From Halobacteriales archaeon YIM A00013 (lineage in GTDB: Archaea > Halobacteriota > Halobacteria > Halobacteriales > Haloarculaceae), in contig JAKCFM010000001.1 in NCBI GenBank assembly GCA_025041195.1, forward strand, positions 62,001 to 126,000: 64,000 nucleotides of DNA. The letters are read 5' to 3'. The notes below the pieces were generated by a model. The model was not told the origin of the DNA, did not search any database, and saw only the letters and a program-made list of their open reading frames with translations. Within the stretch, counting starts at the first letter, position 1, and each line of letters opens with the position of its first letter. Positions 1 to 64,000 of the stretch are shown here, piece by piece. The translations under genes were made by a program, and so were the position numbers.

Positions 1-592
1 CACGATAGCCCGGAGTCCCGGAAACGTCCTGCTCTGTTTGCCGTCGTACGCCGAGGCCGACTGGGCAGCCACCCTGCTTGCGGAGGCGATCGACAAGCCG
101 GTCTTGCTGGACCAATCGAGCGACACGGCGACCACGGACGCGATGCTCGAACGATTTTTCGACGACGATGCAACCGATCGCGTGCTCGTGAGCAGTGCCC
201 GCGGGACCGTCACAGAAGGCGTCGATTATCGGGGCGAGCGACTCCACACGGCGGCCGTAATCGGCATTCCGTACGCGAACACGTCCACACCACGAATGCA
301 GGCGGTTCAATTTGCCTATGATTGTGCGTTCGACGGTGCTGGCTTCGAATACGCGGTGGCGATTCCCGCCATCCGCAAAGCACGCCAGGCGATTGGGCGC
401 GTCTTGCGCGATCCAGAAGAGATCGGGACGCGTCTACTGGTTGATGAGCGATACGACCCATCCGCTCCACGGTCGGTGAACGCGCCGATTGCGACCGACC
501 AGGAATCGTTCACGACGGTGAGCACCGACATGCTCGAATTCGCGCTTGAGCAGTTCTGGGACGATCACGGCTCCAGTGCTGGCTCGAACTGA
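1..592 (+). CDS. ATP-dependent DNA helicase, XPD/DinG (Rad3) type, C-terminal part
   Basis: The reading frame is open from base 2, so this gene is cut by the window edge and only its last ~196 codons are visible. The visible part is the second RecA-like domain of a superfamily 2 Rad3/XPD/DinG-type 5'-3' helicase. It has a motif IV-like strand (NVLLCLPSYAEA), a motif V block (SSARGTVTEGVDYRG) and motif VI (QAIGRVLRDPEE) with its arginine finger. The iron-sulfur domain and Walker A would lie upstream, so they cannot be checked. A role in DNA repair or unwinding follows from the family. The last 28 bases overlap the convergent thioesterase gene. The TTG at base 38 is internal and not a credible start. 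Confidence 0.85.
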   Translation, partial: TIARSPGNVLLCLPSYAEADWAATLLAEAIDKPVLLDQSSDTATTDAMLERFFDDDATDRVLVSSARGTVTEGVDYRGERLHTAAVIGIPYANTSTPRMQAVQFAYDCAFDGAGFEYAVAIPAIRKARQAIGRVLRDPEEIGTRLLVDERYDPSAPRSVNAPIATDQESFTTVSTDMLEFALEQFWDDHGSSAGSN

Positions 593-978
593 CGAATTCG
601 ATCGTGCCACTCCTCGGGTATCGACCGCGGCTTGCCGTTCTCATCGACGGTGACCAGCACGGAAGCGCCCGTCGCCACAACGCCCGCAGCCGTGGCGAGT
701 TCGAACGACATCGTAACTGATGAGTTCCCGATTTCGGTCGTCTCAACCGTGATTGCAACCGATTCGTCATCCAGTGTGATCGGCTGTCGATAATCGATCT
801 CCAGATGTGCGATCACCATCCCGCCATCAGTGACGGAATCGCCGATCACCGCATCAATGTAGTTCGATCTGGCGGCCTCGATGTACGTGCCGTAGACGGC
901 GTTGTTGACGTGATTTTCCGGATCGAGATCTCGATACCGTATCGGGATTTCAGTCTGAAATCGAGCGTCCTCAGTCAT
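565..978 (-). CDS. acyl-CoA thioesterase, hotdog fold (4HBT family)
   Basis: This is a 137-residue single-domain hotdog protein, the usual length for the 4-hydroxybenzoyl-CoA thioesterase family, which hydrolyses acyl-CoA thioesters in the cytoplasm. The N-terminal stretch RYRDLDPENHVNNAVY (about residues 14-29) is the family signature: it carries the catalytic-type acidic residue followed by HVNN. A strand with AHLEIDYRQPI follows in the position typical of the fold. The natural substrate cannot be read from the sequence. It converges on the helicase gene with a 28-base overlap and stands alone on its strand. Confidence 0.82.
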   Translation of the reverse strand: MTEDARFQTEIPIRYRDLDPENHVNNAVYGTYIEAARSNYIDAVIGDSVTDGGMVIAHLEIDYRQPITLDDESVAITVETTEIGNSSVTMSFELATAAGVVATGASVLVTVDENGKPRSIPEEWHDRIRQFEPALEP

Positions 979-1033
979 CGGTCTGGCTACGGCGAGCGGA
1001 CAGATGGGAATGTCGATTCAACCCATCGAGTTA

Positions 1034-2539
1034 TCAGAGTGAAATGTCGATACTTTTGGTCTGTGTGTAGGCATCGAGCGTCTCTTTGCCGCGCTCGCGG
1101 CCAATTCCAGACTGTTTATAGCCACCAAACGGCATCCCTGCGGGGAAATCGTTGTACTGGTTCACCCAGACAGTGCCGGCTTCGAGATCGTGTGCGGTCT
1201 CATACGCACGATCGATGTCGCTCGTCATGATCCCCGAAGCAAGACCGTAGTCCACGTCGTTCGCAAGCTCGATCATCTCGTCGTACTCCGACCAGGTGAA
1301 CACTTCGAGAACGGGGCCAAAGATCTCCTCCTGAACCGCTTCGTGATCGTGATCGATATCGCCGATCACCGTTGGCTCGACGAAACAGCCGTCCGAAAGC
1401 GCTGGCTCGTCTGGAACGCCACCGCCAGTCAGGACGGTTGCCCCACTCTCGCGGGCGGAGTCAACGTACGATAATGTTCGTTCACGCTGATCTTCTGACA
1501 CCTTCGCCCCGAGCTGGGTGTCGTCATCGAGCGGATCGCCAATCGTTAGCGATTCGGCGGCCCCAATGAGCTGGTCGATAAACTGCTCCTCGATCGATTC
1601 GTGGATGAACAGCCGTGAGCCGGCAGAACAGCACTCGCCGGTGTTGTAGAAGATCGCAATGGCCGTCGATCTGACGGCGGTTTCGAGATCGGCGTCCGGA
1701 TGGACGATGATTGGATTCTTGCCGCCGAGCTCGAGTGTCACGTCAGTAACTGTGTCGGCGGCGTTTTTCATCACTTGCTTGCCAATGGCCGTTGAGCCAG
1801 TGAACGCGAGCTTTGCGACGTCAGGATGTTGCGTCAGCGGCTCGCCAGCGTCGGGACCGAACCCGGTGACGATATTGACGACGCCATCGTCGAGCACGTC
1901 GTCGATCGTTTCCAGCAACAGGAGTGCAGATAGTGGCGTCTGTTCGGCCGGCTTGAGAACGACGGTGTTGCCGGCTGCAAGCGCTGGTGCAAGTTTCCAG
2001 GCGGCCATCAACAGCGGAAAGTTCCACGGGATGATCGCGCCGACGACGCCGTAGGGCTCTTTGAGCGTTTCTACCCGCCGGGAGCCATCAGTCGGGACGC
2101 GTTCGCCTTCGTGACCGCGGATGAGGCCGGCAAAATACCGGAACTGCTCTGCTGCCAGATAGACGTCACCGCGTGCCTCGGTGAGTGGCTTTCCGTTGTC
2201 GAGCACTTCGAGTCGAGCGAACCGGTCGAGATTATTCTGAATGCGATCAGCGATCGTTTCGAGGGTCCGCTGTCGCGATGCCGGTGACTCGCCTCGCCAC
2301 GAAGCAAACGCCTGGGAGGCGGCTGCGACGGCCGCGTCAATGTCAGCGGCCCCACCGGCTGGAACGGTCGCCAGCGTCTCACCGGTCGTCGGATTCGTCG
2401 TCTCGAACGTTTCACCCGAACTGCTGTCCTGCCATCCGCCGTCGATGTAGAGCTGCTGGTGGTCGGGCAACACCGAGGCAGCGGTCTCACGATGGCGCTG
2501 TGCAATAGACGTGGCAGCCGTCTCCGAATCAGATGCCAT
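1034..2539 (-). CDS. NAD(P)-dependent aldehyde dehydrogenase
   Basis: A 501-residue aldehyde dehydrogenase of the standard length, oxidising an aldehyde to a carboxylate in the cytoplasm. Visible landmarks are PWNFPLLMAAWKLAPALAAG (cofactor-binding region), FTGSTAIGKQ (Rossmann turn), ELGGKNP with the general-base glutamate, and NTGECCSAGSR with the catalytic cysteine at about residue 304. EEIFGPVLEVF and the C-terminal FGGYKQSGIGRE complete the family pattern. The overall look is closest to betaine-aldehyde or broad-specificity dehydrogenases, but the substrate is not evident. It lies 52 bases after the metallo-hydrolase gene on the same strand. Confidence 0.93.
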   Translation of the reverse strand: MASDSETAATSIAQRHRETAASVLPDHQQLYIDGGWQDSSSGETFETTNPTTGETLATVPAGGAADIDAAVAAASQAFASWRGESPASRQRTLETIADRIQNNLDRFARLEVLDNGKPLTEARGDVYLAAEQFRYFAGLIRGHEGERVPTDGSRRVETLKEPYGVVGAIIPWNFPLLMAAWKLAPALAAGNTVVLKPAEQTPLSALLLLETIDDVLDDGVVNIVTGFGPDAGEPLTQHPDVAKLAFTGSTAIGKQVMKNAADTVTDVTLELGGKNPIIVHPDADLETAVRSTAIAIFYNTGECCSAGSRLFIHESIEEQFIDQLIGAAESLTIGDPLDDDTQLGAKVSEDQRERTLSYVDSARESGATVLTGGGVPDEPALSDGCFVEPTVIGDIDHDHEAVQEEIFGPVLEVFTWSEYDEMIELANDVDYGLASGIMTSDIDRAYETAHDLEAGTVWVNQYNDFPAGMPFGGYKQSGIGRERGKETLDAYTQTKSIDISL

Positions 2540-2591
2540 ACCCTACGTACGACGGCGAGCCCAAAAGAGTACCTGAAAATGATCAGATAGA

Positions 2592-4289
2592 TTATAATTC
2601 ATCGGGATTACTGACGGCGACCCGATCGCCGGCAGTTATCTCCGGAAACGTTCCATCGACCCTGACGATGGTGACGCCGTCGGTCACGTCGAGCACCCTG
2701 CCAGTCTGTCGGTCCGATTCGAGCAGTTCGTTCTGGATGGTTTCTTCGAGCCGGTCGATCCGTTCGATGAGCGATTCGATTGTATCCGACTGGGTTGGTT
2801 CGGTCTCTGATTGTTCGGTGAGGGACGCTGGCGCCACAGGATACTTTCCGCCCTGGAGATTCTCTCGGTCCGATCGAACGTCAAACGTTCCGAGGGTAAG
2901 TCCCTCGGCGGGCAAATCCGGAGATGGGTGCCGTTCGATCGTTGGAAAGTCGAGTGCAGAGTCCGTTACCGTTCGATGGGCGTTTCGACCAGCAATACGC
3001 CAGCTGTGAACCATCTCCTCGGTGTGTTCGGAGACCCACCCGGGTGGCATCCAGGCGCCGTCCTCAAGGAGGGTGTGTTCGAATTGGTCTGCAGTCACCC
3101 AGACGTAGCTGTGATATCTGTCCTTATACCGATCGGCGTTGGGACCCGTCTCGTGGAGCACGACGAGATGGATTGGCTCAAGCGTTCGGACGACGGCATC
3201 GATCGTCTCGTGTGTGGGATGATTCTGCACCCGCTCGGTGTGTACCGTACAGCCTGCCCCGTCGATCGGTGGGCCATCAGTCGGCACCTGGATGAGCGTT
3301 GCACCCGGATCGTCACGAATCTGCTCAAACAGCTGGGCCGCTCCAGCAGCGGGATTTTTCGCTGGAGTGCCCGGATTGGCGACGGTGATCGATCCCGGCG
3401 CAAGAACCTGATCGGGCTCGAACGTTGTCGCCGTCTTACAGTTTGGAATCGAGTAGTCGAGTCGCTCTGCCAGTTTCGCCGACTCGCCAGCCATCGTGAC
3501 CGCCGTCGCGAGCTCCTGGTCGTCGATCGTGTGGCCGAGTAGATAACCAAACTGGAGCCCAACCTGTCCGCTGGCCGTGACGAGCACTGTCGAGCCATCG
3601 AGTGCCCGCTCGATCGACCGTTCGATCACGCCCGTCAGATCCGACTCGTACGTTTCGCTTGCAGACGCTGAAAGAAGACAGATATCGACATCCACGGGTA
3701 GCTCCGGATCGAAGCCAGGATAGCCGGCCGCCTGGCGACGGGTAAAGTCGCCAGTTGCCAGCACGGTTCTCTGGGTGGTGCCGTCATCGATCGCCAGCAA
3801 TAGGCTGCTTGCGCCTGGTGCATGCCCCGCTGGAAGCGCACGAATCGAGACGCCCTGGACGATGGGTGTCCACCCATCGATAACCGTCGTACTATCCATC
3901 ACCGTCTCCGTTTCCCCCCGTTCGGGTGGAACGCTGTCGTAGACGGCCGACAGCAGCTCCTTTGTCTCGCCCGTCATGTACACAGACGCGCCGTGGCGTA
4001 AATTCTCAGCAAGACTCTGATAATGGTCGTAATGAGCGTGCGTGAGACAGATAGCAGTCAGATACTCGTCCTCTCGTAGCAACTCATCGACGTTCACTCC
4101 CTCCCCTGCGTCGATGAGGATACAGATCGTCTGGTCCTCAAACACCCCCGAAATCCGAAGCAGCACCGACTCCCGCCCCGAAAATGGGTTTGCATGCTGA
4201 TACCGTAGTTTCACGGTACAGTCACTCTGTGACACAAACCCATCAATCCCACTGAACCAATCGAGCGTCGCTGTCGCGACAATTTTCAC
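2592..4289 (-). CDS. metallo-beta-lactamase fold hydrolase, beta-CASP-like, with C-terminal coiled coil
   Basis: A 565-residue protein with the metal-binding motif HAHYDH at residues 84-89, a later GHAPGA histidine and ATGDFTRR aspartate, all expected of metallo-beta-lactamase hydrolases of the RNA-processing (CPSF/RNase J-like) branch. After the hydrolase part comes a heptad-rich stretch (ESLIERIDRLEETIQNELLE) and a small beta-rich C-terminal tail. Nuclease activity is an inference from fold. The annotated GTG at 4289 lies inside a perfect palindrome (4287-4302) that also contains a TATA-like core, so the GTG at 4235 (then SQSDCTVKLRYQHANP) is a serious alternative start. It sits between two aldehyde dehydrogenase genes. 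Confidence 0.75.
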   Translation of the reverse strand: MKIVATATLDWFSGIDGFVSQSDCTVKLRYQHANPFSGRESVLLRISGVFEDQTICILIDAGEGVNVDELLREDEYLTAICLTHAHYDHYQSLAENLRHGASVYMTGETKELLSAVYDSVPPERGETETVMDSTTVIDGWTPIVQGVSIRALPAGHAPGASSLLLAIDDGTTQRTVLATGDFTRRQAAGYPGFDPELPVDVDICLLSASASETYESDLTGVIERSIERALDGSTVLVTASGQVGLQFGYLLGHTIDDQELATAVTMAGESAKLAERLDYSIPNCKTATTFEPDQVLAPGSITVANPGTPAKNPAAGAAQLFEQIRDDPGATLIQVPTDGPPIDGAGCTVHTERVQNHPTHETIDAVVRTLEPIHLVVLHETGPNADRYKDRYHSYVWVTADQFEHTLLEDGAWMPPGWVSEHTEEMVHSWRIAGRNAHRTVTDSALDFPTIERHPSPDLPAEGLTLGTFDVRSDRENLQGGKYPVAPASLTEQSETEPTQSDTIESLIERIDRLEETIQNELLESDRQTGRVLDVTDGVTIVRVDGTFPEITAGDRVAVSNPDEL

Positions 4290-4302
4290 AATATAAATTG
4301 TG
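4287..4302. promoter_or_regulatory. 16-bp perfect palindrome at the metallo-hydrolase 5' end
   Basis: The plus strand reads CACAAT-ATAA-ATTGTG, a 6-4-6 perfect inverted repeat. On the minus strand it contains a TATA-like core (TTTATATT) and overlaps the first possible GTG of the metallo-hydrolase gene. It could be a promoter/operator, which would favour the downstream GTG at 4235 as translation start. Confidence 0.4.
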
Positions 4303-4347
4303 GAATAAGGCTACCGTCCGTCGAATTTGTGATTCGTTCCGAGTCTC

Positions 4348-5901
4348 TCAACCCAGTCGTGGCATCCGGCCGTGGTTGACGACAACCGTTTTCGTCTGTC
4401 GGTAGCTGTCGAACGCTTCCCGGTCGAGTTCACGGCCGAGTCCGGACTGCTTGTAGCCACCGTGGGGAACGTTGTCGAACAGATCGTTGTAGGTGTTGAT
4501 CCAGACGGTTCCAGCTTCGATCTTGTCGGCGGTTTCGTGTGCGGTGTCGAGATCAGTCGTCCAGATGGCAGACGCGAGCCCGTATTCGGTGTCGTTGGCC
4601 GCTTCGATGACTGCATCGCGATCGCTCCATTCGTGGACGGAGACCACGGGGCCGAACACCTCTTCGCAGGCGATCGTGTCATCCGGGGCAACGTCTGTGA
4701 GCACTGTCGGTTCGAACAGGGGGGCGCCCTCCAGCGAGGGGTCGTCGGGGGCTTCCCCACCAACAACGATGGACGCGCCCTCATCGAGGGCGGTGTCGAC
4801 GTACTCGGTGACGTGGTCAAGATGGGCGTGATCAACGAGCGGGCCGATATCCGTCAGCGGGTTGAGCGGATCGCCGACGGTGAGCCGTTCCATCTCTTCG
4901 GTGAACAGGTCGAGGAATTCGTCTTTCACCTCGCTGTGGACGAAAATGCGCGACCCGGCAGTACACTGTTCGCCCTGGTTGAAAAATGACCCCACGAGCG
5001 CGCCCTCGACTGCTTTCTCTATATCGGCATCGGGGAAGATGATGTTGGGGTTGTTCCCGCCCAGCTCGAGTGAGACGGCCTTGAGATTCGACGTTGCACC
5101 CTCCATTACAGCTTTCCCCGCGCCGGTTGAGCCCGTCATCGACACCTTTCTGATCTCCGGATGATTCGTAATCCGGGCGCCAACGTCCGCACCGGTTCCC
5201 GGCACGACGTTGACGGTCCCGTCCGGCAGGTGTTTCGCCATCGTTTTGGCCACTTCAAGCGTCGAGAGGACGGCTCGGGGGGACGGCTTGAACACCAGCG
5301 TGTTGCCAGCAGCAAGTGCCGGTGCCATCTTCCAGGCGACGAACATCGACGGGAAGTTCCAGGCGCTGATCTGCCCAACGACGCCGTACGGCTCGCTTGT
5401 GGTGTAAGCGAACTTTTCGGTCGCCGTCGATGGCCGTCGACCCTCGTCTGCGGTTCGCGCCACCGATGCGAAGTATTTGAACTGCGAGAGCATCATCGTC
5501 GTGTCGACGAACAATGAGTGCTGATTCGCTTTGCCCATCTCAAGGGAGTCAATGCGCGCGATTTCCTGCTTTCGCTCCTCAAGCTCCGTAGCGATCGCGT
5601 CGATCGCGTCGGCGCGCTGCATCGGACTGTAGTTCCCCCAGGTGTTCTCGAACGCAGCTGTTGCGGCCGAAACCGCCGCATCTACGTCCTCGGCGGTCCC
5701 CTGTGTGTATTCTGCAAGCGTCGCACCGGTCGTCGCATCAACGGCTTCTTTGACGACGCCGCTCTCGCTCTCAGTCCATTCTCCGCCGATCAACACGCCG
5801 TATGGCTCATCTGGAAAGATCCCTGTTGCAATCTCGCGATGGTTCGCTTGAATTTCCTCGGCAATACGTCCTCGGTCGGAGTCGAAGTTTTCTCGTTGCA
5901 T
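4348..5901 (-). CDS. NAD(P)-dependent aldehyde dehydrogenase
   Basis: A second aldehyde dehydrogenase, 517 residues from the chosen ATG at 5901. It shows AWNFPSMFVAWKMAPALAAG, MTGSTGAGKAV, LELGGNNPNI and NQGEQCTAGSR, with the catalytic cysteine near residue 313, and ends in GGYKQSGLGRELDREA. The start at 5901 is preferred over the in-frame GTG at 5943 because the promoter-like box and palindrome at 5946-5970 would put the transcript start downstream of 5943, and because GAGG precedes the ATG. Compared with the aldehyde dehydrogenase at 1034-2539 it is clearly a different subfamily member. The physiological aldehyde is not evident. Confidence 0.92.
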   Translation of the reverse strand: MQRENFDSDRGRIAEEIQANHREIATGIFPDEPYGVLIGGEWTESESGVVKEAVDATTGATLAEYTQGTAEDVDAAVSAATAAFENTWGNYSPMQRADAIDAIATELEERKQEIARIDSLEMGKANQHSLFVDTTMMLSQFKYFASVARTADEGRRPSTATEKFAYTTSEPYGVVGQISAWNFPSMFVAWKMAPALAAGNTLVFKPSPRAVLSTLEVAKTMAKHLPDGTVNVVPGTGADVGARITNHPEIRKVSMTGSTGAGKAVMEGATSNLKAVSLELGGNNPNIIFPDADIEKAVEGALVGSFFNQGEQCTAGSRIFVHSEVKDEFLDLFTEEMERLTVGDPLNPLTDIGPLVDHAHLDHVTEYVDTALDEGASIVVGGEAPDDPSLEGAPLFEPTVLTDVAPDDTIACEEVFGPVVSVHEWSDRDAVIEAANDTEYGLASAIWTTDLDTAHETADKIEAGTVWINTYNDLFDNVPHGGYKQSGLGRELDREAFDSYRQTKTVVVNHGRMPRLG

Positions 5902-5945
5902 GTGTCCTCTGGGAGAAATTCCCACTCGATATGCTACGGACACCC

Positions 5946-5970
5946 ATGTTGTTTACCAACATATAATTTT
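5946..5970 (-). promoter_or_regulatory. promoter and 17-bp palindromic operator of the aldehyde dehydrogenase gene
   Basis: Reading the minus strand, an archaeal TATA-like box (AAAATTATAT, 5970-5961) is followed directly by the perfect inverted repeat ATGTTG-GTAAA-CAACAT (5962-5946). The repeat lies between the TATA box and the expected transcript start, the classical place for a repressor site in archaea. The regulator is unknown. Confidence 0.5.
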
Positions 5971-6046
5971 GTGAACGAAAATGAACGGGCCAGTCGTGGG
6001 CCGCCATCGGCGCGTCATTTTTGGCGATTGGTTCCATCGGTGAGAT

Positions 6047-6628
6047 ATGAGCCAGCAGATGGGTGATGGGAGTTCGGAGGGGCCAGGGGCGTATCTCGAT
6101 CGAGTGCTCGACCGGCTGCGACACAGCTACGATCTCACGGCCGACCGAACGGTCGACGGTCGGACGTTCGACTGGTACGGACTCTGCCGGGTCGAACACC
6201 AAAAATCGTTCCTCCATCCGTCGATCAGCTACGGTGATCATTCGTCGCTGGACCATTTGTTCGTACAACAACGCGATGGCGTTGAGCAGTCGGATCTGAC
6301 CGAGCTCGCCGAGCTTGCTCACTCGATCGCCAGCGACTGGATTGCGCCATCACCGACACATTATGAAACGTCGTTCACGTTCGCAGTACTCGTTCCGGAG
6401 CTCTCTCCTGAAGTGGATTCGTTCGTTTCAGAGTTTACAGACCGGACGCTGCTGCGGTATGGACTGCACGGTCGCTACGACGTGGCGTTTATCGTGGTCG
6501 CGCCGAGCGACACGCAGATTGCAGCAAGCCCACGAGCAGAGGTGGCGCGGGCGTTTTCGTTTTCAGAGCCCGATCCGCCGGAGAAACCGACTGGCCTGCG
6601 TGGACGACTCAAATCTTTGTTTGCGTAA
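6047..6628 (+). CDS. conserved haloarchaeal protein of unknown function
   Basis: A 193-residue soluble acidic protein. I do not recognise a functional family with confidence. It has a conserved-looking N-terminal helix-rich part, LDRVLDRLRHSYDLTADRTVDGRTFDWYGLCRVE (residues about 18-51) in which a Tyr-Asp-Leu and a WYGLCRVE stretch stand out, then alternating strands (FTFAVLVPEL, DVAFIVVAPSD) and a basic tail (LRGRLKSLFA). No membrane segment or signal peptide is visible. Codon use and acidity match the surroundings, so the gene looks real. It stands alone, divergent from the aldehyde dehydrogenase and convergent with the CstA gene, ending 5 bases from it. Confidence 0.75.
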   Translation: MSQQMGDGSSEGPGAYLDRVLDRLRHSYDLTADRTVDGRTFDWYGLCRVEHQKSFLHPSISYGDHSSLDHLFVQQRDGVEQSDLTELAELAHSIASDWIAPSPTHYETSFTFAVLVPELSPEVDSFVSEFTDRTLLRYGLHGRYDVAFIVVAPSDTQIAASPRAEVARAFSFSEPDPPEKPTGLRGRLKSLFA

Positions 6629-6633
6629 GTGAC

Positions 6634-8469
6634 TCAGTCGTCTGCGGGTGTCTTCCCACTGAGCTCGTCCATATCCCGTTCTTCGAGGATGTGCTCAATG
6701 CCAATTTTCGCCACGACGAGCGCAAGCGCGACGAGTGTGAGCGCCAGAATGGACTGGACGATGAGCGAGATCTGCCCGAACGTCGTTGCCTCGCCGAGTC
6801 GGCCTGGATTCTGAATGAGAGCGAGCCAGAGGAGTGCGACGACGGTCATTAACAACATAAAGACCATCGGAATGCCGGTCGAGAGCAGCTGTTTGGTGTC
6901 GTCCCAGTTGACGAGCCAGACTGTGGCGGCAAGCAACGCGAGCGCGGCGAGCGTCTGGTTTGCGCCACCGAACAGCGGCCAGAGTGACGCCCAGGTGCCG
7001 CTGGCTATTAGCACATACGCCAGAATGCCCTGGATAACGAACGCGTTGGTGTAGCGATTCACCGCGAACGACTCAAGCTTCGCACGGAGGTCGCTGTCGG
7101 TGTCTGTGCCGGGGGTGCCGACGATCTCTTCAATCATGTAGCGGCCGAGTCGAACGGCCGTGTCGGTGCTGGTCAACAGGAAGCTGACGAACACCAGCCC
7201 AATGAACGGCTGGCCGTACTCCATCGGGAGTCCGAACGTCGAGAGCATCACTGCACCACCGATTGGAAAGTTTGCGAGCGCGCCGCCGACGCCGGAGCCA
7301 AACTCCGTGACACCGACGATCATCAGCGCTGCGACGGCGGTGGTGGCAAGCAACCCCTCACCGAGCATCCCGCCGTAGCCGATCATCCGGGCGTCAGACT
7401 CCGTGTTGAGCTGCTTTGCGGTCGTTCCCGAGGAGACCAGCGAGTGAAAGCCACTGATCGTTCCACACGCGATCGTCACGAACAAGAACGGGAAAATCGG
7501 CCCGAGATCACTGGTCAGCCCCATGAACGGATCGAGCTGTGAGGTGAGCGTATACTGTGCGCCATCGACAGTGACGGGCTCAAACAGACCGAACGTGCCG
7601 ACAATGGTGGCGAGCAACATTCCACCAATCCCCGCGTAGAGCAAAAACGAGGAGAGAAAGTCGCGTGGCTGGAGCAACGTCCACACCGGTAACACCGCGG
7701 CGATCACCGCGTAGATGATGATTACTGGTGCCCAGCCCGCCATGTTCGGGTTCTGCGAACTCGCCAGCGGTAACCACGAGCCACCCTCACCAAACAGCAC
7801 GATCACATCGCTTCCGAGCCCCGAGTGCGCAAACAGCGCGATCGGATACTGCACGCCGAGATAGACGCTCGCGAACACGCCCGTAACGAACACGACCGTC
7901 CCCGGAACGAACGGTAGATCCAGCTGATACAGATAGACGCCGAACACCAGCGCCAGTCCGATGTAGAGGAAGCTCGCCGTCGCCGCGCTCGGAAACTGAT
8001 CGAACACGAGCGCGACCACATACGCAAAGACGGCGAGCACGAGAATGATCGTCAGGAAGGCAAACCACAACAGCAGATTCTTCCCGCGATCACCGAGATA
8101 CTCACCGATAATGTGTCCGATCGAGCGGCCATCGTGGCGGAGACTCGAACTCAGCGACATGAAATCGTGGACCGCACCGAACAGCGGGTTGCCGATCGCA
8201 ATCCACAACACCGCCGGCAACCAGCCAAACGCCGCCCCCGCTGTTATCGGCCCGACGATGGGCGCACCGCCCGCAATCGAGGAGAAGTGATGGCCCAGTA
8301 AGACGGATTTTTTCGCCGGCACGTACTCCTGCCCGTCGTTGTGTTCGTGTGCCGGCGTGGGGGTGTCGTCGTCGAGCTCGACGAACTGTGCCAGATATTT
8401 CGAGTAACTCAGATAACCGATACTGTACAGTAACAATACACCAATGATGAGCCAGAGTACCTGTACCAT
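6634..8469 (-). CDS. cstA: carbon starvation protein CstA, peptide/pyruvate transporter family
   Basis: A 611-residue polytopic membrane protein of the CstA family, which imports peptides or pyruvate in bacteria. About 16 hydrophobic segments are visible. The family hallmarks near the N terminus are present: PAKKSVLLGHHFSSIAGGAP (about residues 50-70), AFGWLPAVLWIAIGNPLFGAVHDF, then SLRHDGRSIG and CGTISGFHSLVSSGTTAKQL in the middle, with SFLLTSTDTAVRLGRY further on. No CstA C-terminal extension typical of the long bacterial form is seen. It is monocistronic with its own TATA-like box. Transported substrate in haloarchaea is inferred only. Confidence 0.93.
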   Translation of the reverse strand: MVQVLWLIIGVLLLYSIGYLSYSKYLAQFVELDDDTPTPAHEHNDGQEYVPAKKSVLLGHHFSSIAGGAPIVGPITAGAAFGWLPAVLWIAIGNPLFGAVHDFMSLSSSLRHDGRSIGHIIGEYLGDRGKNLLLWFAFLTIILVLAVFAYVVALVFDQFPSAATASFLYIGLALVFGVYLYQLDLPFVPGTVVFVTGVFASVYLGVQYPIALFAHSGLGSDVIVLFGEGGSWLPLASSQNPNMAGWAPVIIIYAVIAAVLPVWTLLQPRDFLSSFLLYAGIGGMLLATIVGTFGLFEPVTVDGAQYTLTSQLDPFMGLTSDLGPIFPFLFVTIACGTISGFHSLVSSGTTAKQLNTESDARMIGYGGMLGEGLLATTAVAALMIVGVTEFGSGVGGALANFPIGGAVMLSTFGLPMEYGQPFIGLVFVSFLLTSTDTAVRLGRYMIEEIVGTPGTDTDSDLRAKLESFAVNRYTNAFVIQGILAYVLIASGTWASLWPLFGGANQTLAALALLAATVWLVNWDDTKQLLSTGIPMVFMLLMTVVALLWLALIQNPGRLGEATTFGQISLIVQSILALTLVALALVVAKIGIEHILEERDMDELSGKTPADD

Positions 8470-8498
8470 GGGTTCGAATAGCTATGATAAGTTATCCA

Positions 8499-8506
8499 CT
8501 ATAAAC
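8499..8506 (-). promoter_or_regulatory. TATA-like box upstream of cstA
   Basis: The plus strand shows CTATAAAC, that is GTTTATAG on the coding strand, about 30-37 bases before the cstA ATG at 8469. Position and AT content fit a haloarchaeal promoter with a very short or absent leader. Confidence 0.45.
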
Positions 8507-8540
8507 GTTAGTATCAACTGCCACGTTCGGACGACCAGAT

Positions 8541-9485
8541 TCACTCGAAGGTGAGTGTGGGTGCAAGCTCCTCGAGCTGGTCGCCAGCGGGTGGCTCGCG
8601 CTGTGACTGGACGGTGGCGACGATCGGTGGGCCGATAGATTTGATGGTTTCGAGACGCTCGCGTTCGGTCGCTCGCCGTGATCGTAAGAAGGCAGCACCA
8701 GCACCACGCTCCGATTCGTCTGGCTTTGGCGTGAGCTTGTTGACGATGAGCCCGTCGACGCCGAGTTCGTTCGCTGCTAGCCGGTCGCTTGCCCGCTGGG
8801 TTTCACGAATGGAGAGTTCGTCTGGCGTGACGACGAGATAGAACGACGTCTCCGTTCGGAGCGTCCTGGCTGCAAACTCGAATCTGTCTTTTCGCTCCTG
8901 CAATCGTTGGACGATCGGATCGTCACTCATGGTTCGACGAGGCGTGCGATCACCGATCGCTGCGGATTCGAACAGGTCGATGGATCGAGTTCGCTTTTCA
9001 AGCAGCCGATCGATCCACAGCTCAAGCGCGTCCGGCAGGGCGAGCAGTCTGAGGGTGCCGCCAGTGGGTGCGGTGTCGAAGACAACACGATCGTACGTTT
9101 CGGCGGTCTGGAGAATGTCGATGACGCGATCGAACAGCGCCGCCTCGTACGCCCCGGCAGAATCGTGGGCCAGCTTGAGCTGGGGCTCGATCGCGTTGAC
9201 GATCGCCGGGCTCACCTGATCTGTGAGTGCGCGCTTCGTTTCCCGGAGATGATTCTCGACCGCCGCGTCTGGATCGATCTCGATCGCATCGAGCCGATCG
9301 TAGCCGTCGATCGGCGTCGGCTCGTCGCCAATTGACTGTGCAAACAGATCGCTCGTCGAGTGCGCTGGATCGCTTGAGACGACGAGCGTCCGCTCGCCGG
9401 CCATCGCCCGCTGGATGGCGGCTGTCGTTGCCATCGTCGTTTTACCAACACCACCTTTCCCACCGATGAAGAGAAACTGATTCAT
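8541..9485 (-). CDS. ArsA/Get3-type ATPase
   Basis: A 314-residue P-loop ATPase of the ArsA/Get3 (TRC40) group. The deviant Walker A GGKGGVGKTT is at residues 8-17, switch I is SSDPAHSTSDLF and switch II is FDTAPTGGTLRLLALP; the family normally has histidine where this protein has the second glycine of TGG. The nucleotide-contacting IVNKLTP is also present. It is a single-copy ATPase half, so it would act as a dimer. No arsenite-binding cysteine triad is visible, so a role in client-protein targeting or assembly is more likely than arsenite export. The ATG overlaps the stop of the upstream 98-aa gene (one shared base), indicating translational coupling. Confidence 0.85.
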   Translation of the reverse strand: MNQFLFIGGKGGVGKTTMATTAAIQRAMAGERTLVVSSDPAHSTSDLFAQSIGDEPTPIDGYDRLDAIEIDPDAAVENHLRETKRALTDQVSPAIVNAIEPQLKLAHDSAGAYEAALFDRVIDILQTAETYDRVVFDTAPTGGTLRLLALPDALELWIDRLLEKRTRSIDLFESAAIGDRTPRRTMSDDPIVQRLQERKDRFEFAARTLRTETSFYLVVTPDELSIRETQRASDRLAANELGVDGLIVNKLTPKPDESERGAGAAFLRSRRATERERLETIKSIGPPIVATVQSQREPPAGDQLEELAPTLTFE

Positions 9486-9781
9486 CAGAAGTGATACTGT
9501 TGACCTTTCCGTTCCAGCAGCGATGCCCGGTCCCAGAGGCGTCGTTCAAACGCTTCGAGCTCGCCACCAAGATACGGGAGCAACTCGGCGGTGTAGTAAG
9601 CGATTGGACTCGGTATGCCAAAGACGTCGGGGAAACAGGCCAGCAAAAATGCATCGTCGATATCTTCGGCCTCCTTCTCGATCAGTTCGTAGGCCGGATG
9701 CTCGACCATCCCGTGATACAACCCCGCAAGCACGGTCCGCAGCTCTTTCCAGTAGCATTCAATTCTGCTGGCCAATGTCAT
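9485..9781 (-). CDS. 98-aa protein of unknown function coupled to the ArsA-type ATPase
   Basis: A small acidic, mostly helical protein. I do not recognise the family. It contains an aromatic-rich helix (ECYWKELRTVLAGLYHGM), a hydrophobic patch (AFLLACFPDVFGIPSPIAYYTAELLPYL) and a charged C-terminal helix. No clear transmembrane anchor is present. Its stop overlaps the start of the ArsA/Get3-type ATPase gene, so the two proteins are probably made together; a partner or client-loading role is an inference from that coupling alone. Confidence 0.75.
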   Translation of the reverse strand: MTLASRIECYWKELRTVLAGLYHGMVEHPAYELIEKEAEDIDDAFLLACFPDVFGIPSPIAYYTAELLPYLGGELEAFERRLWDRASLLERKGQQYHF

Positions 9782-9881
9782 GTGCTGGCGGTCACCGATG
9801 GGTCACCAAAAACGTGTCGGCACGGATCGCGTCAATACCGGCTGGCTGATGTGCGTGCGCGTTCGATAGTAGCGTATACGT

Positions 9882-10559
9882 ATGGCTATCGAAGATCGGG
9901 ATCATGTCAAGCTACTAACACACGCGCTCGCACGCGATACGCTCTCGTCGCTCCGTGACCACGAAACCGAGCAGGTGACGTTTCGTAAGGGGCTCGTCAA
10001 GCTGGGGCGGATCTGTGGCTACGAAATCATTGATGGGTTGATGGAAACCGAATACGTGCCAGTAACAACGCCACTGACGGCCATGACCGGCGAGCGGCTC
10101 ACCGGTCTGGACGACGTGGTGATCATCAACGTGTTGCGCGCTGCGACGCCGTTCGTCGAGGGATTGCTGAAGGCGTTTCCAGAGGCCCGCCAGGGGATTA
10201 TCAGCGCTGGCCGCAACGAGGCGGCCGGTCGCGATGCCGATGGAGTGTTTCCGATCACGGTCGATTACGTGAAGCTGCCGACGATCACGGAAGACGACAC
10301 GGTGATCGTGGCGGATCCGATGCTCGCCACCGGATCGACGATGTGTGCGGTACTCCAGCGGGTGCTTGATGAGCAGCCAGACCCCGCGGAGCTGTACGTG
10401 CTCTCAGCGGTGAGCGCTCCGGATGGTGTCCTTCGCGTTGCGGAGTCGGTGTCGGATGCGACGATCTTGACGGTGGCGCTCGACGACCATCTCGACGAGA
10501 ACGGCTTTATCGTTCCGGGGCTGGGCGATGCCGGCGATCGGGCGTTTGGAACCGACTGA
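9882..10559 (+). CDS. upp: uracil phosphoribosyltransferase
   Basis: Upp converts uracil and PRPP to UMP in pyrimidine salvage. The 225-residue length is normal. The PRPP-binding loop [14 protein letters not shown] is clear (about residues 140-153), [17 protein letters not shown] matches the family's central helix, and the C-terminal [18 protein letters not shown] is the uracil-binding flap. The start ATG is followed by the usual helical N terminus. It stands alone, divergent from the ATPase pair, but serves the same salvage network as the cytidine deaminase and uridine phosphorylase found near 37 kb. Confidence 0.95.
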
Positions 10560-10568
10560 CTCCGTCGG

Positions 10569-11642
10569 TTACGCCTCAGTCAGTTGTACACAGAAGCGAG
10601 CCAGCCACTCGGTGTACGGCCCCCAGTCGCTTTCGCCGCTCGTCTCCCGTGCGGATTGGTCGAGGGTGGCCCAGACGGTGGCGAGCGAGAACCCCCCGAG
10701 CACGCGAAAGAACCGCTCGTTCTCGATCGTTCTCCCGGTCTGGCGTTCGTATCGTTCAATGAGTGCTGCTCTTGATGGACTCCCCGGCTGGCTCGTGAAC
10801 GGGGCGAGGCCATCGGTGGTCATCGACGTGATATCCTCGCACACAGCATCGCTCGCGTTCTCGGTGTCGATCACGCCCGGTGCAACCGTGGGATCGCCTG
10901 GGTCGTGCCATCGAAGGCAAAGATAGCCCAGATCGAGCCGTGGATCACCCAGCAGTGGCGTTTCCCAGTCGAGCACGCCCGTGAGTACTGGTGTCTCAGA
11001 TCCCTGAAAATGGATGTTTCCGGGCCTGAAATCGCCGTGATTCAGCACGTGATCCATCTCCGACGGTGCGTGTTCTGACAGCCACGCGCCGACGGTCTGG
11101 AGCCGTTCGCACCCCTGTGTTCGCTCGTCTGTGACCCGATCGCACTGCGTGCGAAGCAGTGTTACCTGATCATCGATCGTCCGTCGATTGCAGAGCGCTT
11201 CGAACGGCTCGGTCGGGTGCGCGTGGAGCGTGGCGAGCTGCTCGATCAGCAATCTTCCGATCGCACGTCTTGCAGATGGATTGTGAAACCGATCGGGGAG
11301 CCGGTTACCCAGCGGTAGGGGGCGCCCGGGAACGAACGTCATGAGCATGAACGGCGCATCGATCGGCGCACCGACAGATCCGTACGCAACCGGCTTCGGG
11401 GCTGGAATGTCTGCTGGGAGCCGGTCGAGCAGGTCGTACTCCGTGCGGAGATCACAGACTCCGGGAAACAGCTCCCGGTCGATGGGTGTTCGCAGGATGT
11501 ACGGCTCGTCTCTGGCGGCGGTTTCGATCGTGTACGTTCGATTTAACCGGACCGAGAGCAACTCCACGGCCGTCACCGACATCGGACACGCTCGTTCGAT
11601 TGCCGTCGTAATCGCTGCCGCCTCGTCGGCGTCGGCATGCAT
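10569..11642 (-). CDS. aminoglycoside-phosphotransferase-fold kinase
   Basis: A 357-residue protein from the chosen ATG at 11642 (MHADADEAAAITTA); the frame is open upstream to 11717, but that extension (arginine, tryptophan, cysteine rich) is unlike the rest. The kinase fold is shown by the Brenner-like catalytic loop NHGDFRPGNIHF and the metal-binding GVLDWETPLLGDPRLDLGYL (about residues 220-260), with an N-terminal lobe (NRTYTIETAARDEPYILRTP). Substrate is unknown: family members phosphorylate small molecules such as choline, homoserine or sugars. Its 3' end almost touches the convergent upp gene. Confidence 0.82.
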   Translation of the reverse strand: MHADADEAAAITTAIERACPMSVTAVELLSVRLNRTYTIETAARDEPYILRTPIDRELFPGVCDLRTEYDLLDRLPADIPAPKPVAYGSVGAPIDAPFMLMTFVPGRPLPLGNRLPDRFHNPSARRAIGRLLIEQLATLHAHPTEPFEALCNRRTIDDQVTLLRTQCDRVTDERTQGCERLQTVGAWLSEHAPSEMDHVLNHGDFRPGNIHFQGSETPVLTGVLDWETPLLGDPRLDLGYLCLRWHDPGDPTVAPGVIDTENASDAVCEDITSMTTDGLAPFTSQPGSPSRAALIERYERQTGRTIENERFFRVLGGFSLATVWATLDQSARETSGESDWGPYTEWLARFCVQLTEA

Positions 11643-11737
11643 ACTCGAAGTTCCGAGAGCCCGGAGCGAAAACCATTTTGAAGGGCGATTGCCATCCGGC
11701 CAGCAGGTCTTTGCCATTCACTGCCGAAGGGTGTGGT

Positions 11738-11959
11738 ATGCACAGACGAACGGTGTTGCGACTGGCAGGTGGCGGACTCATGAGCATGAGCGTTCTTGCG
11801 GGCTGTATGGGGCCGGGGGAGGACGACGGTGAGGACGACGAGGGCGATGATGGAGACGACGGAGGCGATGACGGTGATGGTGGCGGATATGGCGATGGCG
11901 ACGAGGAAGAACAACTCGCAGACGAGCGAGCGAACGCACTCTCACGTCCGCAGCGCTGA
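11738..11959 (+). CDS. small Asp/Gly-rich Tat-type lipoprotein
   Basis: A 73-residue ORF starting at MHRRTVLRLAGGG. The N terminus has a twin arginine, a hydrophobic stretch and a lipobox (SVLAGC), so export and lipid anchoring on cysteine are plausible. The mature part is almost wholly aspartate, glutamate and glycine (GEDDGEDDEGDDGDDGGDDG and onward) and would form an unstructured, very acidic tether outside the cell, perhaps binding cations. The ORF is open further upstream, but the signal peptide fixes the start at 11738. Low complexity makes homology judgement impossible, hence moderate confidence. Confidence 0.6.
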   Translation: MHRRTVLRLAGGGLMSMSVLAGCMGPGEDDGEDDEGDDGDDGGDDGDGGGYGDGDEEEQLADERANALSRPQR

Positions 11960-11988
11960 CAGACAACGTGTCTGGCGAGGCTCGGCTC

Positions 11989-12165
11989 TTACTCGCCGTT
12001 TTTGCCGGAGTGACGCGCAGCAACCCCTGCGCCAACCGCAATTCCGATCGCAGCGCCCACTGCGATGTTGTCCATGGCAACGCCAATTCCAACGCCAATA
12101 CCCAACCCGAGGGCTATCCCCATGGCTGAATCGCCGATTATGCCGTCAGGAACGTCGGATTTCAT
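11989..12165 (-). CDS. 58-aa glycine-zipper membrane protein
   Basis: A short ORF with ATG at 12165 and TAA at 11989. The product begins MKSDVPDGIIGDSAMG, then has two hydrophobic glycine-zipper segments (IALGLGIGVGIGVAMD and IAVGAAIGIAVGAGVAA) separated by a DN turn, and ends RHSGKNGE. The GxxxG spacing is typical of small oligomerising membrane proteins. An AT-rich TATA-like stretch (GATATACA on the coding strand) lies about 25 bases before the ATG. It converges on the Asp/Gly-rich lipoprotein gene, 29 bases away. Function unknown. Confidence 0.7.
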   Translation of the reverse strand: MKSDVPDGIIGDSAMGIALGLGIGVGIGVAMDNIAVGAAIGIAVGAGVAARHSGKNGE

Positions 12166-12263
12166 ATATTCACTACGATTTGGTTGTATATCAATTACTG
12201 TGGTGCGGGGCTCCTCGCGTTTCAGTTGTTTGTCGTCTGTTGTGTGCCAGTGGTGTGTGGCAC

Positions 12264-12914
12264 CTATCGATCCGTTCGGCCGTCGTCTGATGGCGCCCCC
12301 TCCAGCGTCGCCCGGCCGCTCGTCGCGCTCTGGAGGCGATCGGCGACGCTCGCGAGTTCGTCCGTCGGGACGCGAACCACAAACGTCACCCGCTCATCGT
12401 AGTCGGCATCGAATTCGACGCTTTCGCTCTCAAGGACGGTTCTAACGACACCGGAGTCGTCGTAGTCGACGGTGATCGACCGCTGAGCGTGCGGGACGCG
12501 CTCGGTGACGCCGGCCGCTTCGATCGCCATCGTGGTTGCCTGGGAGTACGCCCGCACAAGCCCGCCAACGCCGAGGTTCGTGCCTCCATAGTAGCGAGTG
12601 ACGACGACAGCCACGTTTTCGAGCGATTGTCCGTCGAGAACGTTCATGATCGGCTTTCCCGCCGAGCCGGAGGGCTCACCATCATCGTTCTGATACTCGC
12701 GGAGAAACTGCCCCGTGTCGTCAGCGTGGACACGATAGGCGGGCACATTGTGGGTCGCGTCCGGATACTGCGCCCGAATCCGATCACAGAAGCGTTCGGC
12801 CGCCACGACCGATGCAACCGGTTCGACTGTGCCGATAAACGCCGAGCCCTGGACGGTAAACTGCGCACTCGCGTCGGTTTCGACGGTCAGAAACGAATCT
12901 TCATTGGAGCCCAT
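12264..12914 (-). CDS. IMPACT/YigZ family protein (UPF0029)
   Basis: A 216-residue member of the IMPACT/YigZ family, which is linked to translation control in eukaryotes and is of unknown molecular activity in prokaryotes. The signature NDDGEPSGSAGKPIMNVLDG and the following RYYGGTNLGVGGLVRAYSQA are unmistakable, and the C-terminal half has the ferredoxin-like second domain. The ATG at 12914 is chosen because it follows the stop of the DUF424 gene by one base (TGAAATG); the longer open frame upstream simply runs through that gene. Confidence 0.9.
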   Translation of the reverse strand: MGSNEDSFLTVETDASAQFTVQGSAFIGTVEPVASVVAAERFCDRIRAQYPDATHNVPAYRVHADDTGQFLREYQNDDGEPSGSAGKPIMNVLDGQSLENVAVVVTRYYGGTNLGVGGLVRAYSQATTMAIEAAGVTERVPHAQRSITVDYDDSGVVRTVLESESVEFDADYDERVTFVVRVPTDELASVADRLQSATSGRATLEGAPSDDGRTDR

Positions 12915-12915
12915 T

Positions 12916-13212
12916 TCACAGGCGCAAAAGCTGGGCGTGACGCGTGCCATCGAGATCCAGCACCGCACCTTCGTCGACGATTTCGTGTTCGATTGCGAGT
13001 TCGACGGCCTCCGTGCCGACGATGTTGGCAATCGCTGCTCGTGAGAGCGCCTCGACGACGACATCGGCGTCGACGGTTTCAGCATCCTCGGCGTAAAACC
13101 CCTCCTCGACGGTCAGCCGAGCGCCGTCGCCCTCGAAGGTGTCGCCGACGACATCGTCGTCACAGACGGCGACGAGCAGTCCCTGTTCGGTCTGGTGCTG
13201 TGTGAGTAACAT
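12916..13212 (-). CDS. DUF424 family protein
   Basis: A 98-residue protein beginning MLLTQHQTEQGLLVAVCDDD, matching the archaeal DUF424 family, a small alpha/beta protein found next to translation genes in many archaea. It continues VVGDTFEGDGARLTVEEGFY and has an ALSRAAIANIVGTEAVELAI helix. Biochemical role unknown. Its ATG nearly abuts the stop of the TPR gene (TGAGATG), and its own stop is one base from the IMPACT start, so the three form one translationally coupled operon. Confidence 0.85.
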   Translation of the reverse strand: MLLTQHQTEQGLLVAVCDDDVVGDTFEGDGARLTVEEGFYAEDAETVDADVVVEALSRAAIANIVGTEAVELAIEHEIVDEGAVLDLDGTRHAQLLRL

Positions 13213-13213
13213 C

Positions 13214-13942
13214 TCACTCCATCAGTCGGCTCTCGGCGCGCTGCCGTAGTTCTTCTGCTTCGGCAGCCACCTCCTCTGCCTGTTCGTCCTCGCCGATCTC
13301 CTCAAGTGCTCGTGCTTTCTCCTCAAGGAGCTCTGGCGTGTGCATGCCAAGTCGCTGTGCATTGTCGAAACACTCGACAGCCGTCTCAGAGCGCCCTCGC
13401 TCGGCGAGGAAAAAGCCCCGATTGTACCACGCCTGTCCGAACCGTGGATCGAGCTTAACGGCACGCTCTGCGTGTTCGAGCGCCTGTTCGGAGCGTCCGG
13501 CCTCCCAGAGGGAGTAGGCCAGATTCGTCTCGGCCGACGCGGCGTGCTCTGAGTCGTCATCAATCCGAAGCGCTTCCTGGTAGGCACCGATCGCGGCGTC
13601 GTACTCTTCGAGCTCGGCGTGTGAAGCGCCCTTGTTCACCCAGGCCTCCTGTTTGAGCCGGTCGTCGTCGGCGAGTCTGGCCGCGCGTTCGAACGTCTCG
13701 GTTGCCTGTTCGTGACGATTGATATGTATATACTCAATGCCAACCTCGATGAGTTGTTCAACGTCGACCTGCTCTTTTGGCAGGTGATCCATGTCGAGAT
13801 TGTCGGTGAGCACTCGCGAATCCACCGGATCGACCTGTCCGGGGTCGATCTCGAATTCGGGATCGAGATCGAAGCCCTCGTACGGATCGTCGAATCCCTC
13901 ACCGTCGGAGAAGTCGTGGGACTCCGCACCCTCATCAACCAT
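13214..13942 (-). CDS. tetratricopeptide repeat protein
   Basis: A 242-residue cytoplasmic TPR protein. After a very acidic N terminus (residues 1-60) there are about four TPR units: one from IEVGIEYIHINRHEQATETF, another from AWVNKGASHAELEEYDAAIG, then AETNLAYSLWEAGRSEQALE and AWYNRGFFLAERGRSETAVE. The C-terminal helix is glutamate and alanine rich. Such proteins are protein-protein scaffolds. It is the first gene of the TPR-DUF424-IMPACT operon, which suggests a translation-linked function, though nothing in the sequence states it. Confidence 0.85.
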   Translation of the reverse strand: MVDEGAESHDFSDGEGFDDPYEGFDLDPEFEIDPGQVDPVDSRVLTDNLDMDHLPKEQVDVEQLIEVGIEYIHINRHEQATETFERAARLADDDRLKQEAWVNKGASHAELEEYDAAIGAYQEALRIDDDSEHAASAETNLAYSLWEAGRSEQALEHAERAVKLDPRFGQAWYNRGFFLAERGRSETAVECFDNAQRLGMHTPELLEEKARALEEIGEDEQAEEVAAEAEELRQRAESRLME

Positions 13943-13995
13943 ACTTCAGATAGGTAACTAACACGGTTAAGGGCTGCGCACCGGAGAATTCACCC

Positions 13996-14559
13996 ATGCG
14001 ACTGTTCATCAGCGTCAACATCGAGCCCTCTTCGGAACTCGACGCGCTTCAGGCACCGTTCGCGGATCTTGCGGGGATTCGACTGATCCCGCCGGAGCAG
14101 GTACACGTGACGCTGCAGTTTCTGGACGAACAGCCAGCTGAGCGGCTGTCAGCGATCACTGATGGTATTGACGTGGCGATCGAGTCGGTGCGTATTGAGC
14201 CGTTTACCCTCTCGCTTGCGGGCTATGGTGTGTTTCCGGATCGTGAGTATATCACGGTGATCTGGGCGGCGATCGAACAGGGCGCCACAGCGCTCAGTCG
14301 GCTCAACGAAGCGATCGAATCCGAAATGAGCGCGCTGGGGATCGAGCCAGAGGATCGCGCGTTCGTTCCACACGCGACGATCGCCAGAATGGACCATGCA
14401 GCGAGCAAACCGACCGTCCAATCGCTGCTCGAAAATACGACCGAAACCCACACCCAGCGTGTCACAGCGGTCGAACTGCTCGAAAGCACGCGCACTGGGG
14501 CTGGCCCACGATACGATCGCCGGTACGTGCGCCGGCTCAAGTCGGCCACAGCGGGGTAG
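13996..14559 (+). CDS. thpR: RNA 2',3'-cyclic phosphodiesterase (ThpR/LigT)
   Basis: A 187-residue member of the 2H phosphoesterase superfamily, opening 2',3'-cyclic phosphates on RNA (historically '2'-5' RNA ligase'). The two catalytic HxT motifs are present: HVTLQFL at about residue 36 and HATIARM at about residue 124. The start [11 protein letters not shown] matches the family N terminus. It precedes the ribosomal protein operon by about 60 bases on the same strand but a promoter-like box lies between them. Confidence 0.92.
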
Positions 14560-14590
14560 CGAGTGGCGTTCGCACGAAAAGGAACAACCA

Positions 14591-14597
14591 TTTAACC
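14591..14597 (+). promoter_or_regulatory. TATA-like box of the rpl39e operon
   Basis: TTTAACC lies 24-30 bases before the rpl39e ATG at 14621, preceded by purine-rich GAAAAGGAACAA that could act as BRE. The spacing implies a nearly leaderless transcript, which is common in haloarchaea. Confidence 0.45.
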
Positions 14598-14620
14598 ACC
14601 GCAACGAAAATACCGACACT

Positions 14621-14773
14621 ATGGGTAAGAAATCGAAGGCCAAGAAAAAACGGCTGGCGAAGCTCAATCGTCAGAACTCTCGCGTCCCGGCGTGGGTCAT
14701 GATGAAAACTGACCGAAACGTCATGCAGAACCCGAAACGCCGCAGCTGGCGTCGCGGTAACACCGACGAGTAA
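14621..14773 (+). CDS. rpl39e: ribosomal protein L39e
   Basis: A 50-residue, strongly basic protein of the large ribosomal subunit, located in the peptide exit tunnel. It begins [20 protein letters not shown] and has the invariant [10 protein letters not shown] and NPKRRSWRR. The length is exactly that of the family. It is the first gene of the conserved rpl39e-rpl31e-tif6-rpl18a-pfdA-ftsY cluster, three bases ahead of rpl31e. Confidence 0.97.
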
Positions 14774-14776
14774 TCC

Positions 14777-15052
14777 ATGAGCACGAGCGATTTCGAAGAG
14801 CGCGTCATCACGGTGCCGCTTCGCGACGTTTTGGCACACGCAAAACACGAACGCGCTGATAAGGCAATGAGCATCGTTCGCACCCATCTGGCGAAACAGT
14901 TTGCAGTCGACGAAGACGCCGTTCGACTCGATCCATCGATCAACGAGGCGGTGTGGTCTCGCGGACGCAAGAAGCCACCAAGCAAGCTTCGCGTTCGTGC
15001 GGCTCGATTCGACGAAGAGGGCGACCAGCTCGTCGAGGCTGAAACTGCGTAA
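14777..15052 (+). CDS. rpl31e: ribosomal protein L31e
   Basis: A 91-residue large-subunit protein. [20 protein letters not shown] at the N terminus and the [20 protein letters not shown] segment are characteristic, as is the [20 protein letters not shown] end. It sits in the operon between rpl39e and the aIF6 gene, with the aIF6 GTG two bases after its stop. L31e lies near the exit tunnel, close to where SRP docks, which fits clustering with ftsY. Confidence 0.97.
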
Positions 15053-15054
15053 GC

Positions 15055-15720
15055 GTGCTTCGCGCGACCCTCGCGGGCTCGTCGTACGTCGGCGTTTTCG
15101 CCGCTGTTACCGACGACTGTCTTCTCATCCGCCCGGACCTCGACGCGGAGCTTCAGGACGCGTTCAGTGCTGAACTCTCCGTGCCAGCGATTGCCACGTC
15201 GATCGGCGGTTCAGGTACCGTCGGCGCACTCGTGACTGGCAACTCGAACGGACTGCTTGTGAGCAACCGAATCGAAGATCGCGAACTCGAACACATTCGA
15301 TCGGTCACCGAACTGCCGGTTGTGAAACTCCCCGGCGCGATCAACGCGGCGGGCAATGTCGTGTTAGCGAACGATTCCGGTGCGTACGTTCACGCCGACC
15401 TCGACGACGAGGCACTCGAAACGATCGAATCAACGCTGTCAGTGCCGGTTGAGCGCGGTGAACTCGCCGGCGTGCGGACGGTCGGAACGGCAGCCGTTGC
15501 GACGAACGAGGGCGTGCTCTGTCACCCGAAAGTCACCGACGAGGAACTGGACTTTCTCGAGTCGTTGCTCGACGTTCGAGCAGATATCGGCACGATCAAC
15601 TACGGCGCTGGCCTGGTTGGCTCCGGGCTCGTTGCCAACACGAACGGTTACGTTGCCGGCGAGGATTCGACCGGGCCAGAACTGGGCCGGATCGAGGACG
15701 CGCTTGGCTACATCGACTAG
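15055..15720 (+). CDS. tif6: translation initiation factor aIF6
   Basis: A 221-residue anti-association factor that binds the 50S subunit and blocks premature joining with 30S. The pentein fold repeats are visible as recurring [33 protein letters not shown] and [11 protein letters not shown] segments, each followed by an acidic helix. It begins with GTG two bases after rpl31e, so translation is probably coupled. Length is normal for the archaeal protein. Confidence 0.96.
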
Positions 15721-15755
15721 CAACATTCTTCCCGCTCTAAGCCACACTGTAGCGT

Positions 15756-15929
15756 ATGAGTACCTTCACGGTTAGTGGCCGCTTCCAGACCCGCGATGGA
15801 TGGCAGTCGTTCGAACGCTCCGTTGCTGCACCGAACGAGTCCGTTGCGAAAGAGCATACGTACGCCAACTTCGGCTCGGAACACGGTTTGAAACGAACGC
15901 AGGTATCGATTGACGGTGTTGCACAATGA
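15756..15929 (+). CDS. rpl18a: ribosomal protein L18Ae (L20a, LX)
   Basis: A 57-residue protein, MSTFTVSGRFQTRDGWQSFE at the start and HTYANFGSEHGLKRTQVSID near the end, which is the archaeal LX form of L18Ae. LX is a half-length homologue of the eukaryotic protein, so the small size is normal. The stop overlaps the start of the prefoldin gene (ATGA), so the two are translationally coupled. Confidence 0.95.
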   Translation: MSTFTVSGRFQTRDGWQSFERSVAAPNESVAKEHTYANFGSEHGLKRTQVSIDGVAQ

Positions 15930-16369
15930 GCGCCGGTGGGGGCGGCATGCGCCAGCTCCAGGAACAGCTTGAAGCGATTAACTCGGAGGTTGCCTCGCTC
16001 GAAGAGGACATCGAGCAGCTCCGCACTGAGAAAACGAAGGCCGATGAAGCAATCGATGCGATCGATCGGCTCGAAAGCGACGATGTAGTGCAGGTGCCAC
16101 TGGGTGGTGACGCCTACGTTCGTGCCGAAATCCAGAATATTGACGAGATCGTCGTTTCGCTCGGCGGCGGCTATGCGGCCGAGCGCGATCAGGATGGTGC
16201 CGTCAAGAGCCTCAACGCCAAAAAAGAGACGCTCGATGAGCGGATCGAGTCGGTGCAATCGGAGATCACCGAGCTGCAGGCCGAAAGCGACGAACTCGAA
16301 CAGCAGGCCCAGCAGATGCAACAACAGCAGATGCAGCAGCTCCAACAGCAGTTCCAATCTGACGAGTAA
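15926..16369 (+). CDS. pfdA: prefoldin subunit alpha
   Basis: A 147-residue chaperone subunit that forms a jellyfish-shaped hexamer with prefoldin beta and delivers unfolded proteins to the thermosome. It consists of two long coiled-coil helices (residues about 7-50 and 100-140) around a beta-hairpin with VQVPLGGDAYVRAEI and VVSLGGGYAAERD. The C terminus is a glutamine- and methionine-rich run (QQAQQMQQQQMQQLQQQFQ). Start overlaps the rpl18a stop. Confidence 0.96.
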   Translation: MSAGGGGMRQLQEQLEAINSEVASLEEDIEQLRTEKTKADEAIDAIDRLESDDVVQVPLGGDAYVRAEIQNIDEIVVSLGGGYAAERDQDGAVKSLNAKKETLDERIESVQSEITELQAESDELEQQAQQMQQQQMQQLQQQFQSDE

Positions 16370-16377
16370 GCGATCGC

Positions 16378-17424
16378 ATGTTCGAGGGACTCAAAGACAC
16401 GCTCGGTCGTTTCAAAGACGATGTCGAGGAACAGGCAGACGCCGACGCGCAAGCTGATGCTGCGGGCGACGCTGCCGGCGACGCTGCCGACAGCGAATCG
16501 ACTGGGACTGCTGCTAGTGAGCCCGACGAGAGCGCTAGCTTGGGCAAGCGCGCCAAAGCGTTCGCCACTGGCGGGGTGATCATCCAGCCCGAACATCTCG
16601 ACGAACCGCTCGAAACCCTCGAACTCTCGTTGTTGTCGAGTGATGTCGAGATGGGCGTTGCAGAGGAGATTCTCGCTGGAATTCGTGAGAATCTTGAGGG
16701 CACGATCCGTGCACAGGTGCAATCGACGGGAATGGTTGTCGAGTCTGCACTACGCGACGCACTACTGGATGTAATCAGCGTTGGTCAGTTCGATTTCGAT
16801 GCGCGAATTGCCGAGATGGATTCACCAGTTGTGATCGTCTTTACGGGCGTCAATGGCGTCGGTAAAACGACCACGATCGCAAAGCTGAGCCAGTATTTCG
16901 AACAGCAGGGTTTCTCAACCGTGCTTGCCAACGGCGACACCTATCGGGCTGGTGCCAATCAGCAGCTCCAGGAGCACGCAGACGCACTGGAGACGAAGCT
17001 GATCAGCCACGAACAGGGAGGCGATCCGGCGGCCGTCATCTACGACGCCGTCGAATACGCCGAGGCTAACGATGTTGATATCGTGCTTGGTGACACGGCC
17101 GGTCGATTACACACGAGCGATGACCTGATGGCCCAGCTCGGGAAGATCGACCGTGTTGTCGACCCCGACATGACGATTTTCGTCGATGAGGCCGTAGCTG
17201 GCCAGGACGCCGTCCAGCGCGCCACGGAGTTCGATGACGCCGCAGCCATCGATGGCTCGATCCTCACAAAGGCCGATGCCGATCCACAGGGTGGGGCGGC
17301 GATTTCGATCGCGCACGTTACTGGCAAGCCGATTTTGTTCCTCGGCGTTGGCCAGGAGTATCACGACATCGAGCGGTTCGATCCAGAGCAGATCGCCGAC
17401 CGTCTCCTCGAAAGCGAGGACTGA
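16378..17424 (+). CDS. ftsY: signal recognition particle receptor FtsY
   Basis: A 348-residue GTPase that docks the SRP-ribosome complex at the membrane. It has an acidic, alanine-rich A domain (residues about 15-60), then the N domain and G domain. G1 is TGVNGVGKTTTIAKL, the insertion-box region has NGDTYRAGANQQL, G3 is DTAGRLHTSDDLM, and G4 is TKADADPQGGAAIS, followed by FLGVGQEYHDIERFDPEQ. It is the last gene of the ribosomal operon. Confidence 0.97.
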   Translation: MFEGLKDTLGRFKDDVEEQADADAQADAAGDAAGDAADSESTGTAASEPDESASLGKRAKAFATGGVIIQPEHLDEPLETLELSLLSSDVEMGVAEEILAGIRENLEGTIRAQVQSTGMVVESALRDALLDVISVGQFDFDARIAEMDSPVVIVFTGVNGVGKTTTIAKLSQYFEQQGFSTVLANGDTYRAGANQQLQEHADALETKLISHEQGGDPAAVIYDAVEYAEANDVDIVLGDTAGRLHTSDDLMAQLGKIDRVVDPDMTIFVDEAVAGQDAVQRATEFDDAAAIDGSILTKADADPQGGAAISIAHVTGKPILFLGVGQEYHDIERFDPEQIADRLLESED

Positions 17425-17522
17425 CGCTCAGCGGCAGGTTTCATTCTATTCATAGACGTAGTCCGCACGCAGACCAATGTCCAGCAATGGATTCCACCGA
17501 CTGGTATTCTTCACTGGGATTG

Positions 17523-17560
17523 CTCGTAAAATTCGCTTACTGCACCGGCCGGGATTTGAA
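17523..17560. repeat. upstream copy of the tRNA-Gly 3' end (att-like direct repeat)
   Basis: This 38-bp stretch repeats 17836-17873 with one mismatch. On the minus strand it holds the last 20 nucleotides of the tRNA-Gly gene (half of the T arm and the 3' acceptor strand) plus about 18 bases of downstream flank. Duplicated tRNA 3' ends are the classical mark of integration at a tRNA gene, but here only about 275 bases separate the copies. Confidence 0.8.
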
Positions 17561-17860
17561 TTGAGTAAGACGGTCGCTCACTTCGTTCGCGCTGCGTCTT
17601 ACGTATTCAAATCCGGCTCGGCATCTCCTCACTGCGTTCGTCGATGGACTCGCCGGAATTTGAATTGAGTAAGATGGTCGCTCATTGCGCTCGCGCTGCG
17701 ATGTACGTATTCAAATCCGGCTCGGCATCTCCTCACTGCGTTCGTCGATGAACTCGCCGGTATTGAACTGAGGAAGATGGTCCTCATTGCGCTCGCACTG
17801 CGACGTATGTGCTCAAATACGGTTTAAATAGTTCACTCGCAAAATTCGCTTACTGCACCG
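17548..17860. repeat. three tandem units of 104, 104 and 105 bp next to tRNA-Gly
   Basis: The units are 17548-17651, 17652-17755 and 17756-17860; the fourth period begins inside the intact tRNA at 17861. Units 1 and 2 are nearly identical, and unit 3 is more diverged. Each of the first two contains a 70-bp imperfect palindrome (17548-17617 and 17652-17721) whose ends are T-arm-like: GCCGG-ATTTGAAT on one side and ATTCAAATCCGGC on the other. The interior carries CTCACTTCGTTCGCGCTGC-type sequence. No convincing gene is present between ftsY and the tRNA. Confidence 0.85.
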
Positions 17861-17924
17861 GCCGGGATTTGAACCCGGGCTGTGGGCTTGGAAGGCCCAA
17901 GTCCTACCACTAGACCACCGGTGC
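17854..17924 (-). tRNA. tRNA-Gly (anticodon TCC)
   Basis: The minus strand folds as a full cloverleaf: acceptor GCACCGG pairing with CCGGTGC, D arm GTC-TAGTGGTAG-GAC, anticodon stem TGGGC/GCCCA around loop CTTCCAA, giving anticodon TCC, and T stem CCGGG/CCCGG around TTCAAAT. The discriminator base is A at 17854. CCA is not encoded, as is usual in archaea. A TATA-like box lies about 31-38 bases upstream. The gene's 3' part is duplicated at 17523-17560. Confidence 0.96.
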
Positions 17925-17954
17925 CTGCCGGTACTTTCGTCTGCGTGCCGCCAC

Positions 17955-17962
17955 CTAATAAG
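17955..17962 (-). promoter_or_regulatory. TATA-like box upstream of tRNA-Gly
   Basis: CTTATTAG on the minus strand lies 31-38 bases before the tRNA 5' end and just after the stop of the upstream methyltransferase gene, so the tRNA probably has its own promoter. Confidence 0.4.
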
Positions 17963-17967
17963 GATGG

Positions 17968-18600
17968 TCATCCATCGTCGTCTCCCTCGACGACGGCATA
18001 ACAGTTACCGTGGCTCTCGAATCGATCCACCACGGCGAGCCCGACGGCCTCTAGATCCGCATCGAACTCTCCAGGATCGTAGATGTGATAGAATCGATCT
18101 ACAACCGTTCCGTCGGGGAGCGTCCAGTCGACGGTCGTGTCGAATCCGCTCGTTCGATCGAACGTCGGATGTGTGGTTGCCCAGACGCTGATGAGGCCGC
18201 GGCCGCCAGCCCTGAGAACACGATCAAGCTCTGCGAGACTCTGTCGTCGCAACGATGCTGTGGGAAGGTGATGCAACGCGGCGATATACACGGCTGCGTC
18301 GATGCTGTTGCGTTGTAAACCGAGTGCGGCGCCGTCGACCTGTACGTAGTCGACGGGTGCCGATTCGAGTCGTCCCCGAGCCGTCTCAAGCATCTGCCGA
18401 CTGAGATCAGCACAGATGACGCGATCGCCCCGTTCGTAAAACAGCTCAGCGTGTCGCCCGTTGCCGCAGGCGAGATCCAGCGCAACGCCGGTTGGAGCGG
18501 CCCCTACGAACGATTCGACATCTTCCCAAGCGTGCGCTCGCGTCTGTGCGAAATGCTCGGCGATACGGTCGTACGTCGCTCGAACCTCGCGCCGGCTCAT
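17968..18600 (-). CDS. SAM-dependent methyltransferase, Trm9/ALKBH8-like
   Basis: A 210-residue class I methyltransferase. SAM motif I is ALDLACGNGRHAE (about residues 40-52), followed by ICADLSRQML (acidic motif II) and AAVYIAALHHLP (motif IV region). The N terminus VRATYDRIAEHFAQTRAHAWEDVESF closely resembles the start of eukaryotic Trm9, which completes the modification of uridine 34 in certain tRNAs, and the C-terminal RFYHIYDPGEFDADLEAVGL also fits. tRNA modification is therefore the favoured guess; a general small-molecule methyltransferase is the alternative. It lies directly upstream of tRNA-Gly(TCC) on the same strand. Confidence 0.75.
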   Translation of the reverse strand: MSRREVRATYDRIAEHFAQTRAHAWEDVESFVGAAPTGVALDLACGNGRHAELFYERGDRVICADLSRQMLETARGRLESAPVDYVQVDGAALGLQRNSIDAAVYIAALHHLPTASLRRQSLAELDRVLRAGGRGLISVWATTHPTFDRTSGFDTTVDWTLPDGTVVDRFYHIYDPGEFDADLEAVGLAVVDRFESHGNCYAVVEGDDDG

Positions 18601-18874
18601 GAATTTCGTAGCGTATCAACCGCTATGAGCGTGTGGATCCAATCGGTGGAACCACTCGGTCACCACTTCGAATAACAGACCCGAACAGCCAGTGATTGAT
18701 CTTCGTAGGAAATTCCTTCTATTTTCGACAGTAGTGTGTATTACATTAAATCAATATCGATACAAGAACTATATCATGGCTCCGTAGTTGTCGTTGATCA
18801 CTGCCACCACCGAAACCCGTCTTAAAATCATCATTTGTGGAAGGGTTTTTGGTATCCACTCCGTATGCTCTGGT

Positions 18875-19123
18875 ATGATCGTCGCCCAGCAGGGGATTCG
18901 ACACGCAGAACAGGTGTTGTGTCAGAGCGGCGTCGCCATCGGAGAGGTAGTGGTTCTCATTATCGCGGCAATTTCGGCGTATTTTCTCCTCCGGGCGTTT
19001 TACCGGCTGGTGAACCGAGAGCTCCGTGGCGGGCTCTACTCGTTCATCGCCGGTGTGTTGCCCCTCCTGATTCCGGCTGGGCTCACATTCATTGGGATCG
19101 AGACGAGCTGTCTGCTCATCTGA
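18875..19123 (+). CDS. small membrane protein, 82 aa
   Basis: From the ATG at 18875 the product is MIVAQQGIRHAEQVL followed by a transmembrane helix (GEVVVLIIAAISAYFLLRAFYRLV), a basic loop (NRELRGGLY) and a second helix (FIAGVLPLLIPAGLTFIGI). The loop charge suggests both termini outside. The frame is open back to 18788, but that part is unlike the rest and the later ATG gives a normal membrane-protein start. No family recognised. It is isolated between a methyltransferase and a UspA gene. Confidence 0.6.
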   Translation: MIVAQQGIRHAEQVLCQSGVAIGEVVVLIIAAISAYFLLRAFYRLVNRELRGGLYSFIAGVLPLLIPAGLTFIGIETSCLLI

Positions 19124-19132
19124 GGTAATCCG

Positions 19133-19504
19133 TCACGCAAGCGGGTGACAGACGAGGACTGGGCGTTCTGTGCTGGCGATCACGGACTGGGTGACGCTGC
19201 CAAAAATCGCCTTGCCGGTCGGCGTTCGCGACCGACTCGTCAGACAGATCCGGTCAACGTCGTGTGATTCTGCGGTTTCGAGGATCGTCGTCGCTGGGTC
19301 GCCCCGAACGCTGACCAGCTCCGTAGCAAAGCCAGCGCTCGCGAGCTGGGCTTCGATCGCCTCGAAAAACGGTGGTTGCGAGTCACCGACGTGTAACAGC
19401 CGGGCCGTCATCCGATCGCGATCACCAGGCATCCCCAGAAGGGTTTCGATCTGTGCGTCTGCGCGGGCTTTCTCGTCGTCGATGGTGAGCAGCAGTTCGA
19501 ACAT
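19133..19504 (-). CDS. universal stress protein, UspA family
   Basis: A 123-residue cytoplasmic protein with the Usp fold. The start at 19504 (MFELLLTIDDEKARADAQIE) is chosen over the longer frame, whose extra residues are basic and atypical. Typical features are the first strand with LLLTIDD, the helix, a second half with GDPATTILETAESHDVDRIC and the C-terminal nucleotide-binding-like segment SRSRTPTGKAIFGSVTQSVI, ending PVLVCHPLA. The usual glycine-rich GxxGxxxxGS ATP motif appears as a degraded version, so ATP binding is uncertain. Confidence 0.8.
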   Translation of the reverse strand: MFELLLTIDDEKARADAQIETLLGMPGDRDRMTARLLHVGDSQPPFFEAIEAQLASAGFATELVSVRGDPATTILETAESHDVDRICLTSRSRTPTGKAIFGSVTQSVIASTERPVLVCHPLA

Positions 19505-19588
19505 CCAACGGTGACGGTGCGTTCCCGAACGCCTTGAATCTCCGCCCACCGGGAAACGTTTAGGTGTGATGGGTGGGTGAGTCACAGT

Positions 19589-20023
19589 ATGGCAGCGGAC
19601 TGTATCTTTTGTAGTATTGTCGATGGATCGATCCCCAGTCGGACGGTGTATGAGGATTCAGAGACGCTCGCGTTTCTGGATGCGAACCCGCTTGCGCCGG
19701 GACACACGCTGGTGATCCCGCGCGAGCACTACGCCAGACTTGATGATTTGGACCCCGCTCTTGCTGGATCCGTGCTTGAGACCCTCCACGAGCTGGTGGC
19801 TCCGGTCGAGTCGGCCGTTGGGGCTGATGGCTCGACCGTTGCGTTCAACAACGGACCGGCCGCCGGCCAGGAGATCGACCACGTTCATGGACACATCATC
19901 CCCCGGTTTGACGATGATGGCGGCGGGCCAATCCACGCCGTTGCTGGTAGTCCCCCGGAGCTCGAAGAATCTGAGCTCGATTCGATTGCCGAGGCGATCA
20001 CCAACAGCCACGGCGGCGAATGA
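19589..20023 (+). CDS. HIT family nucleotide hydrolase
   Basis: A 144-residue histidine-triad protein of the Hint branch, hydrolysing phosphoramidates of nucleotides. It begins MAADCIFCSIVDGSIPSRTV with the two-cysteine N terminus common to the family, and the triad is EIDHVHGHIIPRF near residues 100-110. The ATG at 19589 is chosen because the family start follows directly; a GTG 12 bases earlier is possible. Its stop overlaps the start of the Nudix gene (ATGAGTGA), giving a two-gene nucleotide-hydrolase operon. Confidence 0.92.
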   Translation: MAADCIFCSIVDGSIPSRTVYEDSETLAFLDANPLAPGHTLVIPREHYARLDDLDPALAGSVLETLHELVAPVESAVGADGSTVAFNNGPAAGQEIDHVHGHIIPRFDDDGGGPIHAVAGSPPELEESELDSIAEAITNSHGGE

Positions 20024-20622
20024 GTGACAGCACGTCACCGTTCGAACTGTTCGACGAACTCCGGATCATCGCAGAGAACGGTCTCGAATATGCAGACGAC
20101 CCCTACGACAGGGAACGCTACGAGCGCCTGGAGGAACTCACGAGCGAGTGGTATGGCCGGACGCTCGACGTGGATCCAGAAACCATCTCGGAGCGCTTTC
20201 GTGCAGAACTCGGTCATATCACGCCAAAAGTGAGTGCGGACGCAGCAATCATCAACGAGGACGACGAGCTACTGCTCCAGCGTCGGATCGACGACGACTG
20301 CTGGTGTCTGCCAGGTGGTTACACCGAGCCAGGTGAGTCTCCGGCCGATACCGCCGTCCGTGAGGCGAACGAAGAGACTGGTCTGCTGGTGACAGCGGAG
20401 TCACTGGCGACGGTGTACACCCGCCGGCCGGCAGTATACACTGGACCGCACGGTCTCGTTGGCCACGTGTATCTCTGTTCGGTGACGGGTGGCGAACCGT
20501 CGGTCTCCCATGAGGGATCCGCGCTGGCCTATCGTGATCCGGCGTCGGTCGATCGCTGGCACGCAAACCACGCAACGCTGGCGACAGACGCACTCGCGGC
20601 GGCAAACGCGGATCGTCGGTAG
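20020..20622 (+). CDS. Nudix hydrolase with N-terminal helical domain
   Basis: A 200-residue protein. The Nudix box GGYTEPGESPADTAVREANE followed by ETGL matches GX5EX7REUXEEXGU exactly and lies at about residues 100-122. Residues 1-65 form a separate helical region (FDELRIIAENGLEYADDPYD), a layout seen in ADP-ribose/nucleoside diphosphate-X hydrolases of haloarchaea and in Nudix proteins with an N-terminal hydrolase_N domain. Substrate is not determinable. The start overlaps the HIT gene stop. Confidence 0.9.
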   Translation: MSDSTSPFELFDELRIIAENGLEYADDPYDRERYERLEELTSEWYGRTLDVDPETISERFRAELGHITPKVSADAAIINEDDELLLQRRIDDDCWCLPGGYTEPGESPADTAVREANEETGLLVTAESLATVYTRRPAVYTGPHGLVGHVYLCSVTGGEPSVSHEGSALAYRDPASVDRWHANHATLATDALAAANADRR

Positions 20623-20653
20623 GTTTTGGAGGCTCCGGGTTCGACAGTGAATC

Positions 20654-21616
20654 ATGGTTGGGAAAGTTCCGCCCTCGGTGCTCGAATCGCTCGTTTTCGA
20701 GCGATTTTCCGGGACGGATCCGACGGTGCTCCAGGGGCCGGCCTACGGTGAGGACGCGGCCGCCATTGAATTCGACGAATCAGTCCTCCTCGTCAACACT
20801 GATCCAATTTCGATGGCGATCGAACGGATCGGCACGATCGGCGTGACGATCGCCGCAAACGATATCGCCGCTTCGGGTGGCACGCCACGGTGGCTGACGC
20901 AGGTGTGTCTGCTCCCCGAAGACGGTGTAGCGCAACTGGAGACAATCACCGAACAGGTCGCAACGGCCGCCGATGCGATCGGCGTTTCCGTCGTTGGTGG
21001 CCACACGGAAACCAACGCTGAACTCGATCGGCCGTTGCTGTCGATGACCTGCCTGGGAACGACAGATTCCGTCGTCAACACTGGGGATCTCAACCCCGGC
21101 GACCGGATCGTGCTCGCAGGCTATGCAGGGACCGAAGCGACGGCTATTGCAGCCTCCGATCTAACAGCTGAACTGGGTGCTGTCGACCGATCGGTGATCG
21201 AAACTGGCCGTGACTGTTATGCAGAACTGTCCGTGCTTGCGTCAGCAGACGCGGTCCGCGATCTCGCGACGGCAATGCACGATCCAACCGAGGGTGGGGT
21301 ACTCGCCGGGCTTGACGAGCTGGCACGCAGTAGCGCGCTCCGGATCGACGCCGAACGCGACGCGATTCCAATCAGAGCTGTGACGAGAACGATCTGTGAC
21401 GCGCTGGCCGTGGATCCACTGCGAACGTTCGGTTCAGGTGCGTTACTCTTTGGTGTCACCCCTGATGCGACCGAACCTGTGATTGAAAGGCTCGACGCAG
21501 AAAATATCACCGGGACCGTCATTGGCACCGCCCGAGCGGGTGCGCCAGGCGTCACGCTTGATGGACGCCAGCTACAGTCGCCGATCGAAGACGAGCTGTA
21601 TCAGTTCTGGACCTAG
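20654..21616 (+). CDS. AIR synthase-related protein (PurM/HypE-like)
   Basis: A 320-residue member of the PurM/HypE/ThiL/SelD superfamily, ATP-dependent enzymes that act on small-molecule or thiocarboxamide substrates. Visible marks are [15 protein letters not shown] (acidic metal and ATP site), [20 protein letters not shown] (dimer-interface loop), [11 protein letters not shown], and [20 protein letters not shown] in the C-terminal domain. The layout is most like HypE, but no other hydrogenase maturation genes are seen nearby, so the function remains open. The last four bases overlap the convergent top6A gene. Confidence 0.85.
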
Positions 21617-22716
21617 ATGACGCCCATCTCGTCCAGCCGAGTGGGAAGATACTCGTCGGTGACGAAATCGAGACCGCGTGCGGCAAGCGCCTGCTGCTCT
21701 GCCTTTTTCCCGATATCGAGCTGGTGTTCGATCTCGGTTGTCCAGAAGTCGTCCTGGAACCGCGGATCTTCGAGTTCGTTCTCAAGTGCGTTGATGTCGG
21801 AATCCGAGAGTGGATCGGTCGGCAGATCATACTCCTCGATGTCGGTGGGCTGGATGCCGATATACCGGGCATCCGGCGTGGCTAGATACTCCGAAAGATG
21901 GGCGCTCTTGATGGACCCGTAGGCCACCGAGGCGAAAATGCGATACGACCAGGGGTCGCCGTCAGTAAACACGACGACAGGCAGCCCAAGCTCGTCGTGG
22001 AGTCGGCGGGTGATTCGTCGGGTCGCACGCGCGGGTTGGCCCTTGAGATGGACGATGATCGTGTTGTACTCGGTATCGAATCCGTTCTCGACGAGCCGAT
22101 CTCGCATACCACCGGTCTCTACGCAGAGAACGAAGTCGGCATCATTATCCAGGAATTCGATCGTATCTGGATTGTTCGGAATCTGATAGCCGCCCTCACC
22201 GACGTCTTTCTGACAGTGAATATCCCGTTCGCCGCGTCTGGTCTGCTCGCGCAGCTGCAACGGTCCCATCAGCGTCGCTCCGGACTCCTCTGGGCGCATG
22301 TGGAAATCCTCACGACTGACATCGGAGACGATTTCCAGATCCTCAATCAGCTGATTCGACTCGTTCTGATCGCTGAACTGGGCGATCTCGTGATCCCACG
22401 ATTCGCTGAGATAGTAGAGCTCACGAAGGGTCGACGAGCGGTCTTCATCGAGCTGCGTGGAGAGAAAGTCGATGACGTAGGTCGCCTTGAGCAGTTTTTT
22501 CGCCCCGGAGACAGTTTTTGCCGACCGCGTCGAGTGCCGATCGCCGTACACCCAGACTTCCGAATCTTCGTCGTATTCGATGTTGGATTTCGTCCGTGTT
22601 GGGATCTGCATCGACGGGACGGCACCGTCTGCGAACTGGTCGTAAAACTCGGCTGCGAGATCGAGCAGTTGCTCGCGGGCCATCTCTTCGGACTGGTTGG
22701 TTGTGTCTATTGCCAT
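21613..22716 (-). CDS. top6A: DNA topoisomerase VI subunit A
   Basis: A 367-residue Spo11-like subunit that cleaves DNA. The winged-helix catalytic region has [11 protein letters not shown] with the active tyrosine at residue 101 or 102, and the Toprim domain has [20 protein letters not shown] with the metal-binding DGD. It forms an A2B2 enzyme with the top6B product, relaxing and decatenating DNA. It follows top6B with a two-base gap, so the two are a single operon. Confidence 0.97.
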
Positions 22717-22718
22717 AA

Positions 22719-25091
22719 TCAGGCGGTTACTGAGAGTTTCTCGGCTTCAATTCCTTCGATGGAGATATCGAACTCGGCCTCACCATCGAGATCGTACTGC
22801 AAGCGAGCGGTCGCACCGCTTTCGACCGTTGGCTCCCAGGTGACGAACCACTCGCCGTCCATCTCGACGACGGTTGCGTCCGCTGGCGAGCCGGGATCAA
22901 CGCTCACGATATCGGTCACCGAAAGCTCAGCGCTGGTGTCGGTGTGGTTCGTGATGGTGAGCGCAACCCCATCGTCGGTCGTCGTTCGCTCGACGAGCAC
23001 GTTGCTCATGATGCGTGCGAGTGAGTCCTCAATCATGAGCGACTGCTGGTCGGTCATGTTGGCGAGCTTTTCGGCCATCGTCGGCAGAATATCGGCGATA
23101 ACGTTGCGCTTTCGCTTTCTCTGCTGGAGCGAGCGTCGCTTTTTGAGATAGCGCTTGAGATCACGCGCGGCATCACGAATCGCGAGCTCGATTTCGTGTT
23201 CGATCTCGGGGACGTTGGCGATAGCGTCTTTCGATTCGCTGGTAAACGGCACGTTCGTCGACGCGACGTGAATCAACACGACTGCCGGTCCGTTTGGCGT
23301 CCCGCTTCCACCCGGTTGATCGAGCCCGTAGTTTCGCCAGTTGATCGAGGTGATCACGTCGGCCGTCGCACACGCGCCACGCTGATAGACGAGGGGCACC
23401 CGATTGGCAAACCGGAGCACATCGATCGAGCCGTCGGATAGAATGTCACCACCGTAGGCGATCCCTGCCTCAACGATGAACGGATCGCCGCCGTGAACCT
23501 CGGCGTCGCGTGTCGTTGCCGCGTAGAAATCCGCGTCAAACTCCTTGCGAAGGCCCTCCTCGACGAGCTCGTCGGTAATCGGGGCGAGACAGTCCGTTGG
23601 TGGGGCAAGAATGTCGGTCTCGCGCATCGCCTCAAGGAGCTCGCTCGCGAAATCACGATCGTTGCTGACGGCGGTAACCGACGGCGGATCGTCTGGAACC
23701 GAGCTACTGATCGACCAGACCCCTTCGGTAACCTTCTGTTGGGCGGTTTCACCGAACGTTACGTCGTCGCGCTGCTCGGTCTGTGTTGCAGCACGCTCGA
23801 CGAACGATTCGATGCCATCGTGTGTGAGCCGATGGCGATCGACGCCGTTGAGCTTCGTGACGAGCCGACGAGCCATCCCGTCAATCGTTTCGTCGGATTT
23901 TCTCGCGGTCGTCACCTCATCAATCAACTCGGTGAGCTCGGATTCAACGCCATCGAGGATGAGCTCCCAGATCGCTTCGACGGTGTGTCCTTGCACCGTC
24001 GAGCCAAACGTTGCACCGGTCGTGGATTTGACGTGTTCGGCTGCGTTGGCAACGATCGCCCGACACTCGTGGTGGGCCAGTCGTGGCTGTTCGGAGACGG
24101 CCCCCGCCACGCGCTGTGCGAACGTGGCGGTTGCGTCGGGAGATTTGTTGTTGACAACGTCGCTAACGGTGGATTCGATCACTGGTGCGGGTGCCGGCTT
24201 CCAGGCAAGTTCACGACCAAAATGTCGATCCCGGAAGGCGGTGACGATTGACTCGGCGGTTTTCTGCCCAACGCGGGTGAATTCGGACTGCAGAAAGCCA
24301 GACAGCGAGTGCGACGCGGATTCATCCAGGAGTTTGATCAGCGAGCCCAGCTCGATCCCGTGTGGATGCGGTCGGATCTCTTCGGTCTCGGCGGGCAACT
24401 GGTCGGTCACGCGCTCGAATTTGAGCCGCTCGCGTGGCTCTTCGAATTCGATGCGCGCGTGCGGATTGACGACGGCCGTGTGTTTGATGTAGTCGTGGAG
24501 CTGCTGGCGTGCCCGCATGTTCGCTTCCATCTCGAGCTCGATGCGGGTGCCGTGTGGGCGCTCCCAGGACGTGGTGGTGTCGACGGAGATCTCTGGCTCG
24601 TTCGAATCGGTATCAACGATCAGCTCGAAATACTGCGCATCAGAGTCGCCATCAGTCCGAGAGGTGATCATCGCCGGCTTTCCACTCGTGAGCTGTGCGT
24701 ACAACACGGCCGCGGAAATGCCGATTCCCTGCTGTCCGCGTTTTTGTTCACGAACGTGAAACCGCGAGCCATAGAGCAGCTTACCGAACACTTTTGGTAG
24801 CTGCTCTTTCGTGATTCCTGGCCCATTATCTTCGACGACAAGCCGATAGTAATCGCCAGCCTCCGTGATACTCACGTATATATCCGGAAGAATGCCTGCT
24901 TCCTCGGTGGCATCGAGTGCGTTGTCTACTGCTTCTTTGACAGCGGTGACGAGCCCGCGTGCACCACTGTCGAATCCCAACATATGCTTGTTTTTCTCGA
25001 AGAACTCGGCGATGGAGATGGAGCGCTGACTCTCAGCCAACTCCTCGGCGACGTTTGAGCGCCCCCCGAGCTCCGATTGATACGAAGTCAT
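22719..25091 (-). CDS. top6B: DNA topoisomerase VI subunit B
   Basis: A 790-residue GHKL ATPase subunit. The ATP-binding Bergerat fold has [16 protein letters not shown] (N box), [20 protein letters not shown] (G1) and [17 protein letters not shown] (G2), followed by the helix-2-turn-helix and transducer domains. The protein is longer than thermophile homologues; a C-terminal immunoglobulin-like extension (the last ~90 residues, [18 protein letters not shown] onward) explains this and is known in some methanogen and halophile subunits. Its promoter faces that of gyrB across 180 bases. Confidence 0.97.
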
Positions 25092-25117
25092 GCTACGCTG
25101 GCGTACTGCACCCGGGG

Positions 25118-25123
25118 TTAAAA
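25118..25123 (-). promoter_or_regulatory. TATA-like box of top6B-top6A
   Basis: TTTTAA on the minus strand lies 27-32 bases before the top6B ATG, fitting a leaderless or nearly leaderless transcript for the topoisomerase VI operon. Confidence 0.45.
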
Positions 25124-25234
25124 CAGCCGCGACACCGGAGTGAAAGTGAATTCTGTACTGTGGTTCGAGCCGAGAATCTAGTGTTCGGTCTGGTTATGAA
25201 ATTTACTTGGGAATCTTCGCGCGCGTGCGAGGGG

Positions 25235-25240
25235 TTTATA
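25235..25240 (+). promoter_or_regulatory. TATA-like box of gyrB-gyrA
   Basis: TTTATA lies 33-38 bases before the gyrB ATG at 25273, next to alternating purine-pyrimidine CGCGCGTGCG (25219-25228), which is prone to supercoil-driven structural change and could help sense superhelicity. That last point is inference. Confidence 0.4.
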
Positions 25241-25272
25241 GGGAAAACGCTGTTAACTGTAGCAAGTAGTTT

Positions 25273-27189
25273 ATGTCGAAGAACTCTGAATACGGGGCCG
25301 TCGATATCCAGGTTCTCGAGGGGCTTGAAGCCGTTCGAAAACGGCCTGCGATGTACATCGGCTCGACCGACGCGCGTGGGTTACATCATCTGGTGCATGA
25401 GGTGGTCGATAACTCGATCGATGAGGCGTTGGCGGGCTACTGTGACCAGATCGAGGTCACGATCCACGAGGACAACTCCGTCACCGTCGCCGACGATGGG
25501 CGGGGGATTCCCGTTGATGAACACCCCGAATACGGTCGCCCTGCGCTGGAGGTGATCATGACGGTGTTGCATGCCGGCGGAAAGTTCGACAGCAAATCCT
25601 ACCAGGTGTCCGGCGGGCTTCATGGCGTCGGCGTCAGCGTCGTCAACGCGCTGTCTGCGAAGCTGACCGTTGAGGTGAAACGCGACGGCGGGGTCTACAC
25701 CCACCGGTTTGACCACGGCGAGCCGGTTCGCGACGCGTTCACTCGCGTGCGCGATCTTCGTCCGGATGAGGAAACCGGGACGGAAATCCGCTTTTGGCCC
25801 GACGACACCATCTTCGAGACGGTCGAATTTTCGTTTTCCACGCTCGAAAACCGACTCCGCGAGCTTGCATTTTTGAATTCTGGCGTGGAGATCGCTATTC
25901 GATCGGTTCCTGAAAACGAGCAGTCAACGTTCGAGTATGCGGGCGGCATTCGGGAGTTCGTCGAGTATCTGAACGAAACCCGGACGGTGCTCCACGACGA
26001 TGTGATCTACTTCGAGGCCGAATCGCAGGAGATCCAACTCGAAGTGGCGATACAGGCGACAGACGGCGTACAGGGATCGATCCATGCGTTTGCGAACAAC
26101 ATCCACACCCGAGATGGTGGCACGCATCTCACGGGTTTCAAGACGGCGCTCACGCGGTTGATTAACGACTACGCCACCGAAGAGGGCTTTACTGACGATA
26201 TCGAGGGCAATCTGAAGGGGGATGACATTCGAGAGGGACTCACCGCGGTGATTTCCGTGAAACACCCTGATCCGCAGTTCGAAGGCCAGACGAAAACCAA
26301 ACTCGGCAACAGTGAGGTTCGGGGCATCGTCGAGAGCGCGGTCCACGAACATTTCGGCACGTATCTCGAAGAACACCCCGACACCGCAGCGACGATCGTC
26401 TCGAAAGCAGTCGAGGCGGCAAAAGCTCGAATCGCTGCGAAAAAAGCAGAGGAGCTAACGCGACGAAAGAGTGCGCTTGCGAGGACATCGCTTCCAGGCA
26501 AGCTCGCCGATTGTCAGACGAAAGACACGGATCGAGCGGAGCTGTTCGTCGTGGAGGGCGACTCTGCGGGTGGGAGTGCAAAGCAGGCGCGCAATCCCGA
26601 GTTTCAGGCGATTTTGCCGCTGTTCGGGAAGATTCTCAACGCCGAAAAACGGCGGCTAGACCGCGTGCTCGAAAACGAGAAGATTCGGAGTCTCATCACG
26701 GCGATCGGGACTGGGATCGGCGAGGAGTTTGATCTCGCCAATCTGCGCTACGATAAGATCATCATCATGTCCGATGCTGACGTTGATGGGGCTCACATTC
26801 GAACGCTCTATCTGACGTTCCTCTATCGTCACATGCCTGAGCTGATCGAGGACGGCCATGTGTATGCCGCCCAGCCGCCACTCTATCGGATACGAAACAA
26901 GGGAACCACTTACGACGCGATGACCGAAGCCGATCGCGAACGGATCGTCGAGGAGGATGCAAACGGCAATCCAGATCAGGTCCAGCGGTTCAAAGGGCTC
27001 GGCGAGATGAATCCCGAACAGCTCTGGGAGACGACGATGAATCCCAACAACCGTATCTTGAAGCAGATCACCGTCGAGGACGGTGCTGCGGCCGATCGGA
27101 TGTTTTCTGTGTTAATGGGCGAGGCGGTCGAACCCCGAAAGCAGTTCATCAAAGAACACTCCACTGAGGCCGATTGGGTCGATATCTGA
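25273..27189 (+). CDS. gyrB: DNA gyrase subunit B
   Basis: A 638-residue ATPase subunit of gyrase, which introduces negative supercoils. EAVRKRPAMYIGS and VHEVVDNSIDEALAGYCDQI (ATP-binding N box) are at the N terminus, followed by DDGRGIPVDEHPEYGRPALE and GGLHGVGVSVVNALS. The Toprim domain has VEGDSAGGSAKQARNPEFQA and SDADVDGAHIRTLYLTF, and QRFKGLGEMNPEQLWETTM closes the protein. Haloarchaeal gyrase is known to have come from bacteria and is the novobiocin target. Confidence 0.98.
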   Translation: MSKNSEYGAVDIQVLEGLEAVRKRPAMYIGSTDARGLHHLVHEVVDNSIDEALAGYCDQIEVTIHEDNSVTVADDGRGIPVDEHPEYGRPALEVIMTVLHAGGKFDSKSYQVSGGLHGVGVSVVNALSAKLTVEVKRDGGVYTHRFDHGEPVRDAFTRVRDLRPDEETGTEIRFWPDDTIFETVEFSFSTLENRLRELAFLNSGVEIAIRSVPENEQSTFEYAGGIREFVEYLNETRTVLHDDVIYFEAESQEIQLEVAIQATDGVQGSIHAFANNIHTRDGGTHLTGFKTALTRLINDYATEEGFTDDIEGNLKGDDIREGLTAVISVKHPDPQFEGQTKTKLGNSEVRGIVESAVHEHFGTYLEEHPDTAATIVSKAVEAAKARIAAKKAEELTRRKSALARTSLPGKLADCQTKDTDRAELFVVEGDSAGGSAKQARNPEFQAILPLFGKILNAEKRRLDRVLENEKIRSLITAIGTGIGEEFDLANLRYDKIIIMSDADVDGAHIRTLYLTFLYRHMPELIEDGHVYAAQPPLYRIRNKGTTYDAMTEADRERIVEEDANGNPDQVQRFKGLGEMNPEQLWETTMNPNNRILKQITVEDGAAADRMFSVLMGEAVEPRKQFIKEHSTEADWVDI

Positions 27190-27198
27190 GTAGTTAGC

Positions 27199-27276
27199 AT
27201 GGATTTTGACGACACACCAGCAGAACGACAGCACCGCACGGACGAACAGCCACAGCCGAGGTGCGATATTCGATGA
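27199..27276 (+). CDS. 25-codon ORF between gyrB and gyrA, coupled to the gyrA start
   Basis: ATG at 27199 starts a short frame ([20 protein letters not shown], then RCDIR) that ends in TGA at 27274-27276, overlapping the gyrA ATG at 27273 as ATGA. The start lies nine bases after the gyrB stop. The peptide is polar with no recognisable motif. It may be a coupling device that carries ribosomes from gyrB to gyrA, or chance. The perfect ATGA join is the only evidence. Confidence 0.45.
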
Positions 27277-29696
27277 GTTCTGACATTCCGGACACGACTG
27301 ATCAGTTACGAACGGTACGCATCGAAGACGAGATGGAACAGAGCTACATCGACTACGCGATGAGCGTCATCGCTGGTCGTGCGCTCCCGGACGTTCGAGA
27401 CGGGCTAAAACCCGTTCAGAAACGGATTCTCTATTCGATGGGCGAAGCCAACATTACGTCGAACGCCGGCCACCGAAAGTGTTCGAACATCGTTGGCGAC
27501 ACGATGGGGAAATATCACCCCCACGGCGACAGCTCTATCTACGACGCGCTTGCCCGGATGGCACAGGAATTTTCCCTGCGCTATCCGCTCGTCGATGGAC
27601 AGGGAAACTTCGGCTCGGTCGACGGTGATCCACCGGCGGCGATGCGATACACTGAGGCACGGATGAGCCCGGTCGGCGAGGAGATGCTCGCCGACATCGA
27701 GAAGGAAACGGTTGATTTTCAGGCCAACTACGACGACCGGCTCACCGAGCCGCTCGTCTTGCCGACGAAGCTGCCGAATCTGCTGTTGAACGGCTCATCA
27801 GGCATTGCGGTCGGCATGAGCACGAACATCCCGCCACACAATCTTGGCGAGGTGGTCGATGGGTTGATTCGGCTGATTGAAACGCCCGACTGTACCGTTG
27901 GCGATCTGATGGAAGACGTGCAGGGCCCTGATTTCCCAACCGGAGCAAACATCGTCGGCCGCTCGGGAATTTATGACGCCTACACCACCGGTCGTGGGAA
28001 AGTCCGCGTTCGAGCAGAGATCGAGCTCGAAGAATCCGAGGGCCGGATCATCGTCACCGAACTGCCGTATCAGGAGAACAAAGCCCGTCGGATCAAACGC
28101 ATCGCTGATGACGTGAACGATGGAACGATCGAGGGCATCCGTGACATTCGTGATGAGTCCGACCGTGATGGAGTCCGCGTGGTGATTGAGCTCAAACGCG
28201 GTGCGAACCCGGATGTGGTGAAAAACCAGCTGGTGAAACACCACCTCGAACGAACGTTTTCGATCATCATGCTGGCGCTCGTGGACGGCCAGCCTCGAAT
28301 TCTTGATCTGAAGCAGCTACTGAAGTCGTTTCTTGACCACCGACGCGACGTGGTTCGGCGTCGCTCACAGCACGAACTCGATGAGGCCTCAGAGCGTGCC
28401 CACGTGCTCGAAGGACGGTTGCTCGCGCTCGAAAACACCGACGAAGTGGTTGAAATCGTTCGCAACGCCGAGGATCGGGACGCGGCGAAAGCCGGACTCA
28501 AATCGGCGTTCGATTACACCGAGCGACAGGCAGACCACATTGTCCGCATGCAGTTGGGGAGCCTCACCTCGATGGAAACCGAAGCGATCGAAGACGAGTA
28601 CGACGATCTCACCGTGGAGATCGAGCGCCTGGAGACAATTCTCACCGACGAGAGCGAACTGCTCGGCGTTATCAAAGACGAACTCCGCGAGATCAAAGCA
28701 AACTACAACGACGACAGACGAACGTCGATCGTCGAGGACGTCGGCACCGTGACCCACGAAGACCTCATCCCAGAAGAGGAATCGATCGTGGTGCTCACCG
28801 AATCGAACTACGTAAAGCGGATGTCGCTGTCAACGTTCGACGCGCAACACCGGGGTGGCAAAGGGATCATCGGAACGAAGCTCAAAGACGGTGATCGCGT
28901 GAGTACGGTGTTCCACGCCAGCACCCACGATTATCTGCTCTGTTTCACCAACCATGGACAGGTCTATCAGCTCAAGACGTACGACCTTCCGAAGATGGGA
29001 CGGACCGCACGCGGAAAATCGGCGGTCAACGTCCTTGATCTCGCAAGCGACGAAGACGTGACCGCGATCGTCAACACCGACGCGTTCAACGGCGATCAGT
29101 GGCTCACGATGGTGACAAAACAGGGGTATATCAAGCGCACGCCGACCGACGATTTCAACAACATTCTCTCGACAGGCATCCGGGCGGTATCGCTTGAAGA
29201 AGGCGACGAACTCGTCGATGTGACCGTCACTGATGGATCTGGTGACGTACTGATCGGCACCGAATGCGGCTGTTCGATCAGATTCAGAGAGGACGAACTC
29301 CGACCAATGGGCCGTTCCGCGCGCGGTGTCAACGGAATCAAGCTCACGGATGACGACCGTGTGGCCGGACTCGTTTCCGTCGTCGATGACGACAACACAC
29401 TGTTGACAGTAACCGAAAACGGCTACGGCAAACGGACACCGCTTGAGGACTACAGCCCTCAGTCACGATACGGAAAAGGACTCGTTGACATCAAAACGAC
29501 CGACCGTAACGGAAGCGTGGTTGCCCTTGAAGCGGTCAGCGAAGAGGATGATATCGTCCTGATGAGCGGCGACGGCCAGATCGTCAGAACGCACGCAGAC
29601 GAGGTGTCAGTCCAGGGACGCAACACCATGGGTGTTCGTGTGATGAAAACTGACGGCGACGACCGCGTTTCGACTGTCGACGTCGTTCCCCAGTGA
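27273..29696 (+). CDS. gyrA: DNA gyrase subunit A
   Basis: An 807-residue DNA-cleaving subunit. The catalytic tyrosine is Y126 within [10 protein letters not shown], and the quinolone-pocket region reads [17 protein letters not shown]. The C-terminal beta-pinwheel includes the GyrA box as QHRGGKG (in [16 protein letters not shown]), which separates gyrase from topoisomerase IV. The start [20 protein letters not shown] at 27273 is preferred over the GTG at 27261 because it gives the family N terminus and overlaps the preceding short ORF. Confidence 0.98.
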
Positions 29697-29786
29697 CCGC
29701 TCTTCGACGTACAGTGTAGTAGCAGTTATCGTATCAATTTACACTTATAAAATTCAACGGCATACCTGGCCGTGTTTAGACACACT

Positions 29787-29817
29787 TCTTATATTTTTCA
29801 ACACTAAATATATAAGA
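29787..29817. repeat. AT-rich inverted repeat downstream of gyrA
   Basis: Arms TCTTATATTTTT (29787-29798) and AAATATATAAGA (29806-29817) pair with one mismatch around a seven-base loop. It lies about 90 bases after the gyrA stop in an otherwise AT-rich stretch. It could be a transcription end signal or a binding site; nothing decides between them. Confidence 0.45.
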
Positions 29818-29867
29818 TATTACATAGCCGTTACGTTCATGGTATTTGATCGCATAGCTCTATACGG

Positions 29868-30320
29868 ATGATGCGAGATTATTTCGCTCTCGATGTCACC
29901 GCCGAATCCACCACTACACCCGTCATTCGCGTCACGTTCGACGGACCGGTGTCGTCGCTTGTGGGGAGTGACGACGACGGAACAGCAGTGTTCGATATCG
30001 ACGATCCAGAACGGCTCGACATGTCGTATCGAATTCACGATACGGCGATGACGGACGACACATCGGGAGTGCTCGCGGTCACCGACAGGGTCACCGGTGA
30101 TTTCATACTGGAATGCAACTGCAGCGCGGAGAAAATCGCTGCGCTCGTTGGTGCGGCACGCGAGTCGGACGCACACCAGGGCGATGGACTGTACCAGTTC
30201 ACACTAACTATCAACGATGAAGATATACTCAGTGTGGATCGTGATCTGTTCCTGGTCTACAACGTGGACGGGGATCTGTTGCGCCAGCACAGTTTGATCC
30301 CGAGTGGGGTTGAGCTGTAG
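29868..30320 (+). CDS. conserved haloarchaeal protein (DUF5793-like)
   Basis: A 150-residue acidic soluble protein. It begins MMRDYFALDVTAE, so the second ATG at 29871 is an equally good start. Conserved-looking parts are PVIRVTFDGP, the AVTDRVTGDFILECNCSAEKI segment and a C-terminal strand pair. I believe this is the haloarchaeal DUF5793 family, remembered from the N-terminal pattern and the RVTGDFILE motif; function is unknown. It stands alone between gyrA and the nucleoside block. Confidence 0.7.
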   Translation: MMRDYFALDVTAESTTTPVIRVTFDGPVSSLVGSDDDGTAVFDIDDPERLDMSYRIHDTAMTDDTSGVLAVTDRVTGDFILECNCSAEKIAALVGAARESDAHQGDGLYQFTLTINDEDILSVDRDLFLVYNVDGDLLRQHSLIPSGVEL

Positions 30321-30416
30321 GCTCGGCTGATCTCTGTGCCGGTCGATGTGAACAGTTTGCTCACGCTGTGGCTCGTAGTTGAAAGAGGTAAATATCGACC
30401 GCTCGGAAGCTGAGGT

Positions 30417-31781
30417 ATGGACGTGTTTGGGACCGCGGGAATCCGCGGAGACGTGCGTGACCGAGTGACGCCGTCGCTCGCGTTGTCTGTCGGTCATGCC
30501 GTGGGCGTTGATGCAGAGACGGTGGTGATCGGCCGAGATGGCCGAGTCACCGGCCAATCATTGGCGGCGGCTGTCGCGGCCGGGGTCACCAGTGCGGGTG
30601 CGCGCGCACTCCGTGCTGGCATGCTCCCTACCCCCGCGCTTGCAAACGCTTCGGAAGGCCGGCACGGAATCATGCTCACGGCGAGTCACAACCCACCATC
30701 TGATAATGGTTTGAAATTATTTGTTGACGGTGAGGAGTATGACAGTGCGCGTGAGGCGATGATCGAGGATCGACTGGCGAGCACGCACGAACCAACCAGC
30801 TGGGATCGGTTCGGTTCGGTCGAACGGATTAGTCCGCTCGATTCCTATCGAGCGGCGGTCGTCGAATACGCCACCTCGATCGCAACGCCCGGTGAACTCT
30901 CTGCGCTCACGGTGGTCGTGGACTGTGCGAACGGGATGGCCGCACTGGGAACACCGCAGGTGCTACGCTCGCTCGGTGCGCACGTGATCACGCTCAACGG
31001 AAATGTCGATGGCCATTTCCCCGGCCGGCCGAGCAAGCCAACGCCGGTGACGTTGTCTGACTGTCGAGCGATGGTTGCATCGACTGAGGGCCTAGTGATT
31101 GGAATTGGCCACGACGGTGACGCAGACCGGATTGTCGTTATCGACGGGGAGGGCGAGATCATCCACGAGGATACGATTCTTGCGGTGCTTGCAGAACACT
31201 ACGTTCGACGGAGCGACGCCGACGAACCAGTCGTGCTGACGACCCCCAACGCCTCCGACAGGATCGATGAGCGCGTCAGCGTTGCTGGTGGTCGAACGGA
31301 ACGAACCCGGCTTGGCTATCTCCACGACGGGATCGACCGACTCAGAAACGCGGACGAAACGGTGGCGTTCGCGGGCGAACCGTGGAAACACGTCCATCCT
31401 GCTTTTGGACCGTGGATCGACGGCGTTGTCAGTGCAGCCGTGCTCACTGCGCTGATCGCAAGCGAGAGCGACGGTCTTGATGGGATTCGCGAGCAAATAA
31501 CCGAGCGACCGTATCGAAAGGTGAACGTTGACTGTCCGGATGCGTTGAAGGGCTCTGTCATGGACCGACTTGAAACGACCATGCCTGACGCGTTTCCGTC
31601 TGCCACGATTTCAACCGACTACGGCGTCCGTGTTTCGCTGCCGGACGGCAGCTGGACGCTGGTCCGTCCAAGCGGCACCGAACCATACGTCCGCGTGTAT
31701 GCGGAAAGTCCAACGGTGGACGAACTTGTTTCGACAGTTCGGAACGTGGTTACCGAAACCGTGGAAAACGTTGACGCATAA
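30417..31781 (+). CDS. phosphohexomutase superfamily enzyme (phosphoglucosamine/phosphopento-mutase-like)
   Basis: A 454-residue member of the alpha-D-phosphohexomutase superfamily, moving a phosphate between C1 and C6 (or C1 and C5) of a sugar. The phosphoserine loop is LTASHNPPSDNGLK (about residues 86-99), the metal loop is GIGHDGDADRIVV, the sugar-binding loop is GEPWKH and the phosphate-binding loop is RPSGTEPYVRVYAE. Usual annotation is GlmM or phosphomannomutase. Because the next six genes import and break down nucleosides, a phosphopentomutase role (ribose-1-phosphate to ribose-5-phosphate), known for a Thermococcus member of this superfamily, is a fair alternative. Confidence 0.88.
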   Translation: MDVFGTAGIRGDVRDRVTPSLALSVGHAVGVDAETVVIGRDGRVTGQSLAAAVAAGVTSAGARALRAGMLPTPALANASEGRHGIMLTASHNPPSDNGLKLFVDGEEYDSAREAMIEDRLASTHEPTSWDRFGSVERISPLDSYRAAVVEYATSIATPGELSALTVVVDCANGMAALGTPQVLRSLGAHVITLNGNVDGHFPGRPSKPTPVTLSDCRAMVASTEGLVIGIGHDGDADRIVVIDGEGEIIHEDTILAVLAEHYVRRSDADEPVVLTTPNASDRIDERVSVAGGRTERTRLGYLHDGIDRLRNADETVAFAGEPWKHVHPAFGPWIDGVVSAAVLTALIASESDGLDGIREQITERPYRKVNVDCPDALKGSVMDRLETTMPDAFPSATISTDYGVRVSLPDGSWTLVRPSGTEPYVRVYAESPTVDELVSTVRNVVTETVENVDA

Positions 31782-31812
31782 CCGACTACAGAGGGAAACG
31801 ACGTTTTTATCG

Positions 31813-31820
31813 TTATAAAT
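31813..31820 (+). promoter_or_regulatory. TATA-like box of the nucleoside ABC transporter operon
   Basis: TTATAAAT lies 22-29 bases upstream of the binding-protein ATG at 31842, after the stop of the mutase gene, suggesting that the transporter operon can be transcribed from its own promoter with almost no leader. Confidence 0.5.
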
Positions 31821-31841
31821 CTCTGAACAATCCATACGATC

Positions 31842-32912
31842 ATGGAGAGACGCACTTTCTTGCGTGCCGTCGGCTTGTCCTCAATCGCAGGACTCGCCGG
31901 CTGTACGGGTGGCCCAACCGAGAGCGGTAGCACGACAACCACGACCAACGGGAGTGGGACGTCCGTGGCGATGGTGTACGCCACGGGTGGCCTGGGTGAT
32001 GGCTCGTTCAACGACCAGGCCCAGACCGGTCTCGAACAGGCCGAAGGGGAGTTCGACATCGCCAGTGAGCACTCACAGCCGGGGCGGACCTCGGAGTTCA
32101 AACAGCATCAAAGCCAGTACGCACAGCAAGGCGACTGGGATCTAATCAGCTGTATCGGCTCGTTGCAACACGACGCGCTGGCGGAAGTGGCCCCTGAATA
32201 TCCCGACCAGAAGTTTATGGTCGTGGATACCAAGGTCGATGCAGATAACGTCGAAAGCTATCAGTTCCGTGAGGAACAGGGATCGTTCCAGGTTGGCTAT
32301 CTCGCCGGCCTGGTGACGACGGAGGGCCTTTCGACCGCCAATGCGGAATCCACCGACCAGAAGAAAGTCGGATTTGTAGGCGGCAGTAAAATTCCGCTCA
32401 TCGAGAAGTTCGAAGCTGGCTACCGCGCCGGAGTAAAACATGTTGATTCGTCGATCACCGTCTCTAGCAAATACGCCGGATCGTTCAACGATATCGCGAA
32501 GGGCAAAGAGGCGGCGCTCTCGCAGTACAATTCTGGGGCAGACGTGGTCTATCACGCGGCCGGGAACACCGGCACCGGCGTGTTCGAAGCCGCAACGGAG
32601 GCCGGGCGGTTCGCAATCGGTGTTGATAAAGACCAGTCCAAAACGGCTCCGAAATACGCAGACCACATCCTCGCGAGCATGGTCAAGCACGTTGACATCG
32701 CCGTTTACGATGGCATTTCGAACGTCGTCAACGACGAGTTCGAGGGCGGCTCTGCAACCACGCTCGGACTGGAAAAAGACGGCCTCGAAACCGTGTATGG
32801 CGACACGCTCGGCTCGGAGATCCCTGATTCATTCAAATCCGAGCTCGAATCGACAAAATCGAAGCTCACGGCGGGAGACATCTCCGTCCCGACCGACCCA
32901 TCGAACGTCTAA
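31842..32912 (+). CDS. BMP-family nucleoside-binding lipoprotein
   Basis: A 356-residue extracellular binding protein of the BMP/PnrA-Med family, which captures nucleosides for ABC import. The signal MERRTFLRAVGLSSIAGLAGC has a Tat-type RRTFLR and a lipobox ending in C, then a serine/threonine-rich linker. The mature part shows YATGGLGDGSFNDQAQTGLE near its start (the family motif), GSFQVGYLAGLV, VGFVGGSKIPLIEKFEAGY and YHAAGNTGTGVFEAA. It is followed by its ATPase gene 54 bases on. Confidence 0.94.
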   Translation: MERRTFLRAVGLSSIAGLAGCTGGPTESGSTTTTTNGSGTSVAMVYATGGLGDGSFNDQAQTGLEQAEGEFDIASEHSQPGRTSEFKQHQSQYAQQGDWDLISCIGSLQHDALAEVAPEYPDQKFMVVDTKVDADNVESYQFREEQGSFQVGYLAGLVTTEGLSTANAESTDQKKVGFVGGSKIPLIEKFEAGYRAGVKHVDSSITVSSKYAGSFNDIAKGKEAALSQYNSGADVVYHAAGNTGTGVFEAATEAGRFAIGVDKDQSKTAPKYADHILASMVKHVDIAVYDGISNVVNDEFEGGSATTLGLEKDGLETVYGDTLGSEIPDSFKSELESTKSKLTAGDISVPTDPSNV

Positions 32913-32966
32913 GATTGTATCAATGTCTCGGCATTTGACTCGCCACCTCTCACTGAGCGGAGGCAG

Positions 32967-34499
32967 ATGACGACAGCCGTCCAGTTGGATGGGATTACAA
33001 AGCGGTTTCCAGGCGTTCTCGCGAACGACGATGTCGATCTAACGGTCGAGCAGGGGACGGTCCACGCCCTGCTCGGCGAGAACGGCGCTGGAAAGACGAC
33101 GCTGATGAACATCCTGTACGGACTGTACGAACCGACCGACGGCCGGATCGTCGTTGATGGCGACGAGCGGTCGTTTGAATCTCCACGCGCGGCCATCGAT
33201 GCCGGCATCGGAATGATCCACCAGCATTTCATGCTGGTGGACCCGATGACGGTTGCTGAGAACGTCACGCTCGGTGCTGAGCCCCGGAAGTGGGGTGGAC
33301 TGGCAGTCGATGCCGACGCCGCCGTTCGGGACGTTGCAGCGCTCTCAGAGCAGTACGGACTTGACGTTGATCCCACTGCTCCGATCGAAACGCTCAGCGT
33401 TGGCGTCCAGCAACGGACAGAGATCTTAAAAGCGCTCTATCGGGGTGCAGAGGTGTTGATTCTCGACGAGCCAACTGCCGTGTTAACCCCACAGGAAGTT
33501 GAAGAACTGCTGTCGATTTTTGAGCAGCTCACCGATCAGGGAAAGACGATTATTTTCATCACGCACAAGCTCGGTGAGGCGATGGCTGCGGCCGACGATA
33601 TTACCGTCCTTCGTGATGGGCAAACGATCGGCTCGATCGCAGCTGCTGACACCTCTCGCGAGGCGCTCGCAGAGATGATGGTTGGTCGTGAAGTGTTGCT
33701 AGAAATCGAGCGCCCACCGGTTGAGCGGGGGTCGACGCTCTTAACTGTTGAAAGGGTTTCGACGCCCAGTCAGCGCGGTGTGCCGGCGGTGTCGGACGTT
33801 TCGTTTTCAGCGCATGCGGGTGAGATCTTCGGGATTGCTGGCGTGGACGGCAACGGCCAGCGCGAGCTGATCGAGCTGCTCACTGGGCTCTCGACGCCGG
33901 CGTCGGGGTCGATCGTCTTCGATGGCGAGGTCATAACGCACACCAGCCGCCGTGACCGAATCGAGCGCGGCATCGCGTACGTTCCCGAAGACCGCCACGC
34001 TCAGGGGCTGGTCATGCCGTTCGATCTGGTTGAAAACGGTCTGCTCGGCAATCAACGTACCAGTTCGTTCACGGATACAGGTCGCATCGACTGGGACGCG
34101 TGTCACGAACACGCGTCTTCAATCATCGAGGAGTACGACGTTCGCCCACCGAATCCGTCGGCCAGCGCGGAGTCGCTTTCCGGCGGGAATCAGCAGAAGT
34201 TCATCGTTGGCCGTGAGCTTGCACGTGATCCAGCGCTGCTCATTGCGACACATCCAACCCGCGGCGTCGATATCGGCTCAACGGAGTTCATTCACGAGCA
34301 ACTGCTCGCACTGCGTGAAGCCGGCGTCGCCGTGATCCTCGTTTCCTCGAAACTCGACGAGGTTCGCGGGCTCTCCGATCGAATGGCCGTGATGCATGAT
34401 GGGACGTTCGTCGACACGGTTGATCCCGACGCTGTCACCGAAGAGGAGCTCGGGCTGTTAATGGCCGGCGAGCAGCCAGCAAGGGGTGAGCAGCAGTGA
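32967..34499 (+). CDS. nucleoside ABC transporter, double ATP-binding protein
   Basis: A 510-residue cytoplasmic ATPase with two fused nucleotide-binding domains, the architecture of simple-sugar/nucleoside importers (RbsA/NupO type). Domain 1: Walker A LLGENGAGKTTLMN, Walker B VLILDEPTAVLTP, signature degraded to LSVGVQQRTEIL. Domain 2: a Walker A-like GIAGVDGNGQREL lacking the normal lysine, signature LSGGNQQKFIVGRELA, and LIATHPTRGVDIGS in place of Walker B. This asymmetry is normal for the family. Its stop overlaps the permease start (GTGA). Confidence 0.95.
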   Translation: MTTAVQLDGITKRFPGVLANDDVDLTVEQGTVHALLGENGAGKTTLMNILYGLYEPTDGRIVVDGDERSFESPRAAIDAGIGMIHQHFMLVDPMTVAENVTLGAEPRKWGGLAVDADAAVRDVAALSEQYGLDVDPTAPIETLSVGVQQRTEILKALYRGAEVLILDEPTAVLTPQEVEELLSIFEQLTDQGKTIIFITHKLGEAMAAADDITVLRDGQTIGSIAAADTSREALAEMMVGREVLLEIERPPVERGSTLLTVERVSTPSQRGVPAVSDVSFSAHAGEIFGIAGVDGNGQRELIELLTGLSTPASGSIVFDGEVITHTSRRDRIERGIAYVPEDRHAQGLVMPFDLVENGLLGNQRTSSFTDTGRIDWDACHEHASSIIEEYDVRPPNPSASAESLSGGNQQKFIVGRELARDPALLIATHPTRGVDIGSTEFIHEQLLALREAGVAVILVSSKLDEVRGLSDRMAVMHDGTFVDTVDPDAVTEEELGLLMAGEQPARGEQQ

Positions 34500-35746
34500 C
34501 AGATTCGGATTCGCGCTGGCGGGCACTGCTCCACCGGATCGTCTACGCATCCGCGTTCGAACGGATGGTGATCAGTCTCGCTGCGCTGGTGCTCTCGATT
34601 CTTGTTGGGGGTGTGCTCATACTCGTCTCCGGTCGGCTGACAACCTGTCCGACGGCTGCGACGACCTATCTGGGCGTTGGTTTTTGCTATGATCCGATCA
34701 CCGTGTTCGATCGCCTGTTTTTCGGCGCGCTCGGTGATCCAATGAATCCGTTGTTCAAGCCGTTCGCTGGTGAGTTTGCGGCCCCGTTCCGTGCGGGCTG
34801 GAGTCCGTTCAACGCCGAAATGGCTGTGACACTCCGTGAGACGACTGTCCTCATCTTCACCGGACTCTCGGTGGCGGTTGCGTTCCGAGCGGACGTGTTC
34901 AACATCGGAACGCAGGGCCAGCTCGTGGTTGGTGCGATAACGAGTGCGGTGTCGTTGACCGCCCTCGGTCCAGTTGCTCCCTCGGGAATCGCTGGATCGC
35001 TAGTGTTGATTCCTGCAGGGCTCCTCGCCGGTGCAATAGCCGGCGGGCTCTACGGAGCAATTCCTGGTGCGTTGAAGGCGTACGCCGACGCCAACGAAGT
35101 GATCACGACGATCATGCTCAACTTCGTCGCTGCGAAGGTGGCGCTCTTTCTCGTCTCCGGGCCGCTCCAGCGCGCCGACAGCCAGATCGCACAGACGGAA
35201 CCAATTCCTGCGGCGGCATCCATCCCGTCGGTGCTGTTCGACGCTCGCACCGGCTTTTCGCTGGTGGCGCTCGCCGTGGCGGTCTGTACTGCCCTCGCCT
35301 GCTACTATCTGTTGAATCATACGACCCTTGGCTACGAGCTGCGCACCAGTGGCTTACAGGCCGCAGCCGCTCGGTACGCCGGCGTGAAAACTGATCGAAC
35401 GATCGTCGGCAGTCTCGTTTTGTCGGGCGCACTCGGTGGGCTCGGCGGGGCAATCTACGTGATGATGATTGTCGGTGATTTCCAGACGGGGGTTCCGTCG
35501 TACGGCTTCGATGGGATCACCGTCGCGATTCTGGCTGGTTCGAATCCGCTCGGCGTGTTGCTAGCCGCACCGTTGTTTGGCATCATCCAGAGCGGCTCGA
35601 TCGTCATCGATACCACGACGAACGTGCCACCACAGCTGGTGGACGTTCTGCGGGGGCTGATCGTCTTGTTCGTGGCGATGCCGGAGTTCTTCCGCCAGTT
35701 TGGCCGTCGCTTTTTCGATGACGACGGAGGTGAGATCGATGGCTGA
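34496..35746 (+). CDS. nucleoside ABC transporter permease 1
   Basis: A 416-residue inner-membrane permease of the BPD_transp_2 (RbsC/NupP) family with about ten hydrophobic helices. Family marks are EMAVTLRETTVLIFTGLSVA, FRADVFNIGTQGQLVVGAI, KAYADANEVITTIMLNFVA and GFDGITVAILAGSNPLGVLL near the C terminus. GTG start overlaps the ATPase stop. Its end overlaps the next permease by eight bases, so the components are co-translated. Confidence 0.94.
   Translation: MTDSDSRWRALLHRIVYASAFERMVISLAALVLSILVGGVLILVSGRLTTCPTAATTYLGVGFCYDPITVFDRLFFGALGDPMNPLFKPFAGEFAAPFRAGWSPFNAEMAVTLRETTVLIFTGLSVAVAFRADVFNIGTQGQLVVGAITSAVSLTALGPVAPSGIAGSLVLIPAGLLAGAIAGGLYGAIPGALKAYADANEVITTIMLNFVAAKVALFLVSGPLQRADSQIAQTEPIPAAASIPSVLFDARTGFSLVALAVAVCTALACYYLLNHTTLGYELRTSGLQAAAARYAGVKTDRTIVGSLVLSGALGGLGGAIYVMMIVGDFQTGVPSYGFDGITVAILAGSNPLGVLLAAPLFGIIQSGSIVIDTTTNVPPQLVDVLRGLIVLFVAMPEFFRQFGRRFFDDDGGEIDG
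35726..35733 (+). promoter_or_regulatory. strong Shine-Dalgarno site of permease 2
   Basis: GGAGGTGA lies five bases before the ATG at 35739. Strong ribosome sites are rare in this window, and this one decides between three in-frame starts of the second permease (35700, 35718, 35739). Confidence 0.8.
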
Positions 35747-36764
35747 GATTGCCCAGCGTCTCAAGCGCCGCTGGCTCGAACTGGTGCTCGTGAGCGCCCT
35801 GTTGCTCGCACTGGGTGTGTTGTTCTCGACAACCGGGCTAACGCTCGGTGATGTGATCTCAAAACGATTCCTTGGGGCAACGCTGCGGCTTTCGGTGCCG
35901 ATTGCGTTTGCCGCGCTCGGGGGGATTTTCGCCGAGAAAAGCGGTGTGATCAACATTGGGTTGGAAGGCCATCTGATCATCGCCGCATTCGCTGCGATCG
36001 CTGGCGTCATTATGACCGGCTCGGTCTGGGCTGGCTTTCTCGCCGGCATTCTCGCGAGCACGCTGTTTGCCGTGTTGTTCGCAATTGTCTGCATCGAGTT
36101 CCAGGCGGACCAGGTGATCGCCGGGCTGGCGATCTGGCTGGTTGCGCTCGGTCTCGGGCCGTTTCTCTCGACGGTGTTGTATGGAAGCGTCAACACGCCA
36201 CAGACAGGGAGTTTCCAGACAATCACTATTCCAGGACTGGCTTCGCTCCCCGTCATTGGCGCGCTGTTTGACGTTACACCGCCGGTGTATCTGTTGTACG
36301 TGGCGGTGATCGGCTGCTGGTACGTGCTGAACCACACGGCGTTCGGTCGGTGGGTGAACGCCAGTGGTGAGAATCCACAGGCGCTCGACACCGCCGGCAT
36401 CGACGTTATCCGCGTCCGGTATGTGAGCGTCATTCTCTCGGGCGTGCTCGCCGGTATTGGCGGCGCTGGCTATGCGCTTTCGATCGGGCAGTTCACTGGC
36501 AGCGGAGAGACCATGATCGGCGGCCGTGGATTCATCGCCGTGGTGGCGTATCTGCTCGGTAACTACAACCCGATCGGGGCGTTTCTCTCGACGGCGCTGT
36601 TTGCTGGCTTGCAGACGCTGCAGATCCAGCTTCAGACGGGTGTTCTTCCCGCTTCGCTCGTGCAGACGGTGCCGTACATCACGGTGATTGTCGTGCTCGC
36701 CGCGGTTGGCCACACGCGAACGCCTGCAGCTGCGGGCGAGCATTACGAATCCGGCGACGAGTAA
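35739..36764 (+). CDS. nucleoside ABC transporter permease 2
   Basis: A 341-residue permease of the same family as its neighbour (NupQ type), beginning MAEIAQRLKRRWLELVLVSA. It shows SKRFLGATLRLSVPIAFAAL, FAEKSGVINIGLEGHLIIAA, FQADQVIAGLAIWLVALGLG and a C-terminal GRGFIAVVAYLLGNYNPIGA. The start is fixed by the perfect Shine-Dalgarno site at 35726. It pairs with permease 1 to form the transmembrane channel. Confidence 0.94.
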   Translation: MAEIAQRLKRRWLELVLVSALLLALGVLFSTTGLTLGDVISKRFLGATLRLSVPIAFAALGGIFAEKSGVINIGLEGHLIIAAFAAIAGVIMTGSVWAGFLAGILASTLFAVLFAIVCIEFQADQVIAGLAIWLVALGLGPFLSTVLYGSVNTPQTGSFQTITIPGLASLPVIGALFDVTPPVYLLYVAVIGCWYVLNHTAFGRWVNASGENPQALDTAGIDVIRVRYVSVILSGVLAGIGGAGYALSIGQFTGSGETMIGGRGFIAVVAYLLGNYNPIGAFLSTALFAGLQTLQIQLQTGVLPASLVQTVPYITVIVVLAAVGHTRTPAAAGEHYESGDE

Positions 36765-36794
36765 CCATTTTGCCGTTCCGGCCGTCCGTTCGGT

Positions 36795-37205
36795 ATGACC
36801 GATCCACTGATCGCGCAGGCACGCACGGCGCTCGAAACCGCATACACACCGTACTCGACGTACGCCGTCGGTGCGGCGATTGAAACGGCCGATGGTACCG
36901 TATTCACTGGCTGCAACGTCGAAACAGCGAACTACTCGAACACGCTCCACGCAGAGGAGGTTGCCATCGGAACGGCCATCGCGGCCGGTCATCAGTCGTT
37001 CGAGCGTCTCGCGGTCAGCTCGGCCGCTCGCGATGGTGTAACACCCTGTGGGATGTGCCGGCAGACGCTCGCAGAATTCTGTGGAGAAGCCTTCGAGATT
37101 CTCTGCGATGGGAAGTCCACAGTCGATCGGTACACGCTCGGTGAGCTGTTGCCCGCAGCGATTTCAGAATCGACGCTCGAAGGCGCAGCTGAGAACGAGG
37201 ATTGA
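36795..37205 (+). CDS. cdd: cytidine deaminase
   Basis: A 136-residue zinc enzyme deaminating cytidine and deoxycytidine to uridine. The zinc site is TLHAEEVAIGTAI (His/Cys ligand position occupied as HAE) with PCGMCRQTLAEFC supplying two cysteines; note that the first motif here is NTLHAEE, whereas many bacterial enzymes have CAER. YTPYSTYAVGAAIETADG is the usual substrate-binding start. It follows the permeases by 30 bases and converts imported cytidine for the downstream phosphorylase. Confidence 0.93.
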   Translation: MTDPLIAQARTALETAYTPYSTYAVGAAIETADGTVFTGCNVETANYSNTLHAEEVAIGTAIAAGHQSFERLAVSSAARDGVTPCGMCRQTLAEFCGEAFEILCDGKSTVDRYTLGELLPAAISESTLEGAAENED

Positions 37206-37230
37206 GGGCGCTGGGGCGTGAACAGCTGGT

Positions 37231-38037
37231 ATGGAGGGAGCCGACGACCGACAGTATCATCTCGATGTCGCTCCGGGCGACGTCGCCGAAACCGTTCTGT
37301 TGCCCGGCGACACCGAGCGGGTCGCGAAGATCACCGACGAGTGGGACGACGCCACCGAGGTTGCATCCCACCGGGAGTATCACACCGAAACGGGGGCAAC
37401 GAACGGAACGCCAATCTCGGTCACCTCGACCGGTATTGGGAGTCCATCGGCGGCAATCGCCGTTGAAGAGCTTGCAGCGGTTGGCGCAACGACGTTCATC
37501 CGTGTGGGTTCCTGTGGCGCGATCGACCCCGAACTCGAGCTGGGTGACGTCGTCATCACTCGTGGGGCAGTGCGCGTCGAAGGAACGAGCGACGAGTACG
37601 TCCGCGAGTCGTATCCGGCCGTCGCCGACGAACGCGTCGTCACGGCGCTCGTCACCGCCGCAGAAGAACTCGACATTCCGTACCACGTTGGAATCACTGC
37701 TAGCACTGACAGCTTCTACGCCGGACAGGGTCGCCCAGGCTTTGGTGGCTATCAGTCCGCCGCGGGAATCGATCGGTTCGAGGCGCTCAAAAACGCGGGC
37801 GTGCGCAACTTCGAGATGGAAGCCAGCGTTCTGTGTACGCTCTCATCGCTGTTCGGGCTGCGCGCAGGGGCGGTCTGTACGGTGTACGCCGACCGGGATG
37901 GCAACGAGTTCGAGGTGACTGGTCAGCGCCGAGCGGTGCGCGTCGCAAACCGTGCGGTCGAGATTCTCGCCGCTATGGACCAGGCGGTCGCCGACGCCGA
38001 CGCTGATCGCTGGCACGCCGGGCTCTCGATCGAGTAA
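37231..38037 (+). CDS. udp: uridine phosphorylase / nucleoside phosphorylase
   Basis: A 268-residue member of the PNP/UDP family that cleaves uridine with phosphate to uracil and ribose-1-phosphate. Marks are AETVLLPGDTERVAKI (phosphate site), VTSTGIGSPSAAIAVEEL, GATTFIRVGSCGAIDPELEL and VRNFEMEASVLCTLSSLFG (ribose-binding MEA). Last gene of the nucleoside block; the uracil made here is the substrate of Upp, encoded near 10 kb. Confidence 0.92.
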   Translation: MEGADDRQYHLDVAPGDVAETVLLPGDTERVAKITDEWDDATEVASHREYHTETGATNGTPISVTSTGIGSPSAAIAVEELAAVGATTFIRVGSCGAIDPELELGDVVITRGAVRVEGTSDEYVRESYPAVADERVVTALVTAAEELDIPYHVGITASTDSFYAGQGRPGFGGYQSAAGIDRFEALKNAGVRNFEMEASVLCTLSSLFGLRAGAVCTVYADRDGNEFEVTGQRRAVRVANRAVEILAAMDQAVADADADRWHAGLSIE

Positions 38038-38787
38038 CTATTTGTTGGCACGGACGACCAGCTGATCTGCCGTCTGATCGAACGGCTCGCCCGTGAGCGA
38101 GCCAAACACGGAGATCGTATCAAAGCCAACGCGTTCGAGCAGCTTCGTGAGCTCGTACGCCGAATAGAGCCGGTGTGAAACCGAATACTCCGAAACCGTG
38201 CCGTCGTTGATCACCGTCCATCTGTTCTCAATCCAGGAGAAGTTGTCTTTGATCGTCCGCTCTTCGAGAAAATACGTTCCATCGACCTCGCTCCAGCCAC
38301 GCGGTTCGAAATCCGCACTGATCGTCTCTTTGCTCGCCAGACTCATCAGCAATGTACCACCAGCAACGAGCGAGTCGTACCAGTTCTGTGCGGTTCGTTC
38401 GTCGTCTGCCCGCGATTCGAAATACCCAAACGAGGTGTACAGATTGAGCAGGCAATCGAACGTCTCCGGGCGGACGAACTGGCGCATATCGCCCGAGAGA
38501 AACTCACAACGCTCCTCGACGCCCGTTTCGATTGCGCGCTCTCTCGCTCGTTCGAGGTACTCCTCGGTCAGATCGACGCCGGTCACCTGATGGTCCCGAT
38601 CGGCCATTTCGACGGCGTGTCTCCCCACGCCACACGGGAGATCACAGATATGTGCCCCAGTAGGCAGCTCGAGTAGATCCACGAGCTTTGCCACCTGCTC
38701 CGCTGCCGACTCAAGATGGCCTGGAGAGAACACGAACGGCGCAACGGTCTCCCAGAACGATGCATCCTCGTGCCACGGTCGATCCAT
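38038..38787 (-). CDS. class I SAM-dependent methyltransferase
   Basis: A 249-residue methyltransferase. SAM motif I is ICDLPCGVGRHAVEMADRD (about residues 47-65), followed by VTGVDLTEEYLERARERA (acidic end of strand 2) and FDCLLNLYTSFGYFE. The substrate is unknown. Its start MDRPWHEDASFWETVAPFVF is typical of a haloarchaeal/bacterial small-molecule methyltransferase group. It converges on udp, stop codons adjacent. Confidence 0.88.
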   Translation of the reverse strand: MDRPWHEDASFWETVAPFVFSPGHLESAAEQVAKLVDLLELPTGAHICDLPCGVGRHAVEMADRDHQVTGVDLTEEYLERARERAIETGVEERCEFLSGDMRQFVRPETFDCLLNLYTSFGYFESRADDERTAQNWYDSLVAGGTLLMSLASKETISADFEPRGWSEVDGTYFLEERTIKDNFSWIENRWTVINDGTVSEYSVSHRLYSAYELTKLLERVGFDTISVFGSLTGEPFDQTADQLVVRANK

Positions 38788-38848
38788 AGTGACACGTGAC
38801 AGACAAGAGATAAAAAACCAGCTGATCAGACGGATTCAGCTGCCGATC

Positions 38849-40012
38849 TCACATGTCGGGCCATGCTTTGATGGCACGCTTGTAATCGGTGATCTGACTG
38901 ATCCATTTGGCGGCAATTCCTTTTTTGAGCGCCTTGGCGCCGTATCCACCGAACGTGTCGAAGGGAACGCCGACAACGTCGCTGGCAACAGCGGAGTTGC
39001 CGACGGAGATGGCCGTTCCCTTGTCGTCGTACGTCCAACTGCGGAGTGGCCGACCTTCGATCGATCGGCTGATGTTCTCTCCGACAACTTCTGCGGCCTG
39101 CCAGGCAGCTTGCGCGGTCGGTGGGGCACCGTCGCCGGAGGGCTGCTCGATGAGTGCGGTATCGCCGATGGCGAAGACGCGCTCATCACTGGTCTCGAAC
39201 GTGGACTCTGCCTGGAACCGATGGCTGCGCTCGTCCTGGTCGAGATCGACCGACGCTGCCATCTCCCGACCGGTGATGCCGCCGGTCCACAACAGAACGT
39301 CGTAGTCGAGCTCCTTTTCGTCGCCGATATAAACGGTCTCGCCGTCGACTTCGGTGATGAACTCGCCGGTGTGGATCTCGATGTTCTTCTCGTTCAACAG
39401 TTTCGTGAGCTTCCCCTGCACCTCAGGGTCGCCCGGTGGGAACACGCTGTCGAGCCCTTCGACGAGATGGATGTCGATCGGCGCCCGATACTGATCACGG
39501 AAGACGGCGATTTCGCCCGCGCTCTGGATTCCCGACAGTCCTGCACCACCAACGACAACCTGGGCGGGCTCCGTTCTGGAGGCGTCTTTCGAGGCGCGTT
39601 TGATGTCATCGTGAATGTCGAGCGCGTCGCGGAGGCTCTTGAGCGTGTGTGAGTGGCGCTCAAGACCGTCAATGCCGAAAAAGGCCGTGCTCGATCCGAT
39701 TCCAACGACACAGTAATCATACGACACGTCGTCGTGGTCAGACAGCTCAACCGTGCGGTCATCGAGATCGAGACCAGTGACTTCAGCCTGGACAAATTTG
39801 GTCTGCGACCCCTTGATCTCCTCGATTGGAATGCGAACCTTCTGCTGGATTGACGGATCGCGAATACAACGGTGTGCCTCGTGCAACACGAGATGGTGGT
39901 CAACGTCCGAAATCCACGTGATAGTTGCCCGATTTCCGACCTCCGCTTCTACACTTTTGATCGCACCGGCACCGGCATACCCCGAACCAAGGACGACGAC
40001 GTTCTCCGTCAT
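38849..40012 (-). CDS. FAD-dependent NAD(P)H oxidoreductase, NDH-2-like
   Basis: A 387-residue flavoprotein of the NDH-2/sulfide:quinone reductase group. The N-terminal FAD dinucleotide-binding motif is VVVLGSGYAGAGAIKSVEAE, and the second (NADH) motif appears as VVVGGAGLSGIQSAGEIAVF. VFAIGDTALIEQPSGDG is the second FAD contact. There is no cysteine pair typical of sulfide reductases at the expected place, so a single-subunit NADH dehydrogenase feeding the quinone pool is favoured. The C terminus GAKALKKGIAAKWISQITDY suggests amphipathic membrane attachment. Confidence 0.85.
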   Translation of the reverse strand: MTENVVVLGSGYAGAGAIKSVEAEVGNRATITWISDVDHHLVLHEAHRCIRDPSIQQKVRIPIEEIKGSQTKFVQAEVTGLDLDDRTVELSDHDDVSYDYCVVGIGSSTAFFGIDGLERHSHTLKSLRDALDIHDDIKRASKDASRTEPAQVVVGGAGLSGIQSAGEIAVFRDQYRAPIDIHLVEGLDSVFPPGDPEVQGKLTKLLNEKNIEIHTGEFITEVDGETVYIGDEKELDYDVLLWTGGITGREMAASVDLDQDERSHRFQAESTFETSDERVFAIGDTALIEQPSGDGAPPTAQAAWQAAEVVGENISRSIEGRPLRSWTYDDKGTAISVGNSAVASDVVGVPFDTFGGYGAKALKKGIAAKWISQITDYKRAIKAWPDM

Positions 40013-40142
40013 ATTCCTCTGTCCGGTTCCCGGAGATACAAAGCCTTTGAAACGGATGTGGAGAGTTTAATCGTGGAAACTCCAATCTGCGTCCGTAGAG
40101 AGCAAGAGAGCTGTCGCTATTGCGAGCAGGAGCTGGGCGGTC

Positions 40143-40676
40143 TCAGTGGCTCGGATCGCCGACAGGTGCCTCCATGCTCGTGGTGGAGACGATCAGCACG
40201 TTATCAGTCTCATCCTTCCCGTCGATCGTGCCTTCGATGAGCAGCCCGGATCGTGGTGTTGGTCCGATTGAGACGGCATCCCCCTCATGAAAGCGATTGA
40301 TCGATCCGTGAAGGCGAATCTCCGCCCGGCAGAGATCTGGGTGGTGGACGCTCGTCAGGCCGATCTCCTGGACGTTCGCGTCGTCGACATCCTCACCGTT
40401 GTGCGCGAGCGGGACGTTCGCCGGTTCGTCGAGATTCTGTACGCCAAGCGCTTCGTACGCGTTCGCGGTCGGCTTGTACCCGCCTTTTGGACCGGGTACG
40501 CCCTCAACGAGCTGTAGCGCCTTCAGCGACTGCATCTGGTTGCGAATCGTCCCCGGATTCCGGTTGACTCCCTCGGCGATATCCTCCCCTTTGATCGCTC
40601 GCTCCGATTGTCCATACAGGTTGATCAGCTCCCGAAGGATGTCTTTTTGACTGGTCGTAAGCTCGATTGACGACAT
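40143..40676 (-). CDS. winged-helix transcriptional regulator with C-terminal ligand-type domain
   Basis: A 177-residue protein. Residues 1-75 form a winged helix: LTTSQKDILRELINLYGQSE, AIKGEDIAEGVNRNPGTIRN (recognition helix) and PGPKGGYKPTANAYEALG, an Rrf2-like wing. The C-terminal 95 residues form a beta-rich domain (RAEIRLHGSINRFHEGDAVS and SGLLIEGTIDGKDETDNVLI). No iron-sulfur cysteines are seen. Target unknown; it is divergent from arginase across 247 bases, so arginase or its own gene are natural candidates. Confidence 0.78.
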   Translation of the reverse strand: MSSIELTTSQKDILRELINLYGQSERAIKGEDIAEGVNRNPGTIRNQMQSLKALQLVEGVPGPKGGYKPTANAYEALGVQNLDEPANVPLAHNGEDVDDANVQEIGLTSVHHPDLCRAEIRLHGSINRFHEGDAVSIGPTPRSGLLIEGTIDGKDETDNVLIVSTTSMEAPVGDPSH

Positions 40677-40895
40677 GCCAAACTATTTGATACCGTCTTT
40701 GATAAGTCTCGCGGTGGAAGAGCTCGTTCACGCTCCGTCCGAGTCGGAAGACCCCACTCAAACAGATCGCAGAGAACTCAGTTGACAGGTGAACGGTGTT
40801 CGTCGCACCAGGTGGTGCGTACTGTCGCCGCCAACGCACCAATCTTCACACCCCGAGAACGGTTTTTCCGTAGCAGCCGACTGGATCGAGATCCC

Positions 40896-40915
40896 TTTAT
40901 TATTGTAACGGTTAC
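40896..40915 (+). promoter_or_regulatory. arginase promoter with palindromic operator
   Basis: TTTATT (40896-40901) lies about 23-28 bases before the arginase ATG, and GTAAC-G-GTTAC (40905-40915) is a perfect 11-bp palindrome between this box and the start. The placement suits a regulator blocking initiation. A second 6-4-6 palindrome, CGCACC-AGGT-GGTGCG, sits upstream at 40804-40819. Confidence 0.45.
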
Positions 40916-40923
40916 CATGAGTA

Positions 40924-41823
40924 ATGCCAGATTCTATTCGAACCATCGGCGTCCCGATGGATCTGGGGGCAGACAGACGGGGTGTCGATATGGGTCCGTC
41001 GGCGATTCGCTACGCCGGGCTTGCGGACGAACTGACGGAACTGGGCTACCACAACGAGGATATTGGTGATCTGACCGTCGCCAACCCCGCAGACGGTTCG
41101 CACGAGACCGACGAAACCGGCTCGGTAACGGCGAAATACATCACCGAGGTCGAAGACGTCTGTGAAGAGCTCACCTTCACAGTGGCCTCCTCGATCGAGG
41201 ACGGAGCGACGCCGCTCGTTCTCGGTGGGGATCACTCGATCGCCATCGGATCCGTCCGCGGGAGTGCTCGCGACGGGGAGATTGGCGTCGTCTGGTTCGA
41301 CGCTCACGGCGATTTCAACACCCCCGAGACCTCTCCGAGCGGGAACGTTCACGGCATGCCACTCGCCGGGCTGTGTGGACATGGCTGGTTCGAATCCACC
41401 GACTGGACACAGGCAGCGATCGATCCGGAGCGAATCGTGATCGTCGGTGTCAGAAATCTCGACGAACAGGAGCGGGCGGCGCTCCAGGACAGCCCAATTA
41501 CCGTGTTTACCATGAGCGACATCGACGAGCGCGGCGCGAGTGCTGTCACGCAGGAGGCCCTCGACATTGCGACTGGCCCCGATGGCGTTCACATCAGCCT
41601 CGATCTCGATTGGCTAGACCCCGACGAAGCACCAGGCGTCGGGACCCCCGTCCGTGGCGGTGTCACATACAGGGAAGCCCACGCCGCAATGGAATCGATC
41701 GACGCAGCGTCAATCAGATCATTCGAACTTGTCGAAGTGAATCCCATTCTTGATTCGCACAATACGACCGCCGAACTCGCCGTGGAACTCGTTGCCAGCG
41801 CGTTCGGGAAACGTATTCTCTGA
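40924..41823 (+). CDS. rocF: arginase family enzyme
   Basis: A 299-residue ureohydrolase with a binuclear manganese centre, hydrolysing arginine to ornithine and urea. Metal motifs are GGDHSIAIGSV, WFDAHGDFNTPETSPSGNVH and SLDLDWLDPDEAPGVGTPV. The N terminus IRTIGVPMDLGADRRGVDMG and the GSPSGNVHGMPLAGL-type loop favour arginase over agmatinase. Start ATG at 40924 fits a leaderless transcript. Arginine fermentation or ornithine supply is the likely purpose. Confidence 0.9.
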   Translation: MPDSIRTIGVPMDLGADRRGVDMGPSAIRYAGLADELTELGYHNEDIGDLTVANPADGSHETDETGSVTAKYITEVEDVCEELTFTVASSIEDGATPLVLGGDHSIAIGSVRGSARDGEIGVVWFDAHGDFNTPETSPSGNVHGMPLAGLCGHGWFESTDWTQAAIDPERIVIVGVRNLDEQERAALQDSPITVFTMSDIDERGASAVTQEALDIATGPDGVHISLDLDWLDPDEAPGVGTPVRGGVTYREAHAAMESIDAASIRSFELVEVNPILDSHNTTAELAVELVASAFGKRIL

Positions 41824-41874
41824 TTGCAACAACTTTTCAATATTTCTGTATTATTTGACAACAGTTTGGGAAAG

Positions 41875-41882
41875 TATTAAAT
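41875..41882 (+). promoter_or_regulatory. TATA-like box of the zinc-finger microprotein gene
   Basis: TATTAAAT, preceded by GGGAAAG, lies 26-33 bases before the ATG at 41908, the spacing expected for a leaderless haloarchaeal transcript. Confidence 0.5.
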
Positions 41883-41907
41883 TACATCCCATAATCTATA
41901 AAATTGC

Positions 41908-42015
41908 ATGCCAAAAACTTGCGATGCATGTGGTAAAGCGATTCAGAGTCCCCAGACGAGTTGTTCCTCCCATGGTGGATCATACCACGATGGGTGTACC
42001 TGTCCGGAGTGTTAG
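41908..42015 (+). CDS. 35-aa zinc-finger microprotein
   Basis: ATG at 41908 to TAG at 42013-42015 encodes a 35-residue protein beginning MPKTCDACGKAIQSPQTSC and ending HDGCTCPEC. It has six cysteines (5, 8, 19, 30, 32, 35) and two histidines; CDAC and CPEC form a zinc-ribbon-like pair. Such CPxCG-related zinc-finger microproteins of 30-60 residues are common in haloarchaea and often regulatory. The dedicated promoter box and dense cysteine pattern argue that the gene is real. Partner or target unknown. Confidence 0.75.
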   Translation: MPKTCDACGKAIQSPQTSCSSHGGSYHDGCTCPEC

Positions 42016-42058
42016 GGCACACGCTGTGGTGTGACCGTTCCTCTGGTTTGTCCCTTTT

Positions 42059-42907
42059 TTAGCGGAGCTCTGTAGCGATCGCAGGAGCGACGCTGACAGT
42101 ACTGACAGACCGTTCAATTGTATCAGTACCGAACAGTTTGGTTACGCCGGCACCACCGAGCGTCGCCTGCGCGTTATCGGCGAGCACTGGATGAATACAA
42201 CCGGCGTAAATCGACCGTGCAGCCTGGCCATTGAGCTGTTCGATTGCCCTTGCCATCGTTGAGCCGGTTGCAATGATATCATCGGTGAGGATGACATCGC
42301 GGTCGGCGACGTCGGTGTCGTGTGGTTCGATGCTGACGGCACCGGTGTCTCTGTCCCTGTGTTTTTCGAAATAATCGGTTTTGCCGGATCCGTACGCGTC
42401 TCTGACTGTGCTCGCGAGTGTCGTTGCTCCCTCGTCTGGCGCAAGAAAGAGCGGGTCTGTGAGCCCCTCAGGGAGCCCTTCGGCGAGCCGTGGCGCCCCA
42501 TCGACGATTGCACACGGCACATCGAACAGCCCGGCGATGGCCGGCTCGTGTGGACTGACCGTGAGGACGCGGTCGGTCGTCGTCGAGATCGCCTTGGCCA
42601 TCGCCCGTGCGGTCACTGGCTCGCCGTCGCGAAAGGCGCGATCCTGTCGGGCGTAGCCCATATATGGAAGGACGGTGATCACCTCTTTTGCCTCGCGAGC
42701 GGCCACCTCCTGGAGCTGGAGCAACTCGATGTGTGCGTCCGCGGTTGTCGTTGCGCAGACGATCACGGCGCGGTCAGCAGCTGTTGGTAGCTGGAGCTTG
42801 AATTCGCCATCGGCGAATCTGGTGATCTCGGGGACCGCAAGCTCTTCGTTCAGCTGCTCTGCCAGTCTGGTGGCGACAGACTGGGCCGTCGAAGCGGGTA
42901 TGATCAT
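42059..42907 (-). CDS. prs: ribose-phosphate diphosphokinase (PRPP synthetase)
   Basis: A 282-residue enzyme making PRPP from ribose-5-phosphate and ATP. The start is MIIPASTAQSVATRLAEQLN; RFADGEFKLQLP, VLPYMGYARQDRAF (ATP site) and VILTDDIIATGSTMARAI (ribose-5-phosphate loop) are all present. The short length matches archaeal class proteins. PRPP feeds Upp and purine synthesis. The HVO_0234-like propeller gene lies 39 bases upstream on the same strand. Confidence 0.95.
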   Translation of the reverse strand: MIIPASTAQSVATRLAEQLNEELAVPEITRFADGEFKLQLPTAADRAVIVCATTTADAHIELLQLQEVAAREAKEVITVLPYMGYARQDRAFRDGEPVTARAMAKAISTTTDRVLTVSPHEPAIAGLFDVPCAIVDGAPRLAEGLPEGLTDPLFLAPDEGATTLASTVRDAYGSGKTDYFEKHRDRDTGAVSIEPHDTDVADRDVILTDDIIATGSTMARAIEQLNGQAARSIYAGCIHPVLADNAQATLGGAGVTKLFGTDTIERSVSTVSVAPAIATELR

Positions 42908-42946
42908 GTCCGTGGAGTACAGATCGGTGGATAAACCGGTTTCCGT

Positions 42947-43738
42947 TCAGCGAACGGCCAGTCCGGCGACAGCTGGCACGCCGATCGAGCGGGTTCGCCA
43001 CCCATCGTCGGTGTCGATACAGATCGTTCCATCGACGGTCACGACGTAGATCCGCTCACCTATTGCGACGCCGGCAAGCGGGTCGTCGACCGGTAGTTCT
43101 GTTTCGATCCATTGGGTTCCCTGCGACTGCACGTACAGACAATCCTCGGTGATTGCAGCGATTTTCGCTCCGTTTCGAGCAATATCCACCACAGTACCCT
43201 TGAGCAGTCGGTTCCAGCCGTTTTCCAGCCGATAGAGGCCACCGCCCGTCCCACACAGCACCGAGCTATCGACAGAGATTGCCCGGATATTGTCGAGTCC
43301 AACCGGGGTTGGCTCGCCATCGTCAAGCCGAAAGACGCCGGTGGGCGTCCCAATGAGTCCACCACCGACCGCCGTGATCGATTCCCAGGGGGGTGAATCC
43401 GATTGATAGCACGGGTGCCACCCATCGTCGGTGTACCGTGCGATTTGATCCGACCGAGCACCAACTATCTCAGCATCGAGCCCCAGAGCCGTTGCCGGTC
43501 CAAATCCTGTGGACACGACCCCTTCGTCGTCGAGTCGAAGGATATCATCAGCTGTCGCGGCCATCACTACCGATCGGTTCCCTTCGATTGCCGTTGCAGC
43601 GGTCCGATCGAGCAGTCCGAACTCTCCAACTAAGCCACCGGAACAGTCAACGCGGACGATACCGACCGCCGAAGCCACGAACACCGTGGTGGTTCCCGTA
43701 GAATCGCTGAACACGCGTTTCTCGTCGATGGTGCTCAT
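42947..43738 (-). CDS. beta-propeller-like protein (HVO_0234 family)
   Basis: A 263-residue acidic protein built from about six repeated strand sets, each ending in a short turn such as VFVASAVGIVRVD, VVMAATADDILRLDDE, GLIGTPTGVFRLDDGE, VLCGTGGGLYRLENGW, IAAITEDCLYVQSQGT and IYVVTVDGTICIDTDDG. The recurring G-x-(L/I)-x-R-(L/V) pattern marks propeller blades. The family is known from haloarchaea only by name; function unknown. No signal peptide, so cytoplasmic. Probably in one operon with prs downstream, spaced by 39 bases. Confidence 0.8.
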   Translation of the reverse strand: MSTIDEKRVFSDSTGTTTVFVASAVGIVRVDCSGGLVGEFGLLDRTAATAIEGNRSVVMAATADDILRLDDEGVVSTGFGPATALGLDAEIVGARSDQIARYTDDGWHPCYQSDSPPWESITAVGGGLIGTPTGVFRLDDGEPTPVGLDNIRAISVDSSVLCGTGGGLYRLENGWNRLLKGTVVDIARNGAKIAAITEDCLYVQSQGTQWIETELPVDDPLAGVAIGERIYVVTVDGTICIDTDDGWRTRSIGVPAVAGLAVR

Positions 43739-44070
43739 AGTGAAACAGGGCGCCCTAGCCCCCTACGTATTCCGAAGCAGGCCGGCCCGAGACGCGTTCT
43801 CACGGCTAACTATGTAATATATTTGGTGTATTAGTGGGGAACATGATCGGGATGGGAATATGACCGTCGCTACCAGGTACCATGCACGTAGACGGATCGG
43901 CACTCCCCTCCTAAAAATATCATATAAGTTATTGGTAGGGGGTGTGGGCCGTAACTGATTTTAGTACTCGATTGGAACCGAACTGTCGTGTGACTCGTTC
44001 GTTTCCAGGCCGGCAGAGTCCAGCACCGTCGTCCGCACACGCCACCAGTACGCTGTCCGTCTGAACATCT
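43739..44070. other. 332-base intergenic region before the histidine kinase
   Basis: No convincing gene. It lies between two divergent genes, the propeller gene on the left and the histidine kinase on the right. AT-rich patches (43811-43833 with TATGTAATATATTTGG, and 43914-43937 with AAAATATCATATAAGTTATT) may hold the two promoters. A minus-strand frame across 43870-44247 runs into the kinase gene and does not look coding. Confidence 0.5.
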
Positions 44071-46251
44071 ATGGAGTCGCCGATACGAGTTCTGGTCTAT
44101 GACGCCACTCACGCGGGTGCTGAATCGATCGCCCGTCACCTTGCGGCGTCTGACGACGAGATAGCTGCGCAGGCGGCGACAGCCACTCGGGCAGTGACGA
44201 CTAGACCGGTCGACTGTCTGGTTTGTGCCCACGGTTCGGAATCTCACGATGCGATCGAATTGATCGAAGCGCTTCGTTCACAATCAGGCTGTAGCGCCAT
44301 CCCAGCGATCATTTTTCCCGAGTCTACGTCAACGACACTGCTACAGCGTGCGCTGTCTGCGAATGTGGCAGACTGCGTTGTGCAGACGAACGATGACTCG
44401 TGCTACGAGGCGTTGGCAGAGCGTGTGCGAGCGGCGACTGCCACATCGCGATCAGTGGACAGTTCCAGTGGATTGAACGAGCCGTCGCGCTCGCCGATGG
44501 ACGCAATCGATCTTCGTCGACTCGCGGAGTCGAATCTGGTTGGGACGGTGTTGATTCAGGATCTCGGGTTCGAATACGTCAACGACCACGTTGCAGAGCT
44601 GTTTGGATACGACCGGACGACACTTCTTGAGGAGCTATCGGTGACGGATCTGGTGTATGAGCCTGACAAGCCACATCTCGTGGAGTATCTCCAGCGCCGA
44701 GAGTGGAATCTGGCCGAAGAGAGTCTCCACACGTTTCGTGGCGTCCGCGAGGATGGAACGATACTCCAGGTTGAACTCAGGAGCGACCGGATCAATGCAC
44801 GCGGCAGTCCGCAACTGCTCGGACTGCTCTCCGATGTGACTCCACGAAAGCGTCGTGAAAAAGAGCTGAAACGCTACCGATCGATCGTCAACACGGCGGG
44901 TGACATCGTGTATGCGCTCGACTCTGAAGGGAAGTTCACGTTCGTCAACGATCGGGGGCTCGGTCTCACCGGCTATGATCGCGGGGAAATCATTGGGTGT
45001 CACGTCTCGAAACTGCTCGACGAGCAAGCGGTCGAAAAGGGTGAAACCCACATCAGAGAGCTCCTCAAAACCGAGGGACAGACCCAATCGAACAAGACCT
45101 ATGAAATTGCACTGCGGACAGCAGACGGCGAGACAGTTCCCTGTGAGGCAAACATCACCATTCTCACGCACAATGGTGAGTTCAGTGGAACGGTGGGTGT
45201 CGTTCGCGACATTTCGAAACAACAGGCGCTCGAAGCCGCACGACGTGCCGAACGCGACCAGTTTGCTGCGCTCTTTGAGAACATCACCGATCCCGCGGTC
45301 CAGTATGAGATGCGCGATGGAACGCCACACGTCATTGCGGTCAATCCGTCGTTTGAAGCCGTGTTTGGCTACTCACAGGCAGAAATTGAGGGCGAGTCGC
45401 TCGACGATGCGATCCTTCCCGACGGCGCGGATGACGCCCAAACCTTAAACGAACACGTTGACGCCGGCAACCAGATCGAGGTGGAAGTGACGAGAATGGC
45501 TACCGATGGGCCGCGCGTCTTCCGGCTCTCGACAGCCCAGATCGTCTCCACTGCCACGCCGAAACGAGGCTATGCGATCTACAGCGACGTGACCGACCAG
45601 AAACGCCGCCAGGACGAACTCGAACGACAGAACCAGCAGCTAGAGGAGTTTGCCAGCGTCGTCTCACACGACCTTCGCCAGCCACTCGGCATCGCGATGG
45701 GCAAGCTCAGCATTCTCAGCGAAACGTCCGATTCGCCGCATATTGACGATATCGAGGATGCACTCGACCGGATGGAGTCGCTCATCGAGAACGTGCTGAC
45801 GCTTGCTCGGCAGGGTCGTATCGTGGACACGCCGACACCAACATCGGTGGAGAGCGTTGTCACTGGCGCGTGGGAGATGGTCGAGGGCGACCGCGCGTCG
45901 CTCACTATTGACGCGCCGCTCGGATCGATCGATGCGGACCAACAGCGGCTGCAGGAACTGTTCGAGAATCTCTTCCGGAACGCGATCGAACACGCCGGCG
46001 CGACGGTAACGGTCACTGTTGGGGCGCTCGAAGGTGGTGGATTTTACGTCGCCGATGACGGCCCCGGTATTCCCCCCGACGAACGCGATCGCGTGTTCGA
46101 TCGTGGATTCACTACAGCAGCCGACGGCACTGGACTGGGACTCGTCATCGTCAAGACGATCGTTGATGCCCACGGATGGGAAATAACCGTCACTGAGTCA
46201 GCAACTGGCGGCGTCAGATTCGAAATAACGGATCCGTCACCGTTTCGCTGA
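44071..46251 (+). CDS. PAS-domain sensor histidine kinase with pseudo-receiver
   Basis: A 726-residue kinase with no transmembrane segments. Order: receiver-like domain (1-120), then three PAS domains (about 145-270, 275-400, 405-515), then HisKA with VVSHDLRQPLG, phosphoacceptor H533, then HATPase_c with LFENLFRNAIEHAG, VADDGPGIPPDERDRVFDRG and GTGLGLVIVKTI. In the receiver-like domain the normal phospho-aspartate position after CLVC is alanine (A53), so it is probably not phosphorylated. The signal is likely cytoplasmic (light, oxygen or redox). No response regulator is adjacent. It converges on the HTH gene with a 15-base overlap. Confidence 0.93.
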   Translation: MESPIRVLVYDATHAGAESIARHLAASDDEIAAQAATATRAVTTRPVDCLVCAHGSESHDAIELIEALRSQSGCSAIPAIIFPESTSTTLLQRALSANVADCVVQTNDDSCYEALAERVRAATATSRSVDSSSGLNEPSRSPMDAIDLRRLAESNLVGTVLIQDLGFEYVNDHVAELFGYDRTTLLEELSVTDLVYEPDKPHLVEYLQRREWNLAEESLHTFRGVREDGTILQVELRSDRINARGSPQLLGLLSDVTPRKRREKELKRYRSIVNTAGDIVYALDSEGKFTFVNDRGLGLTGYDRGEIIGCHVSKLLDEQAVEKGETHIRELLKTEGQTQSNKTYEIALRTADGETVPCEANITILTHNGEFSGTVGVVRDISKQQALEAARRAERDQFAALFENITDPAVQYEMRDGTPHVIAVNPSFEAVFGYSQAEIEGESLDDAILPDGADDAQTLNEHVDAGNQIEVEVTRMATDGPRVFRLSTAQIVSTATPKRGYAIYSDVTDQKRRQDELERQNQQLEEFASVVSHDLRQPLGIAMGKLSILSETSDSPHIDDIEDALDRMESLIENVLTLARQGRIVDTPTPTSVESVVTGAWEMVEGDRASLTIDAPLGSIDADQQRLQELFENLFRNAIEHAGATVTVTVGALEGGGFYVADDGPGIPPDERDRVFDRGFTTAADGTGLGLVIVKTIVDAHGWEITVTESATGGVRFEITDPSPFR

Positions 46252-47127
46252 ATCGACGCGCTCAGTCTGTTGCACCGCCAATGATCCATCGAGCTCGACG
46301 AGCAAGGTCTGCTCAGCCGCCGACAGCGCGACTTCGATCCGCCAGGGGTCTCTCTGTACAACCGTCGTACAGTCATCTGAGACACACCAGTCGAACCGCC
46401 AGTACGGCGTCGACGAACAGTCGATTCCATGATCGGCGTAGAAGGAGACGACATCCGACTGATCGAGCAGCCTGAGCCCAATCGCAGAGCACAGCTCGTG
46501 ATTGCAGTTGGCACAGCTGTGCTCGGCGCGCAGTCCGACGCCCAGACAACAATCACCCTCGGGAACGATCGTCGTCTCCATGCGCCCGCTACAAACCGGG
46601 CAGACGCCATCAGCTGCCAGACAGTGCCGGTGACGAACGCGCTGGTCGAACGCCCTGAGCAGTTCCGACCGACTCCGGTCTGACAATCCCCCCGGCGGAA
46701 ACGTGTACGTCCCGTGGCCTCGACCACAGTCCTCACAGGAGATTGCGAGCTGTTCGTCTTCATAGCGCACCGAAAGCGGGGTTCCACAGTTCGTGCACGG
46801 ATCCGAGAGCGTGAACGGCTCAACGTACGGATGCTCGTTGAACGATCCCGAGAGCACTGCCTGGACCACCCGTTCGCCGGCCGTACGGAGGTCGTATCCG
46901 GCGTCGGTTCGCACGACAAACTGGGGCGTCAGCTTATCGAGATGGTAGTTGAACTGTGCACTATCGCGCAACCCAACCGTCTTTCGGAGCTCGGAGAACC
47001 GAACCGGACGCTCGCTGTGTTCGAAGAGGGCCTCAAGGATCGACAGTCGAGTCTCATTGCCGACGATCGAAAACGCCTCGGCGGGGGCCACACAGTCGTC
47101 GCTCACCTGAATGTCCGCGCGACTCAT
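46237..47127 (-). CDS. ArsR-like HTH regulator with zinc-ribbon C-terminal region
   Basis: A 296-residue haloarchaeal regulator. Residues 15-95 are an ArsR-type winged helix (FSIVGNETRLSILEALFEHS, then FSELRKTVGLRDSAQFNYHL). Beyond this are cysteine pairs: CTNCGTPLS with CEDCGRG, then CPVCSGRM with CANCNHELC, consistent with two zinc ribbons. The C-terminal end is beta-rich (WRIEVALSAAEQTLLVELDG). Acts probably as a DNA-binding regulator with an internal metal-stabilised domain; targets unknown. Confidence 0.85.
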   Translation of the reverse strand: MSRADIQVSDDCVAPAEAFSIVGNETRLSILEALFEHSERPVRFSELRKTVGLRDSAQFNYHLDKLTPQFVVRTDAGYDLRTAGERVVQAVLSGSFNEHPYVEPFTLSDPCTNCGTPLSVRYEDEQLAISCEDCGRGHGTYTFPPGGLSDRSRSELLRAFDQRVRHRHCLAADGVCPVCSGRMETTIVPEGDCCLGVGLRAEHSCANCNHELCSAIGLRLLDQSDVVSFYADHGIDCSSTPYWRFDWCVSDDCTTVVQRDPWRIEVALSAAEQTLLVELDGSLAVQQTERVDSAKR

Positions 47128-47345
47128 TGGATCGGTATTGACCGTCCGTCAAGTAAAGTGTTCTCTCAAATGGTTTTTTGTAAGGATTAGTATGTATCGG
47201 CGGATGGCTTCGAAGCCGCTAAGTACGAACCGCTCGAACGAACGATATCTCGCTGGCTATGACGGGCACCAGTGGGCACCTGTTCTAACAGGTCGGGATG
47301 TGACCGCTCGACGGTTGAACCATACAACGCCCGTCGGTGATCGAA

Positions 47346-47936
47346 ATGGCACGAAGCTTCTATTCACACATACGTGAGGCGTGGAAAACGCCAAAGGAAG
47401 GAAAGCTCGCAGAACTGCAGTGGCAGCGCCAGCAGGAATGGCGCGACCAGGGAGCGATCGAACGGATCGATCGACCGACCCGACTCGATAAGGCGCGATC
47501 GCTCGGTTATAAAGCAAAACAGGGCGTCATCGTCGCTCGCGTGAGCGTCCGCAAGGGCGGTGCGCGAAAACAGCGATTCACGGCCGGTCGTCGATCGAAG
47601 CGTCAGGGTGTCAACCGCATCACGCGGCGCAAGAATCTCCAGCGGATTGCCGAAGAGCGCTCACAGCGCAAGTATCAGAATCTCCGGACGCTCAACTCCT
47701 ACTGGGTTGGCGAAGACGGCCAGCAGAAATGGTTCGAGGTCATTTTCGTGGATCCGGAACACGGCGCAATTCAGTCGGACGACGATCTCAGCTGGATCTG
47801 TGACGCCACGCAGAAAGGACGCGCGTACAACGGCGCCACCAGCGCTGGTAAGCGCGGGCGTGGGCTCCACAACCGTGGGAAAGGCGCAGAGCACGTTCGT
47901 CCGAGTCTGAACAGCAACGACGGCAAAGGCAAGTAA
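47346..47936 (+). CDS. rpl15e: ribosomal protein L15e
   Basis: A 196-residue basic large-subunit protein. MARSFYSHIREAWKTPKEGK at the start, RPTRLDKARSLGYKAKQGVI, VRKGGARKQRFTAGRRSKRQ and LNSYWVGEDGQQKWFEVIFV are characteristic. The ATG at 47346 is chosen over an in-frame GTG at 47337, since the family starts at MARS. Standalone gene; a hairpin-T stretch follows. Confidence 0.97.
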   Translation: MARSFYSHIREAWKTPKEGKLAELQWQRQQEWRDQGAIERIDRPTRLDKARSLGYKAKQGVIVARVSVRKGGARKQRFTAGRRSKRQGVNRITRRKNLQRIAEERSQRKYQNLRTLNSYWVGEDGQQKWFEVIFVDPEHGAIQSDDDLSWICDATQKGRAYNGATSAGKRGRGLHNRGKGAEHVRPSLNSNDGKGK

Positions 47937-47944
47937 TCCACACG

Positions 47945-47974
47945 CACGACTCCGACGGTCGTGTGGTCATTTTT
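47945..47974 (+). terminator. hairpin and T-run after rpl15e
   Basis: CACGAC (47945-47950) and GTCGTG (47958-47963) pair around seven bases, and TTTTT follows at 47970-47974; a second T-run lies near 47991. Together they resemble a transcription end. Archaeal termination depends mainly on the T-run. Confidence 0.4.
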
Positions 47975-48012
47975 GAGAAAGAGAACGTATTTTTGACGTT
48001 CAGTTGCACCAC

Positions 48013-48582
48013 TCAGTACGACTGTTTCTGGTAGGCCTTGGCCGTCGGTGAAGAGAGGACACCGGTCGAATCGACCGTCTCAGTAACCTCTGCGGTGGTG
48101 TCGGTGACGACCGATCCCGAATCGGAATTACTCAGTGCGCCCGTTGGATCAACGACGTTTGTGAGCGTCTCGGCCGTAAAGGAGTCGCCGTCGCTCGTCG
48201 TTCCTTCTGCCACGACCGGTAGCGACTGGCCGTTTTTGAGATCATGATTCGTCAACAGATCAAAGACGCTGACCACAGCGGTCGTGGCGTCGGTTTCTGT
48301 GGCGTACATCTGCACCGTCGATGTCGGCTTTCCATCGACCAGCACGTCGAGTGATTCGACCTCCTTTGGCGCGAGTTTATCGAACGTCATTGTGAGGAAT
48401 TTGTTCGCCGGTACGAGTCCGTCTGCAGTGAGTCCTGGTTTGTCCATCGTCTTCGAATCCGTCGATGCCGCGTCTGCGGTGCTACTCAGCGAACCGATTC
48501 CCGCCGTTGCCACGCCGGTTCCTGCAAGCAACTGCAAGAACGTCCGTCGCGTGTTATCTGTCGTGTGTTCTGTGTGAGACAT
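48013..48582 (-). CDS. Tat-exported protein of unknown function
   Basis: A 189-residue protein from ATG 48582 (MSHTEHTTDNTRRTFLQLLA). The TRRTFLQLL motif and following hydrophobic stretch ending near STADAAS form a Tat signal with a likely cleavage, with no lipobox. The mature domain is beta-rich and serine/threonine/aspartate heavy (FLTMTFDKLAPKEVESLDVL, VQMYATETDATTAVVSVFDL) and the C terminus is unusually threonine-valine rich, ending AKAYQKQSY. No family recognised. The short ORF ahead (start 48603) only adds seven unlikely residues. Confidence 0.7.
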   Translation of the reverse strand: MSHTEHTTDNTRRTFLQLLAGTGVATAGIGSLSSTADAASTDSKTMDKPGLTADGLVPANKFLTMTFDKLAPKEVESLDVLVDGKPTSTVQMYATETDATTAVVSVFDLLTNHDLKNGQSLPVVAEGTTSDGDSFTAETLTNVVDPTGALSNSDSGSVVTDTTAEVTETVDSTGVLSSPTAKAYQKQSY

Positions 48583-48875
48583 CGATACTACGGTTTCACC
48601 CATCGATACGAACTTGCGATATCGTAAAAATCCTTTTTGTTGTGAGGTTTTACTCTGCTATATTATTTAATGAGTGATGACTGTTATATAAATAATTGGT
48701 GGCAACTACAGCATTCCAAATTCGCCGAGAGAGTTCCTCTACCCTCAATATCACTACTATTAGATTCTCAAACAGAATAGTTACCAAACCAACAATTTTG
48801 CCAGTTGCCGGCGCACGAGCGATTTAGATGAGATAAAAACAACAGTTTACCGGGCCGGTTCTCGAACTGAGGCGG
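48583..48875. other. AT-rich intergenic region between the Tat-protein gene and TFB
   Basis: About 290 bases with no ORF of note. It contains TATTATTTAATG and TTATATAAATAATT runs near 48660-48700, which could carry the promoter of the Tat-exported protein on the minus strand. Composition is markedly AT-rich compared with the flanks. Confidence 0.5.
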
Positions 48876-49838
48876 TCAGGCAGGGAGATCCTGTTCAGCT
48901 TCAAGCAGTTCGTGATAGCGATTGCGGATAGTGACTTCAGAGATGTCTGCCACCTCGCTGACGGCGGCCTGGGTGGTTTTCTCGTTCGTGAGCAGTGCAG
49001 CGGCGTAGACGGCGGCTGCAGCCAGACCAACGGGACTTTTCCCCGAGTGGACGCCCTGTTCTTTTGCGCTGCGCAACAGCTGCCGCGCACGGTTTTCTGC
49101 CTCGTCGGAGAGTCCGAGCGAGGAGGCAAACCGTGGGACGTAGCTCTCGGGATCGGCCGGTTTCACTTCCAGACCGAGTTCTCTGACCACGTACCGATAC
49201 GTTCGGGCGATCTCGCTTTTCTCAACGCGTGAGACGTCTGAGATCTCATCGAGACTCCGTGGGACACCTGCCTGTCGAGCGGCGGCGTACACCGCAGAGG
49301 TGGCCACACCTTCGATTGATCGACCCGGGAGCAGGTTCTCATCGAGTGCTCGCCGGTAGATGACACTCGCGGTCTCCCGAACCGTTTCTGGAAGGCCAAG
49401 CGCAGAGCTCATTCGGTCGATCTCGCCGAGTGCTTGCTTTAGGTTTCGCTCTTTGGAGTCGCGCGTCCGAAAGCGCTCGTTCCATTTGCGCAACCGCTGC
49501 ATCTTCGCACGCTGTCGTGAGCCAAGGGAGTTGCCGTAGGCGTCTTTATCCCGCCAGTCGATGTTGGTGGACAACCCCTTGTCGTGCATCATGTTCGTGG
49601 TTGGCGCCCCGACGCGCGATTTTTTGTCCTTTTCAGTCGCGTCGAACGCTCGCCACTCCGGACCACGGTCGATTTCGTCCGTCTCGACGACCAGACCACA
49701 TTCGATACAGACCGTCTCGCCGTGTTCACTGTCCGTCGCCAGCTTGCCGCCACACTCGGGACAGTCTACTTTCTCTCCAGTGTCCTCCGTCTCCTGTTCC
49801 TCTGTGCGTTCTCGGATTCGTGTGTTCGAATCACTCAT
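48876..49838 (-). CDS. tfb: transcription initiation factor TFB
   Basis: A 320-residue TFIIB homologue that recruits RNA polymerase to TATA/TBP. The N-terminal zinc ribbon is CPECGGKLATDSEHGETVCI followed by ECG, then the B-reader region (DATEKDKKSRVGAPTTNMMH), then two cyclin repeats (EIDRMSSALGLPETVRETAS onward; second at YVPRFASSLGLSDEAENRAR). The start at 49838 (MSDSNTRIRE) is preferred over the longer frame. Haloarchaea carry several TFB paralogues; which one this is cannot be told here. TTTATC at 49861-49866 is a plausible TATA box on the minus strand. Confidence 0.96.
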   Translation of the reverse strand: MSDSNTRIRERTEEQETEDTGEKVDCPECGGKLATDSEHGETVCIECGLVVETDEIDRGPEWRAFDATEKDKKSRVGAPTTNMMHDKGLSTNIDWRDKDAYGNSLGSRQRAKMQRLRKWNERFRTRDSKERNLKQALGEIDRMSSALGLPETVRETASVIYRRALDENLLPGRSIEGVATSAVYAAARQAGVPRSLDEISDVSRVEKSEIARTYRYVVRELGLEVKPADPESYVPRFASSLGLSDEAENRARQLLRSAKEQGVHSGKSPVGLAAAAVYAAALLTNEKTTQAAVSEVADISEVTIRNRYHELLEAEQDLPA

Positions 49839-50024
49839 GGTGAGGGCGGGTGCTATCCGGGATAAACCACTCCCCATACCCCCGGATGTCCGCTTAGTAT
49901 TTTTTATGTTCGGTCGAAACCTTCTTAACCGTTCCGGTATCCTTTGTATGGGTTATACACTCCTCACAGAAGAAACTCCGTTCGAACGGTGTGGAGTTTA
50001 ATCGATGGATAATTCGTTACCAGT

Positions 50025-51824
50025 TCAGTCTGATTCGCTCGCCTGAATATCGCGACTTTCCTGGACGGCGGTTGTCAGCGACACGTTGAGCACCCATGTC
50101 GACACCACGCCACCGACCATGGTCGCAACGTTTTTGATAAAGTGATCAACGACGGCAACCGCGACCGCCATCGATCCGGGAACCGGCGTAAACACCGTCA
50201 CGATGAACGCAAACGCGGCCTCGTATAAGCCGACGCCGTTGGGTGAGAGCGGTAGCACCTTCGAGAGATTACCAACACAGACGGCGAAAAATCCCACTGA
50301 GACGAACGTGACGAACGAGATGGATTCGATGCCAAAGGCCCCGAACACCAACAGTGCGGTCACCACGTCAAGCACCCAGATTGCGGTGCTTGAGACTCCA
50401 ACCTTCACAAACGAGCGTGGTGAGTTCGTCACCGTCTGAATGTCACCGGCAAACCGTTCGAACACGCTCGCCACGTGGTCGGCGTAACTGTCGGAACTCA
50501 GCCGCGTGATCAGCGTTCGACCGATGTTCGTCTCAGCGCGCGCACTGAGAACGATCCCAATGGTGACGACGATCGCAGCGATTGCCACGCCGACTGCGAC
50601 AATCAGCGCGGTGTGTCCCTCCTGTCCTCCTGAACCAGCCGTGGCCGAGAACAGCTTGCCAACGTCGAGGCTCGTCATCGCCAGCATTGCGAACACGACA
50701 CCGGAGAGGACGGTGATCGTCAACAGATCGAAGACCCGCTCGATAGCAAGCGAGGCAAACCCGGAGGTGTACGGGATGTTCCGGCGCATTTTCAGCACGT
50801 ACGCACGGACCGCATCACCGATTCTGGCTGGGATCACAAGATTCCCTGTCTGACTGATAAACACCGCCCCGGTCAGAAACCAGGCGTCTTCGGTGTAGCC
50901 CTGTTCTGCGAGAATATCTCGATATCTGATGCCTCGCAGTGGCCAGGAACAGAGATAGACAGCACTGGCGACACCAAGCAGCAGCGGGTCTGCGCCCTGG
51001 ATATGCGCGAACGCTTCCTCGAAATCGATGTAGTGGTTCATCAGCAACAGTGCCAGCGCGACCATCACCACACCGCCGGCAATCGTCACCGGGCGACTGA
51101 TCCGTGGCTGGACGGAAAACGTCCACCAGCACCGCACAATCTGACTTCCCATACCGAACACATCGCGGACGAGATCCACTTTGGTGTCACCGACGGGCTC
51201 CCACTCGACGGGGAACTCCTTGATACGGTGGCCGCGTTTCTGTGCCGTCACCAGCAGTTCGGTGTCCCAGAACCAATGTTCGTCCTCAATGTCATCGAGC
51301 AACGACAAGAGGACGGTTCGATCGAACGCCTTGAATCCACACTGATGGTCTTTCAGTTCAGAACCTAGCAACAGCCGAACGAGACCGTTGAATCCGCGGC
51401 TTGGAACGCTCCGTTTGATGGGACGGTCGGCTACCGCTCCCGGAAGCCACCGTGAGCCCGTCGCCACGTCGTATTTACCCGACCTGACGCTCTCGACGAG
51501 CTCTTGGAGGTGGGACATATCAGTGGCAAGATCCGTATCGTAGTAGACCAGCGTCTCACCGTCGGCCCTCCGAAACGCGTACTCAAGCGCTCGGCCGCGA
51601 CCGAGCCGTTGCTCGCTGTGAACGTGTCTAACACAGTCGTTCGCCGCCGCCATTCGGTCAGCGATCTCGGGGGTTGCGTCGTCACAGCCGTCTTCGGCCA
51701 CGATCACCTCGTAGCTTCCGTCGGGAAGAAACGAGGCCAGCGTGTCGAGTGAGGTTTGAACCGTCGCTTCGATGGTCCCTTCCTCATTATACGCTGGAAG
51801 GACGACACTGACCGCTGCACTCAT
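50025..51824 (-). CDS. aglD: glycosyltransferase family 2 fused to flippase-like membrane domain (AglD-like)
   Basis: A 599-residue fusion. Residues 1-230 are a GT2 domain related to dolichyl-phosphate mannose synthase: VSVVLPAYNEEGTIEATVQT, VIVAEDGCDDATPEIADRM, ETLVYYDTDLATDMSHLQEL (acidic metal site) and DHQCGFKAFDRTVLLSLLDD. The rest has about eight to nine transmembrane helices of the LPG-synthase/UPF0104 flippase-like family (AFHIQ-like loop, NLVIPARIGDAVRAYVLK, LPLSPNGVGLYEAAFAFIV). This is the layout of Haloferax AglD, which acts in S-layer N-glycosylation. Start at 51824 chosen at the GT2 N terminus. Confidence 0.88.
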   Translation of the reverse strand: MSAAVSVVLPAYNEEGTIEATVQTSLDTLASFLPDGSYEVIVAEDGCDDATPEIADRMAAANDCVRHVHSEQRLGRGRALEYAFRRADGETLVYYDTDLATDMSHLQELVESVRSGKYDVATGSRWLPGAVADRPIKRSVPSRGFNGLVRLLLGSELKDHQCGFKAFDRTVLLSLLDDIEDEHWFWDTELLVTAQKRGHRIKEFPVEWEPVGDTKVDLVRDVFGMGSQIVRCWWTFSVQPRISRPVTIAGGVVMVALALLLMNHYIDFEEAFAHIQGADPLLLGVASAVYLCSWPLRGIRYRDILAEQGYTEDAWFLTGAVFISQTGNLVIPARIGDAVRAYVLKMRRNIPYTSGFASLAIERVFDLLTITVLSGVVFAMLAMTSLDVGKLFSATAGSGGQEGHTALIVAVGVAIAAIVVTIGIVLSARAETNIGRTLITRLSSDSYADHVASVFERFAGDIQTVTNSPRSFVKVGVSSTAIWVLDVVTALLVFGAFGIESISFVTFVSVGFFAVCVGNLSKVLPLSPNGVGLYEAAFAFIVTVFTPVPGSMAVAVAVVDHFIKNVATMVGGVVSTWVLNVSLTTAVQESRDIQASESD

Positions 51825-51920
51825 TAGACAGTTTTGCAACAGCCATCGATAAAGGCATTCCGTATTCGTTCCCTTCTGAGAATACGTACCGAAGAATGAT
51901 CCACCTGCCAACTGGACGTC

Positions 51921-53612
51921 CTACTCCATCGGAGTGAACGGTTCGAGATCGCCACTCGTTTCGTGTGGGAGCTCTCCGAGCGTGTCGTATGGGCGATTCA
52001 CAATGATATCACCAGCACGGCGCTGTCCAACGCCAGGGACGGCTTCCAACTCGTCTAAGCTCGCTGCATTGGGGTCCAGGGGAAACTCCACGCCGCTCAC
52101 TGACCGGTAGCCGTGATCGGTGACAGCCACGTCGATCGTTTTCCCGAGGTTTCGTTTCCCAGGCACGGCCACGAGCAGTGGATACGTTCCAAGCTGTCTC
52201 CCGAACGTTTTCCCGTCCTTGTGATATTCCAGGTGAAGGTCGGGGAGAACCGTCCCAACGGGTGCGACCCGCTGTAACATCGGATTGTCGATCGTCTCAC
52301 GAACCTCCCGTTTGTAGCGCTTGAACTGTTGTTTGTGATCGCGAGCGATCGACGCGCCAGTGTCACTCATCTCGGTGCCATCGAACGCCATCACCTGCCG
52401 AATGTTCACCCGTCGGACCATCAGGCCGGCGTCGTACACTCGCTGGAGAAAATCGAGATTGTGGTCGTAGGTTTCTGCTCGCTCGCCTTTCAGCCCGTGG
52501 AGAAGGTTGATTCCAGGCAACAGCTTCGGCAGTCGAGACGGTCCGTGAGTGTCGTCTTCGGGTCGCCAGCCGGCTGCCTCGTTGACGATCTGCACCGCTT
52601 CGAAACACTCCTGGGCGGAGACGTTGAGGTTGTTCTGCTCTTGAACACGGGGATCCGCGCTCTCCAGTCCGAACGCCGCGGTATCGCCGGGCGTGTTGTG
52701 GTTTGCGATGATACGAATCCCCTCCCGGGCCAGCTCTGGCCATTCGACGATCGTAATCGGATTCATGTTGTCCAGATGGATCGTCCGTGGGCTGTCGTCC
52801 GGAATTGCGGCGTCAATGCCGCCGTAGAGCGTTTCGAGTGCGTCGGGATTTGGTCGTTCGCCGTCACCGCCGTAGGCGAGAATGTCTGCCTGCCGTCCAA
52901 GTCGCACGTTTGTGACGCCACAGTCAACGAGTGCCTCGACCTCGCTAATGACCGTTTCCGGTGGTCTGAACGTAGGTGTTCCGTACAGTGGCTCCGTGCA
53001 GAACGAACAGCGATACGGACAACCACGCCCGGTTTCGAGCTCGGCGATCAGATACTCGGGATGATTCGGATGCTGTTCGACGACAAATGCCCCCTTTCGT
53101 GCCCAGCGGGTCACTTCCTCCGTGTCACGCATCCGATTGCCAAACCCTTCGAGCCCGGACGCGACGAGATCGTGAGCAGCAGCCTCGATGTCTCCTTTGG
53201 CGACGAAATCGTAGTCGAGGTCGTCGCGTTCGGTTTCTGTGGCGCCTGCGTTCTCCTCACCCACGCCAAAACGAACTGGCCCACCCACAAGCGTCGTGCC
53301 GTTTGCAGCCCATGCGAGGCGCCGAACTTCCTCCGGTTCGGCCGGCGTGCCACCGACGTAGCTCCCGGGCACTGTCATCCCACCGATGTAGACGAACAGG
53401 TCGGCGGCTTCGACGGAATTCCAGTGGTTCTGATCGTCACGGAGCGCGTCAATCGTAAGATAGGTGATCCGTTCTTCGGGAACTCCAGCGTCGATCAGCG
53501 CACCAGCGGTGTACCGAGGATACGTCGAAATGTACGGTGGAACGCCAAAGTGGGCCGGCTCGTCGACGTAGCCATCGACGATCGTTACGTCGAGTGTTGC
53601 CGGATCAAGCAT
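51921..53612 (-). CDS. radical SAM protein with C-terminal helix-hairpin-helix
   Basis: A 563-residue radical SAM enzyme. The iron-sulfur motif is GRGCPYRCSFCTEP (CxxxCxxC, about residues 194-205). The N-terminal part resembles a B12-binding-like Rossmann domain (VTIVDGYVDEPAHFGVPPYI onwards) but lacks the DxHxxG cobalamin motif. The C terminus has a DNA-binding-like helix-hairpin-helix (LDELEAVPGVGQRRAGDIIV). This three-part layout is a conserved haloarchaeal/archaeal radical SAM group of unknown substrate. It is 96 bases upstream of the aglD-like gene on the same strand. Confidence 0.88.
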   Translation of the reverse strand: MLDPATLDVTIVDGYVDEPAHFGVPPYISTYPRYTAGALIDAGVPEERITYLTIDALRDDQNHWNSVEAADLFVYIGGMTVPGSYVGGTPAEPEEVRRLAWAANGTTLVGGPVRFGVGEENAGATETERDDLDYDFVAKGDIEAAAHDLVASGLEGFGNRMRDTEEVTRWARKGAFVVEQHPNHPEYLIAELETGRGCPYRCSFCTEPLYGTPTFRPPETVISEVEALVDCGVTNVRLGRQADILAYGGDGERPNPDALETLYGGIDAAIPDDSPRTIHLDNMNPITIVEWPELAREGIRIIANHNTPGDTAAFGLESADPRVQEQNNLNVSAQECFEAVQIVNEAAGWRPEDDTHGPSRLPKLLPGINLLHGLKGERAETYDHNLDFLQRVYDAGLMVRRVNIRQVMAFDGTEMSDTGASIARDHKQQFKRYKREVRETIDNPMLQRVAPVGTVLPDLHLEYHKDGKTFGRQLGTYPLLVAVPGKRNLGKTIDVAVTDHGYRSVSGVEFPLDPNAASLDELEAVPGVGQRRAGDIIVNRPYDTLGELPHETSGDLEPFTPME

Positions 53613-53689
53613 GGTCGAACGGAAGAACTCAGGCCGTATAACGATGTTCTGTTCGAACCGAATGGAAACGATTTCCTGTCACAAAAAGA

Positions 53690-54055
53690 TGGAATAAAAC
53701 GCATTTATATTAATTGAATTATTAATTATAATTGACAATAGAATTATTGTCTGGCTATACGATATCGAATCAAAGGATGCCATCAGGCCATAAAACTTAT
53801 TATTATGATATGCAATTTCACCCATACGAAATGGATGAAACTCATCATATCGATATAATGTTGTTGTCAAACACCCCGCAACGCTGTGATTACAGTAGCC
53901 GTATATCACAGTATAATGCAGGTAATAGCGGTGATAGACGTCAAAATCTGGACGAACAATCTCAAACTGAACCTGTGAATCTGTTGTTGGATTGATGGTT
54001 ATCAGGTCTGTGTTCAAAAAAATACTATTAAATAGTCATTGTCGGGTGATCGGGC
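53690..54055. other. AT-rich island without a credible gene
   Basis: About 365 bases of clearly lower GC than the neighbours. Two possible frames exist (53679-54017 minus and 53732-53995 plus) but both encode non-acidic, unstructured products unlike haloarchaeal proteins. Inverted repeats are seen at 53816-53840 (TTTCACCCAT/ATGGATGAAA, one mismatch) and 53884-53911 (CTGTGAT/ATCACAG). It may be a remnant of imported DNA or a promoter-rich spacer. Confidence 0.5.
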
Positions 54056-54607
54056 GTGGCGATCAGTGATGCCATCGAAGTGAACGAATCGTCGCGGGCG
54101 GACGGTCTCACGAAGTTCGACATCCACGATGTGCTCAGAAACGAGCGACGAACGCGCGTTCTAGAGCATCTTCACGGCCGAAATCAGCCCATTCCACTCC
54201 GAGAGCTTTCAGAACGGCTTGCGGCGCTCGAAACAGGCGAAGATCCCCCACCGCGAAACATCCGAGAGAGCGTGTACAATTCGCTTCACCAGACGCATCT
54301 CCCCAAACTCGACGAAATGGGGATCGTTTCGTACAACGTCGATCGAAAGCTCGTGTCGCCGGCAGCAGGTTTCGAGCAGGTAACGGTGTACATGGAGGTC
54401 GTTTCTGCGGACGATGTGACGTGGTCGACGTACTATCTCTTGCTTGGCATTCTCGGGCTCTGTGTGGCTGGACTGTCAAGTCTCGACGTGTCGATATTTG
54501 GACTGCTGTCGGTGCCGGTATGGACCGTTTCGTTTCTGGTGATCCTGTGTTGCTCTGCGATACTTGAGCGATACCGGGGCGACACCGTGTTGGTATCGCT
54601 TCGGTGA
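54056..54607 (+). CDS. HTH-domain membrane protein (DUF7344-like)
   Basis: A 183-residue protein with an N-terminal winged-helix-like domain (FDIHDVLRNERRTRVLEHLH, PIPLRELSERLAALETGEDP, NIRESVYNSLHQTHLPKLDE and MGIVSYNVDRKLVS), followed by two transmembrane helices (TYYLLLGILGLCVAGLSSL and VWTVSFLVILCCSAI). Membrane-bound HTH proteins of this type are common in haloarchaea and of unknown role. GTG start (GTGGCGATC) is preferred because the homologous reading begins MAISDAIE. It lies beside the surface-glycan region and may regulate it. Confidence 0.78.
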   Translation: MAISDAIEVNESSRADGLTKFDIHDVLRNERRTRVLEHLHGRNQPIPLRELSERLAALETGEDPPPRNIRESVYNSLHQTHLPKLDEMGIVSYNVDRKLVSPAAGFEQVTVYMEVVSADDVTWSTYYLLLGILGLCVAGLSSLDVSIFGLLSVPVWTVSFLVILCCSAILERYRGDTVLVSLR

Positions 54608-54609
54608 TC

Positions 54610-54771
54610 TCACAGCAGGGTCCCAACGACAGATACTGCTCCGGCAACAATCATTCCCAAGACAAATCCAACGAACAAAACGACAAGCACGTTGCGCTTT
54701 GTAGCATGCGGGCGCAGTCCTGGGAATGTGAGGATCACGAGCTGATACAGGCGTCCAGTGCGTTCGATCAT
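54610..54771 (-). CDS. 53-aa single-pass membrane microprotein
   Basis: ATG at 54771 and TGA at 54610-54612. The product is MIERTGRLYQLVILTFPGLR followed by a basic joint (PHATKRN) and a hydrophobic helix (VLVVLFVGFVLGMIVAGAV). It converges on the HTH membrane gene, the two stop codons being only two bases apart. Codon choice is normal for the region. No family recognised; because it is short, a chance ORF cannot be excluded. Confidence 0.55.
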   Translation of the reverse strand: MIERTGRLYQLVILTFPGLRPHATKRNVLVVLFVGFVLGMIVAGAVSVVGTLL

Positions 54772-54942
54772 TTGGATAGCGGCCACACCTCAATTGTGAG
54801 TACAGGTTGTTTGTGAGTGGGACTACATAGCTATGCATACCACCAACGATTTCGAACGACCGATTACTGTGCCGTAATCACCCGGTAGAGTGTGTAGATC
54901 GGATGAACGACCGGCTCCTCTTTTATCGCACGTGGGCGTATC

Positions 54943-56172
54943 ATGGCACGTATGCGGGTTGCCTACGTCCTTTCACAGAATCAGGGTGGATTACCTCATT
55001 ATGCGGCTGAGCTGGCGAATGCCGTGAGCGAGCATGCCGAAGTTGCAGTGTTCAAACCGACCGATACGACCGCTGATACGTTGTTTTCCGACACCGTTGA
55101 AACGATTTCCGCGTTCGATAACATGACACTCTCGATACCGGATCTCTATGGTGGCAACGTCGACGTGGTGGAGAACGTGCGTGCGTTGTACTCCTACCGA
55201 AATATCGACCGGATACGCGAGTTCGATCCTGACGTGGTCCACGATCCGACCGACTTTTTCCCCCAGGTGAAACTGTTTACCAAGCTCCACGGAATCGATC
55301 GAGAGTTTCCGTTCGTCGTAACGTACCACGAGGTTCCACCACCGGTATTCTCGCCCGGTGATCCGTTCGCCACGGTCGAATCGGCGCTCGACCGTCTGAT
55401 TCCAGATGTGGACCACGACCGGTTGATCGTCCACTCCGAGGCCCAGCAGCGAGCGTTCGGTCGTCGGTTTGGCCGCCCACAGACGATCGATGTTATTCCA
55501 CACGGCGCATACGATTTTTTCACCGACCAGCCCTACACTCCTCAGCCCGAAGAGTCTGCCACCGTGTTGTTTTTCGGCAATATTTTCCCGGGCAAAGGAC
55601 TGGACGTGCTCGCCGAGGCGATCACGCTCGCCGCGGAGTCGATTCCGGAGCTCACGCTGGTGATCTGTGGAGATGGTGAACTCTCCGACCAAACGCGATC
55701 GATCATCGACTCGAACCCTGATCGGTTCGAGGTGCACAACTACTTCATTCCGAACGACAATGTTGGAGAATTTTTCACACGCGCAACGCTCGTTGCTCTC
55801 CCGTATCGACCAGCGGCGACAGACGGCACGAAAGGCCACAGTGGAGCCCTCTCGACGGCGCATGCCTTTGGCAAGCCAGTCGTTTCAACCTCGATCGGTG
55901 ACTTTCCTCGGTTGGTCGGTGACGCCGGAGCCGGTCGCGTCGTCGAACCCAACGATCCCGACGCGCTCGCCGAAGCGATCCTCGAAGTGCTCTCTGACGA
56001 CGAGTTGCGATCGTCGATGGCAGAGTGTAGCTCTGTGCAGGCAGACAGACACTCCTGGGAGTCGATCGCCCGACAACACCTCGATGCGTACGCCGCGGCG
56101 ATCGAACGATTCGAACGCCGTACGACCTCTAGTGAGTCGTTGGGCGCGTCGAACGAATTAATAGCTGAGTAG
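54943..56172 (+). CDS. glycosyltransferase family 4
   Basis: A 409-residue GT-B retaining glycosyltransferase. The N-terminal domain begins MRVAYVLSQNQGGLPHYAAE (acceptor side), and the C-terminal domain shows the donor motif FFGNIFPGKGLDVLAEAIT, LVICGDGELSDQTRSIID, and the E-x7-E-like SGALSTAHAFGKPVVSTSIG followed by VVEPNDPDALAEAIL. Start could be 54943 or the ATG three codons later. It probably adds a sugar to a lipid-linked surface glycan, since the following genes are glycan related. Confidence 0.9.
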   Translation: MARMRVAYVLSQNQGGLPHYAAELANAVSEHAEVAVFKPTDTTADTLFSDTVETISAFDNMTLSIPDLYGGNVDVVENVRALYSYRNIDRIREFDPDVVHDPTDFFPQVKLFTKLHGIDREFPFVVTYHEVPPPVFSPGDPFATVESALDRLIPDVDHDRLIVHSEAQQRAFGRRFGRPQTIDVIPHGAYDFFTDQPYTPQPEESATVLFFGNIFPGKGLDVLAEAITLAAESIPELTLVICGDGELSDQTRSIIDSNPDRFEVHNYFIPNDNVGEFFTRATLVALPYRPAATDGTKGHSGALSTAHAFGKPVVSTSIGDFPRLVGDAGAGRVVEPNDPDALAEAILEVLSDDELRSSMAECSSVQADRHSWESIARQHLDAYAAAIERFERRTTSSESLGASNELIAE

Positions 56173-56192
56173 GTCGAGCGGAAAGTCATCGT

Positions 56193-57452
56193 ATGGACTC
56201 CGCGTCGCCAGAGCAGCCACGAGCACTGTCGTCGCTCGCCGCTACCGATTCGGTCGAGAACGTCGTCATTTTCGTCTCCGATGCACTCCGATACGATTCG
56301 GTCCCCGAACAGATTCGTCGGCGAGGCATAACGGCACGAGCAATCGCCCCAAGCACCTTCACGGCCAACGCACTTCCTTCCATCACGAGCGGGAAGTATC
56401 CAGCAACCCACAAAGTCTGGCGGTTTCAAGACGACCGTCTCGCCAGTCGACCGGCCCTGTTCGACGAGGCAGCGGTGGATGTCGGCTTCAACGCCGAAAC
56501 CGTCTGGTTGATGGACGATTCGTCGGCCAAGCCACCACTCCGCTGGAACCATCTCACTGAAGAGCGCACGATCGCCGAGTTAGAACCGCCGTTCGTTCAT
56601 TTCATTCACGACGTTGGCCCGCATGCGCCCTACGGCGTCGACAACACCGTCTGGGACTCTACGCGTGAATTCTTCGCGGCGACAAACGATCCGATGACGC
56701 TTTGCGATCGCTATCAAGACGACTGTGTCAACTCGGCTGATCGATTCGAGCCCATCTACGACTATCTCCAGTCGTCAGGTCTGCTTGAAGAGACGCTCGT
56801 GATCTACACCTCGGATCATGGCCAGGTCCTGGGTGAGTCCACGTACGGTGGTCAGTTTGGCCACGTTGATCCGATGTGTCCAGAACTCGTCGAGATCCCA
56901 GTCACGTTCATGGGTGCTGGTCTGCCGACAGATCACGAGTATCCTGGCCTCGTTTCGGGCACTGACGTTGCTCCCACCGCGCTCGCTGCACAGGGACGGC
57001 CGGTACCAGATGAGTGCGATGGCCAGCAGCTCTGGACGGCCACACCAGGGGCCGATCGCACCGTCCGGTGTGATGCGTGGGCATACAAACCCATTACAGT
57101 ACGCGATACGACCATCCCGATCACGGCCTACGCGGCGGCAGGCGTCTGGGATCGTGGAGGCGGTCACGTGTTCCAGCGCCGGTCTCGTCTCCTGCGCTGT
57201 GCGTATCTGGCACACAAGCTGCTCCGCGGAACGCAGGCCCCCGTCTGGCGACCGAATGCGTCATTCGAAACGCTGGCTGGACTCGCACGAACGTATCTTC
57301 GTTCAGAACACAGTTATGGTAGCCCCTCCGTGACGGCTGACGCCGCGAAGGCTGCCGTGCCAGAACAGTTCACTCGTGCGTCCGATCGGTCGTTCGACGC
57401 GAGCGACGATGCGCTAGAGGAGAAACTCGCTGACCTCGGCTATCTCTCGTGA
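56193..57452 (+). CDS. sulfatase/alkaline phosphatase superfamily protein
   Basis: A 419-residue member of the alkaline phosphatase/sulfatase superfamily. NVVIFVSDALRYDSVPEQIR provides the first metal aspartate, APSTFTANALPSITSGKYP holds the nucleophile region (a threonine or serine instead of the sulfatase cysteine CxPSR), and VIYTSDHGQVLGE with GQFGHVD supplies the later metal ligands. So it is unlikely to be a formylglycine sulfatase and may be a phosphodiesterase or phosphotransferase acting on surface glycans. It follows the GT4 gene by 20 bases. Confidence 0.85.
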   Translation: MDSASPEQPRALSSLAATDSVENVVIFVSDALRYDSVPEQIRRRGITARAIAPSTFTANALPSITSGKYPATHKVWRFQDDRLASRPALFDEAAVDVGFNAETVWLMDDSSAKPPLRWNHLTEERTIAELEPPFVHFIHDVGPHAPYGVDNTVWDSTREFFAATNDPMTLCDRYQDDCVNSADRFEPIYDYLQSSGLLEETLVIYTSDHGQVLGESTYGGQFGHVDPMCPELVEIPVTFMGAGLPTDHEYPGLVSGTDVAPTALAAQGRPVPDECDGQQLWTATPGADRTVRCDAWAYKPITVRDTTIPITAYAAAGVWDRGGGHVFQRRSRLLRCAYLAHKLLRGTQAPVWRPNASFETLAGLARTYLRSEHSYGSPSVTADAAKAAVPEQFTRASDRSFDASDDALEEKLADLGYLS

Positions 57453-57614
57453 GCTGTTACTTTCCGAACCGGAACCATCATGTTTGCATTTATCTTCACC
57501 GATGCTGTTCGATACAATGATGGGTAAGAGTCCCCCCAGTCCGTTCACCTGTCCAGGGTGTCGTGTCAGTACTCAATCTCTCCGACCCTTTCATAGACTG
57601 TCCACAGAATTGGA

Positions 57615-59045
57615 ATGAGCTATCGCCGCATACTACGATCGTCGATCGGGACGTTTGCAACGCGCATCGGCCTGTCTGTGACGGTGTTTGCCGGAACGTT
57701 CTATCTGGCCTGGGCAACGAGTGCGTGGGTACTTGGCGTGTTTTCGTTGTTTGCTGCGCTCGTTCGAGTCGTCGATATCGTCACCAACGTTGGGATGAAC
57801 GAAGCCGCCAAAAAGCGAATCAGCGAGGGTACCGACCAGGGGGCGTATTTCACGGCCACCATTCTCGTTCGAGCTGCGCTGTTCGTCCCGATCGCAGTGA
57901 CCGTCTATGGTCTCAGTGGAACGATTGAGGCGTACGTCGGATACGACATTGCACACTACATTATCGCTGGTGCTGGCTGTTATCTCCTCCGTCGCGTGCT
58001 CGAATCCGGACTCATCGGACAGAAACGGGTCGCGAGAGCTGGGCTCGTCCAGTTTCTTTACGGCATCGTTCATCTGCTCTCCTGGGTCGTGCTCATCTCC
58101 AGCGGGTTTGGCGTTGAGGGCGTGTTTATTGGGTATCTGTTCGGCCAGATCGCAGCGCTGGTTGGCGGTCTGGCGCTCACATCACTCCGGCCAGCCAGAC
58201 CATCGAAACGACATTTCTGGAGTCTGTTCGAGTACGCGAAGTTTGGTTGGATTGGAGCGATGACAACACAAATGTGGGTCTGGACGGACACGCTTGTGCT
58301 GGGTCTGTTTGTCACACCGGAGTTGATCGGCGTGTACGAACTTGCCTGGCGAGCAACCGGCGTGCTCTTTTTGCTCGCGTCTGCGATCGGCTCCACGCTC
58401 TTTGCAAATGTCAGCGAACTCGCGGCAGATGGCGCCCGCGATCGTGTGACGGAACTGCTCGAACGGTCACTCGCGTTCACTGGTGTGCTCGCAATTCCGG
58501 GTGCTATTGGGGGAGCACTGCTCGCACCGTCCTTGCTCGGCCTGTTTGGTCCTGTATATCGGGTTGGTGGCACCGTGATGACGTTGTTGATCGTAGCCCG
58601 TGTGTTTCACAGCTACGAGGTGATTCTGAGTAAATTGATCAACGCTCTCGATCGTCCGGATCTCACGTTCCGAACGAACAGTTTGTTCATTCTCTGCAAT
58701 CTTGGCCTGAATGTTCTCGCGATCTGGGCGATCGGCTGGACGGGTGGGGCTATTGCGACGATGTCGGCAATGATTCTCAAGTTTGGGCTCTCCTATCGGT
58801 ACAGTCGGTCGCTCCTGTCGTACTCGATTCCGATCAAGACAATCGGTCGGGAAGTGGTTGCAGCCGGCGTTATGGGCGTGGTGCTGGTCGGTATGGTCCT
58901 CACCTTCAGTCCCGCGACGGATCCTCTCATGACGACAACGTACGTCACGATCGGCGGAGTAGTGTACGCTGTCGCCCTGTGGACACTGATCGGTGAGCTA
59001 CGGACGATCGTCTTGCGCTTTGTGGGCTCACAGGTGTTCGAGTGA
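57615..59045 (+). CDS. polysaccharide/lipid-linked glycan flippase (Wzx/MATE-like)
   Basis: A 476-residue integral membrane protein with about 13-14 helices, of the polysaccharide biosynthesis flippase family that moves lipid-linked sugars across the membrane. ATRIGLSVTVFAGTFYLAWA, GMNEAAKKRISEG and FEYAKFGWIGAMTTQMWVW are typical positions. It faces the minus-strand ATP-grasp gene, ending one base before it. It likely exports products assembled by the neighbouring glycosyltransferases. Confidence 0.88.
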   Translation: MSYRRILRSSIGTFATRIGLSVTVFAGTFYLAWATSAWVLGVFSLFAALVRVVDIVTNVGMNEAAKKRISEGTDQGAYFTATILVRAALFVPIAVTVYGLSGTIEAYVGYDIAHYIIAGAGCYLLRRVLESGLIGQKRVARAGLVQFLYGIVHLLSWVVLISSGFGVEGVFIGYLFGQIAALVGGLALTSLRPARPSKRHFWSLFEYAKFGWIGAMTTQMWVWTDTLVLGLFVTPELIGVYELAWRATGVLFLLASAIGSTLFANVSELAADGARDRVTELLERSLAFTGVLAIPGAIGGALLAPSLLGLFGPVYRVGGTVMTLLIVARVFHSYEVILSKLINALDRPDLTFRTNSLFILCNLGLNVLAIWAIGWTGGAIATMSAMILKFGLSYRYSRSLLSYSIPIKTIGREVVAAGVMGVVLVGMVLTFSPATDPLMTTTYVTIGGVVYAVALWTLIGELRTIVLRFVGSQVFE

Positions 59046-59046
59046 C

Positions 59047-60324
59047 TCATTCGCCCGCGACGAGCGTGTCGTCCCGAGAGCCGACCGGCAGCTGGTTTCG
59101 GATGGCAGTGAGCAACGGGCGGGGATCGTCGAGCCGGACGAAATCGAAATTGGGATCGGTGACACAGGAACGTGCGACCGCACCCACCGCCGACCGGAGG
59201 TCGGGCGGTTCGATATCAGGATACTCATCGCGGACGATACTCAACAGATACTGGAGCTCCCCGAACAGGAGATGATTTCCGGTATCAACCGTGTACCCCG
59301 TCTCAATCGCTCGCTCGCCTGTCGTCGCGAGTTGCCAGTGCGCCACGGGGAAGTTCGCGCCCGCACACACGTCCATCTCTAAAGAGGCCCAGACCCGTGG
59401 ATTAATCTCCGTGAACACATAGTTGTCCAACTCCGGGTCGTAGAGATACTGGACTGACGCGAGACCATGCCAGTCGAGATGAGACAGGAGCTGGCGACTG
59501 TACTCGTCAATTTTCTCATCTGCCATCGTTTTTCGGTAGACGCTAGCCCCGCCTGCGTAGCTTGTCCCCCGTATTTGGCGCTTCTGACAGGCCAGCGTCG
59601 TCTGGCCGCGATCACAGAGACCCCGAAAGCCGTACTCTCTCGCCGTGTGATCGACGCGCTCTTGAACGACCGGAATATGATCCGAGATCTCCACCCCTGC
59701 AGGATGCATCCGTTGCTGGATGTCCGCGAGAGTGGGCCGTTCACCACGTTCAAGATAGACTGGTTCCATCTTCCCGATGCAGTCGTTTTCGTCCAGTGAA
59801 TCGACGTGACCGCCCGTGAGAAACGCATACCGTGGCTTGACGATCAAGGGGCGATCCCAGTCCGGCACGGCATCGAACGACCAGGTGTTCGGCGTTGGAA
59901 CTGCTGCATCCTCTGCGGCATCTGCCATTGCCAGACTGTCTTGTACCGTCTGCACCTGCTTGAACGATGGCCACAGCGGAGTGACGTGCTGGGCGAATTC
60001 GTCGTGGTATTTCGCGAGGAGATAGCTGTCCATCTCTCGGTGTGGGATGATTGTTGCAACGCTCGGACGACGCGCCCCAGCAAGCAGTGCGTCCTTATAC
60101 GCGAGTAGGTCCTCGTACGGCGACGGTACGACCATCTGTTCGTCACAGAATCTGGAGACCAATCCGGGACAGGTCACATGCTCTGAAACGGCAACTGTCC
60201 GAACGCCGTGCCTATGGAGGGACCTGAGACACGAGAGACTGCTTCCAGAGTGATTGATCGGAAGCAGTACGGCGTTTTTCTCAACGGTAGTGTCTTTCAT
60301 CTGTCCGTTTATCCGTGTGGTCAT
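59047..60324 (-). CDS. ATP-grasp carboxylate-amine ligase
   Basis: A 425-residue ATP-grasp enzyme. The N-terminal domain has VLLPINHSGSSLSCLRSLHR, the ATP-binding part has PLIVKPRYAFLTGGHVDSLD, and catalytic-metal residues appear in YVFTEINPRVWASLEMDVCA. Such ligases form amide bonds between a carboxylate and an amine, or acyl-phosphate intermediates. An alternative start is at 60300 (MKDTTVEKNA), but a TATA-like CTTATAAT 27-34 bases before 60324 supports the longer form. Located in the surface-glycan region, so a sugar-peptide or amino-acid attachment is possible. Confidence 0.82.
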   Translation of the reverse strand: MTTRINGQMKDTTVEKNAVLLPINHSGSSLSCLRSLHRHGVRTVAVSEHVTCPGLVSRFCDEQMVVPSPYEDLLAYKDALLAGARRPSVATIIPHREMDSYLLAKYHDEFAQHVTPLWPSFKQVQTVQDSLAMADAAEDAAVPTPNTWSFDAVPDWDRPLIVKPRYAFLTGGHVDSLDENDCIGKMEPVYLERGERPTLADIQQRMHPAGVEISDHIPVVQERVDHTAREYGFRGLCDRGQTTLACQKRQIRGTSYAGGASVYRKTMADEKIDEYSRQLLSHLDWHGLASVQYLYDPELDNYVFTEINPRVWASLEMDVCAGANFPVAHWQLATTGERAIETGYTVDTGNHLLFGELQYLLSIVRDEYPDIEPPDLRSAVGAVARSCVTDPNFDFVRLDDPRPLLTAIRNQLPVGSRDDTLVAGE

Positions 60325-60350
60325 TGCTTGAAATTACTGGTTTCCATGTT

Positions 60351-60358
60351 ATTATAAG
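60351..60358 (-). promoter_or_regulatory. TATA-like box of the ATP-grasp gene
   Basis: CTTATAAT on the minus strand lies 27-34 bases before the ATG at 60324, between it and the FkbM gene, so the ATP-grasp gene can have its own transcript start. Confidence 0.45.
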
Positions 60359-60392
60359 ATGTTGATAAATTCACTACAGCCATCGAATCTGA

Positions 60393-61205
60393 TTATCGCT
60401 GGGCGAAACAGAGATACACGGATCCTCGTCCGTTGGTTGGTTCGCCGCAGTTGACGAGCGAAAAGCCGGCCCCACGAAGCAGCGATTCCACTTCGTTTGG
60501 AGTAGCGTCGTAGCGCTGGAGCTTTGTGGGATGGATTTCGACGACACAGGTGTGGACATCCTGCAGCAGATCACCACAGCCACGTAACACGGCGAGCTCT
60601 GCTCCTTGCACGTCAATTTTCATCACGTCGGGTGCGGATACGTCGCCAGCCTGGACGAGCGAATCACCACGGCGAGCCTCGATCTGGGTGGCAGTTTCAT
60701 CGGTTGTGAGAAAGTGATGGCCAACGCCGGCCTCAACGTACTCCGAATCGAGAAACAGCGGTTCATTTTTGTCCCACAGCGCGACCGGCAGAATCTGTTG
60801 GTTCTGTGTGGTTCCGTTCCGTTCGAGATTCACCGTTAGCCGGTCTCGATTCGCGGGTTCGGGTTCGAATGCGACGAGGTGGCCGTCTGGAAGTGTCTCC
60901 GCGAGAAAACAGGCGTAGGTCCCGACACAGGCACCAATGTCCCAGACGGTTTCATCGCCCTCAAGCGTCGAGAGCAACCGCTGCATGACGGTTCGCTCGC
61001 CACAGAGATCGCTGGCGCGTCGATACTCCATTCGGGTCGAGAGATCGAACGTCGCCGTCACGTCGTCGACCGTCACGCGCCGCGTTCCACCGCGTGCGGC
61101 GATCTGGAGCTTTCGTACGAGCGCATCGAGTCGCCAGATCGCGCTCGCAACGCCAAGCCGGTTTGCGATGGCCGCCGCCAGCTGTCTGTGTGTGGACTGA
61201 CTCAT
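60393..61205 (-). CDS. FkbM family methyltransferase
   Basis: A 270-residue SAM methyltransferase of the FkbM family, which O-methylates sugars and other hydroxyl compounds. DETVWDIGACVGTYACFLAE is motif I, HLVAFEPEPANRDRLTVNLE the acidic strand, and DVMKIDVQGAELAVLRGCGD the FkbM-typical metal/aspartate region. Its start overlaps the stop of the DHHA1-domain gene by four bases. It likely methylates a surface sugar; haloarchaeal N-glycans are known to carry methyl esters or ethers. Confidence 0.9.
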   Translation of the reverse strand: MSQSTHRQLAAAIANRLGVASAIWRLDALVRKLQIAARGGTRRVTVDDVTATFDLSTRMEYRRASDLCGERTVMQRLLSTLEGDETVWDIGACVGTYACFLAETLPDGHLVAFEPEPANRDRLTVNLERNGTTQNQQILPVALWDKNEPLFLDSEYVEAGVGHHFLTTDETATQIEARRGDSLVQAGDVSAPDVMKIDVQGAELAVLRGCGDLLQDVHTCVVEIHPTKLQRYDATPNEVESLLRGAGFSLVNCGEPTNGRGSVYLCFAQR

Positions 61206-61876
61206 TTGTGAACGCCACGCGGTTGTGTCTGTACCGCCCTGTCTGTGAGCTCGTCCCCAACCGAGCGACAGACAACCTCTAGTTCGTCGGTGTCGTCCGC
61301 ACCGGTCCCGCCAGTGGCGAGCTGGTCTGTTCCACCGGCACCACCGCCCGCATGGTCGGTGATTTCGCGTGCAATGTCGCTTGCGCTGTAGTGATCCGTG
61401 AGCTCCTGACCGACGGCGACCCCAAGCGAAGCGTCAGCACCGCCGACCAGAATGGCGATCACTGGTTCGTCCATCGCTTGCTTTGCGAGTACTGTCACGT
61501 CGTCGTGATCGCCTTTCGGTAGCGTGGCGTGAACCACGGACGGCCAATCGTCCGTATTGTCGTCGGGAGCGACTGTGTGCCACCATTGGGCGGCCCAGTG
61601 TTCTCTCACAGTGTCGATCTCGTTTCGTAAGGATCTGCGCTCGTCGTCAATCGCCTGGACACGGGCTGGAAGCTCCGAAACGGAACAGCTCAGCGTCCGT
61701 GCGGCGGCAGTGGCTGCCTGGCGGGTTTCGGGCGAATCTGCCGTGCGCTCGCGGGCGTCAAACATCTGGCTGGTGGTGAGCCCCTCGCGAACGATACGTT
61801 CGCGACGCCGCCAGTAGAGCGACGTGGCGAGGAGTGCAATCACTGCAAACAGTCCGACGATGATGGTGTCATTCAT
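61202..61876 (-). CDS. membrane-anchored protein with alanyl-tRNA synthetase C-terminal (DHHA1) domain
   Basis: A 224-residue protein. Residues 3-22 are a transmembrane helix (DTIIVGLFAVIALLATSLYW) and the next basic residues (RRRERIVR) put the rest in the cytoplasm. Residues about 50-100 form a helical hairpin like that preceding the C-Ala domain of alanyl-tRNA synthetase (SELPARVQAIDDERRSLRNE). The C-terminal part has VIAILVGGADASLGVAVGQE and DIAREITDHAGGGAGGTDQL followed by ATGGTG, the glycine-rich DHHA1 signature. There is no catalytic or editing domain. Its start overlaps the FemAB-like gene (8 bases) and its stop overlaps the FkbM gene. A tRNA-binding role is inferred from the family. 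Confidence 0.8.
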   Translation of the reverse strand: MNDTIIVGLFAVIALLATSLYWRRRERIVREGLTTSQMFDARERTADSPETRQAATAAARTLSCSVSELPARVQAIDDERRSLRNEIDTVREHWAAQWWHTVAPDDNTDDWPSVVHATLPKGDHDDVTVLAKQAMDEPVIAILVGGADASLGVAVGQELTDHYSASDIAREITDHAGGGAGGTDQLATGGTGADDTDELEVVCRSVGDELTDRAVQTQPRGVHK

Positions 61877-62900
61877 GGAGATATCGTTTGAGGGCAGGTC
61901 CGATGGTGGAATTGGTCAGAATCGGTGCGAAATACGGGGTGATCGAGCCAATGCGGCCGTACGCATCGAGCGACGCTCGGCCGGCCCGATGTGGTGGCGC
62001 GACGAGGCTCACGAGATCAGCCGACGTTCCGCCAAACTGTGCTTTAAACTCGTGGACGCTCGATCCAGGTCGTGAGCGGCCAAAATCGACGATCGATCTG
62101 CCGGCCGAACACGCCCGCTTGATCGCTTCGAGATAGAGGAGGTGATTTGGCCGGTGCTCCCAGTGAGCAGCGAGCGAGGCTGGCGTCCAGATCGTGGTCG
62201 TATCGCCGTATTCGTAACAAAAGACGCCAGCGATGGGCTGCTCTTCAAGCCAGGCGATGAGAATCGTGGCTGCGTCTCCGAGCTCGTCTCTGAACGCTGA
62301 AAACAGCCCTGGTGGAAATTGTGGACTGCCAAGACGTTCCATCGTCGCGAGATAGAGCGGATAAAACGTGTCGACGGTCCCTGGCGTAACGGTCACGCCG
62401 TTTGCGCGTGCGGTTCGCACACAGCGGCGAACGTCTTTGTCGAATCGTTCGTGCCACAGCGCATCGAACGACGAGGTGAGTCCGAGTCGTATCGCCGTGC
62501 CCGTCTCGGTGCCACCGAATCCGGCGCTGTTGTAGCCTCGAACGGAGCTCCAGGAGGCGTCTTTGATGATCCGGGTGCCACCGCGTTCGGTGATGGCCTT
62601 GAGGAATGCAACTGGATCAACCTCATCGGTGAGAAGTGGAAAGCCATACTCGGCAAACGGAACGACGATGCTTTTCCCCAGCCCATCTCGGACGGTGACG
62701 CCAGGCACTAGCCCGGTGATTTTCCCGTCTGGGCTTTTGCAGACGAGATGATTCGGTTCGTAGCCGAAGGTTGCTTCGATCGCAGAGAACCACTCCGGGG
62801 TGTGAAAGACGGTAGCGTTCTCGTGGTCGGCGACGAATGCGGCCCAGTCGCTGTCGGTGACTGCGATTGGTTCGAGGGCGACGGTCTCGTTTTTGCTCAT
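61869..62900 (-). CDS. FemAB-like GNAT acyltransferase
   Basis: A 343-residue protein with two GNAT-like folds as in FemAB. The C-terminal half has HRPNHLLYLEAIKRACSAGR and FGRSRPGSSVHEFKAQFGG, the same pattern as FemAB-type proteins that accompany bacterial exosortase/EPS loci. The N-terminal half includes KSIVVPFAEYGFPLL and RFDKDVRRCVRTARANGV. Family members add amino acids (from aminoacyl-tRNA) or acyl groups to amines. It overlaps the DHHA1 gene and the deacetylase gene, so co-expression is near certain. Substrate unknown. Confidence 0.85.
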   Translation of the reverse strand: MSKNETVALEPIAVTDSDWAAFVADHENATVFHTPEWFSAIEATFGYEPNHLVCKSPDGKITGLVPGVTVRDGLGKSIVVPFAEYGFPLLTDEVDPVAFLKAITERGGTRIIKDASWSSVRGYNSAGFGGTETGTAIRLGLTSSFDALWHERFDKDVRRCVRTARANGVTVTPGTVDTFYPLYLATMERLGSPQFPPGLFSAFRDELGDAATILIAWLEEQPIAGVFCYEYGDTTTIWTPASLAAHWEHRPNHLLYLEAIKRACSAGRSIVDFGRSRPGSSVHEFKAQFGGTSADLVSLVAPPHRAGRASLDAYGRIGSITPYFAPILTNSTIGPALKRYLHE

Positions 62901-63805
62901 TCGGTCCTCCTCGCGTTCGTGATCGTCTGATCGTCCGCAGCCGTATCGGACCGTCCGCCCGGTTGTGCTCTGGCAACCGACGCAGCCGTCGTGAACGAAA
63001 ACGTCTCCAGAAGCGTCCTGAGCGTCGCAGAGAGCCCATCGATACCGTGAAAGCTGACAAACCGCTTGTGTAGCCCTGGTTCGTCGGTGGTGACGGCCGG
63101 GTTAAATTCCCAGGGATGGAAATAGAGCGTTGCCGGAATCCCACGGGCGTTCAGCTGTCGGATTCCTGCAACGAGCAGCCGCCTCGGGAGCAGCCGTGCG
63201 TAGAATCCACCGGCGATGGGAATCCTGAGTTTCGGGTGGGCAACGGCGAGTGGTAGCTCAACGAGCGGACTGTTGACCGTCCCTCGTTCGAATGGGCGGG
63301 CTGGATCGAGCCGGTACGGTTCGAGTGGCACTCCATTGACGCCATACATCGGTGTCCGGACCGGAAACACGCTGGAATCGTATCGATAGCCTGCCTCATG
63401 GAGCACTTCGATCGCCCACTTCGTTTTCGGTGTCACCGAGAAGTTCGGTGCTCGAAAGCCGATCGGCTGTGTTCCCGTTGCCGTCCTGATCGCCGCAGTC
63501 GATGCTGCGATCTCCTCTCGAAATGACGCTTTCGAGAGGTCGAACAGCGGTTGGTGGCTGTGACCGTGCGAGCCAATTTCGTGGCCCGCCCGATCAATAC
63601 GTGCGATCAGCTCCGGATAGCGCTCTGCCACCTGCCCAACGACGAAAAAGGTAGCCTGTACGTCATAGTCAGCCAATATTGAGAGCACGCTCTCAACAGA
63701 TTTTGTGAGATGGTCGGTTGGATCGGACACTGAATCACGAACTAGCGTGGCCGAGTACCAGTGTTCGACATCGAACGAGAGAACATTCGTGGGTGCCGAA
63801 CTCAT
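62897..63805 (-). CDS. polysaccharide deacetylase (XrtA-type, DUF3473)
   Basis: A 302-residue carbohydrate esterase 4 enzyme without a signal peptide, removing acetyl groups from an amino sugar on a lipid-linked glycan. NVLSFDVEHWYSATLV holds the first aspartate (DVEHW), ATFFVVGQVAERYPELIARI is typical, EIGSHGHSHQPLFDL supplies the metal histidines, GFRAPNFSVTPKT the arginine loop and TLYFHPWEFNP the late histidine. The C-terminal part matches the deacetylases partnered with exosortase systems. Deacetylation would expose an amine, an obvious acceptor for the FemAB-like enzyme next to it. Confidence 0.92.
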   Translation of the reverse strand: MSSAPTNVLSFDVEHWYSATLVRDSVSDPTDHLTKSVESVLSILADYDVQATFFVVGQVAERYPELIARIDRAGHEIGSHGHSHQPLFDLSKASFREEIAASTAAIRTATGTQPIGFRAPNFSVTPKTKWAIEVLHEAGYRYDSSVFPVRTPMYGVNGVPLEPYRLDPARPFERGTVNSPLVELPLAVAHPKLRIPIAGGFYARLLPRRLLVAGIRQLNARGIPATLYFHPWEFNPAVTTDEPGLHKRFVSFHGIDGLSATLRTLLETFSFTTAASVARAQPGGRSDTAADDQTITNARRTE

Positions 63806-64000
63806 CTGACCCTCCGTGGGGTGGTGTCGGGTGGGAAGTACGTGCTGAGCGCGTGCAACACGATGGCGGTAAAGCAGGCGAACACGCCGAGTACCAGACA
63901 GATGGCCGTCAGCAGGCCGTGCCCGAACGGGAACGTTCCCGACTCGACGTAGTTCGAGACAGTCCAGTAGCCCGCCGTGAGCCCAAACACACAGAGGACG
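63802..64000 (-). CDS. membrane protein C-terminal part, likely glycosyltransferase 2 (truncated by window)
   Basis: The frame runs off the window at 64000; about 65 residues are seen. They carry two hydrophobic helices (YVESG before one, FPFGHGLLTAICLVLGVFAC in the other) and end STYFPPDTTPRRVR. Paired C-terminal helices with PFGHGLL are typical of membrane-bound GT2 enzymes that make polyprenyl-phosphate sugars; that assignment is a guess from the tail alone. Its stop overlaps the deacetylase start by four bases, so it belongs to the same operon. Confidence 0.5.
   Translation of the reverse strand, partial: VLCVFGLTAGYWTVSNYVESGTFPFGHGLLTAICLVLGVFACFTAIVLHALSTYFPPDTTPRRVR

Follow-up and report, generated by a model that had tools for sequence, protein, structure and literature searches.

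The closest known case for the arrays described here is that of the tyrT/tyrV repeats (rttR, tpr) of Escherichia coli, in which tandem units of 178 bp follow the tRNA gene and each unit is closed by the tRNA 3' end. The repeats that we read in strain K-12, annotated as rttR, we take to be these classical tyrT repeats with their processed RNA. They end in ATCCTTCCCCCACCACCA. A hairpin and a segment, GGGGAAGGAT, that inverts part of the repeated end ATCCTTCCCC lie between these ends, which gives, by eye, an order similar to the D-A-I-C-D order of haloarchaeal arrays. In this notation, D stands for the block of tRNA positions 53-73 and I for an incomplete inverted copy of this block, and the letters A and C denote hairpins. 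The similarity lies in the layout, read directly and not by sequence alignment, and the haloarchaeal units themselves have no Rfam match. Unlike the haloarchaeal block, that of E. coli starts later (at ATCC) and includes CCA, and because of this later start a search of the K-12 locus with positions 53-73 of tyrV returned no further copy. The E. coli repeats occupy one locus, annotated as a noncoding RNA and a protein, whereas the haloarchaeal family involves most tRNA isotypes, extends over a whole order and exhibits turnover of units. The origin of the tyrT repeats is an old puzzle on which the haloarchaeal arrays bear. No description of a haloarchaeal tRNA-adjacent repeat family was found in the open-access literature searched.

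Several other systems share features with these arrays. Archaeal integrases use the 3' part of tRNA genes as att sites, and the block from the T-loop to N73 that recurs here falls within the region used as attB by tRNA-targeting integrative elements, which likewise leave the tRNA intact (PMC8371274). The haloarchaeal units are also flanked by the duplicated tRNA 3' end, but they carry neither integrase nor cargo, measure about 80-260 bp each, stand in series and contain inverted copies; no integrase lies inside or next to the array studied here, and the one candidate for a viral or plasmid mobile form was a megaplasmid carrying a whole tRNA gene. Integron cassette arrays resemble them in their serial units, with new ones apparently added mostly at one fixed end, and in their palindromic, putatively folded-strand sites with mismatches marking one strand. 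In contrast to integrons, the haloarchaeal units, known here from sequence alone, are gene-free, have no linked integrase and are anchored on a tRNA, and no IntI-type integrase beside an attI site was found at our array. As in CRISPR arrays, a repeat recurs with each unit, there is an apparent bias towards the leader end (here the tRNA end) and distal repeats are decayed; however, the repeat is the end of the host tRNA, the intervening units are related hairpins rather than unique foreign spacers, and the flanks of our array contain no cas genes. The REP, MITE and PATE palindromes of haloarchaea and bacteria are equally short, non-coding and strand-specific, whereas the arms of the haloarchaeal units copy the neighbouring tRNA, and all sampled I-C-D loci are situated behind tRNAs.

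The stretch of 64,000 nucleotides analysed here (the window) contains one such array, which lies with all its parts on the minus strand behind tRNA-Gly(TCC) at 17854-17924 (ARAGORN; Rfam RF00005, 70.3 bits). Read in the tRNA sense, the order is D0-A-I-C-D1-A-I-C-D2-A-I-C-D3. The recurring block D0 (17854-17874), delimited by exact position and by boundary statistics, is followed by unit 1 with hairpin A (17820-17853), i.e., the 3' flank of tRNA-Gly starting with GTAAGCGAATTTTGCGAG, then by a degenerate I, the inverted T-arm copy (17811-17819), and a decayed hairpin C (17769-17810; GTCGCAG ... ACCATCT). By its position and sequence, D1 (17749-17768; GTTCAATACCGGCGAGTTCA) is a copy of a tRNA-Ala-type 3' end foreign to tRNA-Gly. 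In unit 2, hairpin A (17721-17748) closely matches the flank of a tRNA-Ala(CGC) unit and is succeeded by I (17709-17720; CCGGATTTGAAT), hairpin C (17666-17708) and D2 (17645-17665; ATTCAAATTCCGGCGAGTCCA), again of tRNA-Ala type, which agrees with tRNA-Ala(GGC) at 18/20 positions and with the host at 15/20. Unit 3 has a hairpin A of the tRNA-Ala flank type (17617-17644), an inverted T-arm copy I (17605-17616) and hairpin C (17562-17604; GTAAGACGCAGCGCGAACGAAGTGAGCGACCGTCTTAC). The array ends with D3 (17541-17561), the distal direct copy of tRNA-Gly 53-73 with one mismatch, and the start of a second copy of hairpin A (17523-17540). D0 and D3 thus belong to tRNA-Gly, while the internal junctions at D1 and D2 lack a tRNA-Gly end and carry instead a tRNA-Ala-type end with its flank, near to the tRNA-Ala(CGC) unit of the same genome.

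A preliminary description of this DNA had reported that the last 20 nt of tRNA-Gly plus 18 bp of flank occur twice, 313 bp apart, around three tandem periods of 104, 104 and 105 bp, with palindromes whose ends resemble the T arm in both orientations. All of this was reproduced: CTCGTAAAATTCGCTTACTGCACCGGCCGGGATTTGAA (17523-17560) is found again at 17836-17873, identical at 37/38 positions and at a spacing of 313, the units between the 38-bp copies measure 104/104/105 bp, with the two distal ones 89% identical, and the palindromes are present. Elsewhere in the whole window there are no 38-mers with at least 36 matches 40-500 bp apart, which leaves the array as the one such repeat within the window and rules out a chance origin. 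The concern that the left tRNA fragment might be an assembly artefact was dispelled by the independently assembled sister species G001, which has a unit at the same tRNA-Gly. G001 has a single unit, homologous to unit 1 of the window, and therefore the two species differ by the Ala-type units, with the junctions in the T-loop. The flanking genes are ordinary chromosomal ones, i.e., prefoldin, an SRP54-type GTPase (by inference FtsY-like), a methyltransferase and a universal stress protein; there is no integrase among them and no PF00589 domain near the array. The proposal that insertion or slippage had occurred repeatedly at an att site holds in part, in so far as the T-loop-to-N73 block is similar to the attachment block of a tRNA. 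However, about 470 kb separate the array from the nearest integrase-domain gene of the genome, and simple slippage leaves the alternating inverted copies, the host-matched arms and the new tRNA-adjacent hairpins unexplained.

The preliminary description was right to suspect a small non-coding element family aimed at tRNA 3' ends, which we find at most isotypes and throughout Halobacteriales, so that the units are not unique to this spot, and they also differ between sister species. The search that it had proposed in other haloarchaea, followed by inspection of tRNA flanks, showed that many haloarchaea have such units, which were seen behind tRNA-Gly, Ala, Tyr, Glu, Lys, Leu, and Arg. Units were located downstream of 16-56% of the tRNA genes, of most isotypes, in four haloarchaeal genomes. 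In a tRNA-by-tRNA survey, in which copies of the own end of each tRNA were sought in its flanks, such a copy was found up to 600 nt downstream of 7/44 tRNAs in the window genome (G000), 22/42 in G026 and 10/30 in G007; none was found upstream of tRNAs in these genomes, and none (0/30) behind tRNAs of other members of the phylum outside haloarchaea. With nearly all tRNAs covered, 14/39 in G007, 22/42 in G026 and 23/41 in G192 had units, amounting to 84 units. A motif scan with the pattern GGATTTGAAN{34,64}GGTTCAAATCC was positive in 98 of 146 Halobacteriales genomes and in 0 of the 204 other genomes of the phylum, and the reversed control pattern had no matches. All 35 loci picked by the motif alone are situated at most about 280 nt behind a tRNA and on the same strand (one of these tRNAs, an odd tRNA-Gly according to ARAGORN, is read here as an intron-bearing tRNA-Trp). 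The exact 30-base core matched haloarchaeal records only, among 84,980 genomes; many of the matches are located behind a tRNA and share its orientation, and some belong to terminator-like hairpins of intergenic regions. A viral or plasmid origin was rejected, since neither the core nor the unit was found in viral contigs and phages, and the one haloarchaeal plasmid match was a megaplasmid with the unit only behind a real, whole tRNA gene. This 827-kb megaplasmid of Natronorubrum bangense carries tRNA-Gly(TCC) and its unit, flanked by genes for a methyltransferase and for a universal stress protein, which resemble the neighbours in the window.

The arms of the units are matched to their hosts. 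When matches to a true neighbouring tRNA-Phe are set aside, 53 D copies are of the host type vs. 2 of a foreign type, which is incompatible with frequent shuffling of cassettes between different tRNAs, as many foreign ends would then be expected. The I arm was uniquely the best for the host variant in 20/59 units, compared with about 1.7 (maximum 8) obtained with random tRNAs. The copies have sharp limits: the identity of D extends no more than 1 nt beyond position 53 in 43/60 cases and no more than 2 nt beyond N73 in 49/60. Similar C hairpins occur at different tRNAs with different arms, and the C motif AGTCGCA/ACCGTCT is conserved across tRNAs and genera. Some downstream copies, at unrelated tRNAs, contain two extra bases at a similar position of the T-loop (e.g., GGTTCACAATCC and GGATTTCTGAACC; D copies at loci L130, L157, and L160, I copies at L032 and L047). 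A second type of array, whose arms consist of the acceptor strand only (e.g., GGACTCGGCG ... CCCGCCGAGTCCA), was noticed at tRNA-Ala, Arg, and Gly of G026 (L116, L119, L125, L120), where the hairpins have the opposite strand polarity.

Comparison of the related genomes G007, G026 and G192 revealed the presence or absence of whole single units, with clean empty and filled sites and matching flanks, for example at tRNA-Glu(CTC), tRNA-Leu(TAA), tRNA-Ala(GGC), and tRNA-Val(CAC). In the 38 anchorable pairwise comparisons, which are not independent of each other, the difference was nearest the tRNA in 23 and non-proximal in 15. Intermediate D copies have on average 0.32 mismatches vs. 1.6 in the last D. 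Hairpins A and C vary separately, as C was kept with a new A at tRNA-Asp and tRNA-Asn, and A was kept with a new C at tRNA-Val. Some of the presence/absence cases could be due to unit loss by recombination between D copies, the direction of change being not fully polarised. At tRNA-Phe of genome G011 (L266, 1501-1569), the C segment between I and D is exactly flipped with the arms as usual, which could be a rare recombination between two T-loop copies. The tRNA-Leu and tRNA-Arg arrays of the window genome show local tandem amplification; at its tRNA-Leu(TAG) (L148), two different units alternate and the 146-bp pair is repeated about 2.6 times. In genome G012, tRNA-Asp appears truncated at two different points, behind position 53 in one contig and behind about position 14 in a second one (L289/L288), and both truncated copies run into the same I-C sequence. 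The interruption of this tRNA by a unit was set aside in view of the second truncation point, and the truncations, which would otherwise represent an interrupted tRNA, are probably an assembly or amplification artefact.

The window locus is a member of a haloarchaea-wide family of tRNA-anchored arrays. We hypothesize that in this family hairpin units are joined, at the DNA level, at the T-loop/3' end, and we assign this reading a probability of roughly 40%. Confidence is high for the description, i.e., grammar, distribution, host matching and whole-unit turnover, which was observed directly, and moderate to low for addition via a folded strand at the T-loop/3' end. The units, which follow the family order tRNA(D0)-A-I-C-D1-A-I-C-D2... 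in the tRNA sense, would behave as DNA elements. The hairpin would fold from the tRNA-sense single strand, with I and D pairing and rebuilding a duplex T-loop site, and the hairpin on top of it would contain GNA loops and tandem G.A mismatches. Joining of this folded site to the tRNA could be the work of a tyrosine-type recombinase that recognises the T-loop, comparable to the insertion of integron cassettes, or alternatively of replication template switching at the hairpin; the position of the block boundaries, at the T-loop and N73, slightly favours the recombinase. Such an addition of a new unit at the T-loop/3' end would duplicate the T-loop-to-N73 block, and therefore the tRNA would stay intact, the array would grow outward from it and old distal copies would decay. 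The two tRNA-Ala-type units of the window may have joined the tRNA-Gly array at one of its distal copies, where a foreign tRNA end would be harmless. The downstream-only copies, the distribution of the motif and its position behind tRNAs, the host matching, the sharp boundaries, the clean empty and filled sites, the proximal differences and lower decay of intermediate D copies, the similar C hairpins at different tRNAs, the DNA-like stems, the strand bias, the flipped C segment and the chimeric window array with its one-unit sister are counted in favour of this reading. Counted against it are the non-proximal differences and the possible unit losses, the rarity of foreign units, the missing linkage of a recombinase to the window array, which leaves the enzyme a candidate, and a slightly higher stability of the sense RNA, which would be expected of units with an RNA role. 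The shared C hairpins also weigh against it in one respect, since their arms fit each new host and a plain exchange of cassettes between tRNAs would not produce this.

A role exerted purely by transcribed RNA has less in its favour, and we regard it as unlikely that the units, in the manner of E. coli rttR, are small RNAs or processed 3' trailers derived from tRNA transcripts and are kept for an RNA function. The location on the same strand as the tRNA in 35/35 sampled loci, the fold energies, according to which the sense RNA is slightly more stable than the antisense RNA (24/40, P=0.008), and the similar layout of tyrT/rttR, an annotated ncRNA, would fit this explanation. However, isolated mismatches in the hairpins comprise 14 G.T vs. 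20 A.C and hence lack the G.U preference of structured RNA, while acceptor stems of tRNAs from the same, mostly haloarchaeal, set of loci contain 51 G.U vs. 1 A.C. In the stem at the AGTCGCA/ACCGTCT motif, one-sided changes are almost absent (54 two-sided vs. 1 one-sided in 336 cells, related sequences being taken as separate), which together with the low share of G.T argues against strong RNA selection. The stems therefore evolve in a DNA-like rather than RNA-like manner; the candidate of RNA-level selection, which the fold energies favour only slightly, obtained no support from the wobble statistics. The strand bias of tandem mismatches (GA 43 vs. TC 1) and of apex loops (C-GNA-G in 39/68 vs. 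C-TNC-G in 1/68), with related sequences again counted separately, suggests a folded single DNA strand. GNA loops form very stable DNA mini-hairpins, judging by the titles of two papers in the reference list of PMC6479982 (Yoshizawa 1997; Hirao 1994). Retention as RNA is further disfavoured by T-rich stretches that often directly follow the tRNA end, by the gain and loss of units between sister species and by Rfam, which at the window array returned the tRNA itself and a sub-threshold match over the tRNA but no family for the units, so that a known RNA family was rejected.

Replication template switching alone is possible but doubtful as the source of the arrays: a stalled nascent strand would snap back at A and copy D into I, and again at C and copy I into D. 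The arrays would then be small tandem inversion duplications, largely neutral and made with no dedicated enzyme. It explains the copying of I and D from the host tRNA more simply than a recombinase, and it also accounts for the D-A-I-C-D alternation, the two-sided stem changes without intermediates and the local tandem amplification in the tRNA-Leu and tRNA-Arg arrays of the window genome. On the other hand, it does not predict the abrupt ends of the copies at position 53 and N73, the restriction to haloarchaea among the tested archaea, the C motif conserved across tRNAs and genera or the proximal bias. Dispersed REP/MITE-like palindromes moved by a single-strand transposase of the HUH/IS200-IS605 type with a preference for tRNA 3' ends are a very unlikely source; the strand-specific hairpins with stable DNA loops speak for them, and the same core does occur in intergenic terminator-like hairpins off tRNAs (L044, L070, L072, L073, L080, L169), but to our knowledge such elements carry no host-matched 21-nt arms. 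It is at least as improbable that ordinary integrative elements once inserted at tRNA 3' ends and, on their deletion, left the arrays behind as scars. The T-loop-to-N73 block is within the kinds of att sites at archaeal tRNA 3' ends (PMC8371274), yet the regular two-hairpin grammar of the units, the lack of cargo or integrase remnants beside the window array, the absence of the motif from viral contigs and phages, with a single haloarchaeal megaplasmid match behind a real tRNA gene, and the involvement of about half of all tRNAs in some genomes are all at odds with scars.

The arrays suggest that DNA is added by a hitherto unrecognised route to tRNA genes, about half of which carry arrays in some haloarchaeal genomes. 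With dozens of natural host-matched sites per genome, they could help to understand how DNA joins tRNA genes and why tRNA ends draw mobile DNA. If growth at the tRNA end is true, the arrays would constitute an ordered record of insertions. As a tentative and rather doubtful extension, haloarchaea may run a genome-wide and order-wide insertion of small gene-free DNA hairpins into the T-loop/3' end of tRNA genes of most kinds, tRNA end first and with arms written from the host tRNA, i.e., a polarised tRNA-anchored array with integron- or CRISPR-like dynamics and a putative enzyme. When tRNA fragments, attachment sites or proviruses are annotated, the arrays can also be misleading.

Away from tRNAs, the C core GAGTCGCAGCGCGAACGAAGTGAGCGACCGTCTC or its close variants lie in palindromes at the six intergenic loci named above. 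Rfam searches of non-tRNA core loci returned tRNAs only. Several of these palindromes adjoin T-runs, like bidirectional terminators, and at L044 in the window genome (G000:C1:378000-379600) an apparent short CRISPR array with a repeat near GTCGCAGGACCCTAGAAACCCACAGCGGGATTGAAAC lies close to the C-core palindrome.
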